Below, in pieces: positions 1-64,000 of a stretch of 64,000 nt of DNA (positions are counted from its first letter, which is position 1; every line of letters begins with the position of its first letter). The position numbers were made by a program, and so were the translations under genes. A model generated the notes under the pieces. That model was given only the letters and a program-made list of their open reading frames with translations, had not been told where the DNA came from and searched no databases. Origin of the DNA: Enterobacteriaceae bacterium RIT693 (lineage in GTDB: Bacteria > Pseudomonadota > Gammaproteobacteria > Enterobacterales > Enterobacteriaceae); contig WJYK01000009.1 of NCBI GenBank assembly GCA_009668225.1, forward strand, positions 124,001 through 188,000. The letters run 5' to 3'.

Positions 1-1171
1 CCCGACGCAGTGACGCCGCCAGTTTTTCCGCAGGCTGATCCGGATAGAGCTGCAGGTTAGCCATGTTTTCGTGAGTCGGTTCAAACGGCATTTGCAGATC
101 GGGCGAAATGCGAATCGACCAGTTAAAGCCGTAAGCATCGCCGGTTTCTCGGCGGTTCTCTTTTACCTGAGGCATGGCTTTTTTCATCACGCGTGCAACT
201 TCAGCCGCGTCGTCGATGATGATTTTATAGTGACGACGCGCCTGCTCACCCAGGGTATTAACGATAAACTCATCCAGCACGCGGAAGTAGTCGGCGCTTT
301 CTTTCGGCCCGGTCAGAATCAGCGGCAGAACCTGATCGTGGTTGTGCGGATTCATCAGGATGCCGAGCAGATACAGCAACTCTTCTGCGGTGCCGACGCC
401 GCCAGGGAAGATAATGATGCCGTGGGCAATGCGAACAAATGCCTCAAGCCGTTTTTCAATATCCGGCATGATGATCAGCTCGTTGACCAGCGGATTCGGT
501 GGCTCTGCGGCGATGATCGAGGGTTCTGTCAGGCCAATAAAACGCCCCTCTTTGTAGCGCTGCTGCGCGTGTCCAACGGCGGCGCCTTTCATCGGGGCTT
601 CCATCGCACCTGGCCCACAGCCGGTACAGATGTTCAGCTCACGCAGGCCAAGCTGAGTGCCCACGCGGCGAGCATAAAGGTATTCATTTTCGTTAATGGA
701 ATGGCCGCCCCAGCAAACCACCAGGTTCGGCGCTTCACCGACGTGCAGCGCACGGGCATTTCGCAAAATAGAAAACACCATATTTGTGATATGAATGGAG
801 TTTTCTTTATTTAAGTGCTGGAAACGGCCTGCGTTAGCGATTTGGCCGTTAACAAACAGAATATCGCGTAGCACGGCAAACAGGTTAGCCTGCAGCGCGC
901 GAATGATGCGACCGTCGACAAAGGCGTCTTCAGGGGGATTAATCAGTTCGAGTTTTACGCCACGTTCACGACGTAACACATTGATGTCAAAGTTCTGATA
1001 GCGGGACAGTAGCTCTTTGCTGCTGTCAGTTTGACTGCCGGAATTAAGGACCGCCAGTGAGCAGTTACGAAACAGTTGGTAAAGGTCGCTGCTGGCGGTG
1101 CGTTTAAGCATATCGACTTCCAGCTGCGACAACATATCCATTGAGCCAAGCGGGCTAATATGTGTAATCAA
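1..1171 (-). CDS. ppnN: PpnN nucleotide 5'-monophosphate nucleosidase (3' end outside window)
   Basis: Cytosolic enzyme that splits nucleoside monophosphates into base and ribose 5-phosphate; in E. coli (YgdH) it is activated by (p)ppGpp. About 390 residues are visible and the carboxyl end lies beyond the left edge (E. coli protein 454 aa). The LOG-type nucleotide-binding motifs are present: [16 protein letters not shown] and [16 protein letters not shown]. The start is a TTG at 1171 giving [14 protein letters not shown] as in E. coli, preceded by TAAGGAG; the next in-frame ATG would remove the conserved N-terminus. It lies upstream of queF on the opposite flank of syd, as in E. coli. Seen: motifs and start; function from the family. 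Confidence 0.95.
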
Positions 1172-1286
1172 GTGAACTCCTTACGGAACGAAAAGTGCCG
1201 TTCTCACAGATTACAATAGCCCTGGCTTGTTCACTTTAACAACCCGTAAACCGTATTCACTTTTGGTGCTGGGAGCTATTTCGCAC

Positions 1287-2129
1287 TTATTGACGAACCA
1301 GGCGGCCAAAAGCGGGATGGAAATCGGTATTGGTGCGCCAAGGGTTAATGTCCAGGCCGCCACGACGCGTATAGCGCGCATAGACGCTGAGCGTCTGCGG
1401 TTGGCAGAAGCGCTGCAGGTCATTAAAGATGCGCTCCACGCACTGCTCGTGAAACTCGTTGTGATGGCGGAAGGAAACCAGATAGCGAAGCAGCTTTTCA
1501 CGATCGATTTTCGGGCCGCGATAGCGAATTTGCACGGAACCCCAGTCCGGCTGATGGGTAATCAGGCAGTTGGACTTCAGCAGGTGGCTGACCAGCGTCT
1601 CTTCCACGATTTGATCGCCTGCGGCATGTTCCAGGTAATCAGCGTTGAATTCATAGCTGTCGATGGTGATGTTCTGTTCATCGATGCATTCGCCGCTGAA
1701 GGCCGCAATTTCCTGGCCTTCCAGTTCATGTAGGCGGAAAAGCACAACGCTGACGTCGCCTTCGGCGCAGGCGCTTAAATCACGTTTTAGGGTTTCCTGC
1801 ACGGTTTCCCAGTCGGCGAAACGCGTCTGGTTAAAGCTGTTCAGGTAAAGCTTGAAGCTTTTTGACTCCACCAAATTGACGCTGTTGGCATCCAGCTGCA
1901 CATGGCCAACGGCAACCTGAGGCAGGCCATTGTTGTTCAGCCACGAGAGCTCATATAGCGTCCAGATGTCGCCGCCGCTGAACGGCAGGCTGTCGGCATG
2001 GAGGCCAAGCGGGTCACGATTGAGGCTGCGCGGCACGGCCTGCAGCAGCGATGGCTGGTATTGATCCTGATAAGCGGTTGGCTTACCCAGCGTCAGGCCA
2101 CTCAGAGCCTGGTGATTTTCGTAGGACAT
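1287..2129 (-). CDS. queF: QueF, NADPH-dependent 7-cyano-7-deazaguanine reductase
   Basis: Reduces preQ0 to preQ1 in the cytosol, the last free-base step of queuosine synthesis before insertion into tRNA. The protein has 280 aa, like the two-domain YqcD-type QueF of enterobacteria (282 aa). The nucleophile region [18 protein letters not shown], with the thioimide-forming Cys and the following Asp, is intact, and a C-terminal [11 protein letters not shown] tail matches the family. The start ATG at 2129 lies 64 bp from the divergent syd start at 2194. It works in the same pathway as queE and queD, also in this window but in separate transcription units. Confidence 0.97.
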
Positions 2130-2193
2130 GTTTCACCGAGATAAAGGTACAATTGGCTTTTATTGTACCCCAGCCTACGCGAGTGAGAAATTA

Positions 2194-2739
2194 ATGAACG
2201 AAGTCAGTGTTGCCCTGGAAGGGTTTACCCGCCGTTTTTGCGAATTGTGGCAGCAGGATACGGGAGGCTGGCCTGCCAGCGAAGCGCTCTATGGCATTCC
2301 ATCGCCTTGTATTGTTACCACCACGGGCGGCGATGTGCGCTGGCAGCCTCAACCTTTCTCTCCGGCGGCAGATTTGAGTGCCGTTGAACGGGCGCTGGAT
2401 ATTGCGCTTCAGCCGGGGATCCATGCGTTCTATACCACGCAATTTGCCGGCGATATGCCCGCTGTTCACGGTAGCATTTCGCTAACTTTGCTGCAGGCGT
2501 GGAGTGAAGATGATTTTCAGCGCGTACAGGAAAATCTCATTGGCCACCTGGTGACGCAAAAGCGACTGAAGCTATCACCTACACTCTTTTTAGCGACAAC
2601 GGATGATGAAATGGACGTTGTTTCGCTGTGCAACTTGACAGGGGAGGTGGTGCTTGAAAGAATCGGCACCCCGCAGCGTACCGTGCTCTCTGCTTCACTT
2701 CCTCATTTTCTGACGACCTTAACGCCTCAGGTTATTTAG
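2194..2739 (+). CDS. syd: Syd, SecY-interacting protein
   Basis: Small cytosolic protein that associates with the membrane by binding SecY and interferes with faulty or unstable SecYEG translocons. The 181 aa product equals the E. coli length. The conserved block [25 protein letters not shown] and [17 protein letters not shown] is present. A longer reading frame opens at 2128, but its first 22 residues have no family counterpart and would overlap the queF start, so ATG 2194 ([14 protein letters not shown]) was chosen, behind GAGTGAG. It is followed by the csrB gene, as in E. coli. Confidence 0.93.
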
Positions 2740-2757
2740 CCATTTCCCCCAAAGTTT

Positions 2758-2797
2758 TGTGAGAGATCTCTTACACGCACTGTGAGAGATCGCTACA
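2758..2797 (+). promoter_or_regulatory. UvrY (GacA-type) binding box upstream of csrB
   Basis: TGTGAGAGATCTCTTACA at 2758-2775 is an 18-bp inverted repeat of the type recognised by UvrY/GacA response regulators ahead of Csr/Rsm RNAs. A second, imperfect copy (TGTGAGAGATCGCTACA) follows at 2781-2797, 23 bp downstream start to start. The first box is centred about 180 bp upstream of the predicted csrB start, a distance typical for this system. Seen: both repeats; the UvrY assignment follows from the known consensus. Confidence 0.8.
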
Positions 2798-2912
2798 TTT
2801 AGCGGCAGATGAAAGCGACTCTCATTTGTAGATGTCCATATTAAACAATGTGTTGTAATTGTTTTAGGAAAGTTCCGAATGAAAGTTTTTATGCGTTTGC
2901 CCGCTGCATGCC

Positions 2913-2941
2913 TTGTCACAAGCGGCCAAATAGAGGATTCT
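2913..2941 (+). promoter_or_regulatory. Putative csrB promoter
   Basis: TTGTCA (2913-2918) and GATTCT (2936-2941) are separated by 17 bp and would start transcription near 2948, where the CsrB sequence begins. The -10 element is a poor match, which fits an activator-dependent promoter controlled by the UvrY boxes upstream. Inference from spacing. Confidence 0.55.
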
Positions 2942-2947
2942 ATATTC

Positions 2948-3319
2948 ATCGACAGGAGGTCGACGTAATGAAGGGGATATCAGGATGATGTCGCTTCATG
3001 ACGAAAGGAACCCGCCGGGATGGCGTACAAGGAAGGCTTCATAGATGAAGCAGGGATAACTCAGGAAGAGTAATGGACACCTCCAGGATGGAGAACGAGA
3101 GCCGTAACAGGAGTACGGTGGGTCAGGAAGACTCAAGGACTTAGCGTCAGGATGATGCAGGACACCATCAGGATGAAGGTTGCAGGAAGCGCTGGCGATG
3201 GATCGTTGGTCAGGAGACCAGAGGACAAAGTTGTCACGGACGAGCAGGGAGCACGAAAAGTAGCCGGATTAGCTGCGAAACGAACCGGGAGCACTGTTTA
3301 TACAGTGCTCCCTTTTTTT
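2948..3319 (+). ncRNA. csrB: CsrB, CsrA-sequestering regulatory RNA
   Basis: About 370-nt RNA that titrates the translational regulator CsrA by presenting many GGA motifs in hairpin loops. About 25 GGA triplets occur between 2948 and 3312, most as CAGGA, AAGGA or CAGGGA, many followed by TG. It lies between syd and yqcC as in E. coli, begins near TCGACAGG and ends in an intrinsic terminator. An open frame of 93 codons overlaps its 3' half (3152-3433) but runs through the terminator and is not a gene. Its synthesis depends on BarA-UvrY; barA is 4 kb away in this window. Confidence 0.95.
3287..3319 (+). terminator. csrB intrinsic terminator
   Basis: An 11-bp perfect stem (GGGAGCACTGT / ACAGTGCTCCC, 4-nt loop) at 3287-3312 is followed by a run of seven T residues. 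Confidence 0.95.
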
Positions 3320-3389
3320 ATGCCTTTTTCCCGCGCTGACAAGAAGTGCTATCCTGTACCGCTATTTTTCACTGAATCACGAGGTTTTC

Positions 3390-3719
3390 ATGGAGCGCCA
3401 GACGCTGGTTCGCCGCCATTTACTCACCCTTGAGCAGATCCTGCGCGATCACTCCCTCTGGCAGGGCCTGCCTCCCGATTCGGCTGCATTTGAAAGCTCG
3501 CAGCCTTTTTGTATGGATACGCTGCAACCCCATGAATGGCTGCAATGGGTATTGATCCCTCGTATGCATGCTCTGCTGGACAGCCAACACCCGCTGCCTG
3601 AGGCCTTTGCCGTTGCGCCGTATTATGAAATGGCGCTGGACGCGACACATGCCGCGCGTGAACCTCTTCTTGCCGCATTAGTTGAACTGGATGCACTGTT
3701 TGACGCGGAAAAGGGCTAA
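3390..3719 (+). CDS. yqcC: YqcC family protein (DUF446)
   Basis: Protein of 109 aa, the same length as E. coli YqcC, with the conserved stretch QPFCMDTLQPHEWLQWVLIP and FAVAPYYEMAL. The family has no established role; the genes are nearly always found just ahead of truC. Its stop codon overlaps the truC start (TAATG at 3717-3721), so the two are translationally coupled. The start at 3390 is preceded by GAGG. No membrane segment or signal peptide is visible. The coupling suggests, but does not prove, a role connected with tRNA modification. Confidence 0.92.
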   Translation: MERQTLVRRHLLTLEQILRDHSLWQGLPPDSAAFESSQPFCMDTLQPHEWLQWVLIPRMHALLDSQHPLPEAFAVAPYYEMALDATHAAREPLLAALVELDALFDAEKG

Positions 3720-4498
3720 TGCTGGAGATTATTTACCAGGATGAGTGGCTGGTTGCCGTGAACAAACCTTCCGGCTGGCTTGTGCATCGCAGCTGGCTGG
3801 ACAGGCATGAAAAAGTTGTGGTGATGCAAACCGTTCGTGACCAGATTGGCCAGCATGTTTTTACCGTTCACCGTCTCGACAGGCCGACTTCCGGCGTGCT
3901 GCTAATGGGGCTATCCAGCGAAGTAGGCCGCTTGCTATCGCAGCAGTTTGAGCAGCACCAGATGCAGAAACGCTATCATGCTGTCGTGCGTGGCTGGCTG
4001 CAGGACGAAGCCGTGCTGGACTATCCGTTGGTTGAAGAGCTGGATAAAATCGCCGATAAGTTTAGCGACCAGGACAAAGGGCCTCAGCCTGCGGTAACGC
4101 ACTATCGAGGGCTGGCAACGGTAGAAATGCCGGTGGCGGTGGGACGCTATCCCTCCGCACGCTACAGCCTGGTGGAACTTGAGCCAAAAACTGGGCGCAA
4201 GCACCAGCTTCGCCGCCACCTTTCACATCTGCGTCACCCGATTATTGGGGATTCAAAGCATGGCGATCTGCGTCAAAATCGCGGTGCTGCAGAGCATTTT
4301 GGCTGCCAGCGATTGATGCTGCACGCCAGCCAGCTTTCTCTTAGCCACCCTGTCACCGGAGAACCGCTGACGCTAAGCGCGGGCCTGGATGACACCTGGA
4401 TGCAAATGCTGACAAAATTTGGCTGGCGTGGCCAGTTGCCGGATGTTGAAGATATTGAGTTTGACCCGGCGAGTCGCCAGGATAAGCCTTGTCTCTAA
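3719..4498 (+). CDS. truC: TruC, tRNA pseudouridine(65) synthase
   Basis: Isomerises uridine 65 of tRNA-Ile and tRNA-Asp to pseudouridine. The 259 aa product is full length (E. coli 260). It has the RluA-type catalytic motif [18 protein letters not shown] with the active Asp, and the later motif [18 protein letters not shown]. The start overlaps the yqcC stop by one base, and yqcA follows 17 bp downstream, so yqcC-truC-yqcA form one unit. Confidence 0.96.
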
Positions 4499-4515
4499 TT
4501 CTTAAGGAGTTACCG

Positions 4516-4965
4516 ATGGCCGAAGTGGGCATTTTTGTAGGCACGATGTATGGCAACGCGCTGTTAGTGGCGGAAGAAGCCGAAACCATTCTTAAAAAAC
4601 ACGGCCATCAGGCGAAAGTGTTTGAAGATCCTGAACTGGCGGACTGGCAGTATTATCGCAACCATTATGCGCTGGTAGTGACCTCCACGACCGGGCAGGG
4701 CGATCTGCCAGATAGCATTATGCCTCTGTTCCAGAGCATCAAAGATCAACTCGGCTACCAGCCTGAGCTGCATTACGGGCTGATTGCCCTTGGCGACAGT
4801 AACTACGATCGTTTCTGCGGCGGCGGTAAGCAGTTTGACGCTTTGCTCCAGGAACAGAGCGCGACTCGCATTGCAGACGTGCTGACGATTGACGCTAACG
4901 ACCATCCTGAGCCTGAAGTGGTTTCCGGCCCGTGGGTTGAGCAGTGGGCAACTTTACTGAAATGA
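4516..4965 (+). CDS. yqcA: YqcA flavodoxin
   Basis: FMN-binding flavodoxin of the MioC type, 149 aa as in E. coli. The phosphate-binding loop [15 protein letters not shown] lies at the N-terminus, and [12 protein letters not shown] and [15 protein letters not shown] form the flavin-contacting loops. ATG 4516 follows TAAGGAGT; an earlier frame opening at 4489 adds nine residues without family support. It is the last gene of the yqcC-truC-yqcA unit and converges on ramA. Confidence 0.94.
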
Positions 4966-4971
4966 GTTAAA

Positions 4972-5003
4972 CAGGGCGGGAAAAGCGAGGCTTACCCGCC
5001 CTG
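4972..5003. terminator. Hairpin between convergent yqcA and ramA
   Basis: Perfect 9-bp stem CAGGGCGGG / CCCGCCCTG with a 14-nt loop sits between the two convergent stop codons. There is no strong T run on either strand, so it may act as a weak bidirectional terminator or a 3'-end stabiliser. Confidence 0.5.
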
Positions 5004-5011
5004 AAAGCGTC

Positions 5012-5353
5012 TTAGTTTAGCGGTTGTTCGTGATCGCGGCGATAGGCGCCGGGGGAGGTATTAAACCGCTTCCCAAACGTGCGGGTAAAGGATTGCTGTG
5101 AATCAAAACCGTAGCGTACCGAGATATCGAGGATCTTATCCTCGGTATTCTTCAGATCTTCCGCCGCCAGCTGCAGCTTTCGTTCGCGAATGTAGGCGCC
5201 GAGGCTTTTTCCCGCCCAGTCAGAGAACATCCGCTGTAAGTACCACTTCGAGTAGCCGGACTGCCTTGCGACTTCTTCAATACGCAGCGGGCGCTGCATA
5301 TTGCCGTCGACCCATTCAAGCAGAGATTCCATAAAATCTTTAGGCATGGACAT
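5012..5353 (-). CDS. ramA: RamA, AraC/XylS-type multidrug-resistance activator
   Basis: Single-domain (113 aa) transcription activator of the MarA/SoxS/RamA class, which binds marbox sites and raises expression of acrAB-tolC and other stress genes. Two helix-turn-helix motifs are visible: RIEEVARQSGYSKWYLQRMF and ILDISVRYGFDSQQSFTRTF. The name RamA rests on its position behind romA and a divergent ramR as well as on similarity. Two starts are possible behind a strong AAGGAGGTGAT: ATG 5353 (4 bp from AGGAGG) and ATG 5347 (10 bp). The gene lies 42 bp after romA, so it is probably co-transcribed from the RamR-controlled promoter. Confidence 0.88.
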   Translation of the reverse strand: MSMPKDFMESLLEWVDGNMQRPLRIEEVARQSGYSKWYLQRMFSDWAGKSLGAYIRERKLQLAAEDLKNTEDKILDISVRYGFDSQQSFTRTFGKRFNTSPGAYRRDHEQPLN

Positions 5354-5395
5354 ATCACCTCCTTCTACATCTTGCTCGTTCGATTATTGAGAGTT

Positions 5396-6523
5396 CTATT
5401 CCCACCAGGAGTCGAAGGCCTGGTGTGGTTTGCTGACTTCCAGTATCTGCCCCATTTCTGGCGTTAACAGATGGTAGCTGCGGCCAGCGCTGGCCGTGGC
5501 AATGCGGCGGAAGGGTTCATCCCAGCTATGGTTTGCCAGTGCGAAGCGGCCTGCATGTCCCGGGACCATGGTTTTGGCCCCAAGCTCCTCCGTTGCCTGC
5601 GCGGCCTCTTCCGGCATCATGTGAATATATTTCCAGCCCTCGTCGTACTGGCCGTTTTCCATAATCGCGAGGTCGATATCGCTAAACTGCTCGCCAATCT
5701 GCTTAAAATGCGGGCCGTAGCCGGTGTCGCCGCTGTAGTAGACCTTCCGCTGCGGCGTGACCAGCATAAAGCTCGCCCACAACGTTTTATTGCCGGTCAA
5801 ACCGCGGCCAGAAAAGTGACGCGCTGGAAGGGCGTGGACCGTCAGCTCATTATCAATGGCTACTTTTTCCTGCCAGTCGAGCTCGTGGATAATCGCGGGC
5901 TCGAAACCCCAGGCTTCAAAATGTGCCCCCACCCCCAGTGGCGTGACGATCTGCTTAATCTTTGGTTTCAGGGCCCGTAGCGTCGGGTAGTCCAGATGAT
6001 CCCAGTGATCGTGAGAGATAATCAGGGTGTCTATTTCCGGCATGTCCTCTGCTCGCCACGGGTATTCTCCAGCAAACGCCTTATTCAGAAAGGCAAAAGG
6101 GGCGGCATAATGGCTGAACACCGGGTCTACCAGAATGCGTTTGCCGCCGAGCTGGATAAACCAGGATGAATGCCCAAGCCACACCACAAGATCGTGCTGC
6201 ATATCCAGTGTAGCCAGGTCGGTTTTGACCAGTGGCAGAGGGTGAGTCGGTTTTACCGTATCCGGGCGGGAGAAGAAGAAATCCCACAGCGCCGCTATCC
6301 GACCGCGTTTGTCGGTCATCATTGGGGTATCTTGCTGATTGTGAAACTTGCCGTCGCGGTACTGAGGTGATTGCTGGATGCGTTCGAGGCGATTTCCCTC
6401 TGGCAATTTGCCGAATTCAGTCATCGGGAACAGCGAAGCGCTAGCGGCAGTAAGGCCTAATAACATAATCACGACCATGAATTTTAGGGTTAACGAACGC
6501 TGGCCAGAATGCACGGCAGCCAT
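5396..6523 (-). CDS. romA: RomA, membrane-anchored metallo-beta-lactamase-fold protein
   Basis: Protein of 375 aa of the UlaG/RomA metallo-hydrolase class. The N-terminal hydrophobic segment LKFMVVIMLLGLTAASASLF suggests a signal anchor. The metal-binding motif ISHDHWDHLDYPT is intact, followed by LPARHFSGRGL, YSGDTGYG and PGHAGRFALA. In Klebsiella and Enterobacter romA precedes ramA and is repressed by RamR; its catalytic substrate is not known to me. ATG 6523 was chosen: the longer frame opening at 6577 would start inside the operator and upstream of the predicted transcription start region, and adds 18 unsupported residues. Confidence 0.87.
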   Translation of the reverse strand: MAAVHSGQRSLTLKFMVVIMLLGLTAASASLFPMTEFGKLPEGNRLERIQQSPQYRDGKFHNQQDTPMMTDKRGRIAALWDFFFSRPDTVKPTHPLPLVKTDLATLDMQHDLVVWLGHSSWFIQLGGKRILVDPVFSHYAAPFAFLNKAFAGEYPWRAEDMPEIDTLIISHDHWDHLDYPTLRALKPKIKQIVTPLGVGAHFEAWGFEPAIIHELDWQEKVAIDNELTVHALPARHFSGRGLTGNKTLWASFMLVTPQRKVYYSGDTGYGPHFKQIGEQFSDIDLAIMENGQYDEGWKYIHMMPEEAAQATEELGAKTMVPGHAGRFALANHSWDEPFRRIATASAGRSYHLLTPEMGQILEVSKPHQAFDSWWE

Positions 6524-6562
6524 AAGGGGTTCTCTTGATAAATATAAGGGTAATATTGCTAT

Positions 6563-6607
6563 TGAGTGAGTAAACACTCATTATAGGCAGGTAAGATCAA
6601 CCGTCAA
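6563..6607 (-). promoter_or_regulatory. romA-ramA promoter with RamR operator
   Basis: On the minus strand TTGACG (6602-6607) and TATAAT (6580-6585) are 16 bp apart, a near-consensus sigma-70 promoter starting near 6573. The inverted repeat TGAGTG-N6-CACTCA (6563-6580) begins on the last base of the -10 box and covers the start site. TGAGTG-N6-CACTCA is the known core of the RamR site in Klebsiella. Binding here would block RNA polymerase directly. Confidence 0.85.
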
Positions 6608-6699
6608 CAAAATTTACGGTATGATACAGATCATCGCTTTCCGCGATCTTGCGGTGGCTGAAACCCCTATTCATACAGATAACTGGCTTGTGAGGAACC

Positions 6700-7272
6700 G
6701 TGGCTCGTCCAAAAAGTGAAGATAAACGATTAGCATTACTCGATGCGGCTACCGACGCGATAGCGGAGCTGGGGCTGGGGGCGGCGACGTCTTTAATTGC
6801 CAGAAAGGCGGGCGTGGCCGAAGGGACGCTGTTCCGCTATTTCCCGACTAAAGACGAGTTGCTGAATGCAGTTTATCTTCATCATAAGCAAGACCTCGGC
6901 AGCGAGCTGATGAAGACTTATGACCGGCATGCACCAAGTAAAGAGCGCTCAAGGACGGTGTGGGGAAATTATATCGACTGGGGATTGGTGAAAGTGAATG
7001 CCCGCAAAGCGATGCGCCAGCTGGCCGTTTCCGGCAAGATCACGCCTGAAACGCTTGAGCAGGTTTACCAGGCCTATCCTGATCTACGAGATTTGTCGAA
7101 AGAGTGCGTCACCAACGAGGCATTGACCGGTGTTGAATCGGCTTTTGCCGATGCCATTTTCTTCGGGCTTGCCGAAACCACCATGGAATTCGCCGGGCGT
7201 GAGCCCTCGCGCAGGGAAGAGTACAAGTCTGCAGGCTTTGACGTTATGTGGCGCGGTATGACCAAAGGCTAA
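6700..7272 (+). CDS. ramR: RamR, TetR-family repressor of romA-ramA
   Basis: TetR-type repressor of 190 aa. The N-terminal helix-turn-helix TSLIARKAGVAEGTLFRYF is typical, and the opening MARPKSEDK matches RamR of Salmonella. RamR represses ramA, and ligand binding or loss-of-function mutations raise efflux. It is divergent from romA, with the operator between them. The start is GTG 6700 behind TGAGGAACC; ramR is known to use GTG elsewhere. The reading frame is intact to the stop, so the repressor looks functional here. Confidence 0.9.
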   Translation: MARPKSEDKRLALLDAATDAIAELGLGAATSLIARKAGVAEGTLFRYFPTKDELLNAVYLHHKQDLGSELMKTYDRHAPSKERSRTVWGNYIDWGLVKVNARKAMRQLAVSGKITPETLEQVYQAYPDLRDLSKECVTNEALTGVESAFADAIFFGLAETTMEFAGREPSRREEYKSAGFDVMWRGMTKG

Positions 7273-7298
7273 GCCACAGCATATTGATATAGATGAAA

Positions 7299-7325
7299 AA
7301 AGAGGGAGTAAGCTCTTCCCTCTTT
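7299..7325 (-). terminator. barA terminator, also between convergent ramR and barA
   Basis: A 9-bp stem AAAGAGGGA / TCCCTCTTT with a 9-nt loop. On the minus strand the stem is followed by further T residues (TCCCTCTTTTTT), so it serves barA best; the plus-strand tail is short. Confidence 0.75.
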
Positions 7326-7341
7326 GCCTGAAAGTCTGCGT

Positions 7342-10098
7342 TCAGATCTGGTACTTTTTCGCCTCGCGTGCAACGTTATCCATCTCGTCCAGCAGTTCCA
7401 GAATTTCTGGCTCCAGCTCTTCAGGCGCTACGCCGTTACGCAGGCCGTGTTCCAGCGTCTGGCAGAGCTTTTTCATTCGCGGAACGCCGCTGTAGCTACA
7501 GCTGCCGTGCAGCTTATGGACGATATCGACCAGGCCTTCCGGCTGGTCGCCGACGAGTTGTTCTTCGAGGACGTTTCTCACTTCGGGCAGAAATTCCAGC
7601 AGCATTTCAAGCATCTCGCGCGCCAGATTGGCCTTGTTAGCGGCCTGACGCAGGGCAAGGTTCCAGTCCAGCGTCTGATTGATGCTAATGGCAGGCGGCG
7701 TAGGTTCTTCCTGCGGCACCGGTAGGGGACTTATGTTTCCCGGATGGTAGCGCATCAACAGGCGATGCAGTTTTTCCTCTTCGATCGGTTTGGCGAGGTA
7801 ATCGTTCATGCCGGCACTCATGAGTTTCTCTTTTTGCCCGGCCAGGGCGTGAGCGGTTACGGCAATCACCGGGGTTTGCTGGTGATGCGGCAGCTGGCGA
7901 ATCATCTCGCAGGCTCGAATGCCGTCCATTTCCGGCATCTGGATATCCATCAAAATAATATCGATGTTCATCTGCCTGGCGCGTTCCAGCGCCTGGGCTC
8001 CGCTTTCGCACAGCACGACCTGCTGGACGCGATCTTCCAGTAAGGCACCAATCAGTTTCAGGTTTGCCGGGTTATCATCCACCGCCATAACCGCCATCGG
8101 AAGTTTATCGCTGTGCTCAATAAACGGCAGAGTAAGGTTAGCCTGCGGGCAGCTTTCAAGCAGCATCGGGAAAAGGCGCGTAGAGGTTATAGGTTTTAGC
8201 AGGCAGCCCGCCACGCCCTGGCGTTTGAGCTCTTCCGCACCCACCTGGGTATGGCAGGGGAGTGCCAGAATCAGGCTGTCGGCCATGGTGACCGCTTTTG
8301 CAAGCTTCGGGTTTGCGAGCGTGAGTGTTTCCGTAAAGGTGACGGGAATGCCGCACAGCAGGATATCAAAATGCTCGTCAGCTAACCCGGACAGCGACGG
8401 GCTATGTACCACGTTCAGCGGGGTGTTTTGCAGCAGGCTCAGCGTGCTTTGTGCTGCGGTGACGTTAGGCTCCACGTAACCAAGACGTTTGCCTGCGAGT
8501 TTGTCCAGCGCCTGCCTGTCGTGTACGGCGTTTGTGTTAAGATCGAGACTGATATGGAACCAGAAGGTGGAGCCACGATTGGGTTTACTGTGGAAGGATA
8601 TATCGCCGCCCATCTCATTCACCAGCTTCTGGGTGATAACCAGCCCCAGGCCCGTACCGCCGTGGCGACGCGAGATACTGGCATCTGCCTGACGGAAAGC
8701 CTGGAAAAGGCGCGACTGCTCCTGTTCAGGAATGCCGATCCCGGTATCGTGGATCTGCATTTCAATCTGAACTTTGTTGTTCCCTTCCGCGCGCTTTTCC
8801 ACCAGCAGATCGATATTGCCGGTTTCGGTAAATTTAATCGCGTTGCCCACCAGATTGGTGACGACCTGCTGCAGGCGCAGAGGGTCGCCAATCACGTTGT
8901 CCGGCACGTCATTTTTGATGTTTAGCGTCAGCTCAAGGCCCTTGTCGTGGGCGGAATGTGCCAGCAACGTCACCACTTCATCCAGCGTGTTGCGCAGCGG
9001 GAACGGAATGGATTCCAGCATCAGCTTGCCCGCTTCCAGCTTAGAAAAGTCCAGCACGTCGTTAATGATAGTGAGTAAGTTATTGGCCGAACGTTCAATC
9101 GTATAGAGGTGGTCGCGCTGGGTGGGATTCAAGTCCGTTTTTAGCGTCAGACGGGTGAAGCCGATAACCCCGTTAAGCGGCGTACGCAGCTCATGGGACA
9201 TGTTTGCCAGAAATTCGGATTTAATGCGTGCGGCTTCCTGGGCTCGCTTTTTGGCGAGATCCAGCTCTACGTTCTGGATTTCCATCTGCTCCAGGGTTTC
9301 ACGTAGGTCAGATGTCGCCTGGTCAACGTTGTGCTGCATCTCTTCGTGATAGGCGGTTAACGACATGGCCATTGAGTTAATGCCATTTTTTAGCATATCC
9401 AGTTCGCCCAGCATAAACCCTTCAACCCGGCTATCCAGCTGCCCGCGGCGGATGCGGTCGACGGTATTCACCATATTACGAATCGGGCCGGTAACGTCGC
9501 GCATCAGGCGGTAGGCAAAGAGCATCGCAATACCGATGCAGAACAGCATCATCAGCGTGGAAATAAATATCTCGCGGTATTGCTGAAGCCGAACCGATTT
9601 AAGATCCAGCTCCATGGCGACATAGCCAAGCGTGCTACTGCTCAGCTTGGCATTGCTTTCAGCGGACTCATCCGGCGAATATCTTTCGGAAACGATAGGC
9701 ATCCGCAGGATCATCAAGTCGCCAACGCGGCTAACGGTGAGATCGGTCGGCGGTTTTTCCCCTTCGGGCAGCCTCAGGCGGGTGTCGTTATGTTGAAAGT
9801 TAGACGTCACGAATAGCTTGTTAGCGTCATCGTAAATAGAAATGCCGCGAACGATATCTGAATGTCGGCGGTGGAGTACGCTGACTAACTGGCGAATAGA
9901 CTCCCGGCTATGGAAGTTCATCCCATACTCACTGGAAACCGCCAGCGGCTCGATAATACTGGCGCCTGCATCTTCCAGTTGACGCTGTAAGTCATTGTAA
10001 CGGTGAACAACGAAAAAGATGCTGAGCAACAAACCGACCAGAAGCGTCGGGGCCAGAATCAGGATCATCATACGTGCGCGCAGGCTGTAGTTGGTCAT
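7342..10098 (-). CDS. barA: BarA hybrid sensor histidine kinase
   Basis: Inner-membrane tripartite kinase that senses short-chain carboxylates and phosphorylates UvrY, which switches on csrB/csrC. The product has 918 aa, as in E. coli. Order: transmembrane helix near residues 10-30, periplasmic region, second helix near 175-200, HAMP, dimerisation domain with [19 protein letters not shown] (active His near 300), ATPase with DTGIGIP and GGTGLGLVI, receiver with [12 protein letters not shown], and C-terminal Hpt with [14 protein letters not shown] 10098 gives [17 protein letters not shown]; the frame opening 48 bp earlier is unsupported. The rlmD start is 61 bp away, divergent. Confidence 0.97.
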
Positions 10099-10159
10099 GG
10101 GGTTCCGATATGGGACAATAAAAGCAACAGTGACATTTGAGAACACATCGACTTACATC

Positions 10160-11473
10160 ATGGCGCAATTCTACTCTGCAAAGCGACGCGATACGAATCG
10201 TGAATTACTAACCGTGACGGTAAACGATCTTGACCCGTTCGGTCAGGGCGTTGCACGCCACAAGGGCAAGGCGCTTTTTATTCGCGGCGCATTACCTGGC
10301 GAACAGGTTGAGGTCCGCATTACCGAAGATAAGCGTAGTTACGCTCAGGCAGAGGTAAAGCGGCGTTTAAGCGACAGCCCGGAACGCGTGAAGCCACGTT
10401 GCCCTCATTTTGGCGTCTGCGGCGGCTGCCAGCAGCAGCACGTAAGCGTGGCGTTACAGCAGGACGCTAAGGCTAAAGCCCTGGGGCGCATGATGGGCGA
10501 TCGCGAACATCCCCGCCTGGTCGATGAAATTATCTCTGCCGAACCATGGGGGTATCGCCGTCGTGCCCGGCTGAGCTTGAATTATCAACCTCGGACACAG
10601 ACCTTACAAATGGGGTTTCGCAAGGCGAGCGACAAAGCGCTGGTGGATATCCATCATTGCCCCGTACTGGCGCCCCGGCTTGAAGCATTACTTGAACCTT
10701 TACGCGAATGCTTGTCTGAATTAAGTATCGTTGATCGTCCTGGGCATGTAGAGCTGGTCCTGGCAGACAGCGGGCCTCTTATGGTGCTGCGCCATTTGGC
10801 GCCGCTCAGCGCGGGTGACCGGCAAAAACTGGAACAGTTTTCGCATTCCTCTAAGGTGGCGGTGTTCCTGGCGCCGGACAGCGACAACCTGGTCTCGCTT
10901 TCGAACGAACAGCCCTGGTATCACTCAGACGGGCTACGCTTAACCTTTAGCCCACGTGATTTCATCCAGGTTAACGACGATGTTAATCAGCAGATGGTGG
11001 CCCGGGCGATTGAGTGGCTGGACGTGCAGCCAGAAGACCGGGTACTGGATTTGTTCTGTGGAATGGGAAATTTTACCCTGCCGTTGGCAAAACGAGCCGC
11101 TGCGGTAGTTGGCGTGGAAGGCGTTGCTGCGCTGGTGGCGAAAGGTGAATATAATGCCCAGCGTAATGCGCTGAAAAACGTGACATTCTTCCATGAAAAT
11201 CTGGAAGATGATGTGACGCTTCAACCGTGGGCGCAACAAGGGTTTACTAAAATATTGCTCGACCCGGCGCGTGCCGGGGCGGCGGGCGTTATGCAGCATG
11301 TCATCACGCTGGCTCCGGGTCGCGTGGTGTACGTGTCCTGCAACCCCACTACGCTTGCGCGTGACAGCGAAGCGTTACTGGCTGCCGGGTACCAAATTAA
11401 GCGACTGGCAATGCTCGATATGTTTCCCCACACCGGGCATCTGGAATCTATGGCGCTTTTTGAGCGTAATTGA
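10160..11473 (+). CDS. rlmD: RlmD, 23S rRNA (uracil(1939)-C5)-methyltransferase
   Basis: S-adenosylmethionine-dependent methyltransferase for U1939 of 23S rRNA, 437 aa (E. coli 433). The N-terminal TRAM domain is followed by the 4Fe-4S ligands in [14 protein letters not shown] with a fourth Cys in HHCPVLAP. The SAM motif [16 protein letters not shown] and the catalytic [13 protein letters not shown] are intact. ATG 10160 ([10 protein letters not shown]) matches the family start; a frame opening at 10091 overlaps barA and is rejected. relA follows 51 bp downstream, the E. coli order. Confidence 0.97.
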
Positions 11474-11524
11474 AGCGGCTAATCAGGTTCATTTGCCTGA
11501 CTTTTAGCCCGACAGGAGAGGATA

Positions 11525-13753
11525 ATGGTTGCGGTAAGAAGTGCACATCTCAACAAAGCTGGCGAATTTGCGCCCGAAAAATGGATTGCAAGTCTCGGGA
11601 TTTCCAACCAGCAGTCATGTGAACGCTTAGCCGAAACCTGGGCGTATTGTGAACGCCAGACTAAAGGCCACCCTGACGCTGAGCTACTGCTGTGGCGCGG
11701 CGTTGAAATGGTGGAAATCCTCTCGATGCTGAGTATGGATAATGACACGCTGCGTGCGGCGTTGTTGTTCCCACTGGCCGATGCGGGCGTGGTCAGTGAA
11801 GAGGTGATGCTGGAAAGCGTCGGCAAACAGGTGGTGACCCTGATTCACGGCGTGCGCGACATGGACGCGATTCGCCACCTGAAAGCGACCCATAACGACT
11901 CTGTTTCTTCTGACCAGGTGGATAACGTTCGCCGGATGCTGCTGGCGATGGTGGACGACTTCCGCTGCGTGGTCATCAAGCTTGCGGAACGTATCGCTCA
12001 TCTGCGCGAAGTGAAAGACGCGCCGGAAGATGAGCGCGTGCTGGCGGCGAAAGAATGTACCAATATCTATGCACCGCTGGCGAATCGCCTCGGCATCGGT
12101 CAGCTCAAGTGGGAGCTGGAAGATTACTGCTTCCGCTACCTGCACCCGGAGGAATACAAGCGTATAGCGAAGCTGCTGCACGAGCGCCGTATCGATCGCG
12201 AGCAGTACATTGACGATTTTGTCGGCACATTACGTTCTTCGATGAAAGAAGAGGGCGTAAAGGCTGAAGTCTATGGCCGACCAAAACACATCTACAGCAT
12301 CTGGCGCAAAATGCAGAAAAAACACCTCGCGTTTGATGAGCTGTTTGACGTCCGCGCGGTGCGTATTGTTGCTGAGCGCCTGCAGGATTGCTATGCGGCG
12401 TTGGGGATAGTGCATACTCACTTCCGCCATTTGCCGGATGAGTTTGACGACTATGTCGCAAACCCTAAACCGAACGGCTACCAGTCCATTCACACCGTGG
12501 TACTTGGTCCGAACGGCAAAACCATAGAGATACAAATCCGTACCAAACAGATGCACGAAGAGTCCGAGCTGGGCGTGGCCGCGCACTGGAAGTACAAAGA
12601 AGGCAATGCACGTAGCGGCAGTTCAGGCCATGAAGACCGCATTGCCTGGCTGCGCAAGCTTATCGCCTGGCAGGAGGAGATGTCCGATTCCGGCGAAATG
12701 CTCGACGAAGTCCGCAGCCAGGTCTTTGACGATCGCGTGTATGTGTTTACGCCTAAAGGTGACGTGGTGGATCTGCCCGCAGGTTCGACGCCGCTGGACT
12801 TTGCCTACCACATTCATAGCGATGTCGGGCACCGCTGCATTGGAGCCAAGATAGGCGGGCGCATCGTGCCGTTCACCTACCAGCTGCAGATGGGCGATCA
12901 GATTGAAGTCATTACCCAGAAACAGCCAAACCCGAGCCGCGACTGGCTGAATCCAAACCTGGGTTACATCACCACCAGCCGCGGGCGTGCGAAAATCCAT
13001 AACTGGTTCCGCAAGCAGGATCGGGACAAGAATATTCTTGCCGGTCGCCAAATCCTTGATGATGAAATTGAACATCTTGGTATTAGCCTGAAAGAGGCGG
13101 AGAAGACCCTGCTGCCGCGCTACAACTTCAACGAAATTGAAGAGCTGCTGGCCGCCATCGGCGGCGGTGATATTCGTCTTAACCAAATGAGCAACTACCT
13201 GCAGGCGCAGTTTAACAAGCCGAGCGCCGAAGAGCAGGATGCCGCCGCGCTGCGCCAGCTGACGCAGAAAACTTATGCTCCGCAGTCGCGCAGCAAAGAC
13301 AACGGGCGCGTTGTGGTAGAGGGCGTGGGTAATCTTATGCACCACATTGCCCGCTGCTGCCAGCCGATCCCGGGGGATGAAATTGTTGGCTTCATCACGC
13401 AGGGACGTGGGATTTCGATTCACCGAGCGGACTGTGACCAGCTGGCCGAGCTGCAATCCCATGCGCCGGAACGTATTGTGGATGCCGTGTGGGGCGAAAG
13501 TTATTCCAGCGGTTATTCGCTGGTGGTACGCGTGACGGCGAACGACCGCAGCGGCCTGCTTCGTGACATCACAACCATTCTGGCGAACGAGAAGGTCAAC
13601 GTGCTCGGCGTTGCCAGCCGTAGCGACACGAAGCAGCAGCTGGCAACCATCGATATGAACATTGAGATCTATAACCTGCAGGTGCTTGGCCGGGTGCTGG
13701 GCAAGCTGAATCAGGTGCCGGATATCATTGATGCTCGTCGCCTGCACGGCTAA
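11525..13753 (+). CDS. relA: RelA, (p)ppGpp synthetase
   Basis: Ribosome-associated synthetase that makes (p)ppGpp when uncharged tRNA enters the A site during amino-acid starvation. The 742 aa product is full length (E. coli 744). The N-terminal pseudo-hydrolase domain lacks a canonical HDxxED motif (FPLADAGV in its place), as expected for RelA. The synthetase domain has RVKDxxH-like YGRPKHIYSIWRKMQKK and ANPKPNGYQSIHTVV, then TGS (VYVFTPKGDVVDLPAGSTPLDFAY), a conserved-Cys region HHIARCCQPIPGD and a C-terminal ACT domain. ATG 11525 follows AGGAGAGG. In E. coli mazEF follows; here mazG comes next. Confidence 0.97.
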   Translation: MVAVRSAHLNKAGEFAPEKWIASLGISNQQSCERLAETWAYCERQTKGHPDAELLLWRGVEMVEILSMLSMDNDTLRAALLFPLADAGVVSEEVMLESVGKQVVTLIHGVRDMDAIRHLKATHNDSVSSDQVDNVRRMLLAMVDDFRCVVIKLAERIAHLREVKDAPEDERVLAAKECTNIYAPLANRLGIGQLKWELEDYCFRYLHPEEYKRIAKLLHERRIDREQYIDDFVGTLRSSMKEEGVKAEVYGRPKHIYSIWRKMQKKHLAFDELFDVRAVRIVAERLQDCYAALGIVHTHFRHLPDEFDDYVANPKPNGYQSIHTVVLGPNGKTIEIQIRTKQMHEESELGVAAHWKYKEGNARSGSSGHEDRIAWLRKLIAWQEEMSDSGEMLDEVRSQVFDDRVYVFTPKGDVVDLPAGSTPLDFAYHIHSDVGHRCIGAKIGGRIVPFTYQLQMGDQIEVITQKQPNPSRDWLNPNLGYITTSRGRAKIHNWFRKQDRDKNILAGRQILDDEIEHLGISLKEAEKTLLPRYNFNEIEELLAAIGGGDIRLNQMSNYLQAQFNKPSAEEQDAAALRQLTQKTYAPQSRSKDNGRVVVEGVGNLMHHIARCCQPIPGDEIVGFITQGRGISIHRADCDQLAELQSHAPERIVDAVWGESYSSGYSLVVRVTANDRSGLLRDITTILANEKVNVLGVASRSDTKQQLATIDMNIEIYNLQVLGRVLGKLNQVPDIIDARRLHG

Positions 13754-13791
13754 ATCATTGCTCCTCATCTCGACGAGAATAATTCAACTCG

Positions 13792-13833
13792 ATCCAGTCC
13801 CTCTCCTTTTGGGAAGAGGGACTGGATGAGGGT
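13792..13833. repeat. Dispersed palindromic repeat, copy 1 (relA-mazG)
   Basis: A 13-bp perfect inverted repeat (ATCCAGTCCCTCT / AGAGGGACTGGAT, 10-nt loop) followed by GAGGGT. It shares CCCTCTCC...AGAGGG...TGAGGGT with the copy at 34916-34951. It lies just ahead of the mazG ribosome-binding site. Confidence 0.7.
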
Positions 13834-13852
13834 AAAAAAACAAGGAATTACA

Positions 13853-14644
13853 ATGACTCAAATAGACCGCCTGCTTGGCATCATGCAACGCCTGCGCGAT
13901 CCGGAAAACGGCTGCCCGTGGGATCGTGAACAGACGTTCGCCAGTATCGCACCTCACACCCTCGAAGAAACTTACGAAGTGCTGGATGCCATTAATCGCG
14001 AAGATTTTGACGATCTTCGCGGCGAGCTTGGCGATCTGTTGTTTCAGGTGGTGTTTTACGCACAAATGGGGCAGGAAGAAGGGCGCTTTAACTTTGAGGA
14101 TATCTGCCGGGCGATTAGCGACAAGCTTGAGCGCCGCCATCCCCATATTTTCGCCGACGGTGAGGCCGCGACCAGCGGTGAGGTGCTGGCGAAGTGGGAG
14201 CAGATCAAAATTGAAGAGCGTGCGCAGAAGGCTCAGCACTCAGCGCTGGATGATATTCCCGAGGCACTGCCCGCGTTGATGCGTGCACAAAAGATCCAAA
14301 AACGTTGTTCGAACGTCGGCTTCGACTGGACGACGCTCGGCCCGGTGCTGGATAAAGTTCACGAAGAGATCGACGAAGTGATGTTTGAAGCAAAACAGGC
14401 CGTTGTGGATGAAGCCAAACTGGAAGAAGAGGTGGGCGATTTATTGTTCGCTACCGTCAATCTGGCTCGCCATCTGGGGACCAAAGCCGAGGTCGCTTTA
14501 CAGAAAGCGAACCGGAAATTTGAAGTGCGTTTTCGGAAAGTCGAAGCCATTGTTGCCGCCCAGGGATTGACTATGGAGCAGGCCGGGCTGGAGATCATGG
14601 AAAATGCCTGGCAGGAAGTTAAACGCCAGGAAACTGATATCTAA
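13853..14644 (+). CDS. mazG: MazG nucleoside triphosphate pyrophosphohydrolase
   Basis: Cytosolic all-alpha NTP pyrophosphatase that hydrolyses nucleoside triphosphates to monophosphates; in E. coli it lowers (p)ppGpp and limits MazEF-related death. The 263 aa product equals E. coli. Two tandem MazG domains show EExxE...ExxD metal motifs: HTLEETYEVLDA with GELGDLLFQVVF, and VHEEIDEVMFE with EEEVGDLLFATVN. ATG 13853 (MTQIDRLLGIMQRLRDPENG) follows AAGGAATTAC; the frame opening at 13826 lies in the palindromic repeat. The mazE and mazF antitoxin/toxin genes of E. coli are absent. Confidence 0.96.
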   Translation: MTQIDRLLGIMQRLRDPENGCPWDREQTFASIAPHTLEETYEVLDAINREDFDDLRGELGDLLFQVVFYAQMGQEEGRFNFEDICRAISDKLERRHPHIFADGEAATSGEVLAKWEQIKIEERAQKAQHSALDDIPEALPALMRAQKIQKRCSNVGFDWTTLGPVLDKVHEEIDEVMFEAKQAVVDEAKLEEEVGDLLFATVNLARHLGTKAEVALQKANRKFEVRFRKVEAIVAAQGLTMEQAGLEIMENAWQEVKRQETDI

Positions 14645-14854
14645 AGCGTTTTTGAGACCAGCTGCACTTTCTGGCACTTTCTATTTAACAAGCGATTGAT
14701 TTGCGTCAAAAACATTTATCACGGAAGGGCTATTTTCTTAGCCTGACTGTGGGGCCAGGAGAAAATCCGCAGGATAGAATGAATGTTTGTGGCACTCATG
14801 CTGTTCGGGTATACTGCTTTCCCGTCCTGGTTATTCCATCGTCTTTAAACCTAA

Positions 14855-16507
<1,653 letters not shown>

Positions 16508-16522
16508 GCAGAGTTAGAACGG

Positions 16523-16550
16523 CAACGCGCGACATCCTCGCGCGTTGTTT
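16523..16550 (+). terminator. Hairpin between pyrG and eno
   Basis: A perfect 9-bp stem CAACGCGCG / CGCGCGTTG with a 7-nt loop, followed by TTTGT. Probably a partial terminator that lets some pyrG transcripts continue into eno. Confidence 0.6.
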
Positions 16551-16569
16551 GTCTGGAGTTTTAGTTTAA

Positions 16570-17898
<1,329 letters not shown>

Positions 17899-17923
17899 TT
17901 TCTTACTGCTGCTTTAGACGTTG

Positions 17924-17949
17924 AAAAACCCGCTTCGGCGGGTTTTTTT
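17924..17949 (+). terminator. eno terminator
   Basis: Stem AAAAACCCGC / GCGGGTTTTT with a TTCG tetraloop and a T run; a textbook intrinsic terminator. Confidence 0.95.
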
Positions 17950-18065
17950 ATTGCTAAAAAATAGCACTTTCTCTCGGTATCACTCAGAACTGGTTTTTAA
18001 GGGTTGCACTTGATTTTCCTACGGTTCAGTCTGGAAGGGTCTTTAATCAAAGCCAGGAGGCAACC

Positions 18066-19082
18066 ATGAAAGCAGCTGTTGTTAGCAAGGATCATTCAGT
18101 TGAAATCATCGATAAAGCTATGCGCGGTCTTGAATACGGAGAGGCGCTATTAACGATGGAGTGTTGTGGTGTTTGTCACACCGATTTACACGTAAAGAAT
18201 GGCGACTTTGGTGATGTTACAGGCACCACTTTGGGGCATGAAGGTATCGGCATCGTCAAGGCAATCGGCCCCGGCGTCAGCTCTCTGAAGGTCGGTGACC
18301 GTGCAAGCGTGGCCTGGTTCTTCCGCGGCTGCGGGCATTGCGAATACTGTAACTCCGGTAACGAAACCCTGTGCCGTAGCGTGACCAACGCGGGTTACAC
18401 CGTAGATGGCGGGATGGCGGAAGAGTGCATTGTGGTGGCTGACTATGCGGTAAAAGTGCCGGATGGCCTGGCTTCCGCGGAAGCCAGCAGCATTACCTGT
18501 GCCGGCGTAACGACCTACAAAGCGGTGAAAGTTTCCCATATCAAACCGGGCCAGTGGATTGCTATCTATGGTTTAGGCGGCCTCGGCAACCTCGCGCTGC
18601 AGTACGCCAAAAATGTCTTTAACGCCAAAGTCATTGCGGTTGATGTCAACGACGCCCAGCTTGAATTTGCCAAAGAGAGCGGTGCCGATCTGGTGATCAA
18701 CTCCCGCAATGAAGACGCGGCAAAAATCATTCAGGAAAAAACCGGTGGCGCTCATGCTGCGGTCGTGACTGCGGTAGCCAAAGCAGCCTTTAACTCTGCC
18801 GTTGATGCGGTACGCGCGGGTGCACGTATTGTTGCCGTTGGTCTGCCGCCGGAATCCATGAGCCTGAATATCCCTCGCCTGGTACTGGACGGTATTGAAG
18901 TCGTGGGCTCGCTGGTGGGGACTCGTCAGGATCTCACCGAAGCATTCCAGTTTGCCGCCGAAGGGAAAGTGACGCCGAAGGTAACGCTGCGTCCGCTGGA
19001 GGACATCAATACCATTTTCCATGAAATGGAAAGCGGCAAGATCAAAGGCCGTATGGTGATTGATTTTAAACGTAAAAAGTAA
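18066..19082 (+). CDS. adhP: AdhP, zinc-dependent alcohol dehydrogenase
   Basis: Propanol-preferring NAD-dependent medium-chain alcohol dehydrogenase, 338 aa (E. coli AdhP 336) and close to it along its full length. Catalytic zinc ligands sit in [18 protein letters not shown] and LGHEGIG; structural zinc is bound by [15 protein letters not shown]. The dinucleotide-binding motif is [15 protein letters not shown]. It has a strong ribosome-binding site (CCAGGAGGCAACC) and its own intergenic region after the eno terminator, so it is monocistronic. In E. coli K-12 adhP is far from eno; its placement here is a local difference. Confidence 0.93.
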
Positions 19083-19089
19083 TTATTCT

Positions 19090-19110
19090 GGCCGGGAAAA
19101 GCCCGGCCTT
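19090..19110 (+). terminator. Hairpin after adhP
   Basis: A perfect 7-bp GC stem GGCCGGG / CCCGGCC with a 5-nt loop just past the adhP stop, followed by only two T residues. Confidence 0.55.
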
Positions 19111-19224
19111 CCAGTAGACCATTCGGTTCCCTCCCTGCATCTGCTGAGTCCCGCAGCCGCTTTAGCATGATCTCAGTCGGTAGTTCTGCGATAATTACTT
19201 TTTGTGACTATGACCGAGATGATT

Positions 19225-19896
19225 ATGCAGTACCCGATTAACGAGATGTTCCAGACCCTGCAAGGGGAAGGCTATTTTACCGGCGTGCCGGCCATTTTTA
19301 TTCGCCTGCAAGGTTGCCCGGTAGGCTGTGCCTGGTGCGATACTAAACATACCTGGGATAAGCTCGCCGATCGTGAAGTGTCGCTGTTCAGCATCCTGGC
19401 AAAAACCAAAGAAAGCGATAAATGGGGGGTGGCAAGCGCTGAAGATCTCCTGGCGGTTATTGGGCGTCAGGGCTATACCGCGCGCCATGTGGTGATAACC
19501 GGCGGTGAGCCGTGCATACACGATCTCACGCCGCTTACCGAGCAGCTGGAGAAAAACGGTTTTAGCTGCCAGATTGAAACCAGTGGCACCCATGAAGTGC
19601 GCTGTACCGCGAATACCTGGGTGACGGTTTCCCCGAAGGTGAACATGCGCGGCGGTTATGACATTCTGTCCCAGGCGCTGGAGCGTGCGGATGAAATTAA
19701 GCACCCGGTAGGGCGTATGCGCGACATTGAAGCGCTGGATGAACTGCTTGCCACGCTGGCCGATGAGAAGAGCCGTATTATCGCCTTGCAGCCTATCAGC
19801 CAAAAAGACGATGCGACGCGCCTGTGTATTGAAACCTGTATTGCGCGTAACTGGCGCCTGTCGATGCAGACGCACAAGTATCTGAATATTGCCTGA
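19225..19896 (+). CDS. queE: QueE, 7-carboxy-7-deazaguanine synthase
   Basis: Radical-SAM enzyme that contracts 6-carboxy-tetrahydropterin to 7-carboxy-7-deazaguanine in the preQ0/queuosine pathway. The 223 aa product is nearly identical in length and sequence to E. coli QueE. The cluster-binding motif is CPVGCAWCDTKHTW, with CxxxCxxC spacing, and TGGEPCIHDL follows. ATG 19225 (MQYPINEMFQTLQGEGYFTG) is the conserved start; a frame opening at 19204 would add seven residues. queD is 11 kb away beyond the ygc cluster and queF is near the left edge. Confidence 0.97.
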   Translation: MQYPINEMFQTLQGEGYFTGVPAIFIRLQGCPVGCAWCDTKHTWDKLADREVSLFSILAKTKESDKWGVASAEDLLAVIGRQGYTARHVVITGGEPCIHDLTPLTEQLEKNGFSCQIETSGTHEVRCTANTWVTVSPKVNMRGGYDILSQALERADEIKHPVGRMRDIEALDELLATLADEKSRIIALQPISQKDDATRLCIETCIARNWRLSMQTHKYLNIA

Positions 19897-19941
19897 TGCG
19901 TTAAGCCGGGGCCGAAAGGGCACCCGGCGTTCAGAGGATTG

Positions 19942-21420
19942 TTAAGCGTTGGACCAACTTTGAATGGAGTCTGTGTTATCCAAATCGCCGTGCAGTACCT
20001 GATACGATTTCTTTAAAATGACATCAGTATGCTGCGTTAACTCCCTGAAGATCCCCTTGTTTAATGCCTCATAGCGCTTAGCGTTGCTTTCAACGGGCAT
20101 AAACACGTCTTTGACCCGCACCATGCTTCCAACAGCCGCTTCGTAGCTCGGGTACAACCCTAGCCCAACGGCGGTATTGATGGCTGCCCCCAGGCTGGCG
20201 CAGCCGTTGATGGCGTTACGCCTGACCGGCAGGTTGAATACGTCGGCAAAGATTTGCATAAACAGGTCGCTGTTGGAGCCGCCGCCGGTGATGATCACGT
20301 GTTTGGCAAAGTGGTCCATCTCATTGCACATATTGTCGTAATTGTTTTTCAGCGTCAGCGCGATGCTTTCAAGGATTGAGCGGTAAATCCACGCGTAGTC
20401 CATGCTGGAATCAAAGCCAATCATGATCCCACGTTTGAACGGTTCCCAGGGGTTGGTCAGCCAGTCCAGAACGGTCATCAGGCCATTGCAGCCCGGCGGC
20501 ACCAGAGCAGCTTTCTTATTCAGCAGCCCTTCCGGCGAGAGGTTTTGCGCTTTCGCGTCCTGAATCAGCGACTCGCCCAGCATGTCCCGCAGCCAGCTCA
20601 CCGTCCACATCCCCTTACGAATGCCGTAACCTTCATACAGCAGCGTTTCCGGAATGGACGACATAATTGGCCAGTAGGCCGTCGGCGCTTTTGGCAGCGC
20701 TTTGCCGTTCATCATCAGCGCGATATAGGTGCCGAGGGAAATCACCGCTGTCTCGTCATCCAGCAGCCCGGCACCCAGCGCCTCCACCGGTTTATCGCTG
20801 GTGGTACAAACGACCGGTAACCCAGCCGGGAACCCCGTTGCCTGAGCGGCTTTCTGCGTGAGTTGACCGATGACCGTGCCCGGCATCTGAACATCAAACA
20901 GCATGGTGCGCGGAATATTAAATTTCTTCAGCACGTCGTCATCGTCGCTCCACGACCACGTTTTGTAATCCACAGGCCACTGGCCAAAATAGTTGGCGAT
21001 ATTGTCTTTGAACTCCCCGGTTAAGCGGTGCGACAAATACCCCGAGAATGATGTGACCCAGGCGACATCAGGGTTAGTGTGCTCGTAAGGCCGGGTGACG
21101 CGAGCATCCTGCCAGCTGATCAGCGGCTCAGCGGGGGTGCCATCGGCTTTTAACAACGCGCGGCAGCAGCGGATAGAACCAAGACCAATCCCGACGATGG
21201 CGTCCTTGTTTCCCGTGAAATTGCTCATCAAATCCTGACCGGCGCGGCACAGCGAGTCCCACAGATCGTCGTCGGGGTGTTCGGCGGTATCTGCGTCCGG
21301 CGTGTGCATCGGCTGGAGCTGCCCCTTGCCTTCGCAGACGATATTGCCTGCCAGATCGTACATAACGACTTTTGTACTCTGGCTGCCACCATCAATCCCA
21401 ATGATGTATTTCTTCGACAT
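19942..21420 (-). CDS. ygcE: YgcE, FGGY-family carbohydrate kinase of unknown substrate
   Basis: Sugar/polyol kinase of 492 aa, the same length as E. coli YgcE. The ATP-binding phosphate-1 loop is IGIDGGSQSTKVVMYDL, the substrate region contains GIGLGSIRCCRALLKADG, and the C-terminal domain has HVIITGGGSNSDLFMQIFADV. FGGY kinases include glycerol, xylulose and gluconate kinases. The substrate here is not known, though the presence of a GlpP-like regulator in the cluster makes a three-carbon substrate worth testing. It starts 26 bp after the yqcE stop, so the two form an operon controlled from the yqcE leader. Confidence 0.93.
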   Translation of the reverse strand: MSKKYIIGIDGGSQSTKVVMYDLAGNIVCEGKGQLQPMHTPDADTAEHPDDDLWDSLCRAGQDLMSNFTGNKDAIVGIGLGSIRCCRALLKADGTPAEPLISWQDARVTRPYEHTNPDVAWVTSFSGYLSHRLTGEFKDNIANYFGQWPVDYKTWSWSDDDDVLKKFNIPRTMLFDVQMPGTVIGQLTQKAAQATGFPAGLPVVCTTSDKPVEALGAGLLDDETAVISLGTYIALMMNGKALPKAPTAYWPIMSSIPETLLYEGYGIRKGMWTVSWLRDMLGESLIQDAKAQNLSPEGLLNKKAALVPPGCNGLMTVLDWLTNPWEPFKRGIMIGFDSSMDYAWIYRSILESIALTLKNNYDNMCNEMDHFAKHVIITGGGSNSDLFMQIFADVFNLPVRRNAINGCASLGAAINTAVGLGLYPSYEAAVGSMVRVKDVFMPVESNAKRYEALNKGIFRELTQHTDVILKKSYQVLHGDLDNTDSIQSWSNA

Positions 21421-21446
21421 TGCCTTTCTCCTTCAATTTTCCCTCA

Positions 21447-22745
21447 TCACTCGCCCGTTGCGGCCAGCGATGCCAATTTTTCCTGTGCCACGTCGGCTGC
21501 GTGAATTTTGCGGATCAGCAAAAAGGCAAACACGATGACCATGCACAGCGCGGCGAATCCCATCAGCCACATGTTGCGGTAGGCTTCCTCAGCCGGAAGG
21601 GTGTCCTGCCAGTGGCCGACCACCGGGTAAACGAACACGTCCGGCAGGAAGCCTATGACCGAACAGATACCCACGGTTGTGCCCATAATGTAGGGCGGCG
21701 TTCTGGCTTCGCCGGGGCAGGCCCAGTACAGCCCGCGCGAGGCGTAGCAGGTGAAACCCAGCAGCAGAATCAGGCTAATACCCATGGCGACGGACTGAGG
21801 GTTTGAGTTTGTCGCCAGTAGCGCAACCAGCGCCACGGCTCCGACAATAGAGAGCAGCTGCACAACGCGAGTCGGCGACTTGATTCGGCTGTAGGTGGTA
21901 ATGATGCCGCCCAGCGGGCCGCAAATGGCGCGGAAGATTTTATTTATCACGATGCCCATATAGCTGGCGGCCACCAGCGACATGCCGTACATCTCCGTCA
22001 GGTAGTTAGTTGAGTAGCTCAGAATCGCATAGATAGTGTAGACCCCGAAGATAACCATGCTGCAATACCAGGTGGTGCTGATGCGTAAAACGGAAAGAAT
22101 ATCTTTAAGCTGGAAGGCCGGTTTTTTTGCCTCCTGAGTACCTTCTGTGCGGCCGGTATACCCGTCGCTGACGAAGAACCAGCACAGCACGCCGAGCGCG
22201 ATATAAACGCCGCTGTAAATCAGAATGACGGCTTTAAGGCTGTTAGCATCTTCCGGGGCGAAACGCGAGAACACCCACATAGTAAAGACCGCCAGCGCCA
22301 TCACCCCAACGCCCCGCAGGCCTTCCATCCAGCCCATGATTTTCCCCTGCTCGCTGTGATCGCCCAGCAGGGAAGCGGCTTTAATTGAAACCGACCACAG
22401 CATCAGAATCGTGGTGACGGCGAAGGCGATCTGGATGACTATCATGACCCATAGCGGCGGGTAGAAAGCCATGACGATACCCAGAAGGCCGGTGGCAATC
22501 ATGGCCAGCGTCATCATTAAGCGGTGAGAAAATTTATCGGCAATGATCCCGCTGGGTGCATAAAGGATAATTGCGGTTATTCCGAACGTACTCATAATTA
22601 AGCCTATTTCGGTATTGCTAAATCCCATGAATTTTGCCATTGGGATTTGGTAAATATACCTTAAATAAGCAAGGTCAAAACTTACGCCACCACTGATACT
22701 TATTATTGCCAGCGTTAGCCAGCGACGAAAATTTGAATCACGCAT
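21447..22745 (-). CDS. yqcE: YqcE, MFS transporter
   Basis: Inner-membrane major-facilitator transporter of 432 aa with about 12 hydrophobic helices. The loop after helix 2 reads GIIADKFSHRLMM, a typical MFS signature. The pattern WYCSMVIFGVYTIYAILSYS and GLYWACPGEARTPPYIMG closely follows E. coli YqcE. The substrate is unknown. It is the first gene of a two-gene operon with ygcE and is divergent from ygcW; its 5' leader carries a terminator and a conserved block shared with the ygcW leader (see those entries). Confidence 0.92.
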   Translation of the reverse strand: MRDSNFRRWLTLAIISISGGVSFDLAYLRYIYQIPMAKFMGFSNTEIGLIMSTFGITAIILYAPSGIIADKFSHRLMMTLAMIATGLLGIVMAFYPPLWVMIVIQIAFAVTTILMLWSVSIKAASLLGDHSEQGKIMGWMEGLRGVGVMALAVFTMWVFSRFAPEDANSLKAVILIYSGVYIALGVLCWFFVSDGYTGRTEGTQEAKKPAFQLKDILSVLRISTTWYCSMVIFGVYTIYAILSYSTNYLTEMYGMSLVAASYMGIVINKIFRAICGPLGGIITTYSRIKSPTRVVQLLSIVGAVALVALLATNSNPQSVAMGISLILLLGFTCYASRGLYWACPGEARTPPYIMGTTVGICSVIGFLPDVFVYPVVGHWQDTLPAEEAYRNMWLMGFAALCMVIVFAFLLIRKIHAADVAQEKLASLAATGE

Positions 22746-22778
22746 GGTGTGCTCTCAGTGAGTAAGATTGTTAAAGAC

Positions 22779-22831
22779 AAAAAAAAGAGAAAAGCAACCA
22801 ATCCCCTGTGGGGGCTGATTACTTTTCTCAT
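22779..22831 (-). terminator. Leader terminator ahead of yqcE
   Basis: On the minus strand GAGAAAAG pairs with CTTTTCTC (8 bp), extended inward by TAA / TTG and an inner CCCC/GGGG hairpin, followed by eight T residues. It lies 33 bp before the yqcE start, so it must be bypassed for yqcE-ygcE expression. It is the twin of the hairpin at 23014-23066. Confidence 0.85.
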
Positions 22832-22843
22832 GGGCTCTAGTAA
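22819..22843 (-). promoter_or_regulatory. Conserved leader block (candidate antiterminator) of yqcE
   Basis: A 25-nt block starting TTACTAGAG and ending ATGAGAAAAGTAA, identical at 23 of 25 positions to the block at 23002-23026 on the other strand. TTACT can pair with the terminal AGTAA, which would take up part of the 5' arm of the terminator at 22779-22831. It begins about 5 nt after the predicted transcription start. Confidence 0.7.
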
Positions 22844-22854
22844 TTGCGGAGATT

Positions 22855-22895
22855 ATTATCATGGGAAGCGGTTTTTTAGTGTGAGAAATATCACG
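22855..22895 (-). promoter_or_regulatory. CRP site and promoter of yqcE-ygcE
   Basis: TGTGA-N6-TCACG at 22880-22895 matches the CRP consensus at 9 of 10 core positions. On the minus strand GATAAT (22855-22860) would be the -10 box, giving a start near 22848. The CRP centre then lies about 40 bp upstream of the start, close to the class II position. Confidence 0.7.
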
Positions 22896-22948
22896 CTATT
22901 GGTTTTCATGGTGAATGATATAGCGTTAAAGCCTTTTCATTATTGAGT

Positions 22949-22989
22949 TGTGATATTGATCACATAACATGACCAGCCGCTGTGATACT
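22949..22989 (+). promoter_or_regulatory. CRP site and promoter of ygcW operon
   Basis: TGTGA-TATTGA-TCACA at 22949-22964 is a perfect CRP core. GATACT at 22984-22989, preceded by TGT, would be the -10 box and give a start near 22996. The centre of the CRP site is then about 40 bp upstream, mirroring the yqcE side. Confidence 0.78.
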
Positions 22990-23001
22990 TATTTTAGCCA
23001 G

Positions 23002-23026
23002 TTACTAGAGACGATGAGAAAAGTAA
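23002..23026 (+). promoter_or_regulatory. Conserved leader block (candidate antiterminator) of ygcW
   Basis: Begins TTACTAGAG and ends ATGAGAAAAGTAA; matches 22819-22843 on the opposite strand at 23 of 25 positions. TTACT (23002-23006) can pair with AGTAA (23022-23026), competing with the terminator whose 5' arm starts at 23014. It begins about 6 nt after the predicted transcription start. Confidence 0.72.
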
Positions 23027-23066
23027 CTTCCCTTTCGGGGGGAGCTTGCTTTTCTCATTTTTTTTT
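23014..23066 (+). terminator. Leader terminator ahead of ygcW
   Basis: ATGAGAAAAG (23014-23023) pairs perfectly with CTTTTCTCAT (23049-23058), continued inward by TAA/TTG and a CTTCCC/GGGGAG stem, and is followed by nine T residues (23058-23066). Only 27 bp separate it from the ygcW start, so it is an attenuator, not the end of another gene. Confidence 0.9.
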
Positions 23067-23093
23067 GCGTTTAAAAAATTTAAGGAGTTCATC

Positions 23094-23879
23094 ATGTCGC
23101 TCAGCGCACTCAACGAATTCTCACTGGACTTCTTCTCGCTAAAAGGGAAGACGGCTATCGTCACCGGCGGCAACAGCGGGCTGGGGCAGGCGTTTGCTAT
23201 GGCGCTGGCGAAAGCCGGGGCGAATGTGTTTATTCCCACGGTGGTGGAAGAGAAAGGCGAAACGCGTCAACTTATTGAACAACAAGGCGTAAAAGTGGCG
23301 TTTATGACCGTTGATATTACCGAAAAAGGCGCACCTGCACAGGTCATTGCCCAGTGCCTTGAAACTTTCGGCTCGGTCGATATCCTGGTCAATAATGCCG
23401 GGATTTGTAAGCTCAACAAGGTGCTGGACTTTGGCCGCGCCGACTGGGATCCGATGATCAATATCAACCTGACCGCCGCCTTTGAATTAAGCCACGAAGC
23501 GGCAAAAGTGATGATTCCTCAAAAGCACGGGAAAATCATTAATATCTGTTCATTATTTTCTTATCTTGGCGGCCAGTGGTCTCCGGCTTATTCCGCGACA
23601 AAACACGCACTGGCTGGCTTAACGAAAGCCTATTGTGATGAATTAGGTCAATATAATATTCAAGTGAACGGTATCGCGCCGGGTTATTATGCCACCGATA
23701 TTACTACTGAAACCCGTAAAAACCCCGAAACCAATAAGCGCGTGCTTGACCATATTCCAGCCAACCGCTGGGGTGAAACTCAGGATCTCATGGGGGCAAT
23801 GGTTTATTTATCCAGCCGCGCTTCGGATTATGTGAATGGCCATTTATTAGTGGTTGATGGTGGTTATTTAGTCAGGTAA
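23094..23879 (+). CDS. ygcW: YgcW, short-chain dehydrogenase/reductase
   Basis: NAD(P)-dependent SDR oxidoreductase of 261 aa, as in E. coli. The Rossmann motif is TGGNSGLGQAFAMALAKAG, followed by NNAGIC, the catalytic Ser region ICSLFSYLGG, YSATK, and the family's IAPGYYATD. The substrate is unknown. ATG 23094 (MSLSALNEFSLDFFSLKGK) lies behind TAAGGAG, 27 bp after the leader terminator; a longer frame from 23046 would start inside the terminator stem. It is the first gene of ygcW-ygcU-ygcS-ygcR-ygcQ. Confidence 0.94.
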   Translation: MSLSALNEFSLDFFSLKGKTAIVTGGNSGLGQAFAMALAKAGANVFIPTVVEEKGETRQLIEQQGVKVAFMTVDITEKGAPAQVIAQCLETFGSVDILVNNAGICKLNKVLDFGRADWDPMININLTAAFELSHEAAKVMIPQKHGKIINICSLFSYLGGQWSPAYSATKHALAGLTKAYCDELGQYNIQVNGIAPGYYATDITTETRKNPETNKRVLDHIPANRWGETQDLMGAMVYLSSRASDYVNGHLLVVDGGYLVR

Positions 23880-23949
23880 TTCTCGCAGGGTGGTTCCTGC
23901 TTTCTCTTATTTTTATCCGTATTCCCTTATTGGTCAGGAAGGAGTTGTC

Positions 23950-25404
23950 ATGTCTTTATCTCGCGAAGCAATTGTGGATCAATTAAAAGAAATCGTTGGC
24001 CCACAGCAGGTTATTACCGATGAGAAAGTATTGCAGAAAAACAGTATCGACCGGTTCAGAAAATATGCGGATATTCATGGCGTGTACACTCAGCCGCTGC
24101 CGGCCGCGGTAGTGAAACTGCAGAGCGCTGAGCAAGTCTCCAGCGTGCTGGCGTTTCTGAACAGCAACCGCATCACCTGTATCCCGCGCACCGGTGCGTC
24201 GGCAACGGAAGGCGGCCTCGAAACCGTGGTGAAAAACACCGTGGTGCTGGACGGCTCCGGGCTGAACAAAATTATCGATATCGATATTGAAAACATGCAG
24301 GCGACCGCCCAATGCGGCGTTCCGCTGGAAGTGCTGGAAGATGCGCTGCGCGCAAAGGGTTATACCACCGGCCACTCTCCGCAATCCAAGCCGCTGGCGC
24401 AAATGGGGGGCCTCGTCGCAACCCGCAGCATCGGCCAGTTCTCAACGCTTTATGGCGCAATTGAAGACATGGTGGTTGGCCTGGAAGCCGTCTTCCCTGA
24501 CGGCAGCATCACGCGCATCAAAAATGTACCGCGCCGCGCCGCTGGCCCGGATATCCGCCATGTGATTATCGGTAACGAAGGGGCGCTCTGCTACATCACC
24601 GAAGTGACGGTGAAAATCTTCAAATACACGCCGGAAAACAACCTGTTCTACGGCTACATCCTCGACAACATGAAAATCGGCTTCAACATCCTGCGTGAAG
24701 TGATGGTTGAGGGTTACCGTCCATCGATTGCCCGCCTGTATGACGCCGAAGATGGCACCCAGCACTTTACCCATTTTGCCGACGGTAAATGCGTGCTGAT
24801 CTTTATGGCGGAGGGTTCTAAACGGCTGGCTGAGGCGACCGGAGCAGGGATTGAAGAGGTTGTGTCCCGCTACCCGGAATGCAAAAAAGTGGACAGCAAG
24901 CTTATCGAAACCTGGTTTAATAACCTGAACTGGGGGCCAGATAAAGTCGCCGCCGAACGCGTTCAGATTATGAAAACCGGCAATATGGGCTTTACCACTG
25001 AAGTCTCCGGAAGCTGGAGCTGCATTAATGAGATTTACCACAATGTGATCGAGCGCATTCGCAACGAATTTCCTCATGCAGGCGACATCACTATGCTTGG
25101 CGGTCACTCCTCCCACAGTTACATCAACGGCACCAACATGTACTTCGTCTATGACTACAACGTGGTGGACTGCAAACCGGAAGAGGAAATCGACAAGTAC
25201 CACAACCCGCTGAATAAAATCATCGTTGAAGAGACGATTCGCCTCGGCGGCTCGATGGTGCACCACCACGGTATCGGTAAACACCGCGTGCACTGGTCAA
25301 AGCTGGAGCACGGCAGCGCATGGCCAATCATGCAGGGCCTGAAAGATCGGTACGATCCGAACGGCATCATGAATACCGGCACGATTTGGCCGATGGAAAA
25401 GTAA
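23950..25404 (+). CDS. ygcU: YgcU, FAD-linked oxidase
   Basis: Flavoprotein of the vanillyl-alcohol-oxidase/PCMH family, 484 aa, equal to E. coli YgcU. The FAD-binding domain shows CIPRTGASATEGG, QCGVPLEVLEDALRAKG, and MGGLVATRSIGQFSTLYGAIEDMV; the C-terminal FAD_oxidase_C domain ends with SMVHHHGIGKHRVHWSKLEHG, similar to alkylglycerone-phosphate-synthase-like members. It probably oxidises a hydroxy-acid or related substrate and passes electrons to the YgcR/YgcQ flavoprotein encoded downstream. ATG 23950 follows AGGAAGGAGTTGTC. A hairpin terminator lies after its stop. Confidence 0.93.
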   Translation: MSLSREAIVDQLKEIVGPQQVITDEKVLQKNSIDRFRKYADIHGVYTQPLPAAVVKLQSAEQVSSVLAFLNSNRITCIPRTGASATEGGLETVVKNTVVLDGSGLNKIIDIDIENMQATAQCGVPLEVLEDALRAKGYTTGHSPQSKPLAQMGGLVATRSIGQFSTLYGAIEDMVVGLEAVFPDGSITRIKNVPRRAAGPDIRHVIIGNEGALCYITEVTVKIFKYTPENNLFYGYILDNMKIGFNILREVMVEGYRPSIARLYDAEDGTQHFTHFADGKCVLIFMAEGSKRLAEATGAGIEEVVSRYPECKKVDSKLIETWFNNLNWGPDKVAAERVQIMKTGNMGFTTEVSGSWSCINEIYHNVIERIRNEFPHAGDITMLGGHSSHSYINGTNMYFVYDYNVVDCKPEEEIDKYHNPLNKIIVEETIRLGGSMVHHHGIGKHRVHWSKLEHGSAWPIMQGLKDRYDPNGIMNTGTIWPMEK

Positions 25405-25412
25405 CCGTACAG

Positions 25413-25436
25413 GTCGGCTCTCAGGAGCCGACTTTT
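25413..25436 (+). terminator. Internal terminator between ygcU and ygcS
   Basis: A perfect 8-bp stem GTCGGCTC / GAGCCGAC with a TCAG loop and TTTT tail in the 60-bp ygcU-ygcS gap; likely a partial terminator within the operon. Confidence 0.75.
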
Positions 25437-25464
25437 CTACTTACGGATCGACAAAGGAATCAGT

Positions 25465-26820
25465 ATGCACGCCGAACCGGTTCGTATGGATGACCTGCCG
25501 CTTAATCGCTTTCATTTACGCATCGCCGGGCTGACTTTCGGCGCCCACCTGACGGACGGCTACGTGCTGGGCGTGATTGGCTTTGCGCTGGTGATGATTA
25601 CGCCGCAAATGGGCCTGACGCCGCTACAGGAAGGGTTGGTAGGCGGTTCGGCGCTGTTTGGGCTGTTTCTTGGCAGCCTGGTGCTGGGCTGGATCTCCGA
25701 TCATATTGGCCGGCAGAAAATCTTTAACTTCAGCTTTGTGCTCATCACGCTGGCCTCTTTTTTACAGTTTTTCGTGAGCAACGTGGAACAGCTGATCCTG
25801 CTACGGGTGCTGATCGGCATCGGGCTTGGCGGCGATTATTCCGTAGGCCATACCATGCTGGCCGAATTTGCCCCACGCAAACATCGCGGCGTGCTGCTAG
25901 GCGCGTTCAGCGTGGTCTGGACGCTGGGCTATGTGCTGGCAAGCCTGATTGGCCATTTAATGGTGGACAGCGGGTCGGATGCCTGGCGCTGGCTGCTGGC
26001 TTCCGCCGCGTTTCCCGCGCTGTTAATCACGTTCTTACGCTGGGGTACTCCGGAGTCACCCCGCTGGCTGATGCGCCAGGGGCGAGTGTCCGAGGCCCAC
26101 CAGATTGTGCGTCGCTGCTTCGGCGAACATGTTGTTATCAGCGATGAAATTGCGGTGCCGACCTCCCGCCATCTCCGCACGTTGTTTTCCGAGCAATACT
26201 GGCGGCGCACCGCGTTTAATAGCCTGTTCTTTGTTTGCCTGGTTATCCCCTGGTTTGCGATTTACACCTGGCTGCCGTCTATTACCGGGCTGCTGGGGAT
26301 GCAGGATGGCCTGACGGCCAGTTTGTTGCTGAATATGGTGCTGGTGATAGGGGCGATTGTGGGCCTTGTGCTGACCCACCGCTGTTCACGTCGCGGCTTC
26401 TTGATCGGCGGCTTTCTGGTGCTGTTCTTAAGCCTCACCGCGCTGGCGCTGGTGCCGGAACAACACAGCACGCTTATCCTGCTGCTGTTCTTTATTTTTA
26501 CTCTGACGATTTCAGCTGTCAGCAATCTGGTGGGGGTGTTGCCCGCTGAGAGTTTCCCGACCGATATCCGCTCGCTGGGCGTCGGTTTTGCGACGTCAAT
26601 GAGCCGCTTCGGCTCGGCCATCAGCACCGGCCTGCTGCCGGTGGCGCTGGTCTCCTTCGGCGTGCAGAACACCATGCTGCTGCTGAGTGCGGTTCTGATG
26701 CTGGGGCTGCTGGTTTCGGTCTTTTGGGCACCGGAAACGCGAAACATGAGCCTCGTTGCCGCCTCCGGGAATAAGGAACAGGCGCCGGGAGTGAACCATG
26801 AACATTCTGTTAGCCTTTAA
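25465..26820 (+). CDS. ygcS: YgcS, MFS transporter
   Basis: Inner-membrane transporter of 451 aa with about 12 helices, of the sugar-porter/metabolite:H+ type. GWISDHIGRQKIF after helix 2, GIGLGGDYSVGHTMLAEFAPR in helix 4-5 and the late PAESFPTDIRSLGVGFATSMSR are hallmarks of the SP/AAHS group. Substrate unknown; it probably takes up the compound oxidised by the cluster. It ends inside the start of ygcR (23-bp overlap), so the two are coupled. Confidence 0.93.
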   Translation: MHAEPVRMDDLPLNRFHLRIAGLTFGAHLTDGYVLGVIGFALVMITPQMGLTPLQEGLVGGSALFGLFLGSLVLGWISDHIGRQKIFNFSFVLITLASFLQFFVSNVEQLILLRVLIGIGLGGDYSVGHTMLAEFAPRKHRGVLLGAFSVVWTLGYVLASLIGHLMVDSGSDAWRWLLASAAFPALLITFLRWGTPESPRWLMRQGRVSEAHQIVRRCFGEHVVISDEIAVPTSRHLRTLFSEQYWRRTAFNSLFFVCLVIPWFAIYTWLPSITGLLGMQDGLTASLLLNMVLVIGAIVGLVLTHRCSRRGFLIGGFLVLFLSLTALALVPEQHSTLILLLFFIFTLTISAVSNLVGVLPAESFPTDIRSLGVGFATSMSRFGSAISTGLLPVALVSFGVQNTMLLLSAVLMLGLLVSVFWAPETRNMSLVAASGNKEQAPGVNHEHSVSL

Positions 26821-27577
26821 GGCCGAACCAGACCTCTCCATGCTGGCGGAAAAAGACTGGCTGGCCGCGAAACATCAAGGGCTGGACACCTCTGTCACTC
26901 GTCCTTGCCTGGGCGAAGATGAGCAGGCTGCCGCCGAGATGCTGCTGCGACAGGAAGAAGGCCTGAAACTTACCGCGCTAAGCATAGGCAGCGAGCGTGC
27001 GGATAGCTTTCTGCGCCAGTTTAAGGCGCTGGGGTTCCAGCGGGTGGTACGGTTGAGGCTGGCGGGCGAGCTGACTTTTGCACCGGCATCGGTTGCCGCC
27101 TTATTGGCGGCCTGGCAGTGGCAAAATCCTCAATCGCTGGTGGTACTTGGGTCGCGTAGCGCCGAAGGCAACAGCGGCCAGACGGGCTTCTACCTTGCCG
27201 AAAAGCTAGGCTGGCTGTGCTTCAGTCAGGTCTATGATTTTACGGTGAACCCTGAGCTGCAGCAGGTTGAGCTGAAACAGCGATGTGCTACCGGAAAACG
27301 CCGCCTTACCGTGCGGCTGCCTGCGGTATTGATAATTGAAAGCCGGGGAGAATATTGCCTGAGAACGCCGGGCCTGCGGCAAAAACTGGCGGTAAAGGCC
27401 TCGGACGTTGAGGTTTTGCCTGTGGAAACGTTGGGTGCCGAGGTAGCCATGCCTGCGCTGGTCGAACTGGATAACCCTCAGCGACAGCGCGGCGGCTTAA
27501 TTATTCAGGGAAGCGATGCGGGTGAGAAGGCCCGTAGCCTTTACCGCGACTGGCTACGTAAAAGGATGCAGCCATGA
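26798..27577 (+). CDS. ygcR: YgcR, electron transfer flavoprotein beta subunit
   Basis: Beta (AMP-binding) subunit of an electron transfer flavoprotein, 259 aa, equal to E. coli YgcR. The beginning MNILLAFKAEPDLSML and LSIGSERADSFLRQFKALG follow the FixA/EtfB pattern. It pairs with YgcQ to carry electrons from a flavin dehydrogenase (YgcU is the likely donor) to YgcN/YgcO. It overlaps ygcS by 23 bp and ygcQ by 4 bp (ATGA). Confidence 0.9.
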   Translation: MNILLAFKAEPDLSMLAEKDWLAAKHQGLDTSVTRPCLGEDEQAAAEMLLRQEEGLKLTALSIGSERADSFLRQFKALGFQRVVRLRLAGELTFAPASVAALLAAWQWQNPQSLVVLGSRSAEGNSGQTGFYLAEKLGWLCFSQVYDFTVNPELQQVELKQRCATGKRRLTVRLPAVLIIESRGEYCLRTPGLRQKLAVKASDVEVLPVETLGAEVAMPALVELDNPQRQRGGLIIQGSDAGEKARSLYRDWLRKRMQP

Positions 27578-28440
27578 AAATTGCCCTGATCCTGCCCGAA
27601 TCCCGAAAAGCTGCCGTGCTGAACGCGTTCGGGAATTTTATTTCGTGTAGCGAGACTGAAAAAGTCCAGCTTGAAGGCTGGCTGCTGCCGGAGACTGAAT
27701 ACAGCGAGCCGCTGCTGGATGCGTTATGCGCGCACTATGCTCAGTCCCCTGCAAATGTTTTGCTGTTTCCTTCAGGCTGGCAGGGCGCGGAGCTGGCAAC
27801 CCGGCTGGCGTGCCGCCTGAAGGGGGAAGCCTGGAGTGCCGTCAGTGGGGTAAATATTACCCAAAAAACGGTGCGCAAAAATGCCTGCGGCGGCGCGCTG
27901 GTGGCTACTCTCCGGCTGCAAAATAAACCCTGGTGCCTGAGCGTTGCGGCCTCGCCGGGCGCAGAGAGCTGGCAGCCAGAGATAGAATATTCGCAGATTC
28001 CCGTAGCAGAACAGAAGCCTGCCTGGCTGGTTGAGTGTGCGTCCATTGCTGAGGAAAGTGCGTCCGGGCTGGCTGAAGCCAGGCTTGTGCTGGCGGTCGG
28101 GCGAGGAGTAGGCAGCCAGCAGGCGATGGAACAGGTTGAAGCCTGCGCCAGCGCGCTGGGGATGGAAACCGGCGCGAGCCGGGAAGCGGTGATGCACGCC
28201 TGGTGCAGCATGGACAAGCTGTTAGGGATGTCCGGTACTCAGGTTGCCGCCGACGTTTGTATTGCCGCAGGTATTTCCGGCGCACCTGCCTTTATCAGCG
28301 GCATTGCCCACAGCCGGTTTATCGTCGCTATTAACAACGACCCACAGGCGGCAATTTTTCGCCATGCCGACGTGGGGATTGTGGACGACCTGCTGCCGGT
28401 GTTAGCCGAGCTGCAAAACTGCGTCAGGGAAGATATTTAG
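27574..28440 (+). CDS. ygcQ: YgcQ, electron transfer flavoprotein alpha subunit
   Basis: Alpha (FAD-binding) subunit, 288 aa (E. coli 286). The C-terminal FAD domain has LAVGRGVGSQQAMEQVEACA, GASREAVMHAW, and ISGAPAFISGIAHSRFIVAINNDPQAAIF, as in FixB/EtfA. It overlaps ygcR by 4 bp. Its 3' end overlaps the convergent ygcP by 17 bp, so the two transcripts are antisense at their ends. Confidence 0.92.
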   Translation: MKIALILPESRKAAVLNAFGNFISCSETEKVQLEGWLLPETEYSEPLLDALCAHYAQSPANVLLFPSGWQGAELATRLACRLKGEAWSAVSGVNITQKTVRKNACGGALVATLRLQNKPWCLSVAASPGAESWQPEIEYSQIPVAEQKPAWLVECASIAEESASGLAEARLVLAVGRGVGSQQAMEQVEACASALGMETGASREAVMHAWCSMDKLLGMSGTQVAADVCIAAGISGAPAFISGIAHSRFIVAINNDPQAAIFRHADVGIVDDLLPVLAELQNCVREDI

Positions 28441-28999
28441 CCAGCTGCCAGACGCCGGTATTGGTGGTTGAGATGGCCAGCGCGCCGGCGTTCAGGGCGT
28501 TGTTGGCATCCTCCGCGTCACACACCAGGCCGCCTGCTATCACCGGCAGGTCGATTTTCTCCGTCACCCACTTCATCACCTTCGGCATGCAGCCGGGCAG
28601 GATTTCAATGCAGTCCGGGTTTGACTGCGCGATCTGCTTATCGATGTTGTGATAAGAGATAGAGTCGACGATAAACAGCCGGTGAATGGCAAAGAACCCC
28701 TGCGCCCTGGCCGCTTTCACCATCGGTGCCTTGGTGCTGATCACGCCGTCGGCCTGGGTCACCAGCTTCAGGAAGTTAATCACAATTTCTTTATTCGACG
28801 TGCCTTCCAGTAAATCGACGTGCACCAGCGCGTATTTGTTCGCTTTTTTAATCTGCTGCACGATGCCGGTAATCGTGCAGATATTGCCGTACAACACGGA
28901 AATAACCTGGCAGTCGGACTCCAGCGCCAGCTGCAGGCTCTGGTTATCTTTTACCGCTGCAATCAGCGGGTGTTGCTTGAGTAGGGACATCAGGGACAC
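28424..28999 (-). CDS. ygcP: YgcP, GlpP-type antiterminator-like protein
   Basis: Member of the glycerol-3-phosphate responsive antiterminator family (GlpP of Bacillus, an RNA-binding TIM-barrel-like protein). 191 aa with start GTG 28999, which sits 8 nt after GGAG and gives the E. coli YgcP length; ATG 28990 is the alternative. Family motifs: KDNQSLQLALESDCQVISVL, HVDLLEGTSNKE, ADGVISTKAPMVKAA, CIEILPGCMPKV, VIAGGLVCDAEDANNALNAG, ALAISTTNTGVW. It follows ygcN-ygcO in their operon. The only terminator-bearing leaders in the cluster are those of yqcE and ygcW, its likely targets (inference). Confidence 0.88.
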   Translation of the reverse strand: MSLMSLLKQHPLIAAVKDNQSLQLALESDCQVISVLYGNICTITGIVQQIKKANKYALVHVDLLEGTSNKEIVINFLKLVTQADGVISTKAPMVKAARAQGFFAIHRLFIVDSISYHNIDKQIAQSNPDCIEILPGCMPKVMKWVTEKIDLPVIAGGLVCDAEDANNALNAGALAISTTNTGVWQLAKYLP

Positions 29000-29012
29000 A
29001 GCTTGAACTCCA

Positions 29013-29285
29013 TTAACCAAAGCGTAATTGGATGCCGCAACCGGCGGGCGGGTAGCGCCAGCGGCTGAGGGTTTGTTCGTCGCAAAGCAGGCGGCATGTG
29101 CCGCACTCCAGGCAGCCGGTATTATCAATCTGCAGGCTGCCGTCTTCCTTCTGGCGGTATAACCCTGCGGGGCAGGCGCGTACCAGCAGGGCAAGGCTTT
29201 CTCTGTCGGGGCTGTCTGCAGGAACAATGTGCGGTTTCTCTGCGGGTTGCCAGGCGTTCTTTGCCAGTTTCTCATGCAGGTTCAC
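29013..29285 (-). CDS. ygcO: YgcO, FixX-like ferredoxin
   Basis: Small ferredoxin-like protein of 90 aa (E. coli 86), partner of the ETF-quinone oxidoreductase YgcN. The cluster ligands are in RACPAGLY and TGCLECGTCRLLC. Its start overlaps the ygcN stop by 4 bp and ygcP begins 13 bp after its stop, so ygcN-ygcO-ygcP are one operon. With FixC-like YgcN it would pass electrons to ubiquinone at the inner membrane. Confidence 0.92.
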   Translation of the reverse strand: MNLHEKLAKNAWQPAEKPHIVPADSPDRESLALLVRACPAGLYRQKEDGSLQIDNTGCLECGTCRLLCDEQTLSRWRYPPAGCGIQLRFG

Positions 29286-30556
29286 AGGCTGCGTCCTCCG
29301 TGAAAAATGTCTTTAACCAGCCGGGAAATACCGGCCCTGCGGGCATGCTTCCACAGCAGGCTGCCGAGGCGGGGTGGCGGTGAACTTTGGGGATCAAAGA
29401 TATCACGCTGCAGCTCGGCCAGCAGGTGCGGATAGTCCTGAAACAGCCCTGGCGTTTGTAAAAAATCGGGCATTTTGCGGTAGCGCTCCAGCACGCCCCA
29501 CAGCGTAGTGCGCTCCAGATGCTGGCGATAAACCTGATTAAGATCGACGCATTCATCCCGCTGTAGTGACGTAATTAGCGTTTGTGCCGCCGCTTTTGCC
29601 GAAAGCGCAGCCAAATCCATGCCGCGCACGGTGAAGCCGGTATTGATACAGAAACGGGCGCTATCGCCCACCAGCAAATAGCCGGGGCCGGCCAGGCGTT
29701 CGGGGAGCCCGTGCAGGCCGCATTCAGGAATGAGATGTGCGCCGTATTCCACCAGCTCGGCGCGGCGAAGAAGCGGGCGTAGCGTTGGGTGCTGTTTGAA
29801 GTTTTCCAGCAGGTCAGGAAGCGCTGCGCAGCAAGCCCGGAGTGAAGAGAGCGGGCAGACGATGCCGACAGAAAGCGTATCGTTATTGGTATAGAGAAAA
29901 CCACCTGCGGGCTGCTCGCCGCAGACGCCGCCGGTGAACAGCCAGGCCGCGCCTTCGTTACCCTCGAGGGCAAAACGGTTTTCCAGATCTTCTTTCGGCA
30001 GCGCAAGCACTTCCTTAACGCCGACCGCAACGCCGTGCTCGGGCAACTTGTTCAATAGCTTATGCTGCTCTGCCAGCAGGGTGTTGGCACCTTCGGCGAC
30101 AACCACGGCTTTGGCGCTCAGCGCTTCTCCGTCAATCACTACGCCGCTCACCACGCCGTTTTCGACATGCAGGCCATCTACATGGGTAGCCGCCAGGCAC
30201 TGGGCTCCGGCTTGTTCAGCCTGCTGGAACAGCCACGGATCGAGACGTGCGCGAAGCACGCTGTATGAAGAAGCCGTGGGCTGTTGAAAGCTGAGCGTAG
30301 TGGCGCTGTCCGGCGTCAGAGCGGAGAGTTTTTCATGGGTAATACAGCGTTCAAGCGGGGCAGAACGAGAAAAGTCAGGAAAGAGATCGTCAAACACGGC
30401 GGTGTAAAGCCTGCCGCCCGACAGGTTTTTGCCTCCGGGCTGGCTTGCCCGCTCAACAAGCAGAACATTTAGCCCGGCGCGCGCGCATTCTGCCGCGCAG
30501 CAGGAGCCTGCGATCCCTGCACCTACGACGATAATATCGAAATCTGTAGTGGCCAT
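29282..30556 (-). CDS. ygcN: YgcN, FixC-like ETF-quinone oxidoreductase
   Basis: FAD-dependent oxidoreductase of 424 aa (E. coli 423). The N-terminal dinucleotide fold is DIIVVGAGIAGSCCAAECAR, then GGKNLSGGRLY, and the second FAD motif GPGYLLVGDSARFCINTGFT. It should accept electrons from YgcR/YgcQ and reduce quinone together with YgcO. ATG 30556 (MATTDFDI) sits 8 bp after AAGG; a GTG three codons earlier is too close to that site. First gene of the ygcN-ygcO-ygcP operon. Confidence 0.92.
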   Translation of the reverse strand: MATTDFDIIVVGAGIAGSCCAAECARAGLNVLLVERASQPGGKNLSGGRLYTAVFDDLFPDFSRSAPLERCITHEKLSALTPDSATTLSFQQPTASSYSVLRARLDPWLFQQAEQAGAQCLAATHVDGLHVENGVVSGVVIDGEALSAKAVVVAEGANTLLAEQHKLLNKLPEHGVAVGVKEVLALPKEDLENRFALEGNEGAAWLFTGGVCGEQPAGGFLYTNNDTLSVGIVCPLSSLRACCAALPDLLENFKQHPTLRPLLRRAELVEYGAHLIPECGLHGLPERLAGPGYLLVGDSARFCINTGFTVRGMDLAALSAKAAAQTLITSLQRDECVDLNQVYRQHLERTTLWGVLERYRKMPDFLQTPGLFQDYPHLLAELQRDIFDPQSSPPPRLGSLLWKHARRAGISRLVKDIFHGGRSL

Positions 30557-30633
30557 CCCGTGCACCTTTTAGTTGCGACGGAGTAGCTTACCAAAGCGGG
30601 AAGAAAATTAGCTTGATGAGGTGCGCAGACGGG

Positions 30634-30664
30634 AAAAGTCCGGGGTGATTTCCGGACTTTTTTT
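30634..30664. terminator. Terminator between queD and ygcN
   Basis: Perfect 9-bp stem AAAGTCCGG / CCGGACTTT with an 8-nt loop. The plus strand carries a seven-T run; the minus strand, the direction of queD, has four T residues after the stem. Probably the queD terminator, able to act both ways. Confidence 0.8.
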
Positions 30665-30669
30665 CATTC

Positions 30670-31035
30670 TTATTCGCCGCGATAAACGCAGCCTGCGGTG
30701 CAGGTTTCTTTGATCATCACCGCGCTCAGCAGCGGCACTACAGGCTTCATCTGATCCCAAATCCATTTCGCCAGCACTTCGCTGGTTGGGTTTTCAAGCC
30801 CAGGGATATCGTTCAGATAATAGTGATCGAGGCGATCGTAAGTCGGCTTAAACGCCGCCTTCAGCTCGGAAAAGTCCATGATCCAGCCGGTATAGGGATC
30901 TACCTCGCCGGTAATTTCCAGGCGCACCATAAAGGAGTGGCCATGCAGGCGACCGCATTTGTGGCCTTCCGGCACGTGCGGCAGGCGGTGAGCGGCTTCG
31001 AAGGTAAAATCTTTAAACAGGGTGGTGGACATCAT
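30670..31035 (-). CDS. queD: QueD, 6-carboxy-5,6,7,8-tetrahydropterin synthase
   Basis: Zinc enzyme of the PTPS family that makes 6-carboxytetrahydropterin from dihydroneopterin triphosphate, the substrate of QueE. The 121 aa product is nearly identical to E. coli QueD. Zinc-binding histidines lie in [20 protein letters not shown] and HGHSF, and the catalytic Cys is in that segment. MM at the start follows the E. coli form. It is monocistronic and divergent from cysJ. Confidence 0.97.
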
Positions 31036-31338
31036 TCAACTCTCTGGAATTCAAAAAACCGCCGCATGATAGCGGAATGGACTATTTTTCGCATTAACTA
31101 AACGGCCCGCAGGCCGGCTAGATGCTGTAAGCAACGGTGAATGATTGAAAATCTTTTATTCATCAGTTAGTTAGTTAATCACTTTTAACACTATGATCTA
31201 CCTGAAAAAACGATTAGTCGTTTTAGTTATTTATTATTTCCATCCCTTCTTTAATTGTTGATAACCTGCTGGTTAACCTTGACTCATTACAGTCTGTAAG
31301 CCCTTTTTTTGCACTTTGCTACTGGAAGCTAAATACGT
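31036..31338. promoter_or_regulatory. queD-cysJ intergenic region
   Basis: 303 bp, AT-rich, between divergent queD and cysJ. In E. coli the CysB activator binds ahead of cysJIH; no site can be assigned with confidence by eye. A GTTAGTTAGTTAAT run lies near 31165. I see no riboswitch fold or small gene. Confidence 0.5.
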
Positions 31339-33144
31339 ATGACTTCTCAGGTTCCACCGAGCGCTTTGCTGCCGCTAACGCCGGACCAGCTGGCACGCCT
31401 TCAGGCGGCGACCACTGATTTTTCGACCACTCAGTTGGCCTGGCTGTCCGGCTATTTCTGGGGAATGATTAACCAGCAGCCTGGCGCTGTCGAGGCTGCT
31501 CCGGCCCCCGCGGCAGAAGTGCCGGTTATCACGCTGATTTCCGCTTCGCAGACCGGCAACGCGCGCCGCGTGAGCGAGCAGCTGCGTGACGACCTGCTGG
31601 CGGCGAAGCTGAACGTCAACCTGGTGAACGCGGGCGACTATAAATTCAAGCAAATTGCCCAGGAAAAGCTGCTGATTGTCGTCAGTTCCACGCAAGGGGA
31701 AGGGGAGCCGCCGGAAGAAGCCGTGGCCCTGCACAAATTCCTGTTTTCGAAGAAGGCACCAAAGCTTAACGGTACCGCGTTTGCGGTCTTTGGCCTCGGC
31801 GACAGCTCCTATGAATTCTTCTGCCAGTCCGGCAAAGACTTCGACAGCAAGCTGGCGGAATTAGGCGGTGAGCGCCTGCTGGATCGCGTCGATACTGACG
31901 TCGAGTACCAGCCTGCGGCCCAGGAATGGCGTGGCAAAATTGTCGAGCTACTGAAGTCTCGCGTACCGGCGGAAACCCCGGCTCAGGCGACCGCGACCGC
32001 CACTGGCGTGAGCAACGAAATTTTCACCAGCCCTTACAGCAAAGAAGCCCCGTTAACCGCCACGCTCGCGGTTAACCAGAAGATTACCGGCCGCGACTCC
32101 GATAAAGACGTGCGTCACATCGAAATCGATCTTGGTGACTCAGGCCTGCGCTACCGGCCGGGCGATGCGCTTGGCGTCTGGTACCAGAACGATCCGGCGC
32201 TGGTGAAAGAGCTGACCGATTTGCTGTGGCTGAAAGGCGATGAAAGCGTCACCGTTGACGGCAAAACGCTGCCGCTGAGCGAAGCCCTGCAGTGGCACTT
32301 CGAGCTGACGGTGAACACCGGCAATATCGTCGAAAACTACGCCCAGCTGACCCGCAACACGGCGCTGCTGGAGCTGGTGGGTGATAAAGCAAAATTGCAG
32401 CACTACGCGCAGACGACGCCGATTGTAGATATGGCTCGCTACGCCCCGGCAGAGCTGACGGCGGAACAGCTGGTTGGCCTGCTGCGCCCGCTTACGCCGC
32501 GCCTTTACTCAATCGCCTCTTCGCAGGCGGAAGCTGAAACCGAAGTCCATATTACCGTGGGCGCGGTGCGCTATGACATCGAAGGCCGTGCCCGCAGCGG
32601 CGGGGCTTCCGGCTTCCTGGCTGACCGCCTTGAAGAAGAGGGTGAAGTGCGCGTGTTCATTGAGCACAACGATAACTTCCGCTTACCGGCAAACCCGGAA
32701 ACACCGGTCATCATGATTGGCCCAGGCACCGGCATTGCCCCGTTCCGCGCCTTTATTCAGCAGCGTGATAACGACGGTGCGGGCGGCAAGAACTGGCTGT
32801 TCTTTGGCAATCCGCACTTTACCGAAGATTTCCTGTATCAGGTGGAATGGCAGCGCTACGTCAAAGACGGCCTGCTGACGAACATCGATTTAGCCTGGTC
32901 CCGCGACCAGCAGCATAAAATATACGTACAAGACAAACTGCGCGAGAAAGGCGCGGAACTGTGGCGCTGGATTCAAGAAGGTGCCCACATTTACGTCTGC
33001 GGCGACGCCAATCGTATGGCGAAAGACGTTGAACAGGCGTTACTGGAAGTGGTGGCCGTCCACGGTGGCATGGACACCGAAGCGGCAGATGAATTTTTAA
33101 GTGAGCTGCGCGTTGAGCGCCGTTATCAGCGAGATGTCTACTAA
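31339..33144 (+). CDS. cysJ: CysJ, sulfite reductase flavoprotein subunit
   Basis: NADPH-dependent alpha subunit of assimilatory sulfite reductase, 601 aa (E. coli 599). It carries an N-terminal flavodoxin domain starting [19 protein letters not shown], with [13 protein letters not shown] and [18 protein letters not shown], then a FAD domain (RLYSIASSQ) and an NADPH domain ([35 protein letters not shown]). It transfers electrons from NADPH through FAD and FMN to CysI. ATG overlaps nothing upstream; its stop overlaps the cysI start (TAATG). Confidence 0.98.
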
Positions 33145-34856
33145 TGAGCGAAAAACACCCTGGCCCTCTGGTGGTCGAAGGCAAACTGGTCGACGCCGAA
33201 CGGCTGAAGCGCGATAGCGATTTCCTGCGCGGCACCATTAAAGAAGATTTGCAGGATGGTCTGACCGGCGGTTTCAACGGCGACAACTTCCTGCTGATCC
33301 GCTTCCACGGCATGTATCAGCAGGATGACCGCGATATTCGCGCCGAACGTGCGGAGCAGAGGCTGGAGCCGCGCCACGCGATGATGCTCCGCTGCCGCCT
33401 GCCGGGCGGGATTATCACCACCCAACAGTGGCAGGCTATTGATAAATTTGCCGAAGATAAGACTATCTACGGCAGCATCCGCCTGACTAACCGCCAGACG
33501 TTCCAGTTCCACGGCATTCTGAAGAAGAACGTTAAGCCCGCGCATGAAATGCTGCACGAGGTTGGCCTGGACGCGCTGGCGACAGCCAATGATGTGAATC
33601 GCAACGTGCTGTGTACTTCCAACCCGGTGGAGTCTGAGCTGCACCAGGAAGCCTACGAATGGGCGAAAAAGCTTTCCGAGCACCTGCTGCCGCGCACTCG
33701 TGCCTACGCCGAGATTTGGTGGGATAAAGAAAAAGTCGCCACCACGGACGAAGAGCCAATTCTGGGGCCGACCTACCTGCCGCGTAAGTTTAAAACCACG
33801 GTAGTGATCCCGCCGCAGAACGATGTGGATCTGCACGCCAATGACATGAACTTTATTGCGATTGCGGAAAAGGGCAAGCTGGTTGGTTTTAACCTGCTGG
33901 TCGGCGGCGGCCTGTCCATTGAGCACGGCAATAAAAATACCTATGCCCGCACGGCGAGCGAATTCGGCTACATTCCGCTGGAGCATACTCTGGCTGTAGC
34001 GGAAGCGGTGGTGACGACCCAGCGAGACTGGGGGAACCGTACCGACCGTAAAAACGCTAAAACCAAATATACCCTTGAGCGCGTCGGCGTGGACGTGTTT
34101 AAGGCGGAAGTTGAGCGCCGCGCCGGCATCAAGTTTGAGCCGACCCGCGCGTACGAATTCACCGGCCGTGGCGACCGTATCGGCTGGGTGAAGGGCATCG
34201 ACGACAAATGGCACCTGACGCTGTTTATCGAAAACGGCCGTATTCTGGATTACCCGGATCGCCCGCTGAAAACCGGCCTGCTGGAGATAGCCCGGATCCA
34301 TAAAGGTGATTTCCGCCTGACGGCAAACCAGAACCTGATCGTCGCCGGCGTGCCGGAAAGCGAAAAGGCTAAAATAGAGAAGCTGGCTACCGGGCACGGG
34401 CTGATGAACGCGGTCACGCCGCAGCGCGAGAACTCGATGGCCTGCGTGTCTTTCCCTACCTGCCCGCTGGCGATGGCGGAAGCCGAACGCTTCCTGCCTG
34501 AGTTTGTCACCAAAGTTGAGCAGGTGATGGATAAACACAAGGTGCCGGATGAGCACATTGTTATGCGCGTCACCGGCTGCCCGAACGGCTGTGGCCGTGC
34601 GATGCTGGCCGAAATCGGCCTCGTGGGGAAAGCACCAGGGCGCTATAACCTGCACATTGGCGGCAACCGCATCGGGACGCGTATTCCGCGCATGTACCGT
34701 GAAAATATCACGGAGCCGGAAATCCTCAGCTCGATTGACGAGCTGGTAGGGCGCTGGGCGAAAGAACGTGAAGCCGATGAAGGCTTTGGGGACTTCACCG
34801 TGCGCGCCGGGATTATTCGCCCGGTGCTCGATCCGGCCAGGGATTTGTGGGACTAA
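33144..34856 (+). CDS. cysI: CysI, sulfite reductase hemoprotein subunit
   Basis: Siroheme/4Fe-4S beta subunit that reduces sulfite to sulfide by six electrons, 570 aa as in E. coli. The cluster-ligand cysteines are in [16 protein letters not shown] and [17 protein letters not shown]; siroheme-contacting Arg/Lys motifs such as [15 protein letters not shown] are present. It begins on the last base of the cysJ stop and is separated from cysH by 121 bp that contain a palindromic repeat. Confidence 0.98.
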
Positions 34857-34915
34857 TTTTTCTCCTATTTCCTAATGGGAAAATGACTATATAACGATCG
34901 CCGAACTTCGCTTTC

Positions 34916-34951
34916 CCCTCTCCCTTCCAGGGAGAGGGCCGGGGTGAGGGT
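34916..34951. repeat. Dispersed palindromic repeat, copy 2 (cysI-cysH)
   Basis: Perfect 9-bp inverted repeat CCCTCTCCC / GGGAGAGGG with a 5-nt loop, followed by CCGGGGTGAGGGT. Related to the copy at 13792-13833. It sits in the cysI-cysH gap and could affect mRNA processing there. Confidence 0.7.
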
Positions 34952-34977
34952 CAATAACATCAACAGGTGAGGAGCCT

Positions 34978-35709
34978 ATGCCTACACTCGATCTTAACGC
35001 TCTGAACGCCCTTCCTAAGGTCGAACGCGTCATGGCGCTCGCCGAAACGAACGCTCAGCTGGAAAAACTTAGCGCGCAGCAGCGTGTCGCCTGGGCGCTG
35101 GAAAACCTGCCGGGCGAGTTTGTCCTTTCGTCCAGCTTCGGCATTCAGGCTGCCGTTTGCCTGCATCTGGTGACGCAGCAGCGCCCCGACATTCCGGTGA
35201 TCCTGACCGATACCGGCTATCTGTTCCCGGAAACCTACCAGTTTATCGACGAGCTAACCGATAAGCTGAAGCTGAACCTGCAGGTGTTCCGTGCGACCGA
35301 AAGTCCTGCGTGGCAGGAAGCGCGTTACGGCAAACTGTGGGAGCAGGGCGTGGAAGGTATTGAGCGCTACAACGACATCAACAAAGTAGAGCCGATGAAC
35401 CGTGCCCTGAAAACGCTGGAGGCGCAAACCTGGTTTGCCGGCCTGCGTCGTGAGCAGTCTGGGAGCCGTGCAAATCTGCCGGTTCTGGCGGTGCAGCGTG
35501 ACGTGTTTAAAATTCTGCCGATCATCGACTGGGATAACCGCACGGTTTACCAGTATCTGACAGAGCACGGGCTTAAGTACCATCCATTGTGGGACCAGGG
35601 CTATCTTTCCGTAGGCGATACCCACACCACCCGTAAATGGGAGCCGGGAATGGCAGAAGAAGAAACGCGCTTCTTTGGCCTGAAACGCGAGTGCGGTCTG
35701 CACGAATAA
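34978..35709 (+). CDS. cysH: CysH, phosphoadenosine phosphosulfate reductase
   Basis: Thioredoxin-dependent reductase that converts PAPS to sulfite, 243 aa (E. coli 244). The PAPS-binding region has [15 protein letters not shown] and [11 protein letters not shown], and the catalytic Cys is in the C-terminal KRECGLHE. The start follows GTGAGGAGCCT. Third gene of cysJIH, with its terminator about 25 bp downstream of the stop. Confidence 0.98.
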
Positions 35710-35734
35710 ACTCCCTGTATCACTTATTTCAAAG

Positions 35735-35762
35735 CGCGGGCCTTGTTCCCGCGTTTTTCTTT
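35735..35762 (+). terminator. cysJIH terminator
   Basis: 6-bp GC stem CGCGGG / CCCGCG with a 7-nt loop and a TTTTTCTTTT tail. Confidence 0.88.
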
Positions 35763-35853
35763 TCTGCTTTCCTGTCTTCGCCTCAATGAAACCCTCCATC
35801 AAGTTTACTCCCCAAAATGGGCTGTTCATCACAAAGAAATACGCGATCGGATA

Positions 35854-35907
35854 TTGATCATTTTTTTGTAGAGGCGATAATTCCATAAAACCTGAAAACG
35901 TTTTCAG
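35854..35907 (+). promoter_or_regulatory. Porin promoter with LacI/GalR-family operator
   Basis: CTGAAAACGTTTTCAG (35892-35907) is a perfect 16-bp palindrome with a central CG, the hallmark of LacI/GalR-family operators. TTGATC (35854-35859) and GATAAT (35876-35881), 16 bp apart, would start transcription near 35888, placing the operator just downstream of the start, a repressing position. The rest of the 334-bp cysH-porin gap holds no gene that I can see. No LacI-type regulator is encoded in this window. Confidence 0.75.
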
Positions 35908-36043
35908 TTTTATCTGATTCAAGAGAAATAATAATTGCCAGGGCCGGTAAAAAATGGCCGTAAGGCGAATGATTTTATTACCAGGGAAAGCATCTGTTCT
36001 CGGTAAATATTACCGGTAGAGGCTTATCATTAGGGAATTATAT

Positions 36044-37435
36044 ATGTCCATTTTACCTCTTCATATAAAAAAACACGGTATAAAATGCATCCTGTTTCTG
36101 TCAGGAATATTTTCGGTCATTCCGGTAGCGCCCGCGATGGCGGCAGGTTTTGTGGATGACAGCCTGCTAACGGGCTCGCTCTACTACTGGCAGCGCCACC
36201 GCGAGCGCAAAGATATGAATCCTGGCAGCCCTCATTATGGGCAATACCAGACTAACCTTCACCACAGCACAACGACCGCACGACTGGACTACAGCTCCGG
36301 TTTTTATGACGAAACTGTTGGGATCGATCTCGGGGCATTTGCGACGGTGGATTTATTCGAGGGCAGCACCGCACATCCCAACGAAATAAGCTTCAGCGAC
36401 GGGAAATCCATGTGGCGCGATCGGGGTACCGGAGAGGCCAATGCGGTGGATCTTTATCTGGCCGCGCTCAAATTCAAAAAGGAAAATTACTGGCTCAGAG
36501 CTGGTTATATTCAGCCCATTGGGCAGGGTTTATTAGCCATCCAATGGGGCTTCTTACCCGGAACCTATCAGGGGGCCGAAATTGGCGCAGTGTATGATTT
36601 TGGGCGGTACGGTATATTTTCGCTTTCTTATTTTTGGGCCAATAAATATAAAGCCCCATGGTATCGCGAAATGTATGACTTTAAGGAAATAGACAAGAAA
36701 ACGAAAATTCCTTATTTGCACTCGCTGGGCGGGAAATTTGATTTTAAAAATGGCGTGATTTGGGAGCTGGCCTTTGGTCAATCCCAGGGCTACCTGGATA
36801 AGTATTTTACCAAAGTAGGCTGGCGTCTTGGTGAGGCAGATAACCAGCTCAGAACCAGCTGGCAGTTTTACGGCTCGCATGATGCGACGGGGCGCCATGA
36901 CGTCTACGATGAGTTTGCCTGGCAGCAGGGCGTTACTGCCGAATACCAGCGAGGACGCTGGCAGTTCCGGTTAGAGGGGAGCCTGGTCCATGCGCCGGGC
37001 AAGCAAGGATATTACACCGTCAGCGCAACGCCCATTTACCCAAACTCGGCGGGGCGTATCGATATGTGGTGGGATGCCCGCTCTGACTACAACGCCGACG
37101 GTGAAAAGGCGGTGTTTTTTGGCTCGATGGTCGATTTAGGCGACGTTATTTATCCGGGTGTCAGCGGCGGGGCATCGCTGGTCTGGGGCTGGGACGGCAA
37201 ACCGGCTCGGGGAGGAGACTGGTCGGCCAGACAGCGTCTGACAGAAAGCGCCTGGAACCTGGATCTCGTCTGGCAAGTCCAGCAGGGCTGGGCGAAAGAT
37301 GTGATGTTTAAGCTGCATTACACCCGCTACAACAACCATTCCGACAATCCTGACTGGAGCGGCGGCTATGCCAACGTTTTCCAGGATGAAAAGGATATCA
37401 AATTCATGATGATTGCTCCGTTCTCAATTATTTAA
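36044..37435 (+). CDS. Chitoporin-like outer-membrane porin (OprD/ChiP family)
   Basis: Outer-membrane beta-barrel protein of 463 aa with an N-terminal signal peptide ending near AMAA (residue 34). The mature part opens FVDDSLLTGSLYYWQRHRER and ends with the aromatic FMMIAPFSII strand. The run AGYIQPIGQGLLAIQWGF, LPGTYQGAEIGAVYDFG and the C-terminal NVFQDEKDIKFM match the ChiP chitooligosaccharide porins of Serratia and Vibrio. It is followed 24 bp later by a GH9 enzyme, so it probably imports oligosaccharides for that enzyme. The exact sugar is inferred, not shown. Regulation: LacI-type operator upstream. Confidence 0.85.
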   Translation: MSILPLHIKKHGIKCILFLSGIFSVIPVAPAMAAGFVDDSLLTGSLYYWQRHRERKDMNPGSPHYGQYQTNLHHSTTTARLDYSSGFYDETVGIDLGAFATVDLFEGSTAHPNEISFSDGKSMWRDRGTGEANAVDLYLAALKFKKENYWLRAGYIQPIGQGLLAIQWGFLPGTYQGAEIGAVYDFGRYGIFSLSYFWANKYKAPWYREMYDFKEIDKKTKIPYLHSLGGKFDFKNGVIWELAFGQSQGYLDKYFTKVGWRLGEADNQLRTSWQFYGSHDATGRHDVYDEFAWQQGVTAEYQRGRWQFRLEGSLVHAPGKQGYYTVSATPIYPNSAGRIDMWWDARSDYNADGEKAVFFGSMVDLGDVIYPGVSGGASLVWGWDGKPARGGDWSARQRLTESAWNLDLVWQVQQGWAKDVMFKLHYTRYNNHSDNPDWSGGYANVFQDEKDIKFMMIAPFSII

Positions 37436-37459
37436 CGCGACCCACGCTAAGGAAAAATA

Positions 37460-39304
37460 ATGTTGATTCGACAGGCAGGCCTCGGGCTGGCGCTTTCGTG
37501 CTGCGCGCTTTTCGTCCATGCAGAAACGCATGTGTTAATTAACCAGGTTGGCTACGACCTCAATGGACCCAAATCCGCCGTTATTCAATTGAGCGATGGC
37601 GCGAAATTTAACGCTGGCGACCAATTTGAGCTGCTGGACAGCGAAAGCAACAAAGTGGTGTATAGCGGTGAATTAGTCGGGCAGGGAAGCGTCCCGAGCT
37701 GGGAGAATCGTACTTTTTATCAGGCCGATTTTAGCGGCTGGCATAAAGCCGGGCGTTATGTGGTCAAGGTGGTCAGCAGCGACGGTGATGTGCGCTCCGG
37801 GCCGTTTATCATTAATAAAGATTTGCTTGAACGCTACACGCTCTCGGATGTGATTGCTTATTTCAAAAGCCAGCGTGTAACGGGGCTTTTTGACAAGGCC
37901 GATCGCAAACTGCCGAAACCGTGGGGCGAGAAAGGCACGGTGGATGTGCATGGCGGCTGGTATGACGCGACCGGCGATTATGGCGTTCACCTTTCCCATC
38001 AGAATTTAACCTCCTGGTTTAACCCTCAACAAGCCCCTTTGGTGGCCTGGAGCCTGCTGCAAAGCTACCAGCGCCTGGGCGCGCGTAACGACGTCAATTT
38101 CTCCGAGTACCGTCGCCGTATGCTCGATGAAGGTCTTTATGGCGCAGATTTTCTGGTGCGTATGAAGCAGCCGGGGGAATCCTTCCTGCAGGCGATATCA
38201 TCGCCGGGTAAAGACAAGTTGGCGCAGGACCGCGTGGTAGCGAACCCGAACTGGCGCACGCAAATTAAAGAAAAAGAGTCTGACTCGACCATTGTTGAAG
38301 AATCGGCGGTTGGGCGGCTGGCTTATCAGGCGAGCTTCCGTTCAGGTGCCGGGATGTCCATTGCTGCGCTGGCGCTCGCCAGCACCCAGAATGAGGACGG
38401 GCAGTTTACCCGCGCGCAATATCTTCAGACAGCGAAAGAGGCTTTTGCCTTCCTTGAGAAAAATAACCTAAAGATGGTGAACGACGGCAAAGAGAATATC
38501 GTCGATGACTATAACGTTCTGCTGGCCGCCACCGAACTGTATAAAGCGACTAAGCAATCACATTACCTGGAGGTGGCTTCCCTGCGGGCAAAAAGCCTGA
38601 TGGCGCGCCAGGTTTCAGAGGGGCAATGGAAGCATTACTGGCGCGCGGATGACGCCAGTCGGCCTTATTTCCATCCTTCAGATGCCGGTCTGCCGGTTAT
38701 TGCGCTGCTGGAGTATCACGCCGTTGCGCCTGAAAACCAGCGTGCGAATATTCTCTCCACGGTAAAACAAGCGCTCGATTTTGAACTGACAACCACCGCC
38801 GATGTTAATAACCCGTTTGGCTATGCACGTCAGCTGGTCCAACTGAAGGACGGGACAAAGCGCACCAGCTTCTTCTTCCCGCATGATACGGAAGCCGCGC
38901 CGTGGTGGCAGGGGGAAAACGCTCGTATAGCGTCGCTTGCGGCGGCGGCCCGACAGGCGATGCCGCTGTTTGCCGACGATGCCAATTTTACCCATCGGCT
39001 TAACGCCTATGCCTGGAACCAGCTGGACTGGATCCTCGGCAGAAACCCGTTTGATGTCAGCATGCTGACCGGCAGCGGCTATCGCCACATTAGCTATCTG
39101 TTCTTCAATTCCTGGCGCTATACGACCTTGCCTGGCGGGATTGTGAACGGCATTACCGCCGATCCGCAGCAGAACGTAGACGGTATCGCGTTTGACCAGG
39201 GTTATGCGGTTACCGGGAAAGATGACGACTGGCGCTGGGCCGAAGGCTGGCTGCCTCATTCAGCGTGGTATCTTTATGCCGTGAGCCTGCCGGTACAGCA
39301 GTAA
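37460..39304 (+). CDS. Periplasmic glycoside hydrolase family 9 enzyme
   Basis: Secreted hydrolase of 614 aa: signal peptide to about residue 21 (VHA), an N-terminal immunoglobulin-like CelD_N domain to about 115, then the GH9 (alpha/alpha)6 domain. The base/nucleophile region is HGGWYDATGDYG (Asp169, Asp173; classical GH9 reads DAGD), and Glu595 in WRWAEGWLPHS fits the proton donor. GH9 members of Vibrio next to chitin-degradation genes act as exo-beta-glucosaminidases, others as cellodextrinases; pairing with a ChiP-like porin favours amino-sugar oligosaccharides (inference). No carbohydrate-binding module is visible. Confidence 0.85.
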   Translation: MLIRQAGLGLALSCCALFVHAETHVLINQVGYDLNGPKSAVIQLSDGAKFNAGDQFELLDSESNKVVYSGELVGQGSVPSWENRTFYQADFSGWHKAGRYVVKVVSSDGDVRSGPFIINKDLLERYTLSDVIAYFKSQRVTGLFDKADRKLPKPWGEKGTVDVHGGWYDATGDYGVHLSHQNLTSWFNPQQAPLVAWSLLQSYQRLGARNDVNFSEYRRRMLDEGLYGADFLVRMKQPGESFLQAISSPGKDKLAQDRVVANPNWRTQIKEKESDSTIVEESAVGRLAYQASFRSGAGMSIAALALASTQNEDGQFTRAQYLQTAKEAFAFLEKNNLKMVNDGKENIVDDYNVLLAATELYKATKQSHYLEVASLRAKSLMARQVSEGQWKHYWRADDASRPYFHPSDAGLPVIALLEYHAVAPENQRANILSTVKQALDFELTTTADVNNPFGYARQLVQLKDGTKRTSFFFPHDTEAAPWWQGENARIASLAAAARQAMPLFADDANFTHRLNAYAWNQLDWILGRNPFDVSMLTGSGYRHISYLFFNSWRYTTLPGGIVNGITADPQQNVDGIAFDQGYAVTGKDDDWRWAEGWLPHSAWYLYAVSLPVQQ

Positions 39305-39313
39305 TAAATAAGG

Positions 39314-39337
39314 AGGAGCGGTGCTATGGCCGCTCCT
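39314..39337. terminator. Hairpin between convergent GH9 gene and iap
   Basis: 8-bp stem AGGAGCGG / CCGCTCCT with an 8-nt loop in the 39-bp gap between convergent stops; no T run, so a weak call. Confidence 0.4.
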
Positions 39338-39343
39338 GCCCGA

Positions 39344-40384
39344 TCACTTTTCGGCCTTCGCTAACTCTTTCACCAGCGGCAGCAGAATACGCACCGTGTC
39401 ATGGCTGCGGCGCTTAATTCTGCCCGGCAGCGCTTTATCCAGATAGTCGAGGTTGTCGATAGTCGCGTTATGCCAGCTGGTGCCGTTTGGAAAAGCCTTG
39501 TTTTTACCACGCTGCTGGTAGCCGTCTTTCGCTCCCAGCGTCCAGTTGCTCGCCTCGACAGAAAGCACTGGAATACCTGCTTTATCGAAAGGCTCTGCAT
39601 CGCCACAGCAGCCGGTGCCTTTCGGGAATTTCGCATTGAGTCCAGGATTGCTGGTGGCCTGAATCCCGGCGCGATGGGCAAGCGTGAGCGCGCGGTCGCG
39701 GGTCAGCTTGCGCACGGCCGCAGGTGTTGATACTCCGCTATTGAAATAAAGCTTATCGCCCACGATCAGGCTGTCCAGATTGATCACCAGCAGCGTGTTG
39801 GCCTGCTCCTCTTTGCTCATGCGCTCCAGAATGTTTTTCGCGCCCAGGGAGCCAATTTCTTCTCCGCTGGTAGCAATAAAGCGGATGCCGTAGCGGGTAG
39901 GAATATCTTTCAGGCGTTCGGCCAGCTCCAGCATAACGCCAAGCCCGGAAGCATTATCGTCCACGCCCTGCAGCGTCAGGCCGCCGAGGTTATTGTCCAC
40001 GTCTTTATCGTTGAGCGGCGTATAGGTGTCCAGATGCGCCATGATAATGATTTGCTGCGGCAGCTTACCTTCGCGTGCGGCAATCACGCTGCTGGTGGTG
40101 ACGTTATGCCAGGTCTGGTGGCCGGCTTTCGTGGTGTAAAGGTAGCGGGTCTTAAACTGGCGAATATCGCTTTGGTAACCCCAGCTTTGAAACTGCTGCT
40201 GAATATAATCTGCGGCCAACATTTCGGCCGGACTGCCGGTCATTCGGCCAGGAAAATAGGTGGCGATGTGGCGGGTTTGCTGGTCGGCAATGTCGCCTTG
40301 CTGCGCGGTCTTCGCTACGGCGGGAAAACTAAAGCACGCGCCCAGCGCCAGGCAAATCACCGAGCGGCGCAATGCGGAAAACAT
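39344..40384 (-). CDS. iap: Iap, alkaline phosphatase isozyme conversion aminopeptidase
   Basis: Periplasmic zinc aminopeptidase (family M28) that trims the N-terminal arginine of alkaline phosphatase, 346 aa (E. coli 345). A signal peptide ends near SFPAVAKT. Metal-binding motifs HLDTYTPLND, GVDDNASGLGVML and TSGEEIGSLGAKN are intact. In E. coli it adjoins the CRISPR array; here neither flank has an array. Its start faces cysD across a 278-bp region. Confidence 0.95.
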   Translation of the reverse strand: MFSALRRSVICLALGACFSFPAVAKTAQQGDIADQQTRHIATYFPGRMTGSPAEMLAADYIQQQFQSWGYQSDIRQFKTRYLYTTKAGHQTWHNVTTSSVIAAREGKLPQQIIIMAHLDTYTPLNDKDVDNNLGGLTLQGVDDNASGLGVMLELAERLKDIPTRYGIRFIATSGEEIGSLGAKNILERMSKEEQANTLLVINLDSLIVGDKLYFNSGVSTPAAVRKLTRDRALTLAHRAGIQATSNPGLNAKFPKGTGCCGDAEPFDKAGIPVLSVEASNWTLGAKDGYQQRGKNKAFPNGTSWHNATIDNLDYLDKALPGRIKRRSHDTVRILLPLVKELAKAEK

Positions 40385-40662
40385 AGTACGTCCTTATTCA
40401 TCTTTATTAGTCGGAAGTTTTAAGCGCCATTAGTATGAAACTGTGAGCCAGGTTAAACAATTTCATTTGCTCTTAAACCCGCGAAAAAACGGCTGGTTAA
40501 GCACATTTTGTTGTTAGCTTTGCCGTGGCGTTATTCTTTTCGGGAACTAGTCATTCCAATTCGTAATTTCATAACAAATAAGTCCAAGACTTATAGTCCC
40601 CTTAGATTAAATCTCAAGCGGCTGCGATGAACGGCCGCGGCGCATCTGCTTAAGGGAAGGTT
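40385..40662. promoter_or_regulatory. iap-cysD intergenic region
   Basis: 278 bp between divergent iap and cysD. AT-rich near 40555-40610, where the cysD promoter and CysB contacts are expected. No tandem repeats with spacers and no coding sequence are visible, so no CRISPR array is present. Confidence 0.6.
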
Positions 40663-41571
40663 ATGGACCAGAAAAGACTCACTCACTTGCGGCAACTGGA
40701 GGCTGAAAGCATCCATATTATCCGCGAGGTCGCTGCCGAATTTTCTAATCCGGTGATGATGTATTCCATTGGGAAAGACTCTTCGGTCATGCTGCATTTG
40801 GCCCGTAAAGCTTTCTACCCAGGTACGCTGCCGTTCCCGCTATTGCACGTTGACACCGGCTGGAAATTCCGCGAAATGTACGAGTTCCGTGACCGCACGG
40901 CGAAAGCCTACGGCTGCGATCTTATCGTGCATCGCAATCCTGAAGGCGTGGCGATGGGCATTAACCCGTTCGTCCACGGCAGCGCTAAACATACCGACAT
41001 TATGAAAACCGAAGGCCTCAAGCAGGCGCTGAATAAATACGGTTTTGACGCGGCCTTTGGCGGCGCACGTCGTGACGAAGAGAAGTCGCGCGCCAAAGAG
41101 CGTATTTACTCCTTCCGCGATCGCTTCCACCGCTGGGACCCAAAAAACCAGCGCCCTGAGCTGTGGCACAATTACAACGGCCAGATCAACAAAGGCGAAA
41201 GCATTCGCGTGTTCCCGCTCTCTAACTGGACCGAGCTGGATATCTGGCAGTACATCTACCTGGAAAATATCGACATCGTTCCGCTGTATCTTGCGGCGCC
41301 GCGCCCGGTGCTGGAACGTGACGGTATGCTGATGATGATTGACGACGATCGCATCGATCTGCAGCCGGGTGAAGTGATTGAACAACGTATGGTGCGCTTC
41401 CGTACCCTGGGCTGCTGGCCGCTGACCGGCGCGGTGGAATCTACCGCGCAGACGCTGCCGGAGATCATCGAAGAGATGCTGATCTCCACTACCAGTGAAC
41501 GCCAGGGACGCATGATTGACCGCGACCAGGCCGGCTCCATGGAGCTGAAAAAACGCCAGGGTTATTTCTAA
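40663..41571 (+). CDS. cysD: CysD, sulfate adenylyltransferase subunit 2
   Basis: Catalytic PP-loop subunit of ATP sulfurylase, which adenylates sulfate to APS with CysN; 302 aa, identical in length to E. coli. The PP-loop is [18 protein letters not shown] and the substrate region [17 protein letters not shown]. First gene of cysDNC, 11 bp before cysN. ATG lies behind AAGGGAAGG. Confidence 0.98.
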
Positions 41572-41582
41572 GGAGCCGCCAG

Positions 41583-43010
41583 ATGAACACCACTATTGCA
41601 CAACAAATCGCTGACGAAGGCGGAGTCGAAGCCTACCTCCACGCTCAGCAGCACAAAAGCCTGCTGCGCTTTTTGACCTGCGGCAGCGTCGATGACGGCA
41701 AAAGTACCCTGATTGGCCGCCTGCTGCACGACACGCGCCAGATTTATGAAGATCAGCTCTCGTCGCTGCATACCGACAGTAAGCGTCACGGTACCCAGGG
41801 CGAGAAACTTGATTTAGCCTTGTTGGTGGATGGCCTGCAGGCCGAGCGCGAACAGGGCATTACCATCGACGTGGCCTATCGCTATTTCTCCACCGAGAAG
41901 CGCAAATTTATCATCGCCGACACGCCGGGGCACGAACAGTACACCCGCAATATGGCGACCGGGGCATCAACCTGTGACCTGGCAATCCTGCTGATCGACG
42001 CCCGTAAAGGCGTGTTGGATCAAACTCGTCGTCACAGTTTTATCTCCACGCTGCTGGGGATCAAACATCTGGTGGTGGCGATCAACAAGATGGATCTGGT
42101 GGCGTTCAGCGAGCAGACCTTCGAGCAGATCAAACAGGATTACCTGACCTTCGCCCAGCAGCTGCCGGCGGACCTGGATATTCGCTTCGTGCCGCTTTCC
42201 GCGCTGGAAGGGGATAACGTGGCAAGCTCCAGCAGCCAGATGCCGTGGTACAGCGGCCCGACGCTGCTCGAGGTGCTGGAAACGGTAGAAATTACTCGCA
42301 GCGTGGAGCAGCAGCCAATGCGCTTCCCGGTGCAGTACGTTAACCGCCCCAATCTGGACTTCCGTGGCTACGCGGGGACGCTGGCTTCGGGTACCGTTAG
42401 CGTGGGCCAGCGCGTCAAAGTGCTGCCGTCCGGCGTGGAGTCGAACATCGCCCGAATCGTGACTTTTGATGGAGATTTGCAACAAGCCGGCGCGGGTGAA
42501 GCGATAACCCTGGTGCTGAAAGATGAAATCGATATCAGCCGGGGCGATCTGCTGGTCGAGTCCGGTGAATCATTGGCCGCGGTACAGAGCGCTAAAGTGG
42601 ATGTGGTATGGATGGCGGAGCAGCCGCTGGTGCCGGGGCAGAGCTTTGATATCAAGATCGCCGGGAAGAAAACCCGCGCGCGCGTCGACAACATTCAGTA
42701 CCAGGTTGAGATTAACTCGCTGACTCAGCGCGTGGTGGAAAGCCTGCCGCTGAACGGCATTGGGCTGGTGGATTTGACCTTCGATGAGCCGCTGGTGCTC
42801 GACAAATATCAGACCAATCCGGTGACCGGCGCGCTGATTTTCATCGATCGCCTGAGCAACGTGACCGTGGGGGCAGGCATGGTACGTGAGCCGCAGGAAG
42901 AGGTTTATCAGGAACCTTCGGCATACGGTGCGTTTGAGCTTGAGCTTAACGCTTTGGTGCGCCGCCACTTCCCACACTGGGGCGCGCGTGACCTGCTGGG
43001 AGGCAAGTAA
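41583..43010 (+). CDS. cysN: CysN, sulfate adenylyltransferase subunit 1 (GTPase)
   Basis: EF-Tu-like GTPase whose GTP hydrolysis drives APS synthesis by CysD; 475 aa as in E. coli. G1 is [19 protein letters not shown]3 [17 protein letters not shown], and G4 NKMDLV. The C-terminal beta-barrel domains are complete. It ends one base into the start of cysC (TAATG). Confidence 0.98.
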
Positions 43011-43615
43011 TGGCCGACCATGATGAAAACGTGGTCTGGCATGCTCACCCCGTTACGCGTGAGCAGCGTGAAGCTTTGCACAAGCACCGCGGGGCGGTGC
43101 TGTGGTTTACCGGCTTGTCCGGCTCCGGGAAGTCAACCGTGGCCGGCGCGCTTGAACAGGAACTGCATAAACTTGGTGTAAGCACCTACTTGCTCGACGG
43201 CGACAACGTCCGCCACGGGTTATGCAGCGACCTGGGCTTTAGCGATGCAGACCGTAAAGAGAACATCCGGCGGGTAGGTGAAGTTGCCGGCCTGATGGTG
43301 GACGCGGGCCTTGTCGTGCTCAGCGCGTTTATCTCGCCGCATCGTGCCGAAAGGCAAATGGTACGCGAACGAGCCGGAGAAGGGCGCTTCTACGAAGTGT
43401 TTGTGGACACGCCGTTGGCGATTTGCGAAACACGCGATCCTAAAGGGCTGTACAAGAAGGCTCGGGCAGGGGAACTAAAGAATTTTACCGGCATTGATTC
43501 GGCGTATGAGGCGCCGCTGCAGGCGGAAATACACTTAGACGGCGAACAATTAGTAACAAATTTAGTGGCCCAAATATTAGACCTGCTGCGCCGCGACGAT
43601 ATCATCAATTGCTGA
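43010..43615 (+). CDS. cysC: CysC, adenylylsulfate kinase
   Basis: Phosphorylates APS to PAPS for CysH, 201 aa as in E. coli. P-loop [18 protein letters not shown], then [21 protein letters not shown] and [17 protein letters not shown]. Last gene of cysDNC. A short perfect hairpin (CCGGAAGC / GCTTCCGG, 43622-43642) without a T run follows the stop and may protect the 3' end. Confidence 0.98.
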
Positions 43616-43665
43616 AGACGCCCGGAAGCACAACGCTTCCGGCCATCAGGGTTATGAAATCAGTT

Positions 43666-43989
43666 ATGCGCAACAGCACGAATATCGTTATTTCTCAGGC
43701 TGAACCCAGCCCGACGGTCGAGGAAACAACCTGGTCATTGCCCGGGGCGTTTATCGGCTTTTTGTCGTGGCTGCTGGCGCTAGGCATTCCCTTTCTGGTG
43801 TACGGCCCCAACACGCTCTTTTTCTTCCTTTACACGTGGCCATTCTTCCTGGCGCTGATGCCGGTCGCGGTGGTGGTGGGGATAGCGTTGCACTCCATTT
43901 TGCGTGGCAGGCTGCTGTTTAGCTGCTTTGCTACGCTGCTCTCCGTCGCGCTGATGTTCGGCGTGCTCTTTATGTGGCTAATGGGTTAG
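43666..43989 (+). CDS. ygbE: YgbE, inner-membrane protein (DUF3561)
   Basis: Membrane protein of 107 aa, same length as E. coli YgbE, with three hydrophobic segments (about 30-50, 52-75 and 84-106) and the conserved ETTWSLPGAFIGFLSWLLAL. Function unknown. ATG 43666 (MRNSTNIVISQ) was chosen because it matches the E. coli start; ATG 43654 is close behind AGGG and cannot be excluded. It lies 50 bp after cysC, in the E. coli order before ftsB. Confidence 0.88.
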   Translation: MRNSTNIVISQAEPSPTVEETTWSLPGAFIGFLSWLLALGIPFLVYGPNTLFFFLYTWPFFLALMPVAVVVGIALHSILRGRLLFSCFATLLSVALMFGVLFMWLMG

Positions 43990-44174
43990 CCGTGCCGAAC
44001 TGCGTCAAACCGTAACAGACTATTTTTGGGCAACGTTAAGCTAAACTTGCTGCAATCGCGCATGAGTTCGCGTTATGTGGTAAATTCTGGCGCGATTTGG
44101 CGGGCAGGATTATTTGCTACAGTGGAGTCGACGAAAAAGTTGTGGGATGATTGTGCCGTTTTTCAGGGGGCAGG

Positions 44175-44501
44175 ATGGGTAAACTAACGCTGCTGTTGCT
44201 GGCCTTGCTGGTTTGGCTTCAGTATTCGCTGTGGTTCGGAAAAAACGGCGTACACGATTACACGCGCGTCAGCGAAGATGTCGCTGCGCAGCAGGCAACT
44301 AATGCCAAATTAAAATCTCGCAACGATCAGCTTTTTGCCGAAATTGACGATCTCAACGGTGGCCAGGAAGCGATTGAAGAGCGCGCACGCAATGAACTCA
44401 GCATGACTAAGCCAGGAGAGACATTCTACCGCCTGGTGCCGGATGCCTCTAAACGTGCAGCCAACGGTAATACCTCCAACGCCGGGCAAAATAATCGATA
44501 A
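44175..44501 (+). CDS. ftsB: FtsB, cell division protein
   Basis: Bitopic divisome protein of the FtsQLB complex, 108 aa (E. coli 103). A single N-terminal transmembrane helix ([18 protein letters not shown]) is followed by a periplasmic leucine-rich coiled coil around residues 30-65 and the conserved [21 protein letters not shown] few residues are inserted in the C-terminal tail. ATG 44175 follows GGGGGCAGG; a GTG- or TTG-type extension upstream (44151) is unsupported. Followed 19 bp later by ispD. Confidence 0.97.
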
Positions 44502-44520
44502 CTCAGCATAAGTGAAAGGC

Positions 44521-45231
44521 ATGGCAGACTCCTCCCCGGACGTAATTGCCGTGGTACCGGCCGCCGGTATCGGCAGCCGTATGCAAACGGAATGTCCTAA
44601 GCAGTACCTACACATCGGCGACAAAACGATTCTTGAACATGCGGTAGCCTGCCTGATGGCGCATCCGCGTGTGGGCCAGACGATCGTCGCCCTCAGCCCC
44701 AACGACACCTACTTTTCTTCTCTGCCGCTGGCCGCTAATCCTCGCGTCACCGTAGTCACCGGCGGGAAACAGCGCGCGGATTCGGTTCTTGCTGGCCTGC
44801 AGGCCGCAGGTGATGCGAAATGGGTGCTGGTCCACGATGCCGCGCGCCCCTGTCTGCATCCGGACGATCTGGGCAATCTACTGGCGATTACCGCCACCAG
44901 CAAAGTCGGCGCTATTCTGGCGGCGCCGGTCCGAGATACCATGAAGCGGGGTGAGCCCGGCAACGCGTTGATAGCCCATACTGTCGATCGTGAAGATCTC
45001 TGGCATGCCCTTACGCCGCAGCTGTTCCCGCTTGAACTTTTGCGCAGCTGTCTGCTGCGCGCGCTGGATGAAGGCGCAACCATCACCGATGAAGCTTCGG
45101 CCCTGGAATATTGTGGCTTTCATCCAGAACTGATTAGTGCTCGTGCTGATAATATCAAGGTAACTCGCCCTGAAGATCTGGCACTGGCGGCTTTCTATCT
45201 TACGCGGTTAACCCAAACGGAGAATTTATAA
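44521..45231 (+). CDS. ispD: IspD, 2-C-methyl-D-erythritol 4-phosphate cytidylyltransferase
   Basis: Third enzyme of the MEP isoprenoid pathway, forming CDP-methylerythritol; 236 aa as in E. coli. The CTP-binding loop [29 protein letters not shown], and [16 protein letters not shown] are all intact. ATG 44521 matches the family; an upstream GTG at 44512 would add three residues. Its stop overlaps the ispF start by one base. Confidence 0.97.
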
Positions 45232-45710
45232 TGCGTATCGGACATGGTTTTGATGTTCATGCTTTTGGCGGCGTTGGCCCGATTATTATTGGCGGCGTTC
45301 GTGTCCCGTACGAAAAAGGACTGCTGGCCCATTCCGACGGTGACGTTGCCCTGCATGCCCTGACCGATGCGCTGCTCGGTGCCGCTGCGCTTGGAGATAT
45401 CGGCAAGCTGTTTCCGGACACCGATCCTGCCTTCAAAGGTGCGGACAGCCGCGAACTGCTGCGCGAAGCGTGGCGTCGCATTCAGGCTAAAGGTTTTACG
45501 CTTGGGAACGTGGACGTGACGATTATTGCTCAGGCACCGAAAATGGCTCCGCACATCCCGCAGATGCGCGTGTTTATTGCTGAAGATCTCGGCTGCCATA
45601 TGGATGACGTGAACGTCAAAGCAACCACCACCGAAAAGCTTGGCTTTACCGGCCGTGGGGAAGGTATTGCCTGCGAAGCGGTCGCGCTTTTGCATAAGGC
45701 CAGTAAGTAA
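45231..45710 (+). CDS. ispF: IspF, 2-C-methyl-D-erythritol 2,4-cyclodiphosphate synthase
   Basis: MEP-pathway enzyme closing the cyclodiphosphate, 159 aa as in E. coli. Zinc ligands in [12 protein letters not shown], the loop [28 protein letters not shown] and the C-terminal [19 protein letters not shown] are complete. One-base overlaps link it to ispD and truD. Confidence 0.98.
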
Positions 45711-46756
45711 TGGATATGCAAAATCTGACGTGGCTGCACGGTAAACCGCAGGGTTCCGGGGTCATCAAGGCCAGTCCGGAAGACTTTGTGGTCATAGAGG
45801 ATTTGGGTTTTGGCCCCGACGGTGACGGTGAGCACCTGCTGCTGCGGATCCTGAAAAGCGGCTGCAATACGCGTTTTGTCGCCGATGCGCTGGCGAAATT
45901 CCTCAAAGTCCATGCTCGCGAAGTCAGCTTTGCCGGGCAGAAAGACAAACATGCCGTGACCGAACAGTGGTTCTGCGTCCGCCTGCCGGGTAAAGAGATG
46001 CCTGATATGAGCGCCTTTGCGCTCGAAGGTTGCCAGGTGTTGGAGTTTGCCCGCCATCGCCGCAAGCTGCGCCTGGGCGCGCTTAAAGGGAACCGCTTTA
46101 CCCTCGTGCTGCGTGAAGTCAGCGATCGTAACGAAATGGAGCAGCGCCTGCAGGCCATCTCTCTGCGGGGCGTGCCTAACTATTTCGGCAGCCAGCGTTT
46201 TGGCATCGGCGGTAACAACCTGCATCAGGCGAAGCGCTGGGCGGAAAGCAATTCACCGCTGCGCGACAGAAATAAACGCAGTTTTTGGTTGTCGGCAGCA
46301 CGCAGCGCGTTGTTTAATCAGATTGTTAGCCAGCGCCTGAAAAAAACAGACTTTAATCAAGTTGTTGATGGCGATGCGCTACAATTGGCAGGACGTGGCA
46401 GCTGGTTTGTAGCAACCCCGGAAGAACTCCCGACCCTGCAACAGCGAGTGGATGACGGCGACCTGCTGATTACCGCTGCGCTGCCGGGTGACGGCGAGTG
46501 GGGAACGCAAAACGTTGCGCTGGCTTTTGAGCAGCAGTGCGTGGCAGACGAAGATGTCCTGCAGGGGCTGCTGAAGCGTGAACGCGTGGAAGCCGCGCGT
46601 CGCGCGATGTTAGTGCAACCGAAGGCATTAAGCTGGAACTGGTGGGATGACGTGACCGTTGAGCTGAACTTCTGGCTACCGGCGGGTAGCTTCGCTACCA
46701 GCGTTGTCAGGGAACTCATGAACACAGCGGGTGATTATGCGAATATTGCTGAGTAA
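45710..46756 (+). CDS. truD: TruD, tRNA pseudouridine(13) synthase
   Basis: Converts U13 of tRNA-Glu to pseudouridine, 348 aa (E. coli 349). The catalytic Asp is in [31 protein letters not shown] and the late [20 protein letters not shown] follow the family. Starts on the last base of ispF; its end overlaps surE by 20 bp. Confidence 0.97.
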
Positions 46757-47498
46757 CGATGACGGCGTCCATGCGCCTGGCATTCAGACGCTGGCAAAAG
46801 CGCTGCGCGAATTTGCCGAGGTTCAGGTTGTTGCGCCGGACAGAAACCGCAGCGGCGCATCAAACTCGCTGACGCTCGAGTCATCGCTTAGAACTTTTAC
46901 CCTCGCCAACGGGGATATCTCCGTTCAAATGGGAACGCCAACGGACTGTGTCTATCTCGGCGTCAATGCGCTGATGTACCCGCGCCCGGATATTGTGGTG
47001 TCGGGCATCAACGCCGGGCCAAACCTCGGCGACGACGTTATCTACTCCGGCACTGTTGCGGCGGCGACGGAAGGGCGTCATTTAGGGCTCCCGGCGCTGG
47101 CCGTCTCGCTGGATGGCCATCAGCATTATGAGACCGCAGCGGCGGTCACCTGCTCTATTCTCCTGGCGCTGGCTCGGGAGCCACTGCGCACCGGGCGCAT
47201 TCTAAATATCAACGTTCCAGATTTACCGCTGGACCAAATCAAAGGCATTCGCGTCACGCGCTGCGGCAGCCGTCATCCGGCGGACCAGGTGATTCGCCAG
47301 GAAGATCCACGTGGCAACACGGTGTACTGGATTGGCCCGCCGGGGGAAAAACTGGATGTTGCGCCAGATACCGACTTTGCCGCCGTGGACGAAGGCTATG
47401 TGTCGGTGACGCCGCTGCACGTCGATTTAACTGCGCACAGCGCCCACGAAGTCGTTGGCCACTGGCTGGAAAAAGCCGGAGTTGAGGCGCAATGGTAA
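46737..47498 (+). CDS. surE: SurE, 5'/3'-nucleotidase and exopolyphosphatase
   Basis: Metal-dependent nucleotidase of 253 aa, as in E. coli, important for stationary-phase survival. Metal ligands are in the N-terminal [15 protein letters not shown] and in [23 protein letters not shown] 46737 ([10 protein letters not shown]) is the family start; an upstream ATG-like codon at 46731 adds two residues only. It overlaps truD by 20 bp and pcm by 7 bp. Confidence 0.97.
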
Positions 47499-48118
47499 GC
47501 AGACGCGTACAAACTCTTCTCGATCAATTATGTGCCCAGGGCATCAAGGACGAACGGGTCCTTGAGGCTATTGCGCAGGTGCCGCGTGAGAAATTTGTCG
47601 ACGAAGCGTTTGAACACAAAGCCTGGGAAAATACCGCGTTACCTATTGGCTCTGGCCAGACTATCTCGCAGCCCTATATGGTGGCGAGGATGACGGAACT
47701 GCTGGAGCTCGCGCCGCATTCAAAAGTGCTGGAGATTGGCACTGGCTCTGGCTATCAGACCGCGATTCTGGCGCATCTGGTGGGGCACGTTTGCTCCGTT
47801 GAGCGCATCAAGGGTCTCCAATGGCACGCAAGACGCCGCCTGAAGCAGCTCGACTTGCATAATATTTCAACCCGTCACGGCGATGGCTGGCAGGGCTGGC
47901 AGGCGAAAGCCCCGTTTGACGCTATCATTGTGACGGCAGCACCGCCGGAAATTCCTTCGGCCCTGCTGTCACAGCTGGACGACGGCGGCATTCTGGTTTT
48001 ACCCGTGGGCGACGACCAGCAGTTTTTGAAACGCGTGCGTCGCCACGGAGACGAATTTTCAATCGACACTGTAGAAGCTGTTCGCTTTGTACCCTTAGTG
48101 CCAGGTGAACTGGCATAA
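47492..48118 (+). CDS. pcm: Pcm, protein-L-isoaspartate O-methyltransferase
   Basis: Repairs isoaspartyl residues by SAM-dependent methylation, 208 aa as in E. coli. Motifs: [20 protein letters not shown] near the active site, the SAM loop [16 protein letters not shown], and [11 protein letters not shown]. It overlaps surE by 7 bp and precedes nlpD by 131 bp, the conserved surE-pcm-nlpD-rpoS order. Confidence 0.97.
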
Positions 48119-48249
48119 CCTGGAAATTTCCGGTTTTTTTGGCTGGAATTCGGCGTAACGTAGCCGGACTCAGCAAAAGCAGGCGCGGTTTAGCGTTGCT
48201 TTCTATAGTGTTTTCATGAATATCTGGTTGTTATCATTTTGGGGGATAA

Positions 48250-49383
48250 ATGAGCGCGGGAAGCCCAACTTTCACTTTACGCCGGGCGGCGATGCTGACG
48301 CTAACCAGCCTTTGGCTGGCAGGCTGCACAAGCAATAATAATACCCAGGCACCGATCAGTTCCGTGGGCGGTAACGGCAATACTTCCGGCTCTTCGACCG
48401 GTAGCCTGCTGGTGACTAAGCCACCGACAATGTCCACCCCGATTCAGCAACCGCAGATACAGCCGGTTCAACAGCCGCAAATTCAGCCGGTTCGCCAGCC
48501 TCAAACACAGCCCGTTGTTTCCGAGCCGGTACACACGGAAAATGGCCGCATTGTGTACAACCGCCAGTATGGGAACATTCCGAAAGGGAGCTATGCGGGT
48601 GGCAGTACTTATACCGTCAAACGTGGCGACACGCTGTTCTATATTGCGTGGATCACCGGGAACGACTTCCGTGACCTGGCGCAGCGCAACAACGTAGCGG
48701 CTCCGTATGGTCTTGAGGTCGGACAAACCCTGCAGGTGGGTAATGCATCCGGTACGCCGATTACGGGCGGAAATGCAGTTACCGCGGCTGATGCCCGTGC
48801 GCAGGGCGTGACTACGCCAGCTGCACAAAACTCCACCACGGTGGTTGCTTCTAAACCAACAATTACGTATTCTGAGGATTCAGGTGAACAGAGTGCTACT
48901 AAAATGTTACCAGGCAATAAGCCAGCTGCGACTGTCGTCACAGCACCGGTAACGGCACCTGTGGTTAGCTCTACCGAACCGACCGTCAGCAGTACGTCTA
49001 ACAGTTCGCCAATCTCGACCTGGCGCTGGCCGACCGACGGTAAGATCATCGAAAATTTTGCGGCCACCGAAGGGGGCAACAAAGGTATCGATATCGCCGG
49101 CAGTAAAGGACAGGCAATTATCGCGACCGCCGCAGGGCGCGTGGTGTATGCCGGTAACGCACTGCGCGGTTACGGTAATCTAATCATCATCAAACATAAC
49201 GATGATTATCTGAGTGCCTACGCCCATAACGATACAATGCTGGTCCGGGAACAAGAAGAAGTTAAGGCGGGGCAGAAAATCGCTACCATGGGTAGCACCG
49301 GAACCAGTTCTACACGATTGCATTTTGAAATTCGTTACAAGGGGAAATCCGTAAACCCGCTGCGTTATTTGCCGCAGCGATAA
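48250..49383 (+). CDS. nlpD: NlpD, LytM-domain lipoprotein activating AmiC
   Basis: Outer-membrane lipoprotein that activates the amidase AmiC at the septum, 377 aa (E. coli 379). The lipobox is LAGC near residue 26. A Gln/Pro repeat (QPQIQPV units) spans about 60-90, LysM follows around 119-163 ([19 protein letters not shown]), and the C-terminal M23/LytM domain ([33 protein letters not shown]) lacks the full zinc set, as in E. coli. The principal rpoS promoter of E. coli lies within nlpD; I could not place it here by eye. Confidence 0.96.
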
Positions 49384-49440
49384 ACCGGCAAGATACTCAA
49401 TTGAGTGTATTGCCCAGGGATCACGGGTAGGAGCCACCTT
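49318..49440 (+). promoter_or_regulatory. rpoS leader, Hfq/sRNA-controlled region
   Basis: The segment just before rpoS keeps the E. coli sequence GGATCACGGGTAGGAGCCACC, which holds the ribosome-binding site, and the upstream AAATCCGTAAACCC inside nlpD that pairs with it in the translation-blocking stem opened by DsrA, RprA and ArcZ. A local hairpin built on ATACTC/GAGT with GGCAA/TTGCC (49387-49414) replaces a different E. coli hairpin at the same place. Confidence 0.7.
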
Positions 49441-50433
49441 ATGAGTCAGAATACGCTGAAAGTTAACGAGTTAAACGAAGACGCGGAATATGATGAGAAC
49501 GGAGTTGAGGCTTTTGACGAAAAAGCCCTTGTAGAAGAGGAACCCAGTGATAACGACCTTGCAGAAGAAGAGCTGTTGTCACAGGGCGCCACACAGCGTG
49601 TACTTGATGCGACTCAGCTTTATCTTGGAGAGATCGGTTACTCTCCATTATTAACAGCCGAAGAAGAAGTTTATTTTGCACGCCGCGCCTTACGCGGTGA
49701 TGTGGCCTCTCGCCGACGCATGATTGAAAGTAACCTGCGTCTGGTGGTGAAGATTGCCCGTCGCTACAGCAATCGTGGTCTGGCGCTGCTGGATCTGATT
49801 GAAGAGGGTAATCTGGGGCTTATCCGTGCGGTTGAAAAGTTTGATCCGGAGCGTGGATTCCGTTTCTCAACTTACGCCACATGGTGGATTCGTCAGACTA
49901 TCGAACGGGCTATCATGAACCAAACCCGTACGATTCGCCTGCCGATTCACATTGTGAAAGAGCTGAACGTTTACCTGCGTACCGCTCGCGAACTCTCCCA
50001 CAAGCTCGACCATGAGCCGAGTGCGGAAGAGATTGCCGAGCAGCTGGATAAACCGGTTGATGATGTTAGCCGGATGCTGCGTCTCAACGAACGCATTACC
50101 TCGGTAGACACCCCGCTGGGTGGTGACTCAGAGAAAGCGTTGCTGGATATTCTGGCGGATGAGAAAGACAACGGTCCGGAAGACACCACGCAAGACGATG
50201 ACATGAAACAGAGCATCGTGAAGTGGTTGTTCGAACTGAACGCTAAGCAGCGTGAAGTGCTGGCCCGTCGTTTTGGTCTGTTGGGTTATGAAGCTGCGAC
50301 ACTGGAAGATGTGGGCCGCGAAATCGGTCTGACTCGTGAACGTGTTCGTCAGATTCAGGTTGAAGGCCTGCGCCGTCTGCGTGAGATTTTGCAGACTCAG
50401 GGGCTGAGCCTCGAAGCGCTGTTCCGCGAGTAA
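49441..50433 (+). CDS. rpoS: RpoS, RNA polymerase sigma-38
   Basis: General stress and stationary-phase sigma factor, 330 aa, exactly the E. coli length with no truncation. Order: region 1.2 ([20 protein letters not shown]), region 2 ([38 protein letters not shown]), region 3, and region 4 helix-turn-helix ([20 protein letters not shown]). ATG 49441 follows GTAGGAGCCACCTT. Controlled by sRNAs at the leader. It is directly adjacent to mutS here. Confidence 0.98.
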
Positions 50434-50447
50434 TCGACTGTTCAAAT

Positions 50448-50479
50448 AAAAAGCGGTGATGCAAATCACCGCTTTTTTT
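50448..50479. terminator. rpoS/mutS bidirectional terminator
   Basis: Stem AAAAGCGGTGAT / ATCACCGCTTTT, GCAA loop, with T runs on both strands, between convergent rpoS and mutS. Confidence 0.95.
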
Positions 50480-50524
50480 ATGCCTGAAGTTTGTCGTTCT
50501 CCCCGAAAGGAGAACGGGTAAACC

Positions 50525-53092
50525 CTAAACCAGATTTTTCAGTCGGTAAATCCACTCCAGCGCCTGACGTGGAGAGAGCGAGTCCGGATCCAAATTCTCC
50601 AGCGCTTCAACGGCAGGAGAGGTCTCTTCCGTCGCAACCAACAGCGACATTTGCGTACCGTCTACCTGGCTTGCTGCCGCATTGCCTGAAAGGCTCTCAA
50701 GCTCACGCAGTTTCTGGCGGGCGCGCTTGATGACGTCTTTTGGCACACCGGCCAGGGCGGCAACGGCAAGGCCATAGCTCTTGCTGGCTGCCCCGTCCTG
50801 TACGCTGTGCATAAAGGCGATGGTGTCGCCATGCTCCACGGCATCCAGATGGACGTTGGCGACGCCTTCCATTTTTTCCGGCAGCGTAGTCAGCTCGAAG
50901 TAATGGGTAGCGAACAACGTTAGCGACTTGATCCGGTTTGCCAGACTTTCAGCGCAGGCCCATGCCAGCGACAGGCCGTCATAGGTTGATGTGCCGCGGC
51001 CAATCTCATCCATCAGCACCAGGCTGTGTTCCGTCGCGTTATGCAGAATGTTGGCGGTTTCGGTCATCTCCACCATGAAGGTTGAGCGGCCGGAAGCCAG
51101 GTCGTCCGCGGCACCCACGCGAGTGAAAATACGGTCAACCGGGCCAATCTCGGCCTGCTGCGCGGGAACAAAGCTGCCGATATAGGCCAACAGCGCGATT
51201 AACGCGGTCTGGCGCATATAGGTACTTTTACCGCCCATGTTCGGGCCGGTAATAATCAGCATTCTGCGTTGCGGCGAAAGGTTTAACGGGTTAGCGATAA
51301 ACGGTTCGCTGAGCACCTGTTCCACCACCGGATGACGGCCACCCACTAGCCTGATCCCCGGCTTGTCGGTCAGCGTCGGGCAGATGTAGTTCAGGGTGTA
51401 TGCGCGCTCGGCCAGGTTTACCAGCACGTCCAGTTCTGCCAGCGCGGTTGCGCTCTTTTGCAGGGCTTCGAGGTGCGGCAGCAGTAAATCAAACAGCTGG
51501 TCGTACAGCTGTTTCTCCAGCGCCAGCGCCTTGCCTTTAGAAGTCAGAACTTTGTCTTCATATTCTTTCAGCTCGGGGATGATATAGCGCTCGGCGTTTT
51601 TCAGCGTCTGGCGGCGAACGTAGTTGATCGGCACCAGATGGCTCTGGCCGCGGCTGACCTGAATATAATAGCCATGGACGGCGTTAAAGCCGACTTTCAA
51701 CGTGTCGAGACCCAGGCGTTCGCGCTCTCGAATCTCCAGACGATCCAGGTAGTCGGTTGCGCCGTCAGCCAGAGCTCGCCATTCGTCCAGCTCTTCGTTA
51801 TAGCCGGGAGCAATAACACCGCCGTCGCGAACCAGCACCGGCGGTGATTCTATGACTGCATGTTCCAGTAACTCACGGAGCTCCACAAACTCGCCCATCT
51901 GCTCGCGCAGCGTTTGTACATAGTCGGTATCCACCTCCGACAGCATACCCCTGAGGGCAGGTAGCTGTTGGAAGGCATAACGCATGCGGGCCAGATCGCG
52001 TGGACGAGCGGTGCGCAGGGCGAGGCGTGCAAGAATACGCTCGAGGTCACCAACCTGGCGCAGCGTCGGCTGAATTTCTGCGGTACGTTCCTGCAGGGCG
52101 GCAATGGTTTGCTGGCGTTTGGTTAGCACATCAACGTTGCGTACTGGCATATGCAGCCAGCGTTTGAGCATGCGGCTGCCCATTGGCGTGACGGTGCAGT
52201 CCAGCACCGAGGCTAGCGTGTTCTCCACGCCACCGGACAGGTTTTGCGTGATCTCCAGATTACGCCGGGTGGCCGCATCCATAATGATGCTGTCCTGCTG
52301 CCTGTCCATTGTAAGGGAGCGGATATGGGGCAGAGAGGTGCGCTGGGTATCTTTGACGTACTGCAGCAGGCAACCGGCGGCACAAAGCGCATGATGGGCG
52401 TTTTCGACGCCGAATCCGGTAAGATCGCGGGTACCAAATTGCAAATTCAGCTGCTGGCGTGCGGTTTCAATCTCGAACTCCCAAAGCGGGCGACGGCGCA
52501 GGCCGCGGCGGCCATCAATCAGGCTCATTTCCGCAAAATCTTCCGCATACAGCAGCTCTGCCGGGTTGGTGCGCTGAAGCTCGGCCGCCATGGTTTCACT
52601 GTCTTCGGGCTCGGTCAGACGAAAGCGCCCTGAACTGATATCCAGCGTCGCATAGCCAAAACCTTTACTGTCCTGCCAGATGGCGGCCAGCAGGTTATCC
52701 TGACGTTCCTGCAGCAGCGCTTCATCGCTGATGGTGCCTGGCGTGACGATGCGAACGACTTTACGTTCAACCGGCCCTTTAGTGGTTGCCGGGTCGCCTA
52801 CTTGTTCGCAGATAGCGACGGACTCGCCGAGGTTAACCAGCTTTGCGAGGTAGTTTTCCACCGCGTGGTGGGGGACTCCCGCCATCGGAATAGGCTCACC
52901 AGCAGAAGCGCCACGCTTTGTCAGAGAGATATCCAGCAGCTGAGAGGCACGCTTTGCATCGTCATAGAACAGCTCGTAAAAGTCACCCATGCGATAAAAA
53001 AGCAGGATGTCACGATGCTCGGATTTGAGACGCAGATACTGCTGCATCATTGGGGTGTGTGAATCTAAATTCACGTTGTCATTCAGTGACAT
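50525..53092 (-). CDS. mutS: MutS, DNA mismatch recognition ATPase
   Basis: Mismatch-recognition protein of 855 aa (E. coli 853). The mismatch-contacting motif MGDFYELF is near residue 38; the Walker [18 protein letters not shown] and Walker [18 protein letters not shown] are intact, with the ST(T)FMVEMTE signature and helix-turn-helix at the C-terminus. Its start codon is the last backbone sequence before the island; the upstream DNA that should hold its promoter is AT-rich island sequence, with only a weak GGA Shine-Dalgarno. Confidence 0.97.
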
Positions 53093-53189
53093 AATTAATT
53101 TATTCCATTGAATTTAAAGTAAATTGTGATTTTTGTTATTCTCATTAGATATCACGTTGTCTCATAAAAAATCACCAAATCCCACTTGT

Positions 53190-53263
53190 AAGTGTAGGTC
53201 AAAGTGTAGGTTGTTATGTAGGTTATGGTATAATTGCACTAAATAAACTCACAACCTACACTT
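53190..53263. repeat. Iteron-like repeats upstream of the integrase
   Basis: AAGTGTAGGT occurs at 53190-53199 and 53202-53211, a 2-mismatch version at 53214-53223 (12-bp period), and an exact inverted copy at 53254-53263. They lie 63-136 bp before the integrase gene and are suited to be integrase arm sites or an autoregulatory operator. Confidence 0.7.
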
Positions 53264-53325
53264 GGAAAGAAAAGCTGGGTTACAGCCTCAATAAATCAAG
53301 TGGTTAGCCATAAAACGGATCTTAT

Positions 53326-54609
53326 ATGACGGATAAACCAGCAGGCAAACCTTTGTCATCCAAAGCGGTTGAAATGATGAAGCCTGGGGACAAAAACAAG
53401 GCTGATACGGGTGAGAACCGAGGCTTGCGTGTGACTTGCGGAGCTTCTGGTATCAAGACCTTTTTCTACCGCTATACTAGCCCAGTGACCAATAAGCTGT
53501 CACAGGTAAAAATTGGAAGCTTTCCGCAAACCTCTCTCGCAATGGCCCGCATGAAGTTGCAAGAACTCAAACTAATCAGAAGTGAAGGGCGCTGTCCGGC
53601 GTCGGAGCTAAAAGATGAGAAGCAACGCCTACTAGAAGAGAGCCAAAAACCGAAAGCGGCAGTGCTGACAGTTGAAGGGTTGGTTGAGCTGTATCTTACC
53701 GAGCGTATTGAGGATCGTAAAACGAAGGATGGGAGGATTATTCCCGGTGCCAGAAAGCCGAAAGGGCAGGCCGAGGTTCGTCGTACTCTCTATGGTGATG
53801 CCGTTAAAAGCTTAGGAACACGAAATGCTGCTGAGATTACGCGTCAGGATGTCATCAATTTAATTAATGGCATTGTAGCCCGAGGTGCAACCGTACAGGC
53901 TGGTAATGTTCTGAGGGAGCTTTCACTCGCTTATGAATTTGCAATTGGCCTTGGGCGCTTTGATGACAGTTTTGCGAATCCAGCGTTGTTAGCAAAATCC
54001 AGCTTACGACAGACCAGAATCAAGCTCACAAATGGACGTGGAACACGAGTACTGAGTGAGGACGAGCTTGCTAAATTCCTTAAGTGGCTTCCGGGTTCTG
54101 CTTATACGCCAACGATCAAAAACGTGTTACGTCTGACTCTCTGGACCGGGTGTCGTACAGGTGAAGTCTGCAATATGGCATGGAAGGATGTTGATCTTGA
54201 AAAAGGCACTATTCATCTGCGAGAAACTAAAACAGGGATAGAGCGCTACGTACAGTTATCTGATCAGGCAATCGACTTTCTCAAAGTACTACGGCTTACC
54301 TCTGATAAATATCTATTCCCTTCGCAAGCCACAAAGAAGCCAATCCAGCAGAAGTATCTAACTGAAAACTCATGGCGTCTACGTGAAAGCGGTCAAATGC
54401 TTGATATACCTCATTGGACGCCGCACGATCTGCGTCGTACAGTACGAACGGGATTATCTCGTTTGCAGTGTCCAAATGAGATAGCAGAGGCCGTATTGGG
54501 GCATACACGTGGCGGCGTTGAAGGGATCTACAATTTGTATAAGTATGATGCGGAGTGCCGGAAATGGCTGCAGGTATGGGCGGATTACTTGGATGGCCTG
54601 ATAAAATAA
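53326..54609 (+). CDS. P4-type tyrosine recombinase (island integrase)
   Basis: Site-specific recombinase of 427 aa that inserts and excises the island. The N-terminal DUF4102 arm-binding domain spans about 1-105. The core-binding domain follows to about 220. Catalytic residues are all visible: Arg277 (TGCRTGE), Lys302, His367-xx-Arg370 (TPHDLRRT), His393 (LGHTRGG) and Tyr402 (EGIYNLYKY). No tRNA gene lies beside it, unlike many P4-type integrases; the target is the mutS upstream region. The att core cannot be identified because the far end is outside the window. Confidence 0.92.
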   Translation: MTDKPAGKPLSSKAVEMMKPGDKNKADTGENRGLRVTCGASGIKTFFYRYTSPVTNKLSQVKIGSFPQTSLAMARMKLQELKLIRSEGRCPASELKDEKQRLLEESQKPKAAVLTVEGLVELYLTERIEDRKTKDGRIIPGARKPKGQAEVRRTLYGDAVKSLGTRNAAEITRQDVINLINGIVARGATVQAGNVLRELSLAYEFAIGLGRFDDSFANPALLAKSSLRQTRIKLTNGRGTRVLSEDELAKFLKWLPGSAYTPTIKNVLRLTLWTGCRTGEVCNMAWKDVDLEKGTIHLRETKTGIERYVQLSDQAIDFLKVLRLTSDKYLFPSQATKKPIQQKYLTENSWRLRESGQMLDIPHWTPHDLRRTVRTGLSRLQCPNEIAEAVLGHTRGGVEGIYNLYKYDAECRKWLQVWADYLDGLIK

Positions 54610-54660
54610 CAAATACAGATGTATTATTAATTTATGTTGCTGCAATAGAAGGGATTATTC

Positions 54661-55179
54661 ATGCTTAGCGATTTCAATACCGAACAGCAAACTCTAATTG
54701 AGAAATTATCATTAGTTGATGATCTAGAAACTTGGGCAACTTATACCAGACATCTTGAAAAAGAAGTCAAGAAAAGCATCTATGAGTGTGCCAGACGTTT
54801 GTGGATAAAACGTAAAATACTTGATGGTAGTTTGCTTTTACATCCTAATGTTCGAATTGATTTAATTGAGCGGGAGTATAGGCCACTATCTATTCACAAG
54901 AAAATGATCTGGGCTAGTGTATTAGTCACTTATAAGGGTGAAGATAGTAAGGTGTATTTTAAAAGAATAAAGGGGAAGATAATTAGAAAGTATGGTCTCA
55001 AATGGTGGAAAGATGTTGATAGTAGAATAAAGCCAGCTTATGCAGCGCAGCAACGTATTTTAAAGCGTGTTGGTGCTCTTGGCTCGGGAGTAAAATACTT
55101 TGCCTCACAAAGTTCGTTTGTAGGCAGCATGTTAAATGATGAACTTGATGCAGCATTAAGAATGATTCCAGAGGATTAA
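54661..55179 (+). CDS. Hypothetical protein next to integrase
   Basis: 172 aa, AT-rich codon use, 51 bp after the integrase stop and in the same direction. Mostly alpha-helical and basic in the middle (KRIKGKIIRKYGLKWWKDVD). No signal peptide or membrane segment. I do not recognise a family. The linkage with the integrase is usual for island accessory genes. Confidence 0.65.
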   Translation: MLSDFNTEQQTLIEKLSLVDDLETWATYTRHLEKEVKKSIYECARRLWIKRKILDGSLLLHPNVRIDLIEREYRPLSIHKKMIWASVLVTYKGEDSKVYFKRIKGKIIRKYGLKWWKDVDSRIKPAYAAQQRILKRVGALGSGVKYFASQSSFVGSMLNDELDAALRMIPED

Positions 55180-55291
55180 GAGAAAACGCAATGAAGTTAC
55201 CTTTTATACGTTGAATCGTGATTTAACTATTATCTTGTTGTTTTTAAAGTTTTTTATTTTAAAGTTATTATGTGTCAACTCACTTTTATAC

Positions 55292-55580
55292 TCATCCTTC
55301 GTGGAGACCTCTCTCTGCAGCATAATCGTAATTCCATCCTATTTCGCGTTGGGCATATAGAAAAACAGATTTTAAACTTCTCAAACCTTCCGAATCGCGC
55401 ATTGTAAAGCAAAGATACTCGATATCAGGTCTGCGTTGTCCTGGGTACTGCATCCATCGGTTAAACTCATACCACATACATTATGTAACCACCATGACCA
55501 GACCGCTTGTTGCTCGGATTCAGCTTGAAAGAAAATTTCTTTCTGCTCATAATTTGATCCGCATAGTTGAAAAGTGATTC
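55292..55580 (-). pseudogene. Possible frameshifted remnant
   Basis: A 61-codon frame (55292-55477, MWYEFNRWMQYPGQRRPDIE...) reads like protein, and an overlapping upstream frame on the same strand (EQKEIFFQAESEQQAVWSWW) also reads like protein and would join it by a frameshift near 55477. No Shine-Dalgarno is clear. The rest of the 55180-55669 gap shows nothing else. Confidence 0.3.
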
Positions 55581-55669
55581 AAGTTACTATTAAAGGCAGC
55601 AATAAGAGCAGGTTTGATTTATATTAACTATAACTAATTCTGCTATTCTACAACTTGAGGGGTTAATAT

Positions 55670-58288
55670 ATGTCTTACGGTGCTCACTTCCATAGAGGCG
55701 ATCTGCATATACATAGTTTTGGCGATGGGGGATCATATGACGTAACTGATGATCAAATGACGCCAGAAAATATCATTATTAAGGCTATTGAGAAAGATTT
55801 ATCGATAATAAGCATAACAGATCATAATAAAATTAAAAACTCGATTGAGGCTGTGAGAATAGCATCAGATACGGAGTTGTTGGTTATTCCTGGTATTGAG
55901 GTCTCCACAACACAAGGTCATTTATTGGTCTATTTCCCAACTATTCAAGATCTGGAAAATTTCTATGGAAAATTGACTTTTGATGCAGCAAAGAAATTTT
56001 GCTCGCAAGGAATTTATGATTGTTTAGAATATGCGACAAAATACAAAGGTATTGGTGTTTTAGCTCATATAGAGGTTGACTCTGGATTCGAAAAGACAAT
56101 TGGGAAATTTAATGAGGTCTTTGACGTTGCTTTTCAACACCCAGCTATTCTTGCATTGGAAATCAAAAATCATAGTTCAGTAAATAATTACACTGAATAT
56201 GATGATTCAGCTGATAGAAAAAATGCCATGAGGAAAAGAAATGCTCAGCTTGGTTTCCCTGTGGACTATAAGTTAGCCAAAGTCATGTCTTCCGATGCTC
56301 ATTCAATGAATGCTTTCGGTAAAAATGCTTCTGGAGCAGATAGGTTAACAAGATTTAAAATGGATGAATTGAGTTTCGATAGTCTTAGAATCGCATTGAT
56401 TAGTCATGACTCAAGAGTAAGGCTTGAAGATGAGATTCCATTAGCCATACCAAGATTCAAAGAGTTCAAGGCTAAAGGAGGTATTCTCGATGGCATGAGT
56501 TTCGAATTTAGAAATAATATGAATTGTATAATTGGTGGGAGAGGGACGGGTAAATCTACTTTAATTACTGCTATTCAAGAGGCTTCAAATAATCCGGTTA
56601 ATACAACAAATATTCAAAAAAGCACTGCCTGGCCTGATAAAATAGAACTTAAGTATGAAAATGAGGCCGGTCAGGAGTTTGATTGTGTACTAGAACATGG
56701 AAAGCTTGAATGTTTTAATGAACAGGGTGAGTTAATAGATGTTGTAATTCCTATAGAAGCTTATTCCCAAGGATTTACCACGTTTGCAAATAATTTAGAA
56801 CGAGATGATAAAGATGAGAAGTTATTAAGTTTCTTTGATGGATTTACAAATATTGAACATTTAAAGAAAGACGATGAATCAAAAATAACACAGCTTATAA
56901 CTAATTTCGGACATTTTGAGAGGCTAACAAATGAAATATCTCAGAAAGCAGAAGTTGAAAAAGAGCTAGCGCAACAGCTAAGTAAAAAAGAAGCTTATGA
57001 AAAACAAAATGTCGGTGAGCTTATGAAACTACATTCTGGATTGATTGAGGAGGAAGCTTTAAGGTCAGACCTTGAAATCTCGCTGAAAAATCTCAAAAAA
57101 AAATACGAGCTAGTGTTATCTGACAAAGCTGAACTCACAGATTTACTTTCGATTGATGTTGCAAAGGTACTTGTCGGTAATGAACATATAACTAAGGTGA
57201 TTCACATAATCCAGTCTTTTTCAGATATTGTTGATCACCACCAGAAAGAGTTAAATAGGGAGTTAACTGAAAAATTAGATTTGCTGCGTGCTGAGGTTGT
57301 CGAATGGAGAAAGAAAGAGAAAGGAGCAAAAGATAGTATTGAAGCGATTAAGAAAAAATTAGATGAAGACAAGATCCCTTATGATGAAGCAAAATTTGTT
57401 AAACTTTCTACTGATATAACAAATTTGCAGCGTCGGAGTAAAGATATCGAACGTGCAGAAAAACAGTTTACGGAGATAAAATCGGAGCGTATGGAGTTAT
57501 TAAAAGCAAGGAATTCAATTAATTCCAACATTCATACCAAAAGGTTATCTTTGTGCACAAGAATAAATAGAGATCTTTCTAAATCTGTAGATGGTCTTTT
57601 TGTTAATGCAAAGATAGGTTCGGGTTATTTATCAAAGGACTTTTCATTATTTATTAAACAGGCCATGGGCTGGCACAGATGGGCTAATAGCGATAAGATC
57701 GCGAATGCTATTTCCCCCCTTGCATTTTATAATCAAATGAGATTTAAAAAGTACAATTTTTTAGCTGAACTAGAATTCGAGCAAAATGAAATAAATGAAA
57801 TCGCACAGAAATTTACTGGGTTGATGTTAGAGAGAGTTATTTCTATTCCTTTCCAAGAAAGACCAGAACTAACAGTGTCACGCCATGATAAAGAAAATGG
57901 TAATGCCATAGTGAAGGACATTAGTGAGCTGAGTTTAGGCCAGCAACAGTCCATAATGCTATCAATTCTTATTCAATCTGAAAGCTGTTTGCCTCTTATT
58001 ATTGACCAGCCAGAAGATAATCTTGACTCAGAGTTTATTTTTAATAGTGTTGTTTCAAATCTTAGAAAATGCAAAGAGAGACGGCAAATAATAGTTGTGA
58101 CACATAACTCTAATATAGGGGTATTAGGCGATGCTGAGTTGGTGATCCCATTAGTGGGTTCAAACGATAAGTCTTCTATATCAAGCCTAGGCTCAATAGA
58201 TAATAGCAAAACACAAGAACATTGTTGCGAAATATTGGAAGGGGGTAAAAGGGCATTCACAACCCGTAAGGAAATTTATAGAATTTGA
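55670..58288 (+). CDS. TrlF-family PHP-domain/ABC-ATPase protein
   Basis: 872 aa. N-terminal PHP phosphoesterase domain with metal ligands His13/His15 (DLHIHS), Asp51-His52 (ITDHN), Glu77 (PGIEVS), His133 and Asp209-His211 (SSDAHS). An SMC/RecN-like ATPase follows: Walker A GGRGTGKST (289-297), a long charged coiled-coil region about 410-650, signature LSLGQQQS (near 754), Walker B LPLIIDQPEDNLD (Asp779), and H-loop VTHN (His812). The joining of a nuclease-like domain to an SMC-type ATPase resembles restriction-type anti-phage proteins; a defence role is inference. ATG at 55670 follows TTGAGGGGTTAA. Confidence 0.85.
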   Translation: MSYGAHFHRGDLHIHSFGDGGSYDVTDDQMTPENIIIKAIEKDLSIISITDHNKIKNSIEAVRIASDTELLVIPGIEVSTTQGHLLVYFPTIQDLENFYGKLTFDAAKKFCSQGIYDCLEYATKYKGIGVLAHIEVDSGFEKTIGKFNEVFDVAFQHPAILALEIKNHSSVNNYTEYDDSADRKNAMRKRNAQLGFPVDYKLAKVMSSDAHSMNAFGKNASGADRLTRFKMDELSFDSLRIALISHDSRVRLEDEIPLAIPRFKEFKAKGGILDGMSFEFRNNMNCIIGGRGTGKSTLITAIQEASNNPVNTTNIQKSTAWPDKIELKYENEAGQEFDCVLEHGKLECFNEQGELIDVVIPIEAYSQGFTTFANNLERDDKDEKLLSFFDGFTNIEHLKKDDESKITQLITNFGHFERLTNEISQKAEVEKELAQQLSKKEAYEKQNVGELMKLHSGLIEEEALRSDLEISLKNLKKKYELVLSDKAELTDLLSIDVAKVLVGNEHITKVIHIIQSFSDIVDHHQKELNRELTEKLDLLRAEVVEWRKKEKGAKDSIEAIKKKLDEDKIPYDEAKFVKLSTDITNLQRRSKDIERAEKQFTEIKSERMELLKARNSINSNIHTKRLSLCTRINRDLSKSVDGLFVNAKIGSGYLSKDFSLFIKQAMGWHRWANSDKIANAISPLAFYNQMRFKKYNFLAELEFEQNEINEIAQKFTGLMLERVISIPFQERPELTVSRHDKENGNAIVKDISELSLGQQQSIMLSILIQSESCLPLIIDQPEDNLDSEFIFNSVVSNLRKCKERRQIIVVTHNSNIGVLGDAELVIPLVGSNDKSSISSLGSIDNSKTQEHCCEILEGGKRAFTTRKEIYRI

Positions 58289-58348
58289 CACCAACTTTAA
58301 GTTCCTACAGGTAATTGGACGAGCTTATTACTCGTCCAATATGCGTTG

Positions 58349-59215
58349 CTATTTCCTTTTTAAAACTTCATGAATAACAAGTTGCTCAACTGGTGTGAGT
58401 GGCCTATTTTCCGTGAAACTTCTTTCAAGATAGTTGTCGTGAATATCAATGGCTTTAGTTGCAATTAAATCTTTGTATATGAATTTTTTGTCAGCACTAC
58501 TTAATGTTTTAAGCTGTTCTAAGGGTGTTTTTTCTAATATAGAGAGTCTTAATGTATTCAACGTAAGCCCTTTTTCTTCTTGAAGCCTTTTTTCCATGTC
58601 GATAACGTGGTTGTCAATATAATCACTAGCTGATGTGTCAGTAAGGGGGATTATTTTACCTGTTATATAATGAGGAAAGTTATTCTTTTTTTCATAGTTA
58701 ATAGATAGTGCCATCTCAGTGTAACTACTGCCTGAAATATTCAGCGATGCTTCGTTGGCTAAAAAATAAAGATCAACTGCAAAATTAAATATCGCAGGGT
58801 AAATGTCCACATAATTTTCATAAAAAATAAATGTTTCACGGATATATCTTTTTGTTTGTTCTTGTTTTGTATCTTTTATTATTCGTTCAAGTATGCCTAC
58901 TGGTAATAAACATAAGAGGCTCACTTCTGTCCGTACATTACCTATGTCAGAGGATTTTATTCCCTTTGAGGAGCTTAAAAGTTCTGAGTGGTGTAAATAA
59001 AAATTACGCAATGCTTTTAATGCAAGATATCTCTTGCTATCTTTTCCTATTTTATTATTTGTTGCGATTTCATATTTCTCAAGGGAACTACAAAGTGAAC
59101 AAAGTAAATTATATAAATCGTCAGGGTCAGATGAAGAAGTGAATGTGAAATATCTTTTAAAAAATCTTGATAGCTCGATTTCGCAACTTTCTTTAGGTGT
59201 CATGCTAGTATCCAA
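58349..59215 (-). CDS. Hypothetical protein convergent with TrlF gene
   Basis: 288 aa, AT-rich, on the opposite strand ending 60 bp from the TrlF stop. Predicted mainly helical; Cys-rich near the N-terminus (LLCSLCSSLEKYE). No signal peptide. Not recognised. ATG 59215 or ATG 59203 could be the start; neither has a strong ribosome-binding site. Confidence 0.6.
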   Translation of the reverse strand: MDTSMTPKESCEIELSRFFKRYFTFTSSSDPDDLYNLLCSLCSSLEKYEIATNNKIGKDSKRYLALKALRNFYLHHSELLSSSKGIKSSDIGNVRTEVSLLCLLPVGILERIIKDTKQEQTKRYIRETFIFYENYVDIYPAIFNFAVDLYFLANEASLNISGSSYTEMALSINYEKKNNFPHYITGKIIPLTDTSASDYIDNHVIDMEKRLQEEKGLTLNTLRLSILEKTPLEQLKTLSSADKKFIYKDLIATKAIDIHDNYLERSFTENRPLTPVEQLVIHEVLKRK

Positions 59216-59374
59216 AATTAGCGATGAGAAATTACAGTTAGTGTATGATAGTAAAATGAAGGAAAAAAATCGATGCTATTAACTATTTTTCATGTGAATT
59301 TCCTAAGGCATTCAAATTGTTAATCTTTACTTGAGTGAACTCTGGGAGTCGTGATATGGAAATGGCAGTTTGTT

Positions 59375-59623
59375 TTAATGCATATGAGATGTCGATTGTT
59401 GCGTCACACCCCATACAACCCCTTTCAATTGTCGTTGGTCTTTCCCGGCAGTGTGCTTTCTCCTAGCCGTAATTTCATCCGGACCAGCATTGTGACCGAA
59501 GTTAATCTTGATGAGGAACTTTGTCATACTCATACCGGTGGCATGCAAACTGATCTTATCTGGCAAAACCGATAGGCCTGTTGTATTGGCCACGGGCAGC
59601 GTGACGATATAGACAGCAGACAT
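59375..59623 (-). CDS. Small hypothetical protein, possibly a remnant
   Basis: 82 aa, with protein-like codon usage (VTLPVANTTGLSVLPDKISL, KFLIKINFGHNAGPDEITA). No clear ribosome-binding site. Could be a short gene or a fragment of a mobile-element protein. Family not recognised. Confidence 0.4.
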   Translation of the reverse strand: MSAVYIVTLPVANTTGLSVLPDKISLHATGMSMTKFLIKINFGHNAGPDEITARRKHTAGKDQRQLKGVVWGVTQQSTSHMH

Positions 59624-59894
59624 GATATTATTATGATGAGATTTCCCAGAACGTACCGATAGATACTTGCTTTACGTGGCAGAATATTAGAGATTCTTTA
59701 TCAATTTTTATTTCTATCTCATGTTCGGTGAGAGGATTTGATAGTAATGATTAACTACTTGACTATGGTTCTTCGTTATCAGACAGTCCTCACTATTTTT
59801 GAAATACATCTAAATATACCAGCTTGGATACTGAAAAACATCAACTCTTTATTTATATATTTGTATGTTTGTTAAGGTGGTGATCAGGTAATAT

Positions 59895-59954
59895 ATGCAA
59901 AACTCAAGATCTTGCTTGTACTTCGCCGGGCTGTTACTGGTTTTTTGGGCTTGA
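59895..59954 (+). CDS. Putative hydrophobic micropeptide
   Basis: 19 codons, MQNSRSCLYFAGLLLVFWA, a single hydrophobic segment, with AAGGTGGTGATCAGG just upstream as a possible ribosome-binding site. It is followed 62 bp later by a strong terminator on the same strand. Such short transcripts often encode membrane-active toxins, but the frame is very short and may be chance. The remaining stretch of 59216-60077 shows no further gene. Confidence 0.3.
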   Translation: MQNSRSCLYFAGLLLVFWA

Positions 59955-60016
59955 TTCCAAATATATACAATGAATGGGTAAGAACTGCATTACTTAAAGT
60001 AATATTCTTTCCATGG

Positions 60017-60066
60017 AAATCCTTTTGAGTTAAGGTGTAATAAAATCACTCAAAAGGATTTTTTTA
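60017..60066 (+). terminator. Strong terminator after micropeptide region
   Basis: 14-bp perfect stem AAATCCTTTTGAGT / ACTCAAAAGGATTT with a 17-nt loop and a seven-T tail on the plus strand. No annotated plus-strand gene ends here, so it points to an unlisted short transcript. Confidence 0.85.
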
Positions 60067-60077
60067 TTGCATGAGTA

Positions 60078-60413
60078 TTACAAGCCAGATACGTTTATAT
60101 AGAACTGATCTTTACCTTCATCAGTTTTCTGAATCCGGTATGTGATTGGTAGAGAGTTTTGTAGGTCAGGTTTTGTGAACGTTAGATCAGCGGCACACTG
60201 ATAAACATCAAGCCCTGATTCATGGCTTATTGTTCTGACATTTTCTACTGAAATTCGCACATCCTTATCCAGTGTCATACCTTTCTCGATTGTCTTTCTG
60301 GCAATATCCACGACCAGATTTTTAGCATCATCACTACTACATTTTGGTGTTTTCTCACCACAACCAGCCAGCAGACCAGTCGCTATTAATACCAGAAGCA
60401 TTGTTCTTTTCAT
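60078..60413 (-). CDS. Small lipoprotein of unknown function
   Basis: 111 aa with a type II signal peptide (LLVLIATGLLAGC, lipidated Cys18). Mature part has two further Cys residues (PKCSSDD, YQCAADL). Last gene of a four-gene operon on the minus strand behind a Ner-like regulator; 30 bp after the preceding stop. Family not recognised. Confidence 0.75.
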   Translation of the reverse strand: MKRTMLLVLIATGLLAGCGEKTPKCSSDDAKNLVVDIARKTIEKGMTLDKDVRISVENVRTISHESGLDVYQCAADLTFTKPDLQNSLPITYRIQKTDEGKDQFYINVSGL

Positions 60414-60443
60414 CTATAGTTCCTTCGTTAATTAATGATACTT

Positions 60444-60803
60444 TTATTTCTTATCAAATAGACCATCCATTGTGACTGCCGCAGAAACCCCGCAGTATCC
60501 TTCGCAAGCACGAGTCATCACGCTGGCCTTACCGTTTTTCAGTTCACTAATTACTGCAACACACTGGCTGGTCTTGTCATTCCAGACCCAGCGATGCTTC
60601 TGGTTTTCTCCGGCAGCTATTTGCTGTGCCGTTCCCTCAATATTGCATACGCCCGAACCATCCCCCGTTGAGGCATTAATATTGAATTCAGCGTTATTCT
60701 GTCCCGGATGCAGGGTTAGAACCGCTCCGGGTTTTACGTACTGCGCTGCTGCGACAGGTAGCGCTATGACTGCCATCAATAAGGCCAACAGTTTTCTGTT
60801 CAT
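60444..60803 (-). CDS. Secreted periplasmic protein of unknown function
   Basis: 119 aa with a classical signal peptide cleaved near PVAAA-QYV (residue 20). Mature domain about 99 aa with four Cys residues, probably two disulfides (SGVCNIEG, SQCVAVIS, ACEGYCGVS). Not recognised. Starts 14 bp after the preceding gene in the operon. Confidence 0.75.
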   Translation of the reverse strand: MNRKLLALLMAVIALPVAAAQYVKPGAVLTLHPGQNNAEFNINASTGDGSGVCNIEGTAQQIAAGENQKHRWVWNDKTSQCVAVISELKNGKASVMTRACEGYCGVSAAVTMDGLFDKK

Positions 60804-60817
60804 TAATTAATTCCCTG

Positions 60818-61345
60818 TTAAGTGATACGGATGTTTTTGGTGATTTTTCCCAGTGCCAGCGGTCTGCGTTTTTCCACAAAGAAATAGACCACATTGAAAG
60901 CTGATTTACGGTGATTCCCTCGACCGAGAGAGGGCCAGTTACGGAAGGATTCAATCTGTTCTTCTGAATAGGGCGTGTCAGAGAAGTCAAACAGCACAAG
61001 CAAGGCTTTGCCATCGTGCTTCATCAACTTCTTAACTTCAGTGCTATTTACAGTTGCGGAGACATTCGAACGTGCCGCAGTTGGCTTACGTACTGCAAAT
61101 TCAACGGCTACATCATCAATGACAAAATCAATGTAACCGTGCCCGGATACTGTTCCTGGCAGCTTGCTTTTGACTTCCGGTGAGACGTTATCTGCAAACC
61201 AACCCAGCAAATAGCAACGTACCAGAGGCAGTAATTCCCGCTCGCTACATTCGTTCAGACGCAGTGTTTTGACGAACTCCCTGCGATAAAGAGAACTGAA
61301 AAAATACTCAAAGCATTCCGTTATTTCAGTGATGGTGGTTGCCAT
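60818..61345 (-). CDS. Hypothetical cytosolic protein, nuclease-like motif
   Basis: 175 aa, no signal peptide. GHGYIDFVIDDVAVEFAVRKP resembles the D-x(n)-E-x-x-x-K arrangement of PD-(D/E)xK nucleases but is not canonical, so this is only a suggestion. Second gene of the operon, 11 bp after the Ner-like gene. Confidence 0.65.
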   Translation of the reverse strand: MATTITEITECFEYFFSSLYRREFVKTLRLNECSERELLPLVRCYLLGWFADNVSPEVKSKLPGTVSGHGYIDFVIDDVAVEFAVRKPTAARSNVSATVNSTEVKKLMKHDGKALLVLFDFSDTPYSEEQIESFRNWPSLGRGNHRKSAFNVVYFFVEKRRPLALGKITKNIRIT

Positions 61346-61356
61346 GGTTGCATCCT

Positions 61357-61626
61357 TTACCTGCTATTAGGTCCATTTTTAAGGGCATACCTTTCCGGCC
61401 ATAATGCTTCTGGTGTGGTATCCAGAGCCCCGGCAATAATGCGCTCAGCTCTGGGATAATGACGTTCTAAGGCGTTATTTAATGTACGTGGCGCGAGGCC
61501 GTGACTGCGTGACAGTGACGCCAGCGTTAACCCTCGCTTGTGAAGTGCTGCCACAATATCGGCACGATGCCAGTTCCCTGAACTTCCTTTGCTCTGCTTT
61601 TTCTGCGATGCTGTTGAGTTACGCAC
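61357..61626 (-). CDS. Ner/Nlp-family DNA-binding regulator
   Basis: 89 aa, like phage Mu Ner and E. coli SfsB (Nlp): WHRADIVAALHKRGLTLASL, SRSHGLAPRTLNNALERHYP, AERIIAGALDTTPEALWPERY. These proteins repress early phage promoters. It is the first gene of a four-gene minus-strand operon and is divergent from the repressor-like gene at 61748. Confidence 0.85.
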   Translation of the reverse strand: MRNSTASQKKQSKGSSGNWHRADIVAALHKRGLTLASLSRSHGLAPRTLNNALERHYPRAERIIAGALDTTPEALWPERYALKNGPNSR

Positions 61627-61673
61627 AGTATTAACTCCATGGAATCAGTACATGGATATTAAATGCGAATAAA

Positions 61674-61701
61674 AGATACCTTTCAAGTTCTTTTGGTATC
61701 T
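61674..61701. promoter_or_regulatory. Candidate operator between Ner-like and repressor-like genes
   Basis: 7-bp inverted repeat AGATACC / GGTATCT with a 14-bp spacer in the 121-bp divergent intergenic region; position suits an operator shared by both promoters. Confidence 0.45.
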
Positions 61702-61747
61702 ATTTGTGAGTTTTCATATTAACGCATTGATATCTGGTGAAATTTAT

Positions 61748-62236
61748 ATGAGCAGTAAGAGATCAGTATCGGCTATACCGACCTATCCTGAAGCTTCTGT
61801 TGAAGACGCTAAAGACTGGCTGACAGCAGAGGAATTCACTCATATTGAGGGAATGCCGGGCACACCTCGCGGTGCAAGAATGCGCCTAGAAAAGCTGGCA
61901 TCCCTGCACCCGGAAATACGTCGTAAAAGGACTGCCGGGAAAGGTGTGGTTTACCATATCAGCGCAGCCACAATGTCTCTTGACGATGAGAGAAGCAGGG
62001 CTAAGGGTGAAGCGTTCACTCTCACCGACAGCGATCGCCAGCTTAGTCTCTGGATACAGCTGTATCGCAATATGTCACCTTCTTCACGGTCGCAACTGAT
62101 GGAACTGGCTCTGAAACGGGTAAAGGACGATCTGATGTCTCAGGGGCCTGATGTTTCTGAGCTGGCGGTACAAATCATGAAGCTGCCCGAAGATGAGCGT
62201 AAGCGCCTGTTTGAAAAGCTGAACGGGAAGGTGTGA
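61748..62236 (+). CDS. Mu-repressor/transposase-type wHTH DNA-binding protein
   Basis: 162 aa. The N-terminal segment DWLTAEEFTHIEGMPGTPRG and RRKRTAGKGVVYHIS matches the Mu-type winged helix found in Mu repressor and MuA. The C-terminal half is helical with a segment PSSRSQLMELALKRVK. Start ATG 61748 (MSSKRSVSAIPTYPE) follows GGTGAAATT; the longer frame from 61706 is unlikely. Divergent from the Ner-like gene, the arrangement of a phage lysogeny switch. No other phage structural gene is in the window. Confidence 0.75.
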   Translation: MSSKRSVSAIPTYPEASVEDAKDWLTAEEFTHIEGMPGTPRGARMRLEKLASLHPEIRRKRTAGKGVVYHISAATMSLDDERSRAKGEAFTLTDSDRQLSLWIQLYRNMSPSSRSQLMELALKRVKDDLMSQGPDVSELAVQIMKLPEDERKRLFEKLNGKV

Positions 62237-62251
62237 TAGCGTCAGTTTTCC

Positions 62252-62303
62252 GCCATGTCAGACAGAAGGAACCACCCCGGAACCCTGACCTGTCTGACAT
62301 GGC
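62252..62303. repeat. Large perfect inverted repeat
   Basis: GCCATGTCAGACAG (62252-62265) and CTGTCTGACATGGC (62290-62303) form a perfect 14-bp stem with a 24-nt loop, 16 bp after the repressor-like stop. There is no T run on either side, so not a standard terminator. Confidence 0.85.
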
Positions 62304-62397
62304 AGAATGGAAAGTATGCCATCACTTAATAATGAATAAAAACCTGTTGTCAGTTATTTCATTTCTGAACTACATATTGGTTTCTCATTGTTACTAT

Positions 62398-62426
62398 TTG
62401 CATTGAAAGTATATTTTTGATATAAT
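62398..62426 (+). promoter_or_regulatory. Sigma-70 promoter upstream of the DUF2787 pseudogene
   Basis: TTGCAT (62398-62403) and TATAAT (62421-62426) with 17-bp spacing, in an AT-rich 324-bp stretch that otherwise contains only the inverted repeat and shows no gene. Confidence 0.6.
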
Positions 62427-62560
62427 TATATTGCTGATGAACTATATTTTACCCAGTCAGTACGTTGTCATGCACTTACCATTTATTAGGTGATTAAACC
62501 CCACCTGTGCTGGTGCAGACATAACGTCTTATCAGAATATGTTGAACAGGAAAATCACTG

Positions 62561-62983
62561 ATGAATATTGTCCATCAGGAAGGGCTAGCTATGCCCGTCG
62601 ATCAGTAATTAATAAATATCATAATAAATGAAGCGGGAAATCCACCGCCGCATAAAGCCAAAATTACAGTCGTCAGTCTGTTATTTAAAGACCTAAGTTA
62701 TAGCACTGAAAAGGGCGGTTACCATCCTGTCGAAATACGGCTTATTTCACGCAATGATGAATGGTATTTCGATTACATCACCGACTTCAGTTATATGGGT
62801 GTGGTTTACCCCGAACTGGAAAAGGAAATTGATTTTAGCTGGAGTCAGCAATATGTCTTTCTGGCTCATGTTGGTGACCTGCCTGTTAATGCCGGAAGGG
62901 AGTTATTTGAACTCTGGCAATCCAACTTTATTCAGTATCACGCCATGAACGTCTACACCATTACCGTCCTGTGGGAAAGCTAA
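62561..62983 (+). pseudogene. DUF2787-family gene broken by one in-frame stop
   Basis: Reading frame from ATG 62561 (MNIVHQEGLAMPVDQ) meets TAA at 62606-62608 and then continues open in the same frame to 62983 with the DUF2787 body: HPVEIRLISRNDEWYFDYIT, DFSYMGVVYPELEKEIDFSW, and NFIQYHAMNVYTITVLW. A C-to-T change of CAA would explain the stop. Downstream in-frame Met at 62795 would yield only a fragment. DUF2787 proteins are usual in ICE and island modules beside RadC. Confidence 0.75.
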
Positions 62984-63024
62984 TCCCGCCGCACTAATTA
63001 TCACTACTTTATGGGGAATTATCT

Positions 63025-63564
63025 GTGACGACTGACAGAGGGATACGTGCGTCTCAACAGGGCGAACTGGACTGTCTATGCGGTGCTTACTGTGTGGTTA
63101 ACATGCTGAGCTGGTTGTATGACGGCAGGGTGAAACGACGCCCGTTAATGAACCGGCTTATTCAGGCTTATCAGCAGCGCTGGCCTTTGCATGAATGGCT
63201 GACTGAAGGGATTGAAGAGGACCGTCTGGACTGGCTGATAGCGCAGGTGTTGCAGAAAGGGCACTACAGCCGCCAGTTCCCGGTTCAAATCACCAGACCC
63301 TTTGCAAGGAAGCGGGGAGTAACAGACGGGCGACTGTTCAGGGAAATGCAGCGGTTTCTTGATGTTACTGACCACTCCCGCCTGATTATGCTCAGCGACC
63401 AGTTTCACTGGTCGCTTCTGGTCAAAATGGATGAGGAAACGCTCTGCTTCTTCGACAGCAACGGGCGAACCACCATGCCCCGTAAAGCTTTCTCTCTGCG
63501 TAATGGCGTAACCCGCCGCCAGCTGTTTCCCGGTGCCATTTACTTCATTGAAAGGGAGTTCTGA
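63025..63564 (+). CDS. Papain-like cysteine peptidase-type protein
   Basis: 179 aa. Q12, C17/C19 (QGELDCLCGAYCVVNML), H128 (QFHWSLLVKM) and D144/N146 (CFFDSNGRT) have the order and spacing of a papain-like Cys-His-Asp/Asn site, similar to the C39/Ulp-type folds. No signal peptide or membrane part. GTG 63025 follows GGGGAATT. One base separates its stop from the radC-like start, so the two are co-expressed. Substrate not known. Confidence 0.7.
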   Translation: MTTDRGIRASQQGELDCLCGAYCVVNMLSWLYDGRVKRRPLMNRLIQAYQQRWPLHEWLTEGIEEDRLDWLIAQVLQKGHYSRQFPVQITRPFARKRGVTDGRLFREMQRFLDVTDHSRLIMLSDQFHWSLLVKMDEETLCFFDSNGRTTMPRKAFSLRNGVTRRQLFPGAIYFIEREF

Positions 63565-63565
63565 A

Positions 63566-64000
63566 ATGACCATGTTTACCCAGCGTGAAAACCGTATCCT
63601 TGACCAGGCGCGTGACATTATCAGCCGGTACTATCAGCGTGGCGTTCAACTCTGTTCCCCTGATGATGTTCGACGGTGCGTAATGGTTGAGCTGGCACCG
63701 CTTGAACATGAAGAGTTTGGCATCATCCTGCTCGATAATCAGAATCAGTTGCTGCACCGCGAAATCCTGTTCAGGGGTACGTTAAACTCGGTCAGCGTGC
63801 ACCCCCGCGAAGTTATCAAACGCGTACTGAAACATAACGCCGCCGCAGTCATCCTTGTCCACAACCACCCCAGCGGCGAGCCTGAACCCAGTCGTTGCGA
63901 TATCAAGTTGACCAAAAAACTTCAGGAGCTGCTGGAAATGCTGGATGTGCGGTTACTTGACCACTTTATCGTAGCGGGAACTGAAACGGTGTCGATGGCT
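63566..64000 (+). CDS. RadC-family JAB-domain protein (3' end outside window)
   Basis: First 145 residues of a RadC/YeeS-type protein of mobile elements. The JAMM-like motif VILVHNHPSGEPEPSRCDIK and HFIVAGTETVS are visible, with Glu in the EEFGIILLD strand. Its biochemical role is unclear despite the old DNA-repair name. ATG 63566 or ATG 63572; directly downstream of the peptidase-like gene. Such genes are typical of CP4-like islands and P4-type elements. Confidence 0.88.
   Translation, partial: MTMFTQRENRILDQARDIISRYYQRGVQLCSPDDVRRCVMVELAPLEHEEFGIILLDNQNQLLHREILFRGTLNSVSVHPREVIKRVLKHNAAAVILVHNHPSGEPEPSRCDIKLTKKLQELLEMLDVRLLDHFIVAGTETVSMA

Follow-up and report, generated by a model that had tools for sequence, protein, structure and literature searches.

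A candidate YgcP-dependent antitermination switch in the leaders of the divergent yqcE and ygcW operons of Enterobacteriaceae

Results and Discussion

Comparative analysis of a 64,000-nt stretch of DNA from Enterobacteriaceae bacterium RIT693 (hereafter, the window) suggests a two-step switch over each of two divergent transcripts, yqcE-ygcE and ygcW-ygcU-ygcS-ygcR-ygcQ, in which CRP would start transcription and YgcP, a GlpP-family protein, would control antitermination in both leaders; we consider this model as a whole very likely. As judged from aligned sequences and computed energies, both leaders have two mutually exclusive, covarying folds, and, in the genomes compared, the RNA element that they share is tied to YgcP in three phyla. 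The genes concerned are as follows.

19942..21420, minus strand: ygcE, FGGY kinase, predicted to be the second gene of the yqcE transcript
21447..22745, minus strand: yqcE, MFS transporter, putatively controlled gene
23094..23879, plus strand: ygcW, short-chain dehydrogenase, putatively controlled gene
23950..25404, plus strand: ygcU, FAD-linked oxidase, downstream of ygcW
25465..28440, plus strand: ygcS (transporter) and ygcR and ygcQ (electron-transfer flavoprotein subunits), downstream of ygcW and assumed to be on one transcript
28424..28999, minus strand: ygcP, GlpP-family protein (G3P_antiterm, PF04309; 215.5 bits), proposed trans-acting antiterminator

The yqcE and ygcW leaders share a block that can enter either of two helices

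Both leaders start with a 25-nt block that is the same at 23 of 25 positions, as a preliminary description of this DNA had claimed; the chance expectation for such a pair was 0.00 (64-kb window, 100 shuffles), and the two leader copies are the only matches in the 5.04-Mb genome at ≤3 mismatches. The second half of the block also forms the 5′ arm of an intrinsic terminator, so that each leader contains two overlapping structures.

22779..22829, minus strand: intrinsic terminator of the yqcE leader; T-run 22786-22779; fold z -4.30
22818..22844, minus strand: putative antiterminator hairpin of the yqcE leader, ATTACT-AGAG-CCCAT-GAGAAA-AGTAAT; contains the block at 22819-22843 (TTACTAGAGCCCATGAGAAAAGTAA); assigned from sequence, covariation and occurrence with YgcP
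23001..23027, plus strand: putative antiterminator hairpin of the ygcW leader, GTTACT-AGAG-ACGAT-GAGAAA-AGTAAC; contains the block at 23002-23026 (TTACTAGAGACGATGAGAAAAGTAA); assigned from sequence, helix covariation and occurrence with YgcP
23014..23066, plus strand: intrinsic terminator of the ygcW leader, with a stem that shares the 3′ half of the hairpin; T-run 23058-23066; fold z -4.77

The outer stem of the ygcW terminator (ATGAGAAAAG/CTTTTCTCAT) has 10 bp and is followed by 9 T, while that of the yqcE terminator (GAGAAAAG/CTTTTCTC) has 8 bp and is followed by 8 T; the full stems are longer than these values because the inner part also pairs. The start codons lie 27 nt (ygcW) and 33 nt (yqcE) past the end of the T-run. 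The dual use of the block, stems of 8 to 10 bp, and T-runs of 8 to 9 at 27-33 nt before the start codons had all been described beforehand and were recovered here, while self-pairing of the block, previously given as TTACT with AGTAA, proved to be longer, with 6 bp on each side (GTTACT/AGTAAC for ygcW and ATTACT/AGTAAT for yqcE). Both leaders were folded, as had been proposed as a check; the ygcW leader (-29.1 kcal/mol) and the yqcE leader (-26.9 kcal/mol) each folded more stably than 200 of 200 shuffled sequences.

Both leaders also exist in E. coli K-12, with hairpins at NC_000913.3 from 2900506 (plus strand) and at 2900335-2900361 (minus strand); the region from the leader to ygcW is approximately 71% identical to E. 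coli by blastn, and megablast returned no match for it. No third copy of the block was found before ygcN-ygcO-ygcP (≤3 mismatches), suggesting that YgcP is not itself made through the antitermination switch of yqcE and ygcW. A known Rfam family was considered for the leaders and rejected, as none reached its gathering threshold in window positions 12000-34000; at E values up to 1, only five matches were seen, all far under their gathering scores. E. coli RNA-switch candidates with ygcW as downstream operon appear in the available text of PMC4448311; they lie 3.5 and 4.2 kb from ygcW and are not these leaders.

Compensatory changes support both competing helices

Leaders were collected around YgcP relatives and around the block, giving 89 places (overlapping loci and the window being counted separately) that reduce to 63 non-identical sequences; these come from Enterobacterales and from two genomes of Bacillales. 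This set excludes five loci from genomes without YgcP (L049, L050, L061, L065, and L069), among which only L061 passed the arm test. Covariation was assessed on an alignment of 53 of the 63 leaders; the other 10, which carry a 3-nt insert after the left arm, were left out because MAFFT misplaced them in an earlier alignment, and the leaders of K-12, G183, G269, Streptomyces, and Enterococcus were found later and stand outside it. The consensus hairpin, RTTRCY / NGAG-N4-5-GAGRAA / RGYRRY, can form from the first ~27 nt of the leader.

Within the 53-leader alignment, pairing held in 98.4% of the cells of the antiterminator helix; none of 500 shuffles attained its 22 double-change cells or its covariation score of 0.267, and 8 of 500 attained its number of pairs with a double change. 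The terminator helix was paired in 98.5% of cells and presented 13 double-change cells in 5 pairs, with 0 of 500 shuffles as high. Further pair types did not exceed the shuffles, 500 of 500 (antiterminator) and 105 of 500 (terminator) of which reached the observed value. All of these changes are to be read as non-independent events, because the alignment rows are related. Compensatory changes touch all three strands of the competing helices; for example, column 24, whose alternative partners in the two folds are columns 8 and 58, shows a U-A-U to C-G-C change in 8 rows, and columns 6, 26, and 56 change jointly in the minus-strand leader of L048. RNAalifold run without an input structure recovered the terminator. 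All six arm pairs are intact in 58 of the 63 leaders; the sixth pair is an uncompensated C-A in four plus-strand leaders (L009, L010, L011, and L012), and the first pair is A-G in the minus-strand leader of L057. Free variation of the block, the outcome named in the preliminary description as evidence against it, was not seen, and the covariation that it had proposed to look for is present in both helices. Its view that the block is held by selection rather than by recent duplication agrees with changes that follow RNA pairing and with inner loops that differ in sequence between the ygcW and yqcE leaders.

Computed energies, which were obtained for all 63 leaders including the 10 with inserts, averaged -27.5 kcal/mol for the terminator and -11.7 kcal/mol for the forced antiterminator, making the terminator more stable than the weak hairpin by about 16 kcal/mol on average. 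When the 3′ arm of the terminator was removed computationally, the antiterminator formed in 62 of 63 leaders.

In the ten leaders, the insert reads GAA, GAC, or GAT and separates the left arm from the NGAG core (L013, L015, L016, L017, L020, L021, and L068 on the minus strand; L022, L047, and L066 on the plus strand), indicating that the spacing between these two parts is flexible.

CRP-like sites precede the enterobacterial leaders, mostly at similar distances

A CRP-like site was defined as a TGTGA-N6-TCACA-like sequence agreeing at ≥8 of 10 positions and lying ≤92 nt upstream; approximately 5% of shuffles reach 8. Two such sites, with predicted positions, stand between the leaders of the window.

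22880..22895, minus strand: CRP-like site for yqcE (CGTGATATTTCTCACA), centred 43.5 nt before the left arm
22949..22964, plus strand: CRP-like site for ygcW (TGTGATATTGATCACA), centred 44.5 nt before the left arm

All 61 enterobacterial leaders presented a site of this kind, centred 42.5-45.5 nt before the left arm in 59 of them, a spacing that, for a class II CRP promoter, predicts an RNA start 1-4 nt before the hairpin; none was found upstream of the two Bacillales leaders. The intergenic region ygcW<>yqcE is among the predicted CRP targets given in the available text of PMC3105977 (also PMC1794230). Promoter hexamers printed in PMC3946193 were rejected as support for this start site, since in K-12 some 135 nt separate the yqcE pair from the hairpin downstream of it; a transcript started there would still contain the leader. 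The ygcW pair printed in the same text was not found at its printed spacing in the K-12 stretch examined.

A leader peptide causing attenuation was also considered; the predicted start leaves no room for a peptide before the hairpin, and this candidate was dropped.

The element occurs in genomes that encode YgcP

YgcP matches PF04309 with 215.5 bits (cut-off 27), placing it in the G3P_antiterm family. Two relatives have structures in the PDB, 3kts (glycerol uptake operon antiterminator) and 1vkf (antiterminator-related protein), and the K-12 protein is annotated as a 'putative anti-terminator regulatory protein'. The closest proteins in the species collection, 98% identical, are from Cedecea neteri and two Enterobacter-labelled genomes, and 5063 of 5426 E. 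coli genomes have a ygcP-like match. In a tree of 93 proteins, a branch with 99% support separates YgcP (30 enterobacterial and 4 Bacillales rows) from 59 other GlpP-family rows; the tree is a quick one and carries the tool's warning about long branches. Four Enterobacteriaceae loci (L042, L043, L045, and L046, from G074, G027, G002, and G061) encode a second, distant member of the GlpP family that shares 27-29% identity with YgcP.

Among 149 Enterobacteriaceae genomes, 22 had some match to YgcP, 19 of them at ≥65% identity and three distant or partial. The block (≤3 mismatches) was found in 19/19 genomes with YgcP versus 5/130 without (Fisher 8.8e-20), the five latter matches each having 3 mismatches; a reversed control pattern matched 2/149 genomes. 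Among 197 genomes of the order sample, the two with YgcP both had the block, and 6/195 others matched at 2-3 mismatches (reversed control, 11/197). Three of 101 Bacillales genomes encode a protein of the YgcP clade, at 54-55% identity and with scores of ~220 bits against 136.5 for the next best, and all three contain the element without mismatch, versus 0/98 of the others (Fisher 6e-6), although 91 of these 98 have a GlpP-family match over the cut-off.

Each of the 19 family genomes that encode a YgcP orthologue has both divergent leaders, as do 17 of 19 named enterobacterial loci. One of the two exceptions is Serratia microhaemolytica (L014), in which ygcP adjoins a methionine synthase gene and the element lies elsewhere in the genome. 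In the other, Enterobacterales bacterium AwEntero (L019), YgcP is present and the element was not found genome-wide at ≤3 mismatches with a pattern that would miss the insert-bearing form; its contig stops 3 kb past ygcP. A further genome (G148) has YgcP on contig C9 and the element on contig C13, suggesting that regulator and target go together without adjoining.

The association extends to Gram-positive bacteria. At two Bacillales loci, the element stands directly before a ygcW orthologue (68% identical in L139, 69% in L140), followed by kinase and FAD-oxidase genes (ygcE 53% and ygcU 67% in L139), with ygcP divergent; at a third (L141), the gene after the element encodes a BCCT-family transporter, and ygcW (67%), kinase, and oxidase genes follow. 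In Salsuginibacillus halophilus, the element is found before a glycine-betaine-type ABC operon divergent from ygcP-ygcW-ygcU-ygcE. A Streptomyces clavuligerus plasmid has the order ygcP, element, ygcW (66%), ygcU, ygcE, and its arm change GAGAACAG has a matching change, CTGTTCTC, in the terminator. The element of Enterococcus raffinosus and E. gilvus stands before an MFS transporter gene (product 32% and 30% identical to YqcE, respectively) beside ygcP and ygcW; the E. gilvus cluster adds genes for an osmoprotectant ABC transporter, an FAD oxidase, and electron-transfer flavoproteins. Two Enterococcus plasmids also show a second element-like stretch between ygcP and ygcW, followed by a terminator (L150 8540-8665 and L145 9550-9740; GCTAAGAGGAGAGAGAAAAGC in gilvus).

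Proposed mechanism and its relation to GlpP antitermination

We propose that CRP initiates transcription from a class II site, with the RNA beginning just before the hairpin. The 3′ half of the hairpin is the 5′ arm of the terminator, and sequence and computed energies indicate that the weak hairpin and the stronger terminator compete. By default, the terminator would form and transcription would end before the start codon; ligand-bound YgcP would grip the hairpin through its NGAG...GAG core and block the terminator, so that both operons would be read. Binding by YgcP and read-through are suggested by the covariation, by the presence of protein and element in the same genomes, and by what GlpP is known to do. 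Given the precedent of GlpP and glycerol-3-phosphate, a phosphorylated metabolite is the probable ligand of YgcP; it may be the compound made by the YgcE kinase.

According to the available text of PMC9604022 and PMC7430163, GlpP acts by antitermination at glpD, glpFK, and glpT(Q) of Bacillus subtilis. YgcP belongs to the same family (PF04309), and its putative targets likewise have a leader hairpin, right after the predicted promoter, that overlaps an intrinsic terminator before the controlled gene, as found by sequence and computation; the RNA and protein features examined thus agree with a switch that would work like that of GlpP. However, the YgcP system would control yqcE-ygcE and ygcW-ygcU and the genes that follow rather than glycerol uptake or oxidation genes, YgcP forms a separate protein clade, its leaders have GTTAC(T/C)/(A/G)GTAAC arms and, in Enterobacterales, CRP-like sites, and the ygcP gene lies outside the controlled transcripts.

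GlpP-linked leaders of Bacillales other than B. subtilis also share the RGAG-N3-6-GAG core between pairing arms. This core, placed before a terminator, gave 11 matches in 30 loci, 2 of them YgcP-type, versus 0-2 for each of ten control words; an earlier list of 12 hits had one place twice (L076/L077) and two members unlike leaders (L084 and L090). Examples are the leader of a Salsuginibacillus glpD-like gene (GGTC-GGAG-TCGAT-GAGA-GACC) and the glpF and glpD leaders of Cytobacillus spongiae (cores AGAGATTAAGAG and AGAGACCACGAG). In GlpP-linked Bacillales leaders, a box AAGTTAA, absent from YgcP leaders, occurs shortly before the left arm (e.g., L149 4612 and 7091); the list of 29 places with this box and the core was spotted by eye, without a chance control.

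Alternative explanations

The preliminary description had proposed protein-controlled antitermination with both BglG/SacY and GlpP as models. BglG, SacY, and LicT at their RAT sites resemble the system described here in general logic, a protein-held hairpin overlapping a terminator, and differ in protein family, RNA consensus, and PTS control. A PTS-controlled CAT-domain protein could bind the hairpin in the manner of a RAT site; CAT_RBD has two matches in the genome, and GTNACT is part of the RAT consensus too. However, this consensus has no match in the window at ≤3 mismatches, the CAT_RBD genes are on contigs C1 and C50, unlinked to the target on contig C51, and the element follows YgcP in 19/19 and 3/3 genomes. 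We therefore reject the BglG/SacY half of the earlier analogy, which has a remote probability, and retain the GlpP half: antitermination by a GlpP-type protein at both leaders is supported by a conserved block, covariation of both helices, and an element that follows a PF04309 protein encoded in the same cluster, which the preliminary description had left unnamed. A small molecule might instead bind the hairpin directly while YgcP acts elsewhere; catabolic operon leaders with two alternative folds would suit such a riboswitch, and the lack of an Rfam family at the leaders would allow for a novel class. We find this highly improbable, as ~27 nt folded around a short conserved core would make a very small metabolite aptamer, and the link with a GlpP-family gene across three phyla, together with the same core in GlpP-linked leaders, points to a protein.

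YgcP could also act mainly on mRNA stability, shielding a 5′ hairpin from decay rather than preventing termination. GlpP also stabilises glpD mRNA, as stated in the available part of a review (PMC7430163), and the predicted RNA start places the hairpin at the 5′ end. Conservation of the terminator helix and T-run, and a terminator arm that changes along with the hairpin, make this very unlikely as the main effect; stabilisation may be a side role of YgcP. Two near-identical copies close to two promoters might, finally, suggest that a transcription factor binds the block as DNA, or that the two leaders are a recent functionless duplication. This is scarcely credible, given compensatory and G-U changes that track RNA pairing in two alternative helices, inner loops that differ between the two leaders, and an element that stays before a terminator in three phyla.

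Implications for YgcP and the orphan pathway

A search of the literature, mostly open papers without their supplements, found no description of YgcP targets or of the yqcE and ygcW leaders, as the preliminary description had also stated for a switch in this cluster. YgcP, in K-12 a 'putative anti-terminator', thus gains two candidate targets with a covarying RNA element, and comparative evidence suggests that it would decide between hairpin and transcription stop for two divergent gene sets of gut bacteria. If this is true, GlpP-type control reaches beyond glycerol genes to another pathway and extends to Gram-negatives and Actinomycetota, with the hairpin core as a candidate recognition motif for the GlpP family. 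We lean towards a broader reading, in which GlpP-family proteins generally recognise a single, previously undescribed RNA motif (a hairpin built on an RGAG-N3-6-GAG core, with clade-specific arms), the YgcP clade of Pseudomonadota, Bacillota, and Actinomycetota, with its portable ygcW-ygcU-ygcE cassette, senses a phosphorylated metabolite other than glycerol-3-phosphate, and E. coli K-12 would thus govern an orphan catabolic pathway by a protein-dependent antitermination switch that has gone unrecognised. The orphan cluster, present also in K-12, becomes testable, and its inducer could be screened for with a leader reporter.

Several Gram-positive ygcP-ygcW clusters include BCCT (betaine/carnitine/choline-type) or osmoprotectant-type ABC transporters (L139 14108-15673, L141 6775-8424, L142 9740-13066, and L150 9495-12778); these betaine-type transporters may provide a lead to a quaternary-amine substrate of the orphan pathway.
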